Source: Candidatus Margulisiibacteriota bacterium
Lineage (GTDB): Bacteria > Margulisbacteria > Termititenacia > Termititenacales > Termititenacaceae
Length of the DNA: 33,044 nt
Assembly (NCBI GenBank): GCA_031268855.1
Contig: JAIRWS010000077.1
Location: 1-33,044 of the forward strand
Reading direction: 5' to 3'
In this document: piece after piece, positions 1-33,044 of the stretch
How the letters are laid out: each line of letters begins with the position of its first letter
Numbering within the stretch: position 1 is the first letter of the stretch
The notes under the pieces: model-generated
Seen by the model: the letters and a program-made list of their open reading frames with translations, nothing else
Told to the model about the DNA's origin: nothing
Databases searched by the model: none
Made by a program: the position numbers and the translations under genes

Positions 1-439
<439 letters not shown>

Positions 440-445
440 TTTAGC

Positions 446-1486
446 ATGAAAATCTCGGTGCTTTTGCCCGCTTATAACGCCGCGCCGTATCTGCCGCTGA
501 CGCTCGACGCGCTGGCCGGCCAAACTTTTCGGGATTTTGAAATCGTCTTTGTGGACGACTGCTCGACCGACGGTACGCTGGCGATTATGCAAAACAACGC
601 CGCCAGATTTCCGGCCGCGCAGATCATGCACAATAAAACCAATCAAAAATTGGCGCGCGCCTTGAATATCGGCCTGCGGCGCTGTCAGGGCGAGTATATT
701 TTCCGCCTTGACGCCGACGATCTGCTAACGCCGGACGCTCTGGAAAAAATGCTGAAAACCCTGGCGCAAAATCCGCAGGCCAACGGCGTGGTCTGCGACC
801 GCCTGCACATCGACGCGGCAGGCCGCCCGCAGCGGATGTCTTTGACGCTGACGGAGAATTATTATCTCCAGAAAAACATTTTGTTCCGCACGGCTTTCGG
901 CGGCCAGCCCTGCCTGATCCGCAAAGACATTTGGTCGGCCGCGGGGCTGTTCAATGCAGATCTGCGTTTCTGGGAAGATTACGCAATGGGCTTGAAAATG
1001 GCGCGGCATATTCATATCGTCGGCGTGCCGGAGCGTTTGTACCTTTACCGCGAATACGCCGGCAATATGACCAGCCGGAGCCGTCAGGACAAAACCGCGC
1101 AGGCGCGCGCGTATATTCAAAATCTGAAAAACACGCTGTTTACGCCGGCCGATTACAGCAACGCCTGGGAACAGGTCAAGCGGCATAAAGACCTGCTGTT
1201 TGATTTCGCGGCGGAGCGCAATCAAAAATACGCCAACATTATTCTGCGCTGTGCTCTGCATCTGGCCGCGCTGGGCCGCCGGTCAGACGCGCTCGCCGAG
1301 TTAAAAAAAGCCGAATATCTCGCGCCGCAGATCAATTACAGCGCGTTTGCTTTTTTGCTGAAACTGGGATTTAAAAATCTCGATAAATTCCGCGTCAATA
1401 TGAACTGCTGGTTTAATTACGCTTACGACGACCACCATGTAATACCTCTGCAAAAGCAAGCAGCAGCCGTGCCAGTCGCTGCTTAA
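446..1486 (+). CDS. Glycosyltransferase family 2 protein
   Basis: A GT-A fold, cytoplasmic glycosyltransferase using a nucleotide-sugar donor, probably for a surface polysaccharide or glycan. The N-terminal 180 residues carry the family signature: VSVLLPAYN-like start, nucleotide-binding DDCSTD (37-42), the metal-binding DADD (89-92) and a WED catalytic-base region (176-178). The remaining part to residue 346 is a helical C-terminal region without a recognised domain. No transmembrane segment is obvious. The neighbouring second GT2 gene and TupA-like gene suggest a small surface-glycan locus. Its 3' end overlaps the convergent GT2 gene by 74 nt. Donor and acceptor cannot be read from the sequence. 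Confidence 0.88.
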   Translation: MKISVLLPAYNAAPYLPLTLDALAGQTFRDFEIVFVDDCSTDGTLAIMQNNAARFPAAQIMHNKTNQKLARALNIGLRRCQGEYIFRLDADDLLTPDALEKMLKTLAQNPQANGVVCDRLHIDAAGRPQRMSLTLTENYYLQKNILFRTAFGGQPCLIRKDIWSAAGLFNADLRFWEDYAMGLKMARHIHIVGVPERLYLYREYAGNMTSRSRQDKTAQARAYIQNLKNTLFTPADYSNAWEQVKRHKDLLFDFAAERNQKYANIILRCALHLAALGRRSDALAELKKAEYLAPQINYSAFAFLLKLGFKNLDKFRVNMNCWFNYAYDDHHVIPLQKQAAAVPVAA

Positions 1487-2294
1487 ATAATTCCCATTTT
1501 AAATGCCGGTTGATCCGGTAATTTGTCCGGCGGCGGATGTAAGTCTTGATCTGCCGGTCATAGTCGGGATAACGCTCCAGCAAAATTTTTTTATTGCGGT
1601 CGCGGTACGGGGTTTTTAATTTTTTGCCGAGCGAGCCGCGGCCTTTGTGCCAGATGTAAGTCGTGTCGTCCATGACATGCGTCCAGCCGGCGGCTCTGGC
1701 GCGTAGCGACCAGTCATTTTCCTCGCACAAGCCGCGGTCAAAAATCTCATCGTAATAGCCCACCGTCCGCAGAGCCGCGCGCTTGATGTACAGACAAAAT
1801 CCCATGGCCGTCGGGATCTCCGGATAAAGTTTTAAGGAATGTTTTTCCACGAAAGCCGCCATTTCGTCGAGCGTAAAAAAATCGGGAATTTGCCCGTGCT
1901 GGAAATAACCCGGCACGGTCGTGATCGTGCTGTTATTGGACAGGGCCGAAGCCGACGCGATATTTACCCGGCTGTAAGCGGCCGCGCGCAGTTTGCGCAG
2001 CCAGCCGGCGGTGACCAGCGTGTCGTTATTGAGGAGCACCACATCATTTTTAGAATACCGCATACCGTGGTTGACCGCGCGCAAAAAACCCTGGTTTTTT
2101 TTCTGCGCCAGTAAAATTATTTGCTTGTGTTTTCGCGCATAATTTTTTTCTAACGCGCGAGTTTTTTTATCCGTGCTTTTGTCATCGACAATAATTAAGC
2201 GGTACGGCGTATCTGTTGTCCAGCGTAAAACAGAATCCAAACAGCCGCGCGTCAGTTCGTAATTGTTGAAAACCGGCACGATGACGTCGATCAT
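1413..2294 (-). CDS. Glycosyltransferase family 2 protein
   Basis: A 293-residue GT2 enzyme of the rhamnosyltransferase-like type. It starts with MIDVIVPVFNN and shows DDKSTD (37-42), the metal-binding LLNNDT (87-92) and an acidic EEND (191-194) followed by W, typical of the catalytic-base region. The C-terminus is very basic (R and K rich), which may help membrane association. It faces the upstream GT2 gene and overlaps its end by 74 nt on the opposite strand. The ATG at 2294 has TATACT 7 nt upstream (2302-2307, minus strand), again suggesting a leaderless transcript. The sugar specificity is unknown. Confidence 0.87.
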   Translation of the reverse strand: MIDVIVPVFNNYELTRGCLDSVLRWTTDTPYRLIIVDDKSTDKKTRALEKNYARKHKQIILLAQKKNQGFLRAVNHGMRYSKNDVVLLNNDTLVTAGWLRKLRAAAYSRVNIASASALSNNSTITTVPGYFQHGQIPDFFTLDEMAAFVEKHSLKLYPEIPTAMGFCLYIKRAALRTVGYYDEIFDRGLCEENDWSLRARAAGWTHVMDDTTYIWHKGRGSLGKKLKTPYRDRNKKILLERYPDYDRQIKTYIRRRTNYRINRHLKWELFKQRLARLLLAFAEVLHGGRRKRN

Positions 2295-2301
2295 GCCGTG
2301 C

Positions 2302-2319
2302 AGTATATCATGTTATAAT
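2302..2319. promoter_or_regulatory. Divergent leaderless -10 boxes between GT2 and TupA-like genes
   Basis: Minus strand: TATACT at 2307-2302, 7 nt before the ATG at 2294. Plus strand: TATAAT at 2314-2319, 6 nt before the ATG at 2326. Only 31 bp separate the two start codons, so both -10 boxes fit between them and both transcripts would lack a 5' leader. No convincing -35 is seen for either. Confidence 0.55.
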
Positions 2320-2325
2320 TAGCGT

Positions 2326-3228
2326 ATGTTTTGGCTTGGCGGCTTTCTCAGCGTTCTTTTTTCGTATTTAATAGTTCAAAAAATCCAGTTCAATTACCGG
2401 CTACGTCAGCCGCAGGCTTATACGGAAAAACTTTTTTACCGGAAATTTCGCCGCCGGATCAACTGGGATAAGCCGCGCGATTTCAATGAAAAAATTCACT
2501 GGCTGAAATTTTACTCCAACACATCGCGCTGGCCGGAGCTGGCTGACAAGTACAGAGTCCGCGCGTATGTGCAAAGTAAAGGGCTGGGAAGCGCGCTCAA
2601 TAAACTGTACGCGGTCTATGCTACGCCGCAAGAAATTGACCTGCAGGCTCTGCCACGCTCTTTTGCGCTCAAAGCCAATAACGGCAGCGGCGATATTTTG
2701 CTCGTGCCGGACAAGACTAAAATCACGCGCGGTAAAATTCTGCGGCATTTTGGCCGGCGTAAATATTTTGGCGTGGATACCGCCGAGCCGCATTATTTAA
2801 AAATACCACCCAAAATCATTGTCGAAAAATTGTTGCGGGAAGACAGCGGCCACTCGGCCTCGTTGATCGATTACAAATTTTTTTGTTTTCACGGCGAGCC
2901 AAAATATATTTACGTCTGCTGGGACCGCGATGAACGCAAAGTTGACCATCTGCGCGAAACTTATGACAGCCGCTGGCGTCTGGTCAAGAACGCTTATCCC
3001 CGGGCCGGACGCTACCAAAGCCGCGGTCTGCCCCGACCAAAATCGTTTGCCCAAATGCAGAAAATGTGCCGCCGGCTGGCCAAAGGTTTTCCTTTTGTGC
3101 GCGTGGACTGGTACGAAGTCGAAGGCCGACCGGTCTTCGGCGAAATGACTTTCACGCCGGCCGCTGGTTTTATTGATTACTACACGCCTGCTTTTCTCCA
3201 GACCCTGGGGCGGCAAATTAAAATTTGA
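2326..3228 (+). CDS. TupA-like ATP-grasp protein (polysaccharide biosynthesis)
   Basis: A 300-residue member of the TupA-like ATP-grasp family, named after a protein of teichuronopeptide synthesis and common in capsule and O-antigen loci. ATP-grasp enzymes join a carboxylate to an amine through an acylphosphate. Visible signatures are the family opening FNEKIHWLKFY with DKYRVRAYV (about residues 53-82), the ATP-grasp core FALKANNGSGD, and the C-terminal VRVDWYEVEG and FGEMTFTPAAGF stretches. Residues 1-18 are hydrophobic and could anchor the protein in the membrane. It probably works with the two GT2 genes beside it, attaching an amino acid or similar group to a glycan; that partnership is inferred from position only. 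Confidence 0.8.
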   Translation: MFWLGGFLSVLFSYLIVQKIQFNYRLRQPQAYTEKLFYRKFRRRINWDKPRDFNEKIHWLKFYSNTSRWPELADKYRVRAYVQSKGLGSALNKLYAVYATPQEIDLQALPRSFALKANNGSGDILLVPDKTKITRGKILRHFGRRKYFGVDTAEPHYLKIPPKIIVEKLLREDSGHSASLIDYKFFCFHGEPKYIYVCWDRDERKVDHLRETYDSRWRLVKNAYPRAGRYQSRGLPRPKSFAQMQKMCRRLAKGFPFVRVDWYEVEGRPVFGEMTFTPAAGFIDYYTPAFLQTLGRQIKI

Positions 3229-3251
3229 CTTTCCTAATCCGTAATTTCCTG

Positions 3252-3257
3252 TATAAT
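3252..3257 (+). promoter_or_regulatory. -10 box 7 nt before the cyclophilin ATG
   Basis: TATAAT at 3252-3257, 7 nt before the ATG at 3265. A TTGACT at 3225-3230 is too far upstream (21 nt) for a normal -35. It supports a leaderless transcript for the long, signal-peptide-bearing form. Confidence 0.5.
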
Positions 3258-3264
3258 AAGCCTC

Positions 3265-3855
3265 ATGGGGAAAAAGTTCATTTTAATTCTAAGCGTCATT
3301 GCCGCAACTTTATTTTCTGCTGAAGGAGAAAAAACTATGACCGTCAATCCAGTGATTGCTCTGAAAACCAGCGAGGGGGTTATCCGGATCGAATTATATC
3401 CAGACAAAGCGCCGCTAACAGTCCAAAATTTTCTGGCGTATGTCAACGCGGGTTTTTATGACGGTACGATTTTTCACCGCGTAATTCCCAATTTCATGAT
3501 CCAGGGCGGTGGATTTGTTTCTGGTCTGACGCAGAAAGAAACCAAAGACCCGATCGTCAACGAAGCGGGCAACGGCTTGTCCAATACACGCGGGACTGTC
3601 GCCATGGCGCGTACCAATGTTGTGGACAGCGCGACCGCGCAGTTCTTTATTAATGTGGCGGACAATGTTTTTCTCGATCACACCGACGACACGCCGCGCG
3701 GCTTTGGCTACTGCGTATTTGGCAAAGTCATCGCGGGTCTGGACGTCACGGATAAGATCGTCAGTGTGCCGCGCGGCAATTTCGGCCAGCATCAAGACGT
3801 GCCCAAAGAAGATATTGTGATTATTTCCGCGGCTGTAGAACAGCCAGCGCCGTAA
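3265..3855 (+). CDS. Cyclophilin-type peptidyl-prolyl cis-trans isomerase
   Basis: Catalyses cis-trans isomerisation of prolyl bonds during protein folding. The cyclophilin domain starts near residue 29 and has the catalytic FHR (70-72), the QGG stretch (80-82), the AMAR motif and FFINV. From the ATG at 3265 the protein (196 residues) has an N-terminal basic-hydrophobic stretch (KK then FILILSVIAATLFSA) resembling a cleavable signal peptide, so this form would be exported. An internal ATG at 3337 (residue 25) is preceded by AAGGAG with 8-nt spacing and would give a cytosolic form beginning MTVNPV. Which start dominates cannot be decided from sequence. It converges with the next gene, leaving 5 bp between stops. 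Confidence 0.92.
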   Translation: MGKKFILILSVIAATLFSAEGEKTMTVNPVIALKTSEGVIRIELYPDKAPLTVQNFLAYVNAGFYDGTIFHRVIPNFMIQGGGFVSGLTQKETKDPIVNEAGNGLSNTRGTVAMARTNVVDSATAQFFINVADNVFLDHTDDTPRGFGYCVFGKVIAGLDVTDKIVSVPRGNFGQHQDVPKEDIVIISAAVEQPAP

Positions 3856-3860
3856 AAAAT

Positions 3861-4808
3861 CTACCGCGCCTGCCAGCGGTAAGCAGCCTTACGCAGTCTA
3901 TCCATGATCGCCAAACCGATCCCCGTTTCCGGCACAGGCTCGGCCACGATGCAGTCGATCTCCGCGTCTTCCATTTTGTGCAGCGCGCCAAATAAATTTG
4001 CCGCGGCTTCGCGCAAATCACCGGCTGGCGAAAGTATCTCGGCCAGTTTATAGCCGCCCGCGTCCGCGCCGCGCAGAGAGATCAGGCCGGCGCGGGTTTT
4101 GTCTATTTCTTTTTGTCCCGCAAAATACAGCGGCTTGGCCGGACTGTAATGAGATTTCAATAAACCGGGCGACGGCAGACCAGCGGCGGCGCGGCTGGAA
4201 GCCGGCAGGATTTTTTCTAAATCTTCTCTGGTGATTACGCCCTGCCGCAAGATCGTAAAACCGTCTTCCTGCAAAGAGATCACCGTTGACTCAATGCCGA
4301 CTCTGGCCGCGCCGCCGCCCAGCACGCACTCGAGCGACGGCAGCTGCTTGCGGACGTGTTCGGCGGTGGTCGGACTCAGGCAGCCAAATTTATTGGCGCT
4401 CGGCGCGGCCAGCGGACAGCCGGACTGCCGGATCAATTCCAGCGCGATAGGATTATCCGGCATGCGTAGAGCGACTGTCGATAGTCCGGCGGTGACAATG
4501 TCGGGGATCAGCGTATTTTTCGGCAGAACTATGGTCAGTGGCCCCGGCCAAAATTTTTCCGTCAGCCACTGCACATAAGTGCGCTGCAGCGGCATTAGGC
4601 ATGGCGAGTCCACCACGTAGGCGAAAATCTGTCCGGGGTCAGCGATATGAACGATCAGCGGATCAAAACTCGGCCGCTGTTTCAGCTCAAAAATTTTGGC
4701 CACGGCCCGGGCTTCGAGAGCGTTGGCGCCCAGACCGTAAACCGTCTCTGTCGGAAAAGCGACGACTCCGCCGCTCTTGATAATCTCCGCCGCGCGTTTT
4801 ATTTCCAC
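3861..4808 (-). CDS. Threonylcarbamoyl-AMP synthase (Sua5/YrdC type)
   Basis: Makes threonylcarbamoyl-AMP from threonine, bicarbonate and ATP, the first step of t6A37 modification of ANN-decoding tRNAs. The YrdC domain shows PTETVYGLGA (19-28), KQRP (43-46), WPGP (87-90) and SAN (137-139) followed by LSPTT. At 315 residues it is the long Sua5 form: after the linker with HYSPAKP comes the smaller C-terminal Sua5 domain. The start is GTG at 4808, the only start fitting the domain boundary, with AAGG 7 nt upstream. No other t6A gene (tsaB, tsaD, tsaE) is in the window. Confidence 0.93.
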   Translation of the reverse strand: MEIKRAAEIIKSGGVVAFPTETVYGLGANALEARAVAKIFELKQRPSFDPLIVHIADPGQIFAYVVDSPCLMPLQRTYVQWLTEKFWPGPLTIVLPKNTLIPDIVTAGLSTVALRMPDNPIALELIRQSGCPLAAPSANKFGCLSPTTAEHVRKQLPSLECVLGGGAARVGIESTVISLQEDGFTILRQGVITREDLEKILPASSRAAAGLPSPGLLKSHYSPAKPLYFAGQKEIDKTRAGLISLRGADAGGYKLAEILSPAGDLREAAANLFGALHKMEDAEIDCIVAEPVPETGIGLAIMDRLRKAAYRWQAR

Positions 4809-4841
4809 AAAATTACCTTAACACGAATTTTGGTCTTTTGA

Positions 4842-4847
4842 TATGAT
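4842..4847 (+). promoter_or_regulatory. -10 box close to the MATE gene start
   Basis: TATGAT at 4842-4847, 9 nt before the ATG at 4857. The predicted start of transcription is within about 3 nt of the ATG, so the leader would be absent or almost absent. Confidence 0.4.
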
Positions 4848-4856
4848 AGCCGGATC

Positions 4857-6209
4857 ATGCCGCCGCCAGCTAAATATGTGCAAATGACCACCGCGCCGGT
4901 CGGGCGTTTGGTCTGCCGTCTGGCCGTGCCTACCGTGGTCATCATGCTGACTTCGGCGCTGTACAATATGGCTGACACTTTTTTTGTCAGCTCGCTGGGC
5001 ACGGAAGCAACCGCGGCGCTGGGCGTGGCGTTTCCTTTCATGGCGATCATTCAGGCCGTCGGTTTTTTCTTCGGCAACGGCGCGGGCAATTATCTGGCCA
5101 GAGCTTTAGGCGCGCAGCGCGGCAGCGACGCGGCCAAAATGGCTTCCACCAGTTTCTTTACCGCGTTTGTTTTTGGTCTGGGTCTGGCCGCGCTGGGATT
5201 GATTTTTTTAACGCCGCTGGCGCGTCTGCTGGGCGCCACGCCCGCGCTGCTGTCCGGCACAGTGGAATACCTGCGCTATATTCTGCTGGCGGCGCCGTTC
5301 ATGATCTGCGCTTTCATGCTCAATAACTGTCTGCGCTTTCAGGGCAATGCGTTTTGGAGCATGATCGGCATGGTCAGCGGCGCGGCGCTAAATGTCGCGC
5401 TGGATCCCCTGTTTATCTTTGGTTTTAACTGGGGATTATCCGGAGCGGCTCTGGCCACTATGCTCAGCCAGATAATCAGTTTTTTGATCCTGTTGTTTTT
5501 AAGCAACGGCGTGAAAACCAACGTGCCGGTATCGCCGCGCAATTTTGCGCCAGGTCTGGGACTCTACCGGGAATTATGGCGCGGCGGACTGCCTTCCTTG
5601 CTGCGCCAGTCCCTGCTGTGCCTCTCCACGATCATGATCAACCACGCGGCTGGCGCGTTTGGCGACGCGGTCATCGCCGGCATTTCTATAGTCATGCGGA
5701 TCATTCAGACACTCTCCGCGGCGATTATCGGCATCGGGCAAGGGCTGCAGCCGGTCTGCGGTTTCAACTACGGCGCCGGACTGTACGAGCGTGTCCGGCA
5801 GGCGCAGCGCTTTTGCGTAAAACTCACTCTGGCCATACTGTCCGCGCTGAGCCTGATCTGTTTATTGTGGGCGCCGTGGATCGTCGCGCTTTTCCGCACT
5901 GGCGATCCGGAAGTGGTCGCTGTTGGCGCCTGGGCTTTGCGCCTGCAGGCTCTGAGTCTGCCGCTGGCCGGACAAACAATTATCGACAATCTTTTTTTGC
6001 AGACTATCGGCCGCTCTACAGCGGCTTCCTGGATAGCCCTATCCAGACAGGGTTTGTTCTTATTGCCGTTTTTAATAATTTTCGCGCGGTTTTTCGGCGT
6101 CATCGGCATCCAGCTTTGCGTACCGGCGGCGGATCTTTGCGCGTTTATTCTGGCGGTGAGTTTGTCGGCAAAAGCGTTTAGAGAAGCTCCTTTTATCCGT
6201 TCCCGCTGA
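4857..6209 (+). CDS. MATE family efflux transporter
   Basis: A 450-residue inner-membrane transporter of the multidrug and toxic compound extrusion family, with twelve predicted hydrophobic segments in two bundles and the usual length. The opening PVGRLVCRLAVPTVVIMLTS and the YNMADTFFVSSLG stretch are characteristic of the bacterial DinF/NorM-like branch; the second half repeats the pattern (PSLLRQSL, GIGQGLQPVCGFNYGAG). Such proteins export drugs, metabolites or lipid-linked substrates using a Na+ or H+ gradient. The substrate is unknown. It is a single gene converging on the Xre gene with a 12-bp gap, and it is too far from the RiPP cluster at 14-21 kb to be assigned as its exporter. Confidence 0.92.
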   Translation: MPPPAKYVQMTTAPVGRLVCRLAVPTVVIMLTSALYNMADTFFVSSLGTEATAALGVAFPFMAIIQAVGFFFGNGAGNYLARALGAQRGSDAAKMASTSFFTAFVFGLGLAALGLIFLTPLARLLGATPALLSGTVEYLRYILLAAPFMICAFMLNNCLRFQGNAFWSMIGMVSGAALNVALDPLFIFGFNWGLSGAALATMLSQIISFLILLFLSNGVKTNVPVSPRNFAPGLGLYRELWRGGLPSLLRQSLLCLSTIMINHAAGAFGDAVIAGISIVMRIIQTLSAAIIGIGQGLQPVCGFNYGAGLYERVRQAQRFCVKLTLAILSALSLICLLWAPWIVALFRTGDPEVVAVGAWALRLQALSLPLAGQTIIDNLFLQTIGRSTAASWIALSRQGLFLLPFLIIFARFFGVIGIQLCVPAADLCAFILAVSLSAKAFREAPFIRSR

Positions 6210-6221
6210 GATGTATCCGCG

Positions 6222-6476
6222 CTAATCGAAAATCCGCCAGAAACGGGCAGGAGTAAGTCCCAGTCCCTCAACAATTTTGAGCAAAGTATTGAGACGCGGC
6301 TCGCGCTGGCCTTTTTCGATACGCATGATAACGGACTCGCGCAGTCCAGCCCGGTAAGCCAGCTGATAAATACTCAAATCCCTGTCCAGACGCAACTTTT
6401 TTAGATAAAGGCCGACATCGCTCGAATCATATTTCAAGCCAAGCTCGGCTTTACGCGGATACTTGCCAATTGACAT
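6222..6476 (-). CDS. Xre-family helix-turn-helix regulator
   Basis: An 84-residue single-domain DNA-binding protein. Residues 22-76 form a typical HTH_3/Xre fold: VGLYLKKLRLDRDLSIYQLA, then RESVIMRIEKGQREPRLNTLLKIVEGL. The start at 6476 is preferred over ATGs further upstream because TATGAT (6488-6483, minus strand) lies 6 nt before it, giving a leaderless transcript, and because the upstream extension would run over the divergent promoter. It is divergent from the tail-collar-like gene. A perfect 14-bp palindrome and a weaker copy overlapping its own start codon lie between the genes, so it probably represses the tail gene and itself. Confidence 0.85.
   Translation of the reverse strand: MSIGKYPRKAELGLKYDSSDVGLYLKKLRLDRDLSIYQLAYRAGLRESVIMRIEKGQREPRLNTLLKIVEGLGLTPARFWRIFD
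6463..6476. promoter_or_regulatory. Degenerate second operator copy
   Basis: TTGCCAATTGACAT matches the perfect palindrome at 6512-6525 at 10 of 14 positions. It overlaps the -35 of the tail gene promoter and the start codon of the Xre gene, which is the place expected for autoregulation. Confidence 0.4.
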
Positions 6477-6497
6477 GTATAAATCATAGGCTATAAT
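6470..6497 (+). promoter_or_regulatory. Promoter of the tail-collar-like gene
   Basis: TTGACA (6470-6475), a 16-nt spacer, TATAAT (6492-6497): a full consensus sigma70-type promoter. Transcription would start near 6504, giving a leader of about 55 nt that contains the palindrome at 6512-6525 and the ribosome-binding site AAGGGGG. Confidence 0.75.
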
Positions 6498-6511
6498 ATA
6501 ACTGGTTTTAC

Positions 6512-6525
6512 TTGCCAGCTGGCAA
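6512..6525. promoter_or_regulatory. Perfect 14-bp palindrome, likely Xre operator
   Basis: TTGCCAGCTGGCAA is a perfect inverted repeat placed 14 nt downstream of the TATAAT box, where a bound repressor would block early elongation or initiation. Xre dimers usually bind palindromes of this size. Assignment to the adjacent Xre protein rests on position. Confidence 0.6.
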
Positions 6526-6559
6526 AGAAACAAGGAAATTAAAAAAAGGGGGTACATTT

Positions 6560-7438
6560 ATGGTTACTGATAATTACACTGATAAATTTGAGGGGACGCC
6601 GTATTTTATTAAGAAAGGCGAGCAGCTTTCGGCGGCGGGCATGACGGCTGCTTTGAACACCAGAGAGAAGGTGGCGAATAAAGTGACCGGCCTGTCCGGC
6701 GCGTCCACTGATGACGAATATCCCTCGGCCAAAGCTGTTCATGATGCTTTGAACGGCTCCGGTAATGATGTCGTGCATAAGAGCGAAAATGAAACGATAA
6801 CCGGTGTTAAAACTTTTGGCGCAACGGCCGAGCCAAAATTAGGCGCGGCTAAAATAACTGACGCTGCCAATGACGGCACAAAATTTGCCACCGAGGCGCA
6901 GGTGTATAAAGCCGTACAGGGCATGGATATTCTGCCTAGAGGCACGATACTGGCAATGGCGGTGGCCAGCTGGCTAAACGCCGACGCGGCGTTCCAGAGC
7001 AAATGGCGCGTCTGTGACGGCTCAGGCGGCACGCCAAATCTGACCGGCCGGTTTTTGCGCGGCGGGACGGCGAGCGACCCGCTTACTGGCGATGGCAAGA
7101 AAATATTGTCTATAAACGAAATCCCTTCACACAGTCACAGGCACACCCATGATACACATACAGGCCGTGTTAGGTTTTATGATGCGATAATATCTCCTCC
7201 GACCAATGTCAATCCGCCGGATTCTCCCGCACACGATGTCAGCGGCGTTTTCGGTTCTGAATATAGCTCTTATATGATGAATAGTTCGGGAAAAGGTGTT
7301 GCTAGTATTACTAATTGCCATCCAATACTTACACTTAATGCCGGGCATAGTTATGATCAAACCGCTACTGGCGGTGGACAGGCTTTTGACGTAGTACCGG
7401 CCTTTTATACAGTGATTTATATAATGAAAATAAGCTAA
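6560..7438 (+). CDS. Phage tail-fibre/tail-collar-like protein
   Basis: A 292-residue protein resembling phage tail fibres. The N-terminal half has tail-fibre-like linker motifs (DDEYPSAKAVHDAL near 51-64, GVKTFGA near 82-88, FATEAQVYKAV near 109-119). The C-terminal half has a tail-collar-like section: LPRGTILA, KWRVCDGSGGTPNLTGRFLRGG (149-169), a His-rich loop EIPSHSHRHTHDTH, and the ending VVPAFYTVIYIMKIS. The ATG at 6560 follows AAGGGGG with 7-nt spacing; ATGs further upstream lie within the leader. No other phage gene is nearby, so it is either a domesticated tail-fibre gene or a stand-alone surface or adhesion protein. It is controlled by its own promoter and probably by the divergent Xre protein. 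Confidence 0.75.
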   Translation: MVTDNYTDKFEGTPYFIKKGEQLSAAGMTAALNTREKVANKVTGLSGASTDDEYPSAKAVHDALNGSGNDVVHKSENETITGVKTFGATAEPKLGAAKITDAANDGTKFATEAQVYKAVQGMDILPRGTILAMAVASWLNADAAFQSKWRVCDGSGGTPNLTGRFLRGGTASDPLTGDGKKILSINEIPSHSHRHTHDTHTGRVRFYDAIISPPTNVNPPDSPAHDVSGVFGSEYSSYMMNSSGKGVASITNCHPILTLNAGHSYDQTATGGGQAFDVVPAFYTVIYIMKIS

Positions 7439-7857
7439 AAATTTTCGTTCCGCAAAATCAAGCTTCGGTCGGTGACTGTAAGCCCGCTAGGGAGCGGAGT
7501 ATCCTGCGGATACGCTGGCGAAGTGACCGGCGCCATCATCATCGCGTATTTCACCATGTTTCACTCCGTGAAACACCCCTCTGTCTAAAATTTGCCAAAG
7601 CAAATTTTGGACATCTCCTCTTAAACAAGGGGAGATAATTCAAATTCAAATTCAAATCCTAATCCTGTTAGTTTCCTCCCATTTTACAAGGGGAGGTGGC
7701 AGCGAAGCTGCCGGTGGGGTGTCAGAGGGGCATCTGCGTCAGCAGACATGGCGACGCTGAACGCTGATTGAATGGCAAAAATTGTCGCCAGCCTCGACAG
7801 GGAAACAAAGGCGCTTTAGATAAAGATATTTGCCGCGCGGAAACGCAGAAATAAAGC
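7439..7857. other. 419-bp gene-free gap between convergent tail and nadA genes, hairpin-rich
   Basis: No credible coding frame is present. The gap holds several short perfect hairpins: GTATCC/GGATAC (7499-7513), GTTTCAC/GTGAAAC (7558-7574), the repeat element at 7573-7730, and TCTGC/GCAGA (7733-7746). It probably contains the ends of both flanking transcripts, but no stem followed by a clear T-run was found on either strand. Confidence 0.6.
7573..7730. repeat. Palindromic, multi-hairpin intergenic repeat element
   Basis: The element is bounded by ACACCCCTCTG on the left and GGGGTGTCAGAGGGG on the right, which are near inverted copies. Inside are four stems: AAAATTTGC/GCAAATTTT (7587-7608), ATCTCC/GGAGAT (7613-7636), CCTCCC/GGGAGG (7675-7696) and GGCAGC/GCTGCC (7698-7712). 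Three tandem ATTCAA units lie at 7638-7655. This CACCCCTCTG ... GGGGAGGTGGC ... GGTGGGGTG pattern recalls a short dispersed element seen between genes in many environmental bacterial genomes (from memory, not checked). It encodes nothing and would have to be mobilised in trans. Confidence 0.6.
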
Positions 7858-8769
7858 TCAAGTTAACTCCAGCATTCTCTGTATCGCCAGACGCGCTTTG
7901 TCCGCCACAGCCGCGTCGACGGTCACTAAATTCACTTCGTTTTCCAGAACATTCAACAGTTTTTCCAGCGTGTTCTTTTTCATGTTGGGACAAACCGCCA
8001 GCGGCGTGACAGGATAAAATTTTTTCGCCGGATTGTCCGTCCGCAGACGATGCAGCAAACCATTTTCGCTGGCGACGATAAACTCCGCCGCGGGAGAGGC
8101 CGCCGCGTATTTTTGCATCTGTCCGGTAGAGCCGATAAAGTCCGCGCGGTCGAGAATATTTTGGTTATTCTCAGGATGCGCGAGGACAAGCGCTCGCGGA
8201 TGCGCGGCTTTGACCCGCGCCAAAAACTCCGCCAGGATACGGTGATGCGTCGGACAAAAACCCGGCCACAAAATTATTTCTTTGCCGGGAACCTGCGCGG
8301 CAACATACGCGCCCAGTGATCTGTCCGGCACAAAAATTATTTCCCGCTGCGGCAGTTTTCTGACGATCTCCACCGCGTTGGCCGAAGTAACGCAAATATC
8401 CGACACGGCTTTGACCGCCGCGGTGCTGTTCACATAAGTAACGACTGCCGCGCCGGGATGTTCGGCCTGGAGTTTGAGCGCTTCAGCCGCGGTGGCCATG
8501 TCCGCCATTGGGCAACCAGCGTTAGGCTCGGGAATAAAAACTTTTTTTTGCGGGGAGAGCAGCGCGGCAGTCTCGGCCATAAAATATACGCCGCAAAAAA
8601 TTATTTTATCCTGCGTTACGGAAGCGTCCGCGGATTTGCGGCTCAAGCCCAGACTGTCGCCCACAAAATCCGCAACATCCTGTATCTCCGGCGGAGTATA
8701 AACATGCGCCAGGATCAGCGCGTTTTTTTCCTTTTTCAAGCGCTGGATGCGCGCGGCAAGCTCGGTCAT
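7858..8769 (-). CDS. nadA: Quinolinate synthase NadA
   Basis: Condenses iminoaspartate with dihydroxyacetone phosphate to quinolinate in de novo NAD synthesis, using a [4Fe-4S] cluster. The 303-residue protein has the three expected cluster cysteines in context: GCPMAD (C86), GFCPTHH (C172) and AVCPNM (C260). It also has the substrate-binding AHVYTPPEIQDVADFVGDSL and TYVNSTAAVKA stretches. Its ATG follows the purH stop codon directly, so it is co-transcribed with and probably translationally coupled to purH. NadB and NadC are not in this window. The pairing of a purine gene with an NAD gene is unusual but both feed nucleotide pools. Confidence 0.95.
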   Translation of the reverse strand: MTELAARIQRLKKEKNALILAHVYTPPEIQDVADFVGDSLGLSRKSADASVTQDKIIFCGVYFMAETAALLSPQKKVFIPEPNAGCPMADMATAAEALKLQAEHPGAAVVTYVNSTAAVKAVSDICVTSANAVEIVRKLPQREIIFVPDRSLGAYVAAQVPGKEIILWPGFCPTHHRILAEFLARVKAAHPRALVLAHPENNQNILDRADFIGSTGQMQKYAAASPAAEFIVASENGLLHRLRTDNPAKKFYPVTPLAVCPNMKKNTLEKLLNVLENEVNLVTVDAAVADKARLAIQRMLELT

Positions 8770-10248
8770 TTAATGCTTGAAATGCCGACGGCCGGTAAAG
8801 ACCATAGCCAGGCCGTGCTCGTCACAGGCCGCGATAGACTCCGCGTCACGCACCGAGCCGCCCGGTTGAATGATCTCCCGCACGCCGGCCTGAGCCGCGC
8901 TGTCCACCACATCGCGGAACGGGAAAAACGCGTCGGAAGCCAGCAGACAGCCCGCCAGTTTTGCCGCATTGTGCTCGCGGGCTTTTTTGACCGCGCAGTC
9001 CAGCGCGTCAATGCGCGACATCTGCCCCGCGCCCACACCGATCACCGCGCCGTCTTTGGCCAGCACGATAGCGTTAGATTTCACCTGCCGGCAGATTTTC
9101 CAGGCAAACAATAAATTCCGCAAATCCTGCGGAGCTGTTTTGGTCTGCAGCCGCAGGTCTTTTTCCGTCGTCAGCATCCTGTCGCGGTCCTGCACCAGAT
9201 AGCCGTGGTTTGTCCTTTTGACATCGGGGCCGCTGTAAGTAAAATCCGTTTTGATCAAACGGATATTTTTCTTTTCCCGCAGTTTGGCCAGCGCTTCCGG
9301 CGTGAAATCCGGCGCGACCACCACTTCGACAAAAAGTTTGGCCACGCGCTCGGCCAGCGCCGCGGACACGGGACGATTGACGCCGACTATGCCGCCAAAA
9401 GCCGAGACTGGATCGCCGGCCAGCGCTTTGTCGTAAGCTTCTTCCGGCGTGGCTCCGACCGCCGCGCCGCAGGGATTAGTGTGTTTGACGATCACCGCGG
9501 CCGGCTCGGCAAAATCCGCGACGATATTCTGCGCGGCGTCGATGTCGATAATATTATTGAAAGACAATTCCTTGCCGTGCAGCTGCGTGTAAGGCTTGCC
9601 GATGTACACGGCGTTTTGATGCGGGTTTTCGCCGTAGCGCAGCGTCTGTGTAACGTTCGGCGTTTTATGCAGCAGAGCTTTGTTCAGATAATCGCTGATC
9701 GCTTTGTCATAAGCCGCCGTGCGTTCAAAAACTTTCACGGCCAGATATTCCCGGATCTCCAGCGGCACGGTTTTATTTTTACGCAACTCCGCCAGCACCG
9801 GCGCGTAATCTTGGGGATCAGTAATAACCGTGACCGCGCGGTAATTTTTGGCTGCCGAACGCAGCATCGACGGCCCGCCGATGTCAATATTTTCAACAGC
9901 TTCAGCCAGCGCGGCGTCCGGTTTGGCGACAGTCTGCTCAAAAGGATAAAGATTGACCACGACCAGATCAATAAAAGCAATGCCGTGTTTCTGGCAAACG
10001 GCCGCATGCTCGGGATTGTCGCGCAGAGCTAGCAGGCCGCCGTGGATTTTGGGATGCAGCGTTTTTACGCGCCCGTCCAGCATTTCAGGAAAGCCGGTCA
10101 CTTCCGAAATATCGAGCGTCGGAACGCCGTTTTCTTTGAGAACCCTGGCGGTGCCGCCGGTCGAAACGATCTCACAGCCCAGCACGGCCAGCCCCCGACA
10201 AAACTCCACAATACCTGTTTTATCAGAAACCGAAACCAGCGCGCGCAT
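8770..10248 (-). CDS. purH: Bifunctional AICAR formyltransferase/IMP cyclohydrolase PurH
   Basis: Catalyses the last two steps of purine synthesis: formyl transfer to AICAR and ring closure to IMP. At 492 residues it is slightly shorter than the E. coli protein. The N-terminal IMP cyclohydrolase (MGS-like) domain begins [11 protein letters not shown] and has STGGTARVL and the [10 protein letters not shown] stretch. The C-terminal transformylase domain has [10 protein letters not shown] and the catalytic KHTNPCGAA, and ends with [24 protein letters not shown] split across two conserved blocks. AGGAGG 4 nt before the ATG is a strong ribosome-binding site, and a promoter lies at 10276-10304. It heads a two-gene operon with nadA. 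Confidence 0.97.
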
Positions 10249-10275
10249 AAAACCTCCTGAAATTTTTAGGGGAAA

Positions 10276-10304
10276 ATTATATCATGCTGGCGGACGGCTG
10301 TCCT
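10276..10304 (-). promoter_or_regulatory. Promoter of purH-nadA
   Basis: On the minus strand: AGGACA (10304-10299), a 17-nt spacer, TATAAT (10281-10276). Transcription would start near 10269, giving a leader of about 20 nt that carries AGGAGG before the purH ATG. No purine riboswitch or other structured leader fits in this space. Confidence 0.55.
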
Positions 10305-10346
10305 TGAACCCCAAAATCTCCGCGGATAAAGCCCTTCTATTTATGT

Positions 10347-10352
10347 TATAAT
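10347..10352 (+). promoter_or_regulatory. Leaderless -10 box of the GlmU-like gene
   Basis: TATAAT at 10347-10352 ends 7 nt before the ATG at 10360. No Shine-Dalgarno is visible and no clear -35 was found. It would drive the three-gene operon ending with the phosphofructokinase. Confidence 0.55.
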
Positions 10353-10359
10353 TCAAATC

Positions 10360-11601
10360 ATGCAGATTTGCATATTTGAAGATAAAGGCTATGTTAATTT
10401 ACTGCCCTTAACTTATACTCGTCCGGCCTATCTGCTACGCTCCGGCCTCAAAACCCTGCTTGAGAAAATATTAACCCATTTGCCGGAAGGCCCCGCTCAA
10501 ATAATCCTGCACTGCCGCAAAGAATTGCAGCCGTGGATGAAATTACAGGACAAATATCCGGTCAATGAATTGCGCGCCGAGGACACCCTTTTTATCAACG
10601 GGCGGCTGCTGGCCAGCGCGCCGCTCAAAACCAGCGGCAAAAACTTCCTGCTTTCCTACAATGACGTGCCGCTGCTCGCCAAACTTGACGCCAGAACCAT
10701 GAAAAAATTTATCCTGCCGCCGGTCTTCAGCCTAAAAACTTTCCGCGCCTATCAGCCTGCCGAAACTAAATCCAGCCTGCCGATCGCCAATTATTTTTGG
10801 GATATTCTGGCCGGCAGCAGCGCAGATATCAACGCCGACGCGCAGCGTAGCGGGCAGCTCGGCCAGTATCTTTCCAGCGCGGCGCGCGCGCAAATAGTCA
10901 ATTCGCAAAATATCTTTGTCGGACACAACGTGGTCTTGAAGCCCGGCGTCGTTTTGGACGCCAGCGGCGGCTCGATATACATCGCTGACCACGCGGAAAT
11001 TCTGCCCAATGCGGTCATTATGGGGCCGGTTTACATCGGTGAAAAAACGCTCATCAAGGCCGCGGCCAAAATTTATGGCGGCACGGTCATCGGGCCGGTC
11101 TGCAAAGTCGGCGGTGAAGTGGAAAATTCCACCCTGCTCAGCTGCACCAACAAACAGCATGACGGATTTTTGGGACACTCCTATCTCGGCGAATGGGTAA
11201 ACTTAGGCGCCGGCACGGAAAACAGCGACCTTAAGAATAATTATCATCCGGTCAAAATCCAAATTAGCCCCGACCGCGAAATAGATTCCGGTTTGCAATT
11301 CGTCGGCTGCTGCCTCGGCGATCACACCAAGACCGGCATTAAAACCCTGCTCGCCGGCGGCGCGGTGATCGGTTGTTTCAATAATATTTACGGCGCGGGT
11401 TTTCAGCCGAAATATTTGCCGTCTTTTGTCTGGAATGACACCAGTTCTCCGCCCGCCGAGCATCAGCCGGATGAGGCGATCCAAACCGCTAAAATCGTTA
11501 TGGCGCGGCGCGGTTTTGAATTAGGCAAAGAACAGGAAAAAATTTATCGACAAGTCTGGCAAAACAGCGCGAAAGAACGTAAACTACTCAAAATTAAATA
11601 A
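10360..11601 (+). CDS. GlmU-like bifunctional UDP-GlcNAc pyrophosphorylase/acetyltransferase (alternative family)
   Basis: Resembles the alternative GlmU family best known from Bacteroidetes, predicted to turn glucosamine-1-phosphate into UDP-GlcNAc for cell-wall and glycan synthesis. The N-terminal nucleotidyltransferase domain begins with IFEDKGYVNLLPLTYTRP and has LFINGRLLA near residue 80. The C-terminal half is a left-handed beta-helix of hexapeptide repeats (GPVYIGEKTLIKAAAKIYGG, VIGPVCKVGGE). It contains the family block NKQHDGFLGHSYLGEW followed by NLGAGTENSDLKNNY, which forms the acetyltransferase site. Length is 413 residues. The first of two tandem paralogues, it keeps all family motifs and is the better candidate for the housekeeping enzyme. 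Confidence 0.82.
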   Translation: MQICIFEDKGYVNLLPLTYTRPAYLLRSGLKTLLEKILTHLPEGPAQIILHCRKELQPWMKLQDKYPVNELRAEDTLFINGRLLASAPLKTSGKNFLLSYNDVPLLAKLDARTMKKFILPPVFSLKTFRAYQPAETKSSLPIANYFWDILAGSSADINADAQRSGQLGQYLSSAARAQIVNSQNIFVGHNVVLKPGVVLDASGGSIYIADHAEILPNAVIMGPVYIGEKTLIKAAAKIYGGTVIGPVCKVGGEVENSTLLSCTNKQHDGFLGHSYLGEWVNLGAGTENSDLKNNYHPVKIQISPDREIDSGLQFVGCCLGDHTKTGIKTLLAGGAVIGCFNNIYGAGFQPKYLPSFVWNDTSSPPAEHQPDEAIQTAKIVMARRGFELGKEQEKIYRQVWQNSAKERKLLKIK

Positions 11602-11618
11602 GCCGGACGGAGCAAAAA

Positions 11619-12899
11619 ATGATCAATAATATTTTTATTTTTGAGGACGAGAAATACAGCAATTTCCTGCCGTTGACACACATGCGGCCGGTTTATGATT
11701 TGATCTGCGGGGCCTCGCCGCTCGTGGCCAAAATCGCGCGGGTGTTCCCCGAAGCCAATATTTCTCTGCATTGCCGCGAACATCTGAAAAACATTGTCAA
11801 GCAGAATCATACCGGCATCAGCATCAATAATCTCAACACCGGCCTTGGCTGCCTGATTATCAACGGCCGTCTGCTGGCCGGCGAAAAACTCAAAGAAAAT
11901 CTTTTGCTCGACGGTACAGACCGGTTATTCATCAACCAAAACAACGAAGTGCTGGCCGGTTATCTCAACACCAATAATCTATATGAACTGCGCGACATTC
12001 TGGACGACGCGATTTCTTCGCACAAGATCATCAACACTTTCCGCAACCGCGCGGAGATACTGCACGGCAAGGAAAAACTGGTCGAGTATCCGTGGGATAT
12101 CCTTAACGCCTGCGCCGAACAAATCGCGCTGGATTTTAAAGCTCTGGTGCCGCTGGGCATAGTCAAAGGCCAGATCGACATCAACGCGTCCGTGCTGGAC
12201 GAATATAAGCTCTACGTTGGCAGCGAAACGCGTGTTCTGCCCGGCGTAACCTTAAATTGTGAAAAAGGCCCCATCTATCTCGGCGAACACTGCGTTATTA
12301 AACCCAACACTTATATCGAAGGGCCGGTTTACATCGGCAAATATTCGGTCATCGGCAATTCGCAAATACTCGCTGGTTCGTCTATCGGGCCGAATTGCCA
12401 GATCAAAAACTCGACAGTCAGCAACTCTATCCTGCATGGCTATTCTTGTTTGGATTATAATTATTTGCAGTCGGCGTATCTGGCCGATTGTGTAAATATC
12501 GAACCGCAGACTTTCAATCAAGACCTGCTCAACCCTTTCAACAAAGAGCCGACATTTTATCTGCCCGGCGCAGAAGTGGAATCCGACGAAAAACGCTTAG
12601 GGTTGATCTGCGGCGACTTTGCCAGGATCGGCGCGCAGGCGCATATCCCGGCCGGCTCCAGTTTAGGCGTGGCCAGCCAATTGCTGAATAACACGCTGGC
12701 GCCGCGTTACGTGCCGTGTTTTATCCAGCAGAGCGACACGGAAACTTTCAAAGAATTGACCGTGCGGGAAACCTTGAACAATCTAGAATATCTGCTGGGC
12801 TTGAAAGAAGTGGAATTAACCACGGTGGAAAAAGATCTCATCGAGACAATTCACGAAATGCTCGGCTCGGAACGCCGGGTCTCCAAAATAATTTACTAA
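11619..12899 (+). CDS. Diverged GlmU-like nucleotidyltransferase/hexapeptide protein
   Basis: A 426-residue paralogue of the preceding gene. It keeps the N-terminal IFEDEKYSNFLPLTHMRPVYDL and LIINGRLLAG motifs, and a beta-helix with GPIYLGEHCVIKPNTYIEG and GPVYIGKYSVIG. It lacks the NKxHDGFLGHSYLGEW block and the NLGAGT stretch of the first copy; the same region reads ILHGYSCLDYNYLQSAYLADCVNIEP. The acetyltransferase site is therefore probably altered, and it may act on another sugar phosphate or as a partner subunit. GGAG lies 6 nt before the ATG. The gene is 17 nt after its paralogue and 1 nt before the phosphofructokinase gene, so it is part of one operon. Confidence 0.75.
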   Translation: MINNIFIFEDEKYSNFLPLTHMRPVYDLICGASPLVAKIARVFPEANISLHCREHLKNIVKQNHTGISINNLNTGLGCLIINGRLLAGEKLKENLLLDGTDRLFINQNNEVLAGYLNTNNLYELRDILDDAISSHKIINTFRNRAEILHGKEKLVEYPWDILNACAEQIALDFKALVPLGIVKGQIDINASVLDEYKLYVGSETRVLPGVTLNCEKGPIYLGEHCVIKPNTYIEGPVYIGKYSVIGNSQILAGSSIGPNCQIKNSTVSNSILHGYSCLDYNYLQSAYLADCVNIEPQTFNQDLLNPFNKEPTFYLPGAEVESDEKRLGLICGDFARIGAQAHIPAGSSLGVASQLLNNTLAPRYVPCFIQQSDTETFKELTVRETLNNLEYLLGLKEVELTTVEKDLIETIHEMLGSERRVSKIIY

Positions 12900-12900
12900 A

Positions 12901-14202
12901 ATGGAAATTTTATCCGCCGCAGAGTTATTGATACCCCGGCTAGGCGCGGCCAAATTTCCTGCCGAAAAAACGCTCGGCCACAAAGTAGAGAGCATCCGTG
13001 ACGATGACAAAATCTTTTTTCACCGGCATGTCGCGGATCTGCACCGCTATCTCAAAGAGCCCGGCACGCTGCCGCTGCTGGAGCTGGCCGGCCCGCGCCA
13101 TAAACTTTTTTTTCAGCCGGCCAAAGCCAGACTCGGCATCGTGACCTGCGGGGGCTTGTGTCCGGGCATCAACACAATTATCCGCTCGCTGGTCTTTACG
13201 GCCTATCAATATTACGGCGTCAAAACAGTTTACGGTTTCCGCTACGGTTATTCCGGCCTCAATCCGCGCGTTGGCCTGCCGCCGCTCAAGCTCGATCTCG
13301 CCGCTGTTGACAATATTCACGCCCTGGGCGGCACGATACTCGGTTCGTCACGCGGCCCGCAGGAGGCCAAAGTCATGGTCGATTATCTGGAAAAACTCGG
13401 CCTTAATATTTTATTCGTGGTCGGCGGTGACGGCACGATGCGCGGCGCTCTGGATCTGGCTCAAGAGATCGAAAAACGCCGGTTGGCTGTCGCGCTGATC
13501 GGCGTGCCAAAGACGATAGACAACGACATCGCGTTCATCGAAAGAAGTTTCGGTTTTGAAAGCGCGGTCGAGGAAGCCACGCGCATTATCGCCGCCGCGC
13601 ATATGGAAGCCAAAGGCGCGGTCAATGGCATCGGTCTGGTCAAACTCATGGGGCGTGAATCCGGCTTCATTGCCGCCAACGCCACGCTGGCCAGCTGCGT
13701 GGTCAATTTTTGTCTGATACCGGAAGCGCCTTTTAAACTGGAAAAATTTCTTCAGGATCTGGAGCGGCGCATAAAAAGACGCCACCACGCCGTGATCGTC
13801 ACCGCGGAAGGCGCGGGGCAGGATCTGCTGCCAAAAGGCAAAGCCGCTTTTGACAAATCCGGCAACAAGCGGCTGAATGACATCGGCACATTTTTGAAAA
13901 ACGAGATCAGCAAATACTTCACGCAAAAAAAATTAGAAGCTAACGTGCGCTACATTGATCCCAGCTACGCGATACGTTCGGTCGCGCCCACTGGCGATGA
14001 CAATGTTTTTTGTTTGATGCTGGGACAAAGCGCGGTGCACGCGGCGATGAGCGGCCGCACGGCTATGGTTGTCGGCTATCGCAACGATCATTTTATCCAT
14101 CTGCCGATGGCTCTGGTAACGCGCTTTCGCAAAAAACTGGAGATCAACGGCCGCACCTGGAAAACCGTGCTGGACACCACCGGACAGGCGGATTATAAAT
14201 AA
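12901..14202 (+). CDS. pfkA: ATP-dependent 6-phosphofructokinase
   Basis: Phosphorylates fructose-6-phosphate in glycolysis. The 433-residue form, with an N-terminal extension of about 75 residues, resembles the long spirochaete and plant-type PFK group rather than the 320-residue E. coli PfkA. Motifs are GIVTCGGLCPGIN (79-91), GGDGT (175-179), PKTIDND (203-209) and MGRESGFIAANATLAS. The glycine-threonine in GGDGT is the feature usually linked with ATP rather than pyrophosphate use, although the PKTIDND context is shared with PPi-dependent relatives. It starts 1 nt after the GlmU-like paralogue, tying glycolysis to amino-sugar activation in one operon. It converges with the HipA-like gene. 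Confidence 0.9.
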   Translation: MEILSAAELLIPRLGAAKFPAEKTLGHKVESIRDDDKIFFHRHVADLHRYLKEPGTLPLLELAGPRHKLFFQPAKARLGIVTCGGLCPGINTIIRSLVFTAYQYYGVKTVYGFRYGYSGLNPRVGLPPLKLDLAAVDNIHALGGTILGSSRGPQEAKVMVDYLEKLGLNILFVVGGDGTMRGALDLAQEIEKRRLAVALIGVPKTIDNDIAFIERSFGFESAVEEATRIIAAAHMEAKGAVNGIGLVKLMGRESGFIAANATLASCVVNFCLIPEAPFKLEKFLQDLERRIKRRHHAVIVTAEGAGQDLLPKGKAAFDKSGNKRLNDIGTFLKNEISKYFTQKKLEANVRYIDPSYAIRSVAPTGDDNVFCLMLGQSAVHAAMSGRTAMVVGYRNDHFIHLPMALVTRFRKKLEINGRTWKTVLDTTGQADYK

Positions 14203-14213
14203 TACAAGGAATT

Positions 14214-15353
14214 TTACGGTAGTGCGGACAGTATATATTTCCGATTCCACATCGGGATCTTTTTCTGCAAACAAGCAGTTGCAGCCTTAACTTCTGCAAT
14301 AACCCGCTCGGCCGTTTCTAGGGGAATATTTACTTTTTCAGCCACCTGCAATATGTGTTTTATAGATATTTTCCTAAATTCCCCATCAACCGAAGTATAA
14401 TGTTCCTGGTCTAGAATACGCAGTTTTGAAAAGTTTAAATCATAATTGGGAGACACCCGCCATTTATTATTAACATACAAAAAGGTAAATTTACTAAAAT
14501 GATCATCATGGTCATGAGCAAAAACGTTAAAGCACATTCGTCTAAATAGTTTTATCGTTTCTTCTTTTGACTGGGTTAACTTTAAAGCCAAATTCAACAA
14601 ATCCACATAATCAAGCCTGCCTCCCGGCTTTTCCAATAAAGCATAGGCTGGTAATGAAAGAATTTTCTCGCCGTTCTCAGCATAATCAAATCTTTTTACC
14701 GCTAGATATTTATTTTCTAAAATATTTGTTTCCGGCACATCTAGACCAGCTTTTCGGGCAATATTCGTGTAATAATATTCTCCGTTATTTTCCGAACAAA
14801 CCCAGTGCTCGTTTTTAGATTTGATAATCCAGCACTCTTTGTTAATTTGTGTAAATAAAGCAGTCAAGCGGTGACCATAAACATTCGTGGAATTCTCAAA
14901 AAACTGCTCTAAACTGTCCGGCAAAGCCATATCTAAAACCACGCGAGCTTGCGCACATATCGAACGAAACAGCTTTGTCATTTTTGCTTTAATTTTTACC
15001 GGCCTATAAGACAGACCGCCAATTCCTAAACCAGCTAAAATAGCCAGTTTATCCAGGTAAGACACTTCATTAAGTGCACAGTTATGTATATTTAAAATAT
15101 AATCAATAAGCAGTTTATGATAGCCGTCGTACACGCTAATATTAAAAAGCAATCTATCAACAGAATATTTCCCTCCGGAAACAATTTTATAAAAAAAGGT
15201 TGTTTTTTCCAGCGGCAAAAGGAATGGGGAAATAGAAAAACCTTCTTTCAGCCATTTTCCAGTGTAGGCCAAACCAACCAAATTATTTCTGTATTGTTTT
15301 AATGTTCCTATTTTGGCATTTCTATAATAAACATCCACAGCTTCTACAAACAT
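14214..15353 (-). CDS. HipA-like protein with altered kinase motif
   Basis: A 379-residue relative of the HipA serine/threonine kinase family. Residues 1-115 match the HipA N-terminal subdomain (VDVYYRNAKIGTLKQ, GKWLKEGFSISPFLLPL, LAGLGIGGLSYRP). The C-terminal part has the conserved E-containing helix, GLDVPETNILENKYLAVKRFDY (about 203-224) and FNVFAHDHDDH (275-285). Family members usually read DDHxKNFxF; here it is DDH-F-S-K-FTF, so the Lys and the metal-binding Asn are replaced. The YDL aspartate (D305) is kept. It may be a weak kinase or a pseudokinase. No HipB gene is adjacent; the nearest HTH gene on this locus is at 21396. GAGG precedes the ATG by 8 nt, and the gene overlaps the acyl ligase by 10 nt. 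The coding sequence is AT-rich compared with flanking core genes. Confidence 0.75.
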   Translation of the reverse strand: MFVEAVDVYYRNAKIGTLKQYRNNLVGLAYTGKWLKEGFSISPFLLPLEKTTFFYKIVSGGKYSVDRLLFNISVYDGYHKLLIDYILNIHNCALNEVSYLDKLAILAGLGIGGLSYRPVKIKAKMTKLFRSICAQARVVLDMALPDSLEQFFENSTNVYGHRLTALFTQINKECWIIKSKNEHWVCSENNGEYYYTNIARKAGLDVPETNILENKYLAVKRFDYAENGEKILSLPAYALLEKPGGRLDYVDLLNLALKLTQSKEETIKLFRRMCFNVFAHDHDDHFSKFTFLYVNNKWRVSPNYDLNFSKLRILDQEHYTSVDGEFRKISIKHILQVAEKVNIPLETAERVIAEVKAATACLQKKIPMWNRKYILSALP

Positions 15354-16942
15354 AATTGTCGCCTCGATAATTTAGCAGTTTGATACTTTCCTGCGTCAAG
15401 ATTTTGCGACACTTCATTTAGTCTTATTTTGCCGGAAGATGTGCGCGGTAACGGCTCATAAGAGAGAGCGAATTTTTTTATTTTCTTATGCACAGATAAC
15501 CTGCGGCTTTTTCTAGCCAACTCTTCAGCCACACGCTGATAACAATTCTCCAGCCTAACCACGGGTACTATTACAGCAAAAACCATTTCCCGACCGGCAA
15601 TCCGCCGTCCTAGAACAGCAAGCTCTTTGATCAGCTTAGAGGTCGCGTAATACGGTTCCAATTCTTCAGGATAAATATTTTTGCCGGAATCCAAAACGAT
15701 TACATTTTTTTTACGTCCGGTGATATGCAAATCGTCGTCTTTATCCAAAAACCCCAGATCGCCTGTGGCAAACCAGCTCTCAGGATCAAAGGCTTCTTTA
15801 TTCGCTTGAGGGTTATGGTAATAGCCCGCCATAACTGAAGCGCCTTTCAGATAAATTTCGCCGACACCATTAGTGTCTGGCCGGTGGATTTTTACAAAGT
15901 TTCCACGAAATGGTTTGCCTACACAAGCTGGTTTCGGCTTCTCCACAGAATTACCGCAAAAGCCAGCGGCGGTTTCGGTCAAGCCGTATCCTTCCAATAA
16001 TTTAAAACCAGCTCTCTCATAATAATAAAAATATTTTGGCTTCAGCGGCGCTCCGCCGCTAATGAAAAAACGCACTTTCTTGCCCAGCAACAAACGAATT
16101 GGCTGAAAAAATCCCGCTAATAGTCCACTCAAAATCGGAGTTTTTGGAATATGCAATGCGCTGATAATAATAAAATATTTTAACCTAGCTTGAGCCTTGA
16201 TCTTCTTTAAAACGCTTTCAAATAAAAATTCAAAAATCTGCGGCGTCGCGGCAAAAATCGTTATCGGATATTTAGTAAGACTTTCTATAATATCTCCACT
16301 CTTTGGTGAGTTCTGAAAAATTATTGCCGCGCCATTAAAATAACCGCCCAAAAAACCTGTAACCAATCCATACACATGATAGAACGGCAAAAAAGCTAAA
16401 ATTGTGTCCGACAAATTAATATTAAGATGTTCTCGATAAAAAACCAGCGCGGTGTGAATTAAGTTTGCGTGGGTTAGAGCGACGATTTTAGGCTGGCCAG
16501 CAGAACCAGAGGTGTAAAACAAAGCCGCAATCGTGTCCGGTTTTTGTTGTATGTCTGGTAAGAATGGCTGTTCTACATCAACAGAATTCAGCAAATGTTT
16601 TGTCAGGCTGTAATCAGCAGCTGAAAACTCTGGGGAAACATAAACAGCTTTAGCTTTAACTTTTTTAAGAATTTCTCGGCTTTCTCGAAGAGACCAATTA
16701 ACATCCATGACCAGAACAACCGCTCCTAAAGCCAAAATTGCGCCAAAAGTGAGGCACCAGTCCGCTGAATTTCGGCTTAAAATGCCGACAACATCCCCTG
16801 CTTTAAAACCATGTGTTTTTAAGAAAGCGGCGCGTGCCTGCATTAAACGCCAGACATCCTTGTATGATAAATTTCTTTCGGCAAAACATATTTTGTCAGA
16901 ATATTTAGCAGTTATTTCTTGCGCCAGCAGATAGAAATCCAT
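15344..16942 (-). CDS. AMP-forming acyl ligase (acyl-CoA/acyl-ACP synthetase-like)
   Basis: A full-length 532-residue member of the ANL superfamily, which activates a carboxylic acid as acyl-AMP and passes it to a thiol or amine. It shows the P-loop-like YTSGSAGQPK (143-152), the GYGLTET core motif, TGDLGFLDKDD, GRKKNVIVLDSGKNIYPEELE within the hinge region, and the C-terminal catalytic lysine in TSSGKIRLNEV. The start at 16942 (MDFYLL) lies 5 nt after the stop of the acyltransferase gene; a longer start would overlap that gene. With the NeuD-family acyltransferase upstream it makes a plausible activate-and-transfer pair. The acyl substrate is unknown, and no carrier protein gene is visible nearby. 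Confidence 0.85.
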   Translation of the reverse strand: MDFYLLAQEITAKYSDKICFAERNLSYKDVWRLMQARAAFLKTHGFKAGDVVGILSRNSADWCLTFGAILALGAVVLVMDVNWSLRESREILKKVKAKAVYVSPEFSAADYSLTKHLLNSVDVEQPFLPDIQQKPDTIAALFYTSGSAGQPKIVALTHANLIHTALVFYREHLNINLSDTILAFLPFYHVYGLVTGFLGGYFNGAAIIFQNSPKSGDIIESLTKYPITIFAATPQIFEFLFESVLKKIKAQARLKYFIIISALHIPKTPILSGLLAGFFQPIRLLLGKKVRFFISGGAPLKPKYFYYYERAGFKLLEGYGLTETAAGFCGNSVEKPKPACVGKPFRGNFVKIHRPDTNGVGEIYLKGASVMAGYYHNPQANKEAFDPESWFATGDLGFLDKDDDLHITGRKKNVIVLDSGKNIYPEELEPYYATSKLIKELAVLGRRIAGREMVFAVIVPVVRLENCYQRVAEELARKSRRLSVHKKIKKFALSYEPLPRTSSGKIRLNEVSQNLDAGKYQTAKLSRRQLCL

Positions 16943-16947
16943 ACAAC

Positions 16948-17613
16948 CTACGCTTCCACTCTGCAAAACTTTTTGGCAGGTGCTTTAGACAAAACCGCCA
17001 CGGGCAGCGTGTAAACTTCATTTTCTTTGGTGTTTTTATTGATAAGGCTGCCCATGCCTATGTAATTATCTTTGGCTATTTTTATGCCGTTAGCAATAGT
17101 AGAATTAGCGCCAATAAAGCCATGCTCTCCAACTTCTACGCCTGCAAGGATCAAAGCATGTGGAGCTACATATACATGATCTTTTACTTCCGCTCCATGC
17201 CCAACATAATTACTTCCCATTAAGAAAACATTATCACCGATTTTAGAAAATGGTTGCACAATAACGTTATCTAAAATAATGCAATTTTCCCCAATCTGCA
17301 CGTTAGGCCATACTCTAGCCCCTGCAGATTGATAAGTCGCACAATGATAGCCGAATTTTTTTAACTTCTGAAATAGCCTAGCCCTTCTGTAATTAAGTTG
17401 GCCATAAGCCTGCGCGGCAAAAGCAAAATACTCTTCAGGCGGAAAGATCTTATCAATTTCATCTAACGGACACACCGGTAAGCCAAATTGTTCTTTTTTG
17501 ATAGAAGGAATTTCCGCTGCAAAGCCAGCCACTTTCATGCTGCTATCTTTAGAAAAATATTCGTAAGCAAGCTCTCCAAACAAATCCGTACCAACTATAA
17601 CTACTTTTTTCAT
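16948..17613 (-). CDS. NeuD/PglD-family acyltransferase
   Basis: A 221-residue hexapeptide acyltransferase. The N-terminal PglD-type Rossmann domain begins KKVVIVGTDLFGELAYEYF. The C-terminal left-handed beta-helix includes IGENCIILDNVIVQPFSKIGDNVFL and VYVAPHALILAGVEVGEHGFIGANSTI. Family members O- or N-acylate sugars such as sialic acid or bacillosamine using acyl-CoA or acyl-ACP. It follows the second accessory gene of the RiPP cluster by 8 nt and precedes the acyl ligase, which could supply its acyl donor. Whether its target is a sugar or the cysteine-rich protein is not shown. A TAGAAT hexamer 5 nt before the ATG could be an internal promoter. Confidence 0.82.
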   Translation of the reverse strand: MKKVVIVGTDLFGELAYEYFSKDSSMKVAGFAAEIPSIKKEQFGLPVCPLDEIDKIFPPEEYFAFAAQAYGQLNYRRARLFQKLKKFGYHCATYQSAGARVWPNVQIGENCIILDNVIVQPFSKIGDNVFLMGSNYVGHGAEVKDHVYVAPHALILAGVEVGEHGFIGANSTIANGIKIAKDNYIGMGSLINKNTKENEVYTLPVAVLSKAPAKKFCRVEA

Positions 17614-17621
17614 AATGTATT

Positions 17622-18008
17622 CTATTTAGCAGTGTTCATTATATAAAAATCTTCAGTGTCAAAATCCACAAAGACATTTTTATCTTTCGGCAATTGCGGA
17701 TATTTAACGAATATTTCATTCCACCATTGTCTCTGTAAATTCATGGCCTCCGCTCTGGCATTCAGCGCGGCGTTCACGAACACCTGCACCTGCTCCGCCG
17801 TTACCCCCTGCTGCAATGCCGCCGGTTGCGCAGCCTGCGCCGCGACATTGATCCGGTTGTTTATCAAGATCAAACTCTCCACTTCGTCCCGCGTCGCCTT
17901 GATATTCAGATCCTCTCTCCGCGGATGCACCTTCCCGCAGATCGGGCAGATCTCTGGTTTAGCTTCCGCAACCTCTTTATTTTTACTGCTATCGTTCGTG
18001 TTTGCCAT
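17622..18008 (-). CDS. CXXX-repeat modification-system-like accessory protein (Zn-knuckle variant)
   Basis: A 128-residue protein. Residues 21-28 form CPICGKVH, a likely zinc-binding knuckle. The middle is Ala/Gln-rich and helical. The C-terminus reads RQWWNEIFVKYPQLPKDKN then VFVDFDTEDFYIM. The tail matches that of the small protein at 19289-19600 (W, two to three residues, E, YP, KN, F-V/I-D, T-E/D, Y-x-M), so the two are related. A tryptophan pair followed by a D-F-x-T-E/D-x-Y ending recalls the small CXXX repeat peptide modification system proteins of Bacteroides clusters (from memory). Its role may be substrate recognition for the radical SAM enzyme. GGAGG lies 8 nt before the ATG. Confidence 0.65.
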   Translation of the reverse strand: MANTNDSSKNKEVAEAKPEICPICGKVHPRREDLNIKATRDEVESLILINNRINVAAQAAQPAALQQGVTAEQVQVFVNAALNARAEAMNLQRQWWNEIFVKYPQLPKDKNVFVDFDTEDFYIMNTAK

Positions 18009-18072
18009 ATTTTTTTCCTCCCTGTGTTTTTTTATCTGTAAAGCAAATATCTTTGCCGCCGCGCGCCGAGTC

Positions 18073-19299
18073 TCACTTAACTTCGCTAACGCTTGAGGGG
18101 TGTCTCAAAATAACTGTTCCGTCTTCATTGAAACTCTTTGTCCCCTCGAGTTTGTCATACTCTTCCCAGTATTTCCGGCTCCATTTAGATTGTAATTTGT
18201 GCACTTCGCAGATATTGGTCGTTCGGTAAAACTCTCCTTTTTCGGCAAACGCGCCACCGATACACCAAGCGCAAGAACTCTCTACAGAACAATCCAAACA
18301 TTTTTGAGGTGAAATTTTTTTCCGCGTCTGCTGACGCACTATCTCGAAGCGTTCCTTGTGATTAAGTCCATTCCACACATCACCCACGTAAAAGTCCAGT
18401 TTCCGGCTGTGCATAGTGTTGGGAGAGAAACGGAAACACGGGTATATTTTGCCGTTTATCGACAGGCACGGCATGGAGCCGCTACCGCACCAGCCTTTGT
18501 CTGGAGCATGCATAGGTTCGCCAATACCAAAAGCCTTATCAAACATGCTAACGTATACATCCTGCCGGTGTTCTAATATGTAAGCTATCGATTTTTCCAT
18601 TTCTTTATCGAGTAAGGCTAAGTCATCTTGAGTCAAATGCATATCTTCAAAAATAAAATTCATATTAATATGCTGCAAATTCATTTCTTCATGCAAATAT
18701 TTAATTGATTTAGCCAGATATGGTATAGTGTCCTTGTTACAGGTAGCTTTGGTAGCGGCGCTGTCCACGCCAAATAAAGATATATACCAATTCCACCATT
18801 TCATTATATCTTTCATCGTGCCTGTGCCGTCTTTCCAGATCCGATTTTGGTCATGAATTTCCGGACAGCCGTCCACGCTCACACCAAGCGATAAATTATC
18901 TTTATACTTGAGGATAAAATCTCTGACTTTGGGGTCTTCAAACAATGTCCCGTTGGTGGATATACTCGCCCGCCATCTATATGCCCATTTATGACCCAGA
19001 GATATGGCGCGGCATTGATAGTGTTGAAGGATTTTGTCCAGCAAATCCGGCACCATCAGCGCATCCCCGCCGATAAAGTCTAGAATAAGTCCGTTTTGCA
19101 AAATATGTCTTTCTTTTTCCGTAGCATCGATAGGATTATCATCGTTTAAAATAATATCTATAAATTTCTGCGCATATTCCAAGGGCAGATTTCCCGGACG
19201 CTTATCCACCTCATAACAATATTTGCAGCGCAGATTGCAGTCTTCAGTCACCTGAAAAGTTATGCTTAATCCCGAATATTCCTCTATTCTAGGAATCAT
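18073..19299 (-). CDS. Radical SAM/SPASM peptide maturase, probable CXXX-repeat target type
   Basis: A 408-residue iron-sulfur enzyme that probably modifies the cysteine-rich protein encoded three genes upstream on this strand. The radical SAM cluster motif CNLRCKYC gives C21, C25 and C28, followed by DFIGGDALMV and STNGTLF. The C-terminal SPASM region supplies further cluster cysteines: C271, C278, C288, C334, C337, C343, C346 and C364. This arrangement is typical of RiPP maturases that form thioether or carbon-carbon cross-links. The overall pattern agrees with the family described as radical SAM peptide maturase, CXXX-repeat target family (recalled, not searched). The start overlaps the first accessory gene by 11 nt, indicating coupled translation. 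Confidence 0.88.
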   Translation of the reverse strand: MIPRIEEYSGLSITFQVTEDCNLRCKYCYEVDKRPGNLPLEYAQKFIDIILNDDNPIDATEKERHILQNGLILDFIGGDALMVPDLLDKILQHYQCRAISLGHKWAYRWRASISTNGTLFEDPKVRDFILKYKDNLSLGVSVDGCPEIHDQNRIWKDGTGTMKDIMKWWNWYISLFGVDSAATKATCNKDTIPYLAKSIKYLHEEMNLQHINMNFIFEDMHLTQDDLALLDKEMEKSIAYILEHRQDVYVSMFDKAFGIGEPMHAPDKGWCGSGSMPCLSINGKIYPCFRFSPNTMHSRKLDFYVGDVWNGLNHKERFEIVRQQTRKKISPQKCLDCSVESSCAWCIGGAFAEKGEFYRTTNICEVHKLQSKWSRKYWEEYDKLEGTKSFNEDGTVILRHPSSVSEVK

Positions 19300-19600
19300 G
19301 CGCAGACTCCATTGTATATAATTCGTAAGTTACATAATCTATAAACAATCGATTTTTATTTGTTCCTTTTATTGACGGATAATCCTGCTCAAGCTCGCGC
19401 CAGAAAGCGTCCAGTAAATACTCTGAGTCAGCCATAGTAAAAATTGCTTCTCGAAAAATTCGCTCGGCCTCAGCCGTGGGCATAAAAGCCGGCGCTAGGC
19501 CGGGTTGAGCAGCCTGTCTGGCGCATGCGTATTTATTGGTAGCTAATTCAAATTTTTTGATGGTGTCCCTATTTGCCACCGCAAGTTTACGTTTATGCAT
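19289..19600 (-). CDS. CXXX-repeat modification-system-like accessory protein
   Basis: A 103-residue protein lying between the cysteine-rich target and the radical SAM gene. The N-terminus is basic, with one Cys (residue 26). The C-terminal 40 residues read DAFWRELEQDYPSIKG then NRLFIDYVTYELYTMES, matching the tail of the accessory protein at 17622-18008. It lacks the zinc knuckle of that protein. The ATG is 3 nt after the target stop codon, and its GGAG ribosome-binding site lies inside the last codons of the target gene, so translation is coupled. Position and shared tail suggest a recognition or scaffold subunit for the maturase; this is inferred. Confidence 0.65.
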   Translation of the reverse strand: MHKRKLAVANRDTIKKFELATNKYACARQAAQPGLAPAFMPTAEAERIFREAIFTMADSEYLLDAFWRELEQDYPSIKGTNKNRLFIDYVTYELYTMESAHDS

Positions 19601-19603
19601 AAC

Positions 19604-21247
19604 CTACTCTCCGGCGCCTATATAAGCCGTCGTGCTGACAGGCGAAGCGCCGCTGGCTGGGTCTGTGCCGATCCGCGCCGTATGTGCGCAGCCGCTAAAA
19701 CACCCGCTGCTGCAGGCCGTGTAACAATTGTTCCGGCAGTTCGTGCTGCAATTTATATGACAGGCATTAGTGCAGTTGCTCGTGCAGGCGGAAACCCCGC
19801 AATCACTGCCGCAGTCTTTCCGGCAGGCCGCGTAACAATTATTCTCGCAGGCGGCATTGCCGCAGGTCGTACTACAAGAGCCTTTGCAGCCGCCATAGCA
19901 TGTCTCCAGGCAGCCGCCAGTGCATGTTCCTCCGCAAGAACCCTGGCAGCCGCTACTACAACCTACGGTACACTGACCAATACAGGACGTACTACATTCT
20001 CCCTGGCAGCCGTTATTGCAGCCGCCGGAGCAACCATCGGTACAGGTGATTTGACAGCCGTCTCCGCAGTTAGAGGTACAGCCGCTAGTACAAGCGCTAG
20101 ACTGACAGCCGGTACCACAGTTCCCACTACAACCACCAGTACAGGTTGTTTGACAGCCGTCATTACAACCAGTGGTGCAGCCGCTGTTGCAATCTCCAAG
20201 ACAGCCGCCGGAGCAGCCCTGACAGGAACGCTCACATTTGCTACCATTGTCAGCATAACCAGTACAACGATCCCCGCAGCCGCCTTTGCACACATCACCG
20301 CACAAAGTATTACAGCCGCCGCCGCAAGTTCCATAACAATTGCTTCTACATCCACTACTGCAACCACCGCCGCAGAGATTAGTACAAGTGTTAGCCCCGC
20401 AGCCACCTTCACAACCATTGCCACAGGTACCAGCACAGCCGCTTTTACATTTGTCCAGACAGCCGCCACCGCAGGTTCCAGCACATTCTTCTCCGCAATA
20501 CGTAGCGCAGCCGCCGCCGCAAGCCGCTGTGCAGCCATTCCCACAGCCAGTTGTACAGCCAGTACCGCAATCCGCAGTGCAGTTTGTGCCGCAAGCTGAA
20601 GTGCAGGCCGTACCGCAGCCTCCTGTGCAATTATTGCCACAGCCTACAGAGCAGGCCTGACTGCAGCCGCCGTCGCAAGCGCCACCGCAGTTTACGCTGC
20701 AAAGGGCAAAACAATTTGATCCGCAGCCCAGCCCGCAGGCTGATGTGCAACCAACACACCGCGCGTTATTCAGCGCGTCATCGATAACCTGTCTGATCTC
20801 TTCCAAATGCCTGGCCCTGAGCCTGGTGGCCAGAGCCGTTATATTTTCGTTCCAGGGGAATGTGCCGCTGCCGTTATAATTAACCAGACCCTGTGTAGCC
20901 GCGCGCAAAAGCACGAGCTGATTTGCCTCTATTTTAGTTTTATCCTTTACAACCGGATCTATGCTCTTACCAATTGCTTGAGTTGCTGTTAGTGACGCAT
21001 AATACGGCTCACCTACCGCACTAACCACGCCGCCCTGCGCAAAATTTACTTTTCGGTCTATTTCTGTTTTGAGATTGGCCAGAGTCTGATTATAATCCGC
21101 CGCGTAAGCCTCTTTGTTGGATAAATAATTTTGTTTTTTCTTCTCAGCCGTGTCCGCCAGTCCCACATTGGTTGTCGGTGTTCCGCCCGCCCCTGTCAAC
21201 GGTTCCTCTGCCGTGCTGTCCGGCGTCCGGTATTTGTAGCGCGCCAT
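19604..21247 (-). CDS. Giant CXXX-repeat cysteine-rich RiPP-like target protein
   Basis: A 547-residue protein with 88 cysteines, all between residues 164 and 520. Of 87 Cys-to-Cys gaps, 80 are exactly three residues; the others are 2, 2, 4, 4, 4, 4 and 9. Residues 1-163 have no cysteine, are mostly helical in composition, and would be an unusually long leader; the last 27 residues are a Gly/Ala/Ser/Thr-rich tail. The start at 21247 is chosen because AAGGGGG lies 7 nt upstream; two in-frame ATGs further upstream lack such a site or are too close to it. The protein resembles the annotated modification target Cys-rich repeat group, but with far more cysteines than the Bacteroides peptides I recall. 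No signal peptide or GG-type cleavage site is clear, and no protease or exporter gene is adjacent. Confidence 0.82.
   Translation of the reverse strand: MARYKYRTPDSTAEEPLTGAGGTPTTNVGLADTAEKKKQNYLSNKEAYAADYNQTLANLKTEIDRKVNFAQGGVVSAVGEPYYASLTATQAIGKSIDPVVKDKTKIEANQLVLLRAATQGLVNYNGSGTFPWNENITALATRLRARHLEEIRQVIDDALNNARCVGCTSACGLGCGSNCFALCSVNCGGACDGGCSQACSVGCGNNCTGGCGTACTSACGTNCTADCGTGCTTGCGNGCTAACGGGCATYCGEECAGTCGGGCLDKCKSGCAGTCGNGCEGGCGANTCTNLCGGGCSSGCRSNCYGTCGGGCNTLCGDVCKGGCGDRCTGYADNGSKCERSCQGCSGGCLGDCNSGCTTGCNDGCQTTCTGGCSGNCGTGCQSSACTSGCTSNCGDGCQITCTDGCSGGCNNGCQGECSTSCIGQCTVGCSSGCQGSCGGTCTGGCLETCYGGCKGSCSTTCGNAACENNCYAACRKDCGSDCGVSACTSNCTNACHINCSTNCRNNCYTACSSGCFSGCAHTARIGTDPASGASPVSTTAYIGAGE
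19688..20758 (-). repeat. 12-nt periodic CXXX-coding repeat tract
   Basis: About 1.07 kb in which a Cys codon occurs every 12 nt with few breaks (residues 164-520 of the target). Between the 11th and 41st Cys there is an 8-residue super-period: Gly follows 14 of the 16 odd-numbered Cys but none of the 15 even-numbered ones. In the second half, residues 361-384 and 394-417 are near copies, 33 residues apart (DG-C-Q-x-T-C-T-x-G-C-S-G pattern). The periodicity also opens long spurious frames on the other strand. Confidence 0.85.
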
Positions 21248-21278
21248 AAACATACCCCCTTTTAGTGTGTCTTTGGTT

Positions 21279-21296
21279 TCTAACAAATCAGTTAGA
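21279..21296. promoter_or_regulatory. Inverted repeat, likely operator of the cysteine-rich gene
   Basis: TCTAAC, six bases, GTTAGA: perfect 6-bp arms, 16 nt downstream of the TATAAT box of the target gene promoter and upstream of its ribosome-binding site. The position is nearly the same as that of the palindrome in the tail-collar gene leader at 6512-6525. The divergent Xre protein at 21396 is the natural candidate to bind it. Confidence 0.5.
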
Positions 21297-21312
21297 TAAC
21301 ATATTACTTTAT

Positions 21313-21340
21313 ATTATACAGCCTATCGTCTTTAAGTCAA
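21313..21340 (-). promoter_or_regulatory. Promoter of the CXXX-repeat cluster
   Basis: On the minus strand: TTGACT (21340-21335), a 16-nt spacer, TATAAT (21318-21313). Transcription would start near 21306, giving a leader of about 60 nt. It probably drives the whole seven-gene run down to the HipA-like gene, because all intergenic gaps below it are under 65 nt. Confidence 0.7.
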
Positions 21341-21347
21341 TAGACTA

Positions 21348-21353
21348 TATACT
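21348..21353 (+). promoter_or_regulatory. -10 box of the divergent Xre gene
   Basis: TATACT at 21348-21353, with no convincing -35. Transcription would begin near 21360, leaving a leader of about 36 nt with GGAG 8 nt before the ATG at 21396. Confidence 0.35.
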
Positions 21354-21395
21354 AAATGCCCCAAATGTCCTGAAAATAATACTGGAGCATTATTT

Positions 21396-21737
21396 ATGGA
21401 AGATGATTTGTTAACACATATCGGCAGCACAATACGCACTCTGCGCAAAAAGCAAGGCTTGTCTATGGAACAGTTAGCTGACAAAGCAAATATTCATCTA
21501 ACCTATCTGGCACAGATCGAAAAAGGCCAGCGCAATCTGTCGATTAAATCTTTTTGGCAGCTCGCCGCGGCTCTGAGCATCAAGCCGGTGTCGCTCCTGC
21601 CGGAAAACCGCCAGATCAACACACGCGACAATTATCTCAACAGGATCGTTCCGGTTTTGAATAAACTGGAGCCGCAGAAAAAAGAAATCGTCCTGCATAT
21701 GGTCAAAGAATTATCTTTGCAGCTGGCGCGGGTTTAA
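21396..21737 (+). CDS. Xre-family helix-turn-helix regulator
   Basis: A 113-residue protein with an N-terminal Xre/HTH_3 DNA-binding domain (about residues 8-68): IGSTIRTLRKKQGLSMEQLADKA, then LAQIEKGQRNLSIKSFWQLAAAL. The C-terminal 45 residues are charged and helical, probably for dimerisation. It is divergent from the CXXX-repeat gene, with an inverted repeat in that gene's leader, so it likely controls the cluster. The arrangement mirrors the Xre/tail-collar pair at 6.2-7.4 kb, although the two Xre proteins are not close copies. A relation to HipB is possible because a HipA-like gene ends the same operon, but the distance makes this speculative. Confidence 0.85.
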   Translation: MEDDLLTHIGSTIRTLRKKQGLSMEQLADKANIHLTYLAQIEKGQRNLSIKSFWQLAAALSIKPVSLLPENRQINTRDNYLNRIVPVLNKLEPQKKEIVLHMVKELSLQLARV

Positions 21738-21772
21738 CGATCCCGATAGTTTTCCGACAGCAGGCAATATGT

Positions 21773-21778
21773 TAAAAT
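21773..21778 (+). promoter_or_regulatory. Leaderless -10 box of the 36-residue gene
   Basis: TAAAAT at 21773-21778 ends 7 nt before the ATG at 21786, the same spacing as at other leaderless genes of the window. No ribosome-binding site is visible. Confidence 0.4.
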
Positions 21779-21785
21779 TAATATT

Positions 21786-21896
21786 ATGAATAAAGCTAAA
21801 AAGAAAACCGCTGAACAATTGAGAAAACAAATCAAGAAAACCGTTCAGGACATATTCAAAAAATATGAAGATGTTTTTGTAACTTTGAGCAAGTAA
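21786..21896 (+). CDS. 36-residue Lys-rich peptide, possible antitoxin of the Doc-like gene
   Basis: Encodes MNKAKKKTAEQLRKQIKK followed by a short amphipathic tail ending VFVTLSK. Its TAA stop overlaps the ATG of the Doc-like gene by one base (TAATG), the coupling expected of an antitoxin-toxin pair. It is too short to hold a standard Phd DNA-binding domain and could correspond to only the toxin-neutralising segment. No family is recognised. The call rests on the overlap, the -10 box placed as at other genes, and the lack of another upstream partner. Confidence 0.5.
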   Translation: MNKAKKKTAEQLRKQIKKTVQDIFKKYEDVFVTLSK

Positions 21897-22306
21897 TGAA
21901 AACGCTTATTTCCAGCGAGGCTATACAATATATCTATGCTGATTATGTTGTTGTTTGCGCACAGAAAAATCTGCCGGCACAGGAACGATTGACAGAAAAA
22001 CAACAGGCCGAAATTTTCGGCGTTATTAAGTCCGCAGCCAATGTAGTTTTCGGAAAAAAACTGTATCCTACAGTTTTACAACAGGCCGCTTTTATTCTTT
22101 ATACACTAAATAAAAGACATATATTGCTAGATGGCAATAAAAGATTTTCTTTAATGCTGGTTTTGTATATTTTACATGAATACAAAATAGATGACACAAA
22201 AATGTCCACAGACGATTGGGAAATGCTGATTATCCGCATTGCGGCAGATGTTAATTATTCATTAGAAAAAACCACTGCTTTTCTAGAAAATAAGCTGGCT
22301 TCATAG
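21896..22306 (+). CDS. Doc-like Fic-fold toxin
   Basis: A 136-residue protein of the Fic/Doc fold. The central motif is H75-ILLDGNKR (75-83), corresponding to HxFxDGNKR of Doc, which phosphorylates EF-Tu; the usual Phe is Leu here. Doc has Lys rather than Gly before the motif Arg, as seen here, while AMPylating Fic proteins have Gly. The length equals that of P1 Doc (about 126 residues). It overlaps the 36-residue gene by one base. The coding sequence is AT-rich, consistent with horizontal acquisition. Confidence 0.72.
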   Translation: MKTLISSEAIQYIYADYVVVCAQKNLPAQERLTEKQQAEIFGVIKSAANVVFGKKLYPTVLQQAAFILYTLNKRHILLDGNKRFSLMLVLYILHEYKIDDTKMSTDDWEMLIIRIAADVNYSLEKTTAFLENKLAS

Positions 22307-22339
22307 GTGCTTGGTAACGCAACCAAAAACGAACATACC

Positions 22340-22368
22340 TTGACAGCAATGTTTTTCGTGCATACAAT
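22340..22368 (+). promoter_or_regulatory. Consensus promoter of brnTA (leaderless)
   Basis: TTGACA (22340-22345), a 17-nt spacer, TACAAT (22363-22368), then 6 nt to the GTG start at 22375. It is the clearest complete leaderless promoter in the window. Confidence 0.7.
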
Positions 22369-22374
22369 ATATCC

Positions 22375-22671
22375 GTGCGGTTTGAATGGGACGAACAAAA
22401 AAATAAAGCCAACCTGGAAAAACATGGCTACGATTTTAGCGTGGGAATTATTGCGCTGAACGACCCTGACGCCATAACTGCCGAGGACATACGAAAAGAC
22501 TACGGAGAGATTAGAGAAATAACCATTGGTAAGATAGCCGCTGAAATTTTTGTGGTGGTCATTCATACTGAAAGAAACAACGTTACCAGGATAATCTCTG
22601 TGCGTCCGGCAAACAAAAAAGAAAGGAGAAAATACTATGAGTACAACCAGAATAACTTTAAAAGAAGCTAA
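22375..22671 (+). CDS. brnT: BrnT-family toxin
   Basis: A 98-residue RelE-fold ribonuclease toxin of the BrnT family. It begins RFEWDEQKNKANLEKHGYDF, the diagnostic BrnT opening, and has ITIGKIAAEIFVVVIHTER and ISVRPANKKERRKYYE near the end. The start is GTG at 22375, placed 6 nt behind TACAAT. The last 35 nt overlap brnA, the usual toxin-first order of this module. BrnA probably represses the pair by binding at the promoter. Confidence 0.88.
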   Translation: MRFEWDEQKNKANLEKHGYDFSVGIIALNDPDAITAEDIRKDYGEIREITIGKIAAEIFVVVIHTERNNVTRIISVRPANKKERRKYYEYNQNNFKRS

Positions 22672-22945
22672 AAAAAGGCTGACCCCGGCGATGCTCAAAC
22701 GCCTGCGCGTTAAGGACAGCGAGATAGATTATGCGGAAATTCCTGAACTTGATGAGAATTTCTGGACTAAGGCCAAGCCGCGGCGCGGCCGGCCTAAAAA
22801 AGAGGTTTGCAAAGACATGGTCAACCTGCGGCTTGATCATTTTTCTGTGCTGGCTTTGAGACATAGCGGCAAAGGCTGGCAGACCCGGGTCGGCGAATAT
22901 ATCAATCAGGGAATTAAGAATGGGGTGCTTTTGCCCAAATTTTAA
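22637..22945 (+). CDS. brnA: BrnA-family antitoxin
   Basis: A 102-residue antitoxin to BrnT. It contains the typical central EIPELDENFWTKAKPRRGRPKKE stretch, read in two parts (EIPELDENFWTKAK, then PRRGRPKKE), and a C-terminal ribbon-helix-helix segment (VNLRLDHFSVLALRHSGKGW, then QTRVGEYINQGIK) that binds DNA. The start is supported by AAAGGAG upstream of the ATG, inside brnT. Overlap with brnT keeps the two products linked. Confidence 0.88.
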   Translation: MSTTRITLKEAKKRLTPAMLKRLRVKDSEIDYAEIPELDENFWTKAKPRRGRPKKEVCKDMVNLRLDHFSVLALRHSGKGWQTRVGEYINQGIKNGVLLPKF

Positions 22946-22963
22946 AAAATCTCCGATTTCGGC

Positions 22964-22969
22964 TATACT
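22964..22969 (+). promoter_or_regulatory. Leaderless -10 box of hisI
   Basis: TATACT at 22964-22969 ends 7 nt before the ATG at 22977. An overlapping TATAAT at 22969-22974 is too close to the ATG to be used for this start. Confidence 0.5.
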
Positions 22970-22976
22970 ATAATTT

Positions 22977-23291
22977 ATGCTGGCTCTAAAATATGATGCC
23001 GCGGGTCTGATCCCCGCTGTCGTGCAGGACTATCAGGACGGCGCGGTCTTGATGCAGGCTTATATGAATGAAGAGGCTTTGCAAAAAACTCTGGCCAGCG
23101 GCGAGACCTGGTTTTACTCGCGGGCGCGGCAAACGCTCTGGCACAAAGGCGAAACATCCGGCCATTTCCAAAAAGTAAAAGAAATTTACACGGACTGCGA
23201 CCGGGACTGTCTGCTGCTCAAGGTGGAGCAGATCGGCGGCATTGCCTGCCATACGGGACAGCGCAGCTGTTTTCACGAAAGGCTAAAATAA
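22977..23291 (+). CDS. hisI: Phosphoribosyl-AMP cyclohydrolase HisI
   Basis: Opens the purine ring of phosphoribosyl-AMP in histidine synthesis; a zinc and magnesium enzyme of 104 residues. It shows the family stretch [20 protein letters not shown], then [20 protein letters not shown], and the zinc-binding region [14 protein letters not shown] followed by CHTGQRSCF. It is a stand-alone domain rather than the fused HisIE of many bacteria. It overlaps hisE by one base (TAATG). No other his gene is in the window, so the rest of the pathway must lie elsewhere. Confidence 0.95.
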
Positions 23292-23599
23292 TGGAGGCTC
23301 TGGAAAAAATTTACAAAATCATTCAGCAGCGGGCAGCACAGCCGGAAGCCGGTTCGTACACTAATTATTTGCTGGACAAAGGGCTGGATAAAATTTTGAA
23401 AAAAGTCGGTGAGGAAGCCAGCGAAACTATCATCGCCGCCAAGAACGGCGAGAAAGCCGCGCTGGCCGGCGAGATCGCCGATCTGCAATATCATTTATTG
23501 GTAATGATGTATAATTTAGGCGTGGCTCCTGCCGACATCGAACAGGAATTAAGCAGCCGTTTTGCCAAAGGGGGATTTCATGGCCGAACAGGAAAATAA
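23291..23599 (+). CDS. hisE: Phosphoribosyl-ATP pyrophosphatase HisE
   Basis: Removes pyrophosphate from phosphoribosyl-ATP, the reaction just before that of HisI. This 102-residue all-helical MazG-like enzyme has GSYTNYLLDKGLDKILKKVG, then EEASETIIAAKNG and EIADLQYHLLVMM with the metal-binding Glu and Asp residues. It begins on the last base of hisI and its final 20 nt overlap the next gene, so hisI, hisE and the TPR gene are co-transcribed. Confidence 0.95.
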   Translation: MEALEKIYKIIQQRAAQPEAGSYTNYLLDKGLDKILKKVGEEASETIIAAKNGEKAALAGEIADLQYHLLVMMYNLGVAPADIEQELSSRFAKGGFHGRTGK

Positions 23600-24665
23600 A
23601 ATAGACTTCACCAAAATTTCCGCGCTGGACTGGCTGAAAATCTCCGTGGTGTTGCTGGCTGCCGCGCTGGTTTTGTACCGCTGTTTTTTGCCGTTCCGCG
23701 CGGAGTACGCTTTCCGCGAAGCCTACAATCTCGAGGCGCAGATGAATGCGCCCAATCTGCCCGCGGAGCGCCGCGAAGCCGCCGCGCAGAAAGCCATCGA
23801 GAAATACGAAAAAGTCAAAAAACTGGCGCCGTGGGAAACCTACTACCATATACAGCTGGCGCGTATTTACGAGACGCAGGCACGGCAGGAAACAGACCCT
23901 GAAAAAAAACGCGCTAAAATTCAGCAGGCCGACGATATTTACGATCTTTGCTTAAAAATCTCGCCGGATAATCCCTGGTACGTCATGCGCAAAGCCGAGA
24001 TCTACGGAATGTACGCGGAGATCGAGCCGGACGCGGCCAAAAGAGCGGAATTACTGCGCCGGCGTGAAGCAAAAATTTTAGAGTCCGCTGAGTTAGATCA
24101 AAACAACGGCATCTTTCAAACCGCCGCGGCCAATCTTTATTTTCAAAAAGGCGAGCTGGGTCAGGCCGCGGAAAAATATCAGCATGTGCTGGAGATAGAC
24201 GACCGCACCGGCGAAGCGTATGTCATGCTGGCGGAGATCGCCCGCCGTCATGGTCAACCGGAAAAAATAGAAGAGCTGTACCAAACGCTGGTCGTAAAAA
24301 ATCCAGATTTTCCCAACACGCGTTTATATCTTGGCCAGATCTACGAACAGCGCGGACAATTAGCGGACGCCATCGAGCTGTACAAAGCAGAAGCTCTGCT
24401 TGATAAAAACAACGAAACGGCCTATCGCGTTTTGGGCAGCGCCTGCTATCGCGCCCAGGAGTGGCGCAATATGGAAGTCGCTTACAATCGTTTGACGATC
24501 ATCCGGCCGGACAACGTGGATTATTATTTGTACAAAGCGCACGCCCAAATCCAGCAGAACAAACTTAAAGAAGCCCTGGCCGTTTATGAAGCCGTGCAAG
24601 CTCTGCGGCCAGACGACGCCAATATCCAGAACAATATCAACGCTTTGAAAGCGCGGGGGATTTAA
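23580..24665 (+). CDS. Membrane-anchored TPR protein
   Basis: A 361-residue protein. A single transmembrane segment lies near residues 17-35 (WLKISVVLLAAALVLYRCFL), with most of the protein expected outside the cytoplasm or as a scaffold at the membrane. From about residue 60 onward it is made of tetratricopeptide repeats (AIEKYEKVKKLAPWETYYHI; GELGQAAEKYQHVLEIDDRT; GQLADAIELYKAEALLDKNN; KLKEALAVYEAVQALRPDDA). The ATG at 23580 has AAAGGGGG 5 nt upstream; an earlier start would be less well placed. It overlaps hisE by 20 nt and abuts the GerMN gene. It may be a scaffold for envelope assembly; no specific function is recognised. Confidence 0.8.
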   Translation: MAEQENKIDFTKISALDWLKISVVLLAAALVLYRCFLPFRAEYAFREAYNLEAQMNAPNLPAERREAAAQKAIEKYEKVKKLAPWETYYHIQLARIYETQARQETDPEKKRAKIQQADDIYDLCLKISPDNPWYVMRKAEIYGMYAEIEPDAAKRAELLRRREAKILESAELDQNNGIFQTAAANLYFQKGELGQAAEKYQHVLEIDDRTGEAYVMLAEIARRHGQPEKIEELYQTLVVKNPDFPNTRLYLGQIYEQRGQLADAIELYKAEALLDKNNETAYRVLGSACYRAQEWRNMEVAYNRLTIIRPDNVDYYLYKAHAQIQQNKLKEALAVYEAVQALRPDDANIQNNINALKARGI

Positions 24666-25175
24666 ATGCGCCGGCTGCTGTTGATCTTGCTTGTCAGCGG
24701 CGCGGTTATTTTCACGTATCTCGGTTTGTTTTTTTTGAGCGCGCGTGGCGGCGGAGAAAAAATCACGGTTTATTTTTACCGCTATGAACAATTATACGCA
24801 GCGGGGCGCGTTTTGCCGGAAAATGTTCTGCCCATATCCGCCGCGCTGCAGGCTTTATTTGCCGGGCCAACAACGGAAGAAAAAAGCAACCGCGTGCAGA
24901 CCATGATCCCGGCCGAGCTGCAATGGCGCGATTTTTCCATAGAAAAAGACATTTTAGTTTTGAATCTCAACGAGCCGCTGCTGCGGATTTCCGGCGGGTA
25001 CAATGTCATTGACAGCATGCTCAAGCAAATAGTCTTTACAGCCACGGAAATAAAAGGTATAAAAGCGGTGCGTTTTCAGATCAGCAATCAGCCGGAACAA
25101 ACGCTCATTATCGGCGGCGAAGGCTACACTATCGACCGTCCGCTGGGCAGAAATTATTTTGCGGGAGAGCATTGA
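24666..25175 (+). CDS. GerMN-domain membrane-anchored protein
   Basis: A 169-residue protein with an N-terminal transmembrane or signal-anchor segment (LLLILLVSGAVIFTYLGLFFL) and one GerMN domain. Key stretches are ITVYFYRYEQ, ALQALFAGPTTEEK, VQTMIPAEL and LLRISGGYNVIDSMLKQIVF. GerMN domains occur in GerM of spore formers and in lipoproteins such as LpqB, usually bound to the envelope and thought to bind peptidoglycan or partner proteins. Presence here does not show sporulation. The ATG follows the TPR gene stop directly, and the stop overlaps gatC (TGATG). With the TPR protein it may form an envelope pair. Confidence 0.78.
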   Translation: MRRLLLILLVSGAVIFTYLGLFFLSARGGGEKITVYFYRYEQLYAAGRVLPENVLPISAALQALFAGPTTEEKSNRVQTMIPAELQWRDFSIEKDILVLNLNEPLLRISGGYNVIDSMLKQIVFTATEIKGIKAVRFQISNQPEQTLIIGGEGYTIDRPLGRNYFAGEH

Positions 25176-25459
25176 TGGCTATAAGCAGCAATGACGCCAG
25201 ACATGCCGCCGATCTAGCGCGGCTGGATTTGAGCGAGCAGGAGTTAGCGGTCTACACCGAACAGTTAAACCAAATTCTCACTTACGCTCAGGAGCTGGAA
25301 AAGCTCAACACCGACGATGTCGAGCCGACCTATCATTCCATCGAGACCAGCACAGTCCTGCGCGAGGACAAAGTTGTCGAATTTCTCAATCAAGCCGGCC
25401 TGCTCAAAAACGGCCCCGACGTCAGCGGGACAAGTTTTGTCGTGCCGAGGATACTTTAA
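25175..25459 (+). CDS. gatC: Asp-tRNA(Asn)/Glu-tRNA(Gln) amidotransferase subunit GatC
   Basis: The small subunit that stabilises GatA-GatB. The 94-residue frame has [20 protein letters not shown], then [15 protein letters not shown] and [20 protein letters not shown], the canonical GatC blocks. The ATG at 25175 overlaps the GerMN stop (TGATG) and has GGAG upstream; a TTG one codon earlier is less likely. Its stop overlaps the gatA ATG by one base. Confidence 0.95.
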
Positions 25460-26922
25460 TGCAGCATTTGACTTTGAAAGAATTGCAAAAAAAACTGCGC
25501 GGCGGAGAAACGACCGCGGTCGAGGCTGCGCAAAAAGTCTTGACGCAGATCCAGAAGCACGAGCCGGTCGTCAAGGCTTATTTACAGGTCTTTGCCGCAG
25601 ACGCGCTGGCGCAGGCGCAAAAAGCCGATGAGTTGTTGCGCGCAACCGGCGGAGATGAAGCCGATCGGCGCGAACGGCCGCTGCTTGGTATTCCGCTGGC
25701 GATCAAAGACAATATGAATCTGCTGAACACTGAAACGACCTGCGCGTCGAAAATTTTGCAAGGTTATATTTCGCCATACACCGCCACAGCCGTGCAAAAA
25801 TTACAGGCCGCCGGCGCGGTCATCGTCGGCAAGACCAATCTTGACGAATTTGCTATGGGTTCGTCCACCGAGAACTCGGCCTTCCAGCAAACGACTAATC
25901 CCTGGGACAAAGAGCGTGTGCCGGGCGGTTCCTCGGGCGGCGCGGCGGCGGCTGTCGCGGCAGATGAATGTTTTGGCTGTCTGGGTTCGGATACCGGCGG
26001 CTCGATCCGCCAGCCGGCGTCTTTTTGCGGCGTGGTCGGTCTGAAGCCGACTTACGGCCTGGTCTCGCGTTACGGTCTGATCGCTTTCGCTTCGTCGCTA
26101 GATCAGATCGGCCCGTTGGCCAAAACCGTTGAAGACGCGGCGTTGCTTTTAAATGTTATCGCCGGTTATGACACTCTGGACTCCACATCGGTTAAACAAC
26201 CGGTCAAAGACTACACGGAGCTTTTAGATCAGGACATCCGGGGCAAAAAGATCGGCGTTATCAAAGAGTTGCTGGGCAGCGGCATTGACGACGCGGTGCG
26301 GCAGACTATACACACGGCTCTGGACAGCTTAAAAAAACAGGGCGCGATTATCGAGGAAGTTGAAATGCCGTCTTTTCAGCACGCGCTGGCCGCATATTAT
26401 CTGGTCGCCACTTCCGAGGCCTCGGCCAATCTCGCGCGTTTCGACGGCGTGCGTTTCGGCCACCGCAGCCAGAACGCCCGGGATATGCTGGAGTTATTCA
26501 AAAAATCCCGCGCGGAGGGTTTTGGCGCAGAAGTCAAACGCCGCATCATGCTTGGCGCTTACGCGCTGTCCGCCGGTTATTACGACGCTTATTATCTCAA
26601 GGCGCAAAAAGTCCGCACGGTCATCAAGCAGGATTACCACAAAGCTTTTGCCCGTTACGACGCCGTGCTTTCGCCAACCTCGCCGAGCATTGCTTTTAAA
26701 CTCGGCGAAAAAATAAATGATCCCCTGAGCATGTATTTTTCCGACATTGCGACTATTCCGGTCAATCTGGCCGGTCTGCCGGGCATCAGCGTGCCCTGCG
26801 GCGCGGTTGACGGTCTGCCCGTCGGCTTGCAGCTGGTCGCCGATGAATTTGCCGAACAAAAATTGCTGCAAATCGCCACGGCGGTGGAGCGCGGCAGCCA
26901 GTTTGAAAGGATACGCCTATGA
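25459..26922 (+). CDS. gatA: Amidotransferase subunit GatA
   Basis: The amidase subunit that frees ammonia from glutamine for transamidation of Glu-tRNA(Gln) or Asp-tRNA(Asn). The 487-residue protein has the complete Ser-cisSer-Lys triad of the amidase signature family: K83 in AIKDNM, S158 in GGSSGG and S182 in [23 protein letters not shown] and the C-terminal [13 protein letters not shown] are conserved. It lies between gatC and gatB with 1-nt and 4-nt overlaps. Presence of GatCAB implies that Gln-tRNA and/or Asn-tRNA is made by the indirect route. Confidence 0.97.
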
Positions 26923-28373
26923 CGGAATACACAGCGGTCATCGGTCTGGAAATTCACACGCATCTGAAAACCAGGAGCAAGATGTTCTGCGCCTGCTCGA
27001 CGGAATTCGGCAAACCGCCCAACAGCAACACCTGTCCGGTCTGCACCGGTCAGCCCGGCGCTTTGCCGGTCTTAAATAAAGAAGCGGTCAATCTGGCCAT
27101 TCGCTGCGGTCTGGCTTTGAACTGCGTTATAAATAAAAAAAGTGTTTTCGCCCGCAAAAATTATTTTTATCCCGATCTGCCCAAAGGCTATCAGATCTCC
27201 CAGTTTGACCGGCCCGTCACCTCGAACGGTTTTGTGAATATTCAACTGCCGGACAGTACGGAAAAACGTATCGGCATTACGCGCGCGCATTTGGAAGAAG
27301 ACGCCGGCAAGCTCGTCCATCAGGGCGCGGAAGGCATCGAGGGTTCGACGGCTTCACAGGTCGATCTCAACCGCTCCAGCGTGCCGCTGCTGGAAATTGT
27401 TTCGGAGCCGGACATCCGCTCCGCCGAAGAAGCGCGCGCGTATTTGGACAAAATTAAATCTATTTTACAATTTGCCGGCGTGTCCGACGCCAATATGGAA
27501 GAAGGCAAATTACGCTGCGACGCCAACATCTCCATCCGTCCCGCCGGACAAAAAGAATTTGGCGTAAAGGTGGAGATCAAAAATATGAATTCTTTCCGCG
27601 CGGTGGAGCGGGCGATCAAGATCGAGATCGAGCGGCAAAAACAGCTTTTGGCGGCCGGTCAGACAATCCTTCAGGAAACGCGCAGTTATGACGAGGCGGC
27701 CGGCAAGACCGTGTCAATGCGCAGCAAAGAAGAAAGCCACGATTACCGTTATTTTCCTGAACCGGATCTTCTGCCGCTGCTCATTGATGACGCCTGGATC
27801 GCCAGGGTCAAAAAAGAACTGCCGGAGCTGGCCGAACAAAGAATAAGCCGCTATCAGGACGAGTACGGCATTTCCGCTTATGACGCGCGCGTCCTGACGC
27901 TCGACAAAGCCGTGTCGGATTTTTTTGACGCGGCGGCCAGATCATACAGCGGCGACAAAAAGACCATCGTTAACTGGCTGACGACCGACGTGCTGGGTTA
28001 TCTCAAAACTGAAAATCTGGAATTACCGCAGACCAAACTCACACCGGAAAATCTGGCCGAGATGCTCGGCCTCATCGATAATAAAACTATTTCCGGCAAG
28101 ATCGGCAAAGAGCTAATCGTTCAAATGCTGAAAACCGGCGCGTCCGCCCAGCAGCTCGTGGAAACCAGCGGTCTGCGGCAGATCACCGACGAGAGCGCGC
28201 TGCAAAAAATCGTGCAGGAAGTGCTGACCGCCAATCCCCAGCAACTCGCGCAGTATCGCTCCGGCAAGACCGCGCTCAAAGGCTATTTTGTCGGCGAGAC
28301 AATGAAAAAAACCAAAGGTCAGGCGGCGCCACAGCTGGTCAATCAAATACTGGACAAACTGCTGAAAACTTAA
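26919..28373 (+). CDS. gatB: Amidotransferase subunit GatB
   Basis: The kinase and tRNA-binding subunit that activates the tRNA-bound Glu or Asp and accepts ammonia from GatA. It is 484 residues long, with the opening [20 protein letters not shown], the metal and zinc-site cysteines nearby ([13 protein letters not shown]), [16 protein letters not shown], and the C-terminal tail domain ([28 protein letters not shown]) that grips tRNA. It starts in ATGA with the gatA stop. Its stop overlaps by 4 nt the end of the RelE-type gene on the other strand. Confidence 0.97.
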
Positions 28374-28690
28374 ACCTGTTTTTCATTAAACAAAATTTTT
28401 ACAAAATCTCGTTTGCTGTACAGCACTCTGTCAATATAAACAATTTTATTTTCGCAGCGGTAAAAGATTGTGTAATTTTCACAAATTAAAAAACGGTAAT
28501 CCGTTTTGGGGATAATTTTAGAATTCAAAGGAGCGCCGATTTTGGGATAACGCGCCAGCCGGGAAATACGGGATAGGATTTTAGCGAGCGTCTTTTGTGC
28601 CGCAGCGGGGTTTGCTAATTCCGCGGCAATGTAGCCGCTGATTTCCTGCAAGTCCTGTCTAGCCAGCGGGGCAAGGCACAGCTTGGTCAT
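28370..28690 (-). CDS. RelE/ParE-family toxin
   Basis: A 106-residue toxin of the RelE/ParE superfamily. It has LAPLARQDLQEISGYIA, then LSRISRLARYPKIGAPL and YRFLICENYTIFYRCENKIV, the usual alpha-helical hairpin followed by the beta-sheet core. ParE types inhibit gyrase and RelE types cleave mRNA; the sequence does not decide which. It overlaps the antitoxin gene by 4 nt (ATGA) in the usual antitoxin-first order and converges on gatB. Confidence 0.85.
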   Translation of the reverse strand: MTKLCLAPLARQDLQEISGYIAAELANPAAAQKTLAKILSRISRLARYPKIGAPLNSKIIPKTDYRFLICENYTIFYRCENKIVYIDRVLYSKRDFVKILFNEKQV

Positions 28691-28935
28691 TTGGTCAGGC
28701 CGAGACTCGTTTTTACTTCGGCCAGAGACAGCCAGCCTTTGGCGCCGGACTGTCTGCCGCGCGCTAGTTCAGACAGGAGTTGATTGGTCGCCTGCATTTT
28801 TTCATAATCCCGCAGAGCCATCAGCGCATAAAGACCGCGCCCGTTTTTAGTCAGAAATACCGGCGCGTCAACCGCGATGTCACGCAGCACTTCAGTGTAA
28901 TTGCGCAAATCTGAAACCGGTTTAATAGTGGGCAT
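28687..28935 (-). CDS. Phd/YefM-family antitoxin
   Basis: An 82-residue antitoxin that neutralises the adjacent RelE/ParE-type toxin and represses the module. The N-terminal Phd/YefM DNA-binding domain reads IKPVSDLRNYTEVLRDIAVD, then APVFLTKNGRGLYALMALRDYE. The C-terminal tail, LSLAEVKTSLGLTK, would bind the toxin. AAGGAG lies upstream of the ATG. The promoter and a palindromic operator lie at 28953-28982. Confidence 0.87.
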   Translation of the reverse strand: MPTIKPVSDLRNYTEVLRDIAVDAPVFLTKNGRGLYALMALRDYEKMQATNQLLSELARGRQSGAKGWLSLAEVKTSLGLTK

Positions 28936-28952
28936 TTTGCCGCTCCTTTTTA

Positions 28953-28982
28953 GCTGTAAAAATTATAGCATAATTTAACAGC
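28953..28982. promoter_or_regulatory. Palindromic operator and -10 box of the RelE/Phd module
   Basis: GCTGTAAAAATTA and TAATTTAACAGC form an almost perfect inverted repeat around TAGCA, with one bulged base. The minus-strand -10 TATAAT (28967-28962) lies inside it, so binding of the antitoxin complex here would block transcription. This is the classic autoregulation layout of such modules. Confidence 0.6.
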
Positions 28983-29016
28983 AAATATAGCAGCAGTCAT
29001 TCTGGTTAAATTACGG

Positions 29017-29022
29017 TACAAT
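29017..29022 (+). promoter_or_regulatory. Leaderless -10 box of the radical SAM gene
   Basis: TACAAT at 29017-29022 ends 7 nt before the ATG at 29030; no Shine-Dalgarno is present. It would drive the radical SAM-Fic pair. Confidence 0.5.
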
Positions 29023-29029
29023 AACGTCT

Positions 29030-30028
29030 ATGAACTTGCTCCGCGAGATTTTTCACCCTTACAAACGCATAAAAAAAGCGCGTTTTGAGGCCTGTACGAT
29101 GTGCCAGCTCAAATGCGTAAGCTGTGATACGGCCAGCGGTGAATCGCGCCGCAATGCCGTAGGCTGGGGCTATCTCAAGGCCGCTGATTTTCAAAAATTT
29201 GCCGCGCAAAATCCCGCGATCAAAATGATCGAGCTTTCCAACTGGGGAGAGATTTTTCTCAATCCCGAAATCGCCGAAATTTTCCGCATCGGTTATGAGC
29301 ATGGCCTGGAGCTGACCGCCGGCAACGGCACAAATCTGAACAACGTAAAGCCAGAAGTTTTGGAAGCGCTGGTCAAATATCGGGTACGCTATATTTCGGT
29401 GTCACTCGACGGCGCGTCGCAGGAAACCTACGCGCAGTACCGGCGCGGCGGCAATTTTGACCGTGTCATCGCCAATCTCAAAATACTCAATGAATTTAAG
29501 CGGCGGCATAATTCTCCGTATCCGCGGCTCGGCTGGCAATTTATAGTTTTCGGCCACAATGAACACGAGCTGGCCAAAGCGCGCGCTCTGGCGAAAGAAC
29601 TAAATATGGAATTCAAACCCAAATTAAACGCGCACGAAGAAAATTCTCCGCTGCGCAATCCCGAAGCCGTGCGCCGCGAGCTGGGCTTGAAATACATTTC
29701 CCGCGCCGAGTACGAACAAAAGACCGGCCGTTTTCGCGCGCTGGCCTGCCATCAGCTCTGGCAGCAGCCGCAGATCAATTGGGACGGCAAACTGCTGGGC
29801 TGCTGTCAGAATATTTGGGGCGATTTTGGCAATGTGCTGGAAACGCCGCTCAAAGATTTGCTGATTAGCGAGAAATATCTTTACGCCAAGAAAATCCTGC
29901 TGGCCGCGCCGGAAGCCAGACGCCGGCCTTTGCGGCCTGATCTGCCCTGCGCGCGCTGCGTGTTTTTCCACCGGCTAAAATCGCTGCGTCTCGGGACATT
30001 TATAAACAGAGAGGAGTTAAAACAATGA
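29030..30028 (+). CDS. Radical SAM protein with SPASM-like C-terminus
   Basis: A 332-residue radical SAM enzyme. The cluster motif is C25-QLK-C29-VS-C32, with an extra Cys at 22. The core contains IELSNWGEIFLNPEI, GNGTNLNNVKPEVLEALV and VSLDGASQETYAQYRRGGNF, typical of the Elp3/MoaA/NifB-like fold. The C-terminal part has cysteines in LACHQLWQQPQINWDGKLLG, the following CC pair and LPCARC, an incomplete SPASM-like cluster region. No substrate peptide is seen next to it. Such stand-alone enzymes are often linked to glycan or peptide modification. The ATGA overlap shows translational coupling to the Fic gene. Confidence 0.8.
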   Translation: MNLLREIFHPYKRIKKARFEACTMCQLKCVSCDTASGESRRNAVGWGYLKAADFQKFAAQNPAIKMIELSNWGEIFLNPEIAEIFRIGYEHGLELTAGNGTNLNNVKPEVLEALVKYRVRYISVSLDGASQETYAQYRRGGNFDRVIANLKILNEFKRRHNSPYPRLGWQFIVFGHNEHELAKARALAKELNMEFKPKLNAHEENSPLRNPEAVRRELGLKYISRAEYEQKTGRFRALACHQLWQQPQINWDGKLLGCCQNIWGDFGNVLETPLKDLLISEKYLYAKKILLAAPEARRRPLRPDLPCARCVFFHRLKSLRLGTFINREELKQ

Positions 30029-30822
30029 ATGCCGACGTAATAAGCAAACTTAAAGAAATAGACCGGCTAAAAAAAGAGCTGGACGGATTGCAACCGTTTG
30101 ATAAAACGGTATGGGAATATTTTAAAGCCTACTTAGACACTGAGCTAACTTACAACAGCAACGCTATTGAGGGCAGCACGCTTTCTTTGTGGGAAACCAA
30201 AGAGATTTTAGACAAAGGTTATGTTTATAAGACTACGCCAACCAGAGAAATTCTAGAAGTTATCAATCACCGCGATGCTCTAAGATACCTGGAAACTTTA
30301 ACCAGCGCCAAGCCGCCTTATATCATCTCTACCGCGGAAATACTAAATCTGCACAGAGAAATATTAAAAGGCATAAAAAATGACCGGGCTGGAAAATTCA
30401 GGCAAGAGAATGTTTACATTCGCCTAAAAAAAGAGGACGCCTCAACCGCCGTAAAGAATTTTCCAGAATGGCAAGCCGTGCCGGAATTAGTGACCGATCT
30501 TTTACGCTGGCTAAGAGATAGCGAAAAAAACTATCATCCGGTTATCCTGGCAGCAGAGCTGCATTATAGATTTGTGGCTATCCATCCGTTCATAGACGGC
30601 AACGGCAGAACATCACGTCTGCTAATGAATTTAATCCTGTTGCAAAACGGATACACCTTTGCTAATGTGGCCATGCAGCATAGAACAACTTATATAAACG
30701 CCATAACCACAGCAGACAATACTCAGGATATGACCGTTTTTTACCTGGTGGTTATTGAGGCCTTGAAAACAATGCTGGAGCTTTATATAAAAACTTTCAA
30801 AGAGCGGATCATTTGGAAATAG
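30025..30822 (+). CDS. Fic family protein (probable AMPylator)
   Basis: A 265-residue Fic protein. The catalytic motif HPFIDGNGR (187-195) is complete, with the His and Gly-Asn-Gly-Arg needed for transfer of AMP to a hydroxyl group of a target protein. Residues 45-50 (S-x-x-x-E-G) match the inhibitory (S/T)xxxE(G/N) motif, here on an N-terminal helix, so activity is probably self-restrained. GAGGAG precedes the ATG, which overlaps the radical SAM stop by 4 nt. The sequence is somewhat AT-rich. It has no adjacent antitoxin gene, consistent with an intramolecular inhibitory helix. Confidence 0.9.
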   Translation: MNADVISKLKEIDRLKKELDGLQPFDKTVWEYFKAYLDTELTYNSNAIEGSTLSLWETKEILDKGYVYKTTPTREILEVINHRDALRYLETLTSAKPPYIISTAEILNLHREILKGIKNDRAGKFRQENVYIRLKKEDASTAVKNFPEWQAVPELVTDLLRWLRDSEKNYHPVILAAELHYRFVAIHPFIDGNGRTSRLLMNLILLQNGYTFANVAMQHRTTYINAITTADNTQDMTVFYLVVIEALKTMLELYIKTFKERIIWK

Positions 30823-30852
30823 CCAGCATTGGCTTTTCAAGGAGGAATTTTT

Positions 30853-31662
30853 ATGCAAAATTTAAAACTAAACAACGGAGTGGCCATACCGGAAATCGGC
30901 TTCGGCACGTGGCAGACGCCCGACGGCGAAACAGCGGTGCAGGCTGTAAAGACCGCGCTGGAATCCGGCTACACGCATATAGACACGGCGGCCTGTTATG
31001 AAAATGAAGCCAGCGTCGGCCGCGCCATGCGGGAAAGCGGAATTCCGCGCGAGAAACTTTTTATCACCACCAAACTCTGGAATACCGAGCGCGGCTACGA
31101 CAGCGCGTTAAAAGCTTTTGCGGTCAGCCTGCAAAAATTGCAGCTGGAATACATCGATCTGTATCTTATTCACTGGCCAGACAATAAAAATCCTGAGCTA
31201 AATATTGCCAGCTGGAAAGCTTTTGAAAAACTTTACAAAGACGGCTTGATCAAAGCGCTCGGCGTTAGTAATTTTACGCCGCGGCATTTACAGCCCTTGC
31301 TGGACACAGCGGAAATAAAACCGACGGTCAACCAGATCGAATATCACCCGGGATACCGGCAGGAGGAAACCGTGGAATTCTGCCGGAAACACGCTATTTT
31401 GGTCGAAGCCTGGAGTCCTCTGGGCTGCGGGCGCATCCTGCAGGACGAAAATCTGCGGCTGATCGCGCAAAAATATAACAAATCGATCGCCCAGCTTTGC
31501 CTGCGCTGGTGCCGGCAAAACGGTGTTCTGCCGCTGCCGAAATCCATCACACCGGAACGGATCAAAGAAAACCTGCGGGTGTTCGATTTTGAGATCAGCG
31601 CGGATGATCTGCAATATATTAATGATTTGCCGCAGTTTGGCTGGTCAGGATTTAAAATTTAG
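30853..31662 (+). CDS. Aldo/keto reductase
   Basis: An NADPH-dependent oxidoreductase of 269 residues with a (beta/alpha)8 barrel fold. The catalytic tetrad is visible: D44 (HIDTAACYENE), Y49, K74 (ITTKLW) and H107 (LIHWPD). It also has the signatures ALGVSNFTPRHL, VNQIEYHP and LPKSITPERIKENL. It resembles the 2,5-diketo-gluconate reductase and glyoxal reductase group; the substrate is not predictable. AAGGAGG 7 nt before the ATG at 30853 fixes the start. It overlaps the convergent ygiQ-type gene by 11 nt. It follows the Fic gene by 30 bp and may be co-transcribed with it. Confidence 0.93.
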   Translation: MQNLKLNNGVAIPEIGFGTWQTPDGETAVQAVKTALESGYTHIDTAACYENEASVGRAMRESGIPREKLFITTKLWNTERGYDSALKAFAVSLQKLQLEYIDLYLIHWPDNKNPELNIASWKAFEKLYKDGLIKALGVSNFTPRHLQPLLDTAEIKPTVNQIEYHPGYRQEETVEFCRKHAILVEAWSPLGCGRILQDENLRLIAQKYNKSIAQLCLRWCRQNGVLPLPKSITPERIKENLRVFDFEISADDLQYINDLPQFGWSGFKI

Positions 31663-33044
31663 AACTGGTTAAAGTTTTCAGCAAATCCTCGCGCCGCAAA
31701 AGTTTCAGCGCTTTGGCCACCTGCCGGTAATTCTGAGGCAAATGCGGCTGTAGCAGGGCTTTTTGAAAAGCGCGCTCTTCTCCGCGCGGCACATGCACCG
31801 GCTTTTTCGTAAACGGGTCCAGACCGGTGTAATACATCGCGGTCGCCGCGGTCAGCGGCGTCGGCGTGAAATTCTGCGCCTGCTCCAGATGGAGATGATG
31901 CTCGTGGAGATACAGGGCAAGATCCAGCGCGTCCTGCAGTGTGCAGCCCGGGTGCGCGGAAATAAAATACGGCACGATGTATTGTTTTATATTGTGCGCC
32001 TTGTTGAACGCCAGAAATTTATTCAGAAATTTTACATACAGATCATAGGGCGGCTTGCCCATGATTTGCAAAACTGGCTCGCAGATATGCTCCGGCGCGA
32101 GGCTGAGCTGTCCGCCGACGTGATGCGTGAAAAGCGTTTCCATATATTCCGGATCGAGCAAAGCCAGATCATAACGAATGCCGCTATTGAGCAAAACTTT
32201 TTTGACACCGGGGAGCTGGCGCGCGCGGGAGAGCAGGGCTTTTTGCCGCGTGTGCGCCGTGTGCAACTCGGGGCAGATCTTGGGGTACAGACAGCTGGCG
32301 CGCGCGCATTCCCGTCCAGACCGGCAATGCATGCCGTACATATTGGCTGTGGGGCCGCCGAGGTCAAAGATCGTGCCTTTGAAATCCGGATCGCGGCAAA
32401 TGATCATCTGCAGTTCCTGAAGGATACTTTCTTCTGAGCGGTTAATGATCTGCCGGCCGTGATGCTGGGAAATCGCGCAAAAAGCGCAGCCGCCAAAACA
32501 CCCGCGATGCGTGATCGTCGAAAAACGCACAAAGTCGTAACAGGGAATTTTCTGCCCTTTGTAACGCGGATGCGGCGCGCGGGTAAAAGGCAGGAAAAAT
32601 AATTCGTCCACTTCCCGGCCGGTCAGATTGTCCGGCGGTGTGGTTACTAAAAAACGATCCTGATACGGCTCGACTATGACGCGCGGTTTTTTCCGGCGGC
32701 CTTCGCGGAAATACAGCGCAAAATGTTCCGCGTGCGTTTGCCGGTCGGTCAAAGCTTTTTCCGCGGACGGCAAAATCAGTTTATCCCCTGGCACACTGTC
32801 GAGAGTCTTATATGCTTTCGTGCTGTTAGGCGGCTGCGGCAGGTCTGCCCACCGCCCGCCCGCCCGTAGATGCTCCGCGATCAGCAGCGTCGCTTTTTCG
32901 GACATGCCGTAAAGCAGCAGATCAGCTTTGGCGTCAAGCAGCAGCGAGCGGCGGGGCTTGTCGTCCCAGTAATCATAATGCACAAAACGCCGCAAACTCG
33001 CCTCTACGCCGCCCAAAACCACCGGCACATTTTTGTAAACCCGC
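31652..33044 (-). CDS. YgiQ/UPF0313-family radical SAM protein (5' end outside window)
   Basis: At least 463 residues of a long radical SAM protein of the YgiQ/UPF0313 family, whose cellular role is not established. The frame is open to the right edge; the first residues seen are RVYKNVPVVLGGVEASLRR, where the family normally has about 130 residues before it, so the beginning is cut off. The cluster motif is CFGGCAFC. Family blocks HYDYWDDK, RSLLLDAKADLLLYGM, RGCFGGCAFCAI, GPTANMYGM and LLNSGIRYDLALLD are clear. No start site is assigned for that reason. It overlaps the end of the aldo/keto reductase gene by 11 nt. Confidence 0.93.
   Translation of the reverse strand, partial: RVYKNVPVVLGGVEASLRRFVHYDYWDDKPRRSLLLDAKADLLLYGMSEKATLLIAEHLRAGGRWADLPQPPNSTKAYKTLDSVPGDKLILPSAEKALTDRQTHAEHFALYFREGRRKKPRVIVEPYQDRFLVTTPPDNLTGREVDELFFLPFTRAPHPRYKGQKIPCYDFVRFSTITHRGCFGGCAFCAISQHHGRQIINRSEESILQELQMIICRDPDFKGTIFDLGGPTANMYGMHCRSGRECARASCLYPKICPELHTAHTRQKALLSRARQLPGVKKVLLNSGIRYDLALLDPEYMETLFTHHVGGQLSLAPEHICEPVLQIMGKPPYDLYVKFLNKFLAFNKAHNIKQYIVPYFISAHPGCTLQDALDLALYLHEHHLHLEQAQNFTPTPLTAATAMYYTGLDPFTKKPVHVPRGEERAFQKALLQPHLPQNYRQVAKALKLLRREDLLKTLTSSKF

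Follow-up and report, generated by a model that had tools for sequence, protein, structure and literature searches.

A divergent CXXX-repeat target and radical SAM maturase cassette present in several copies in Candidatus Termititenax

CXXX-repeat systems are known as sequence predictions, and we know of no experimentally solved product of any of them. In the Bacteroides type, a CXXX target lies beside a TIGR04115-like radical SAM/SPASM enzyme and a TIGR04116-like partner. The example used here for comparison (L144, MT837480) reaches 630 bits with TIGR04115 and 104.6 bits with TIGR04116, and also carries TIGR04119, a twin-arginine N-terminus on the target and TatA/TatC-like genes. Other pairs, of a phrog_1802-like kind, are found in phages (L145-L236, the jumbo phages Seoulvirus and Machinavirus, and the prophage-like L050 of Desulfocucumis). 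PapB of the PapA/PapB ranthipeptides (freyrasin) joins Cys to Asp/Glu in CX3D/E motifs (PMC9413430), the cysteine lying four residues from its acceptor. In the literature searched, no description of a phage link was found, nor any paper naming the CXXX models.

The window, that is, the whole stretch of 33,044 nucleotides analysed, comes from a member of Candidatus Termititenax (Margulisbacteria, termite gut), a lineage that attaches to ectosymbiotic spirochaetes. Seven ORFs, all on the minus strand, span positions 21247 to 14214 in the ORF list of the window. Their coordinates agree with the first-pass annotation, which had described seven one-strand genes with gaps of at most 64 nt and several overlaps. 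A CXXX-repeat target of 547 aa (19604-21247) is followed by a first accessory protein, acc1 (19289-19600, 103 aa), a radical SAM/SPASM maturase of the CXXX-target type (18073-19299, 408 aa) and a second accessory protein, acc2 (17622-18008, 128 aa). Then come a NeuD/PglD-type hexapeptide acyltransferase (16948-17613), an AMP-forming acyl ligase (15344-16966) and a HipA-like protein with a kinase fold (14214-15353). The gaps are 3 nt between target and acc1, 64 nt between the radical SAM gene and acc2, and 8 nt between acc2 and NeuD; acc1 and the radical SAM gene overlap by 11 nt, ligase and HipA by 10 nt. NeuD and ligase overlap by 19 nt only if the ligase starts at TTG 16966; the in-frame ATG at 16942, its probable start, leaves a gap of 5 nt. 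Pfam and NCBIfam matches back the earlier gene labels: TIGR04115 for the radical SAM enzyme (274 bits, E 1.8e-81), TIGR03570 for NeuD (151 bits, 2.3e-44), PF00501 for the ligase (224 bits, 2.4e-66), and PF07804 (106 bits, 2.7e-30) with PF13657 (26 bits) for the HipA-like protein.

On the plus strand, a divergent XRE-type regulator (21396-21737, PF01381) lies upstream of the target; such a gene belongs to the cassette of most relatives. Between the two, a consensus scan found a promoter-like site on the minus strand (TTGACT-16-TATAAT, 21313-21340, 11/12 positions), whose position would suit a candidate promoter of the target. In the window, Rfam and tRNA scans found nothing. Upstream of the cassette, positions 21896-22945 hold a Doc/Fic-like gene and a pair that we take to be BrnT/BrnA-like.

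The target call rests on the ORF, the cysteine spacing and 15 aligned paralogues. The protein comprises a helical N-domain of 163 aa (20759-21247, with an alternative ATG at 21253), a core of 88 cysteines and a tail of 27 aa, and about 16% of the whole is cysteine. The CXXX periodicity is far above chance: 80 of the 87 successive cysteine pairs have a spacing of exactly four residues, whereas 1000 shuffles of the core gave 9.3 such pairs on average and never more than 20. Across 16 Termititenax targets, the N-domain and a C-terminal cap are conserved, and the spacing is mostly exact CXXX, with 55 to 137 cysteines each and more than 100 in several. The Termititenax arrays also show an 8-residue superperiod, CXXXCGXX: the probability of glycine at the first X is 0.65 two units on and 0.10 one unit on. 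X positions are rich in Gly, Ser, Thr, Ala and Asn, and Asp and Glu together make up only 6-14% of them. A full-length AF2 model, built on a 16-sequence alignment, gave an uninformative pLDDT of about 30 for the core, as expected if the fold depends on covalent links and as an ordinary disordered protein would give likewise. The target matched no NCBIfam or Pfam model; with regard to TIGR04114, the target model of the CXXX-repeat set, this says little, given the low complexity of the sequence. The cassette showed neither a signal peptide or Tat motif nor an exporter.

The best model for the radical SAM enzyme, TIGR04115, has a cut-off of 350 bits, which none of 74 phylum genomes passed; high-scoring enzymes in the phylum were found only in the genus of the window and in one genome of a sister genus. 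The second-best model was the PapB thioether family (153 bits, cut-off 340), and the best match of solved structure was 5wgg (70 bits). The CxxxCxxC motif and the SPASM cysteines were invariant in alignments A2 and A3. The closest named relatives are from Candidatus Termititenax aidoneus and T. persephonae, together with Margulisiibacteriota MAGs. In a tree of 67 rows, rooted at the midpoint only, the 18 Termititenax-family rows formed one clade (99/98). A long-branched Elusimicrobiota row, probably from a termite gut to judge from isolate naming, joined it (100/98), apart from the phage, Bacteroides-type and Clostridia rows.

The two accessory proteins had been noted to share a C-terminal tail. 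The tail is indeed common to both, but the homology is not limited to it, extending over about 94 profile columns (hhalign probability 98.7%, P 2e-16); acc2 has in addition an N-terminal, zinc-ribbon-like CxxC stretch (CPIC). acc2 matched TIGR04116 at 20.3 bits, against a cut-off of 50, and acc1 matched no family model in the NCBIfam and Pfam scans. The DFxTxEL-type C-terminal motif of acc1 is common to TIGR04116 and the phage partners. In hhalign against the latter, however, acc1 and acc2 aligned over a short tail region alone (probabilities 19% and 9%), and homology with the phage partners is thus unproven. In relatives, acc1 is kept between target and radical SAM gene in Termititenax, and acc2 downstream of the latter.

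Altogether, the proposal that the first four genes form a CXXX-repeat target/maturase system is upheld by TIGR04115 as best model of the enzyme, the extreme CXXX target and the weak TIGR04116 match of acc2. A model search had been suggested for the enzyme and its accessories; the NCBIfam scan returned a CXXX-type family as the best for the enzyme and, weakly, one for acc2, this divergent branch staying below the curated cut-offs. The window cassette is thus a diverged form of an already predicted system, with 274 and 20 bits where the Bacteroides-type example has 630 and 104.6. Its target is also far larger and bears the 163-aa N-domain, and the cassette has an XRE regulator and two accessory paralogues and lacks TIGR04119. 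This second maturase had no above-cut-off match in 8 genomes, and its weak match in the window was the radical SAM protein itself. The interesting part is the pattern, multicopy in a symbiont and linked to phage tails.

The cassette is dispersed and multicopy in Termititenax, with at least six targets in some genomes. Searched with the radical SAM enzyme, six genomes of the genus yielded 33 matches at E<=0.001, the strong ones having 73-100% identity and many of these being full-length. With the target N-domain as query, the window genome and G004 gave hits at six sites each and G001 at six or more, the remaining three genomes having fewer; these counts are rough, many copies being cut at contig ends. 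Target, acc1, radical SAM gene and usually acc2 co-occur at many loci in this order, with a divergent HTH gene upstream of most resolved targets. The full-length cassettes sampled have intact ORFs and housekeeping neighbours, and no phage genes. Flanks (fli, rlmN, purF, lepA) are swapped between cassettes in L033/L045, L034/L039 and L035/L047.

Relatives of the system are widespread in phages. A tblastn search with the window enzyme found 78 phage records, those of Erwinia and Salmonella jumbo phages among them, and numerous contigs of phages, jumbo phages included, had radical SAM/CXXX-target pairs (L145, L146, L147, L148-L236). Some records filed as phage may be bacterial, as illustrated by L144, which is so filed and resembles a piece of Bacteroides-type chromosome. 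In IMG/VR, the fetched stretch held a CXXX-rich ORF at 75 of 90 loci, in most cases no more than about 3 kb from the enzyme. For 92 neighbour ORFs from 25 loci, a PHROG scan placed tail fibre, tail, baseplate and endolysin among the commonest families, these being raw counts of only 2-4 members per family. Another CXXX pair lies within a phage or tailocin tail module in Desulfocucumis palustris (L050:5635-13536).

As in the window, target and enzyme are adjacent in the phage pairs, often with a small partner of the DFxTxEL type, and many phage targets have a non-Cys domain bearing an ADFxxLKxxVxxExxRR-like motif. By contrast, the phage enzymes belong to another clade, the sampled phage arrays showed no CGxx superperiod, and the genes are sited among tail and lysis genes. 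Profile comparison of the N-domain with the phage non-Cys domain gave a score of 29.2 (probability 56%, P 1e-4), the best of 100 column shuffles being 13.4; this resemblance is suggestive, not proof. With the N-domain as query, Foldseek against viral models returned no match under E 0.001, and the PHROGs search returned none. At rank 12 of the Foldseek matches was a 200-aa Myoviridae protein named six-cysteine peptide SCIFF (BFVD A0A8S5UTL8, TM 0.42, not significant), which may be a misnamed CXXX target.

The last three genes had been proposed to extend the modification pathway. This could not be sustained: the corresponding slots of relatives are empty or otherwise filled, and the trio deviates in GC3. 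In a check of related neighbourhoods set beforehand, the trio was absent behind every other resolved cassette of the genus and of the sister genus. The window cassette abuts a convergent PFK-type gene (12901-14202, plus strand), which lies outside the system and fixes the positional ortholog, and two sugar-nucleotidyltransferase-like genes. The PFK-SNT2 stretch adjoining the cassette in L043 and L092 is 88-90% identical to that of the window. In L092 (G004), acc2 directly meets PFK, the stops overlapping with nothing between; in L043 (T. aidoneus), a GT2 glycosyltransferase lies between them. These two positional orthologs led us to reject a conserved seven-gene operon. In L036, a second radical SAM gene is followed by a 51-residue PFK remnant (13487-13639), which suggests that the same slot there formerly held the second radical SAM gene. 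Swapped flanks and this remnant may reflect either recombination between copies or assembly chimeras. GC3 is 33-38% in the trio, 45.5% in the radical SAM gene, 59.7% in acc2 and 62-65% in PFK and its neighbours.

Individually, the three genes have different distributions. NeuD, whose best solved match is a perosamine N-acetyltransferase, was without a match at E<=1e-15 when 73 other genomes of the phylum were searched. Each of the six genomes of the genus has ligase paralogues (43-48%), most of them at a distance from CXXX loci; L039, L310 and L312 have one upstream of a target, with the divergent HTH and another gene in between. The DxDDH and YDL motifs of the HipA-like protein align with the sequence of a HipT structure. 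Its one other match in the genus (L080) lies in a glycosyltransferase cluster, not at a CXXX locus; there, a fusion of GT2 with a radical SAM/SPASM region (401-2458) has a second GT2 and this HipA match as neighbours. Pairing HipA with the upstream HTH gene as HipBA was considered and rejected, the HTH belonging with the cassette: no HTH gene adjoins HipA, the nearest is 6 kb off and divergent, and its 85% relative (in L313) accompanies a cassette in G004, a genome without a HipA match. NeuD, ligase and HipA are thus best read as a lineage-specific insert, variable cargo behind acc2 and not core. Judging from spacing, they are likely co-transcribed with the cassette, and any action on the product would, if at all, be an optional or private tailoring step.

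We regard it as fairly probable that the locus is one of several dispersed, divergent CXXX cassettes whose SPASM enzyme crosslinks the cysteine array into a surface-acting rod or fibre. Our leading interpretation is that thioether links are formed in a surface or fibre protein. The conserved N-domain, as a presumed leader, and the TIGR04116-like accessory proteins would guide the enzyme to the target. The enzyme would then move along the array, linking cysteine sulfur to nearby carbons, and a chain that would be disordered without these crosslinks would become a rigid rod or fibre, which, presumably after export, would act at the cell surface. Both the family of the enzyme and the spacing of the array suggest radical crosslinking of the cysteines. 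The X positions are without the Asp/Glu acceptors of the PapB type, so that a different linkage, or a modification other than a thioether, is possible. It is unlikely, in our view, that the array instead binds metal or clusters, or is stabilised by disulfides, with the enzyme modifying one or a few sites only; the high cysteine share, the targets with more than 100 cysteines and the lack of an acidic acceptor bias would fit such a protein, but CXXX arrays and this enzyme type recur jointly in phage, Bacteroides-type and Termititenax loci, and the model next after TIGR04115 is a thioether-forming family.

We give still less weight to a single seven-gene pathway, in which, once the radical SAM enzyme had acted, ligase and NeuD would acylate the product and the HipA-like kinase would phosphorylate it. 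Tight spacing and the lack of a convincing terminator between acc2 and NeuD speak for it. Tailoring genes may also gather behind cassettes, as the second radical SAM genes (L036, L041/L042, L315) and, in L043, the glycosyltransferase tail and a maturase-GT2 fusion illustrate. Against it stand the empty or differently filled slots, the absence of the trio from all other resolved cassettes, its GC3 and the isolation of NeuD in the phylum. Least probable of all, in our judgement, is that the cassettes are left over from phages, or are domesticated modules of tail fibres, and have no present cellular function: the phage relatives near tail genes and the N-domain likeness would agree with such an origin, but the sampled cassettes are intact, mostly with a divergent regulator, among housekeeping genes, and the enzyme tree sets Termititenax and the Elusimicrobiota row apart from the phage clade. 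Returning to crosslinking as the preferred reading, it is possible, though we advance it only tentatively, that CXXX-repeat enzymes make thioether-stapled rods which serve contact, as tail-fibre parts in phages and, in Termititenax, as surface fibres built from a multigene family of very large rods; its cassettes would recombine with one another and exchange the tailoring genes behind acc2.

The size and copy number of the Termititenax family (55-137 cysteines, at least six copies in some genomes) suggest that radical SAM modification is usable on giant structural proteins and is then not confined to small peptides. Purified virions of the phage relatives, including Seoulvirus and Machinavirus with cultured hosts, are a direct place to seek the chemistry.

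Two further observations were made at related loci. In T. aidoneus (L043:3-1826), a CXXX maturase is fused in-frame to a GT2 domain and followed by acc2 and another GT2. The proteins encoded at L044:15368-16540, which had no Pfam match, and at L084:163-1209 have similar N-termini around YNIDTGKxLSAAGVRxALHTKE.
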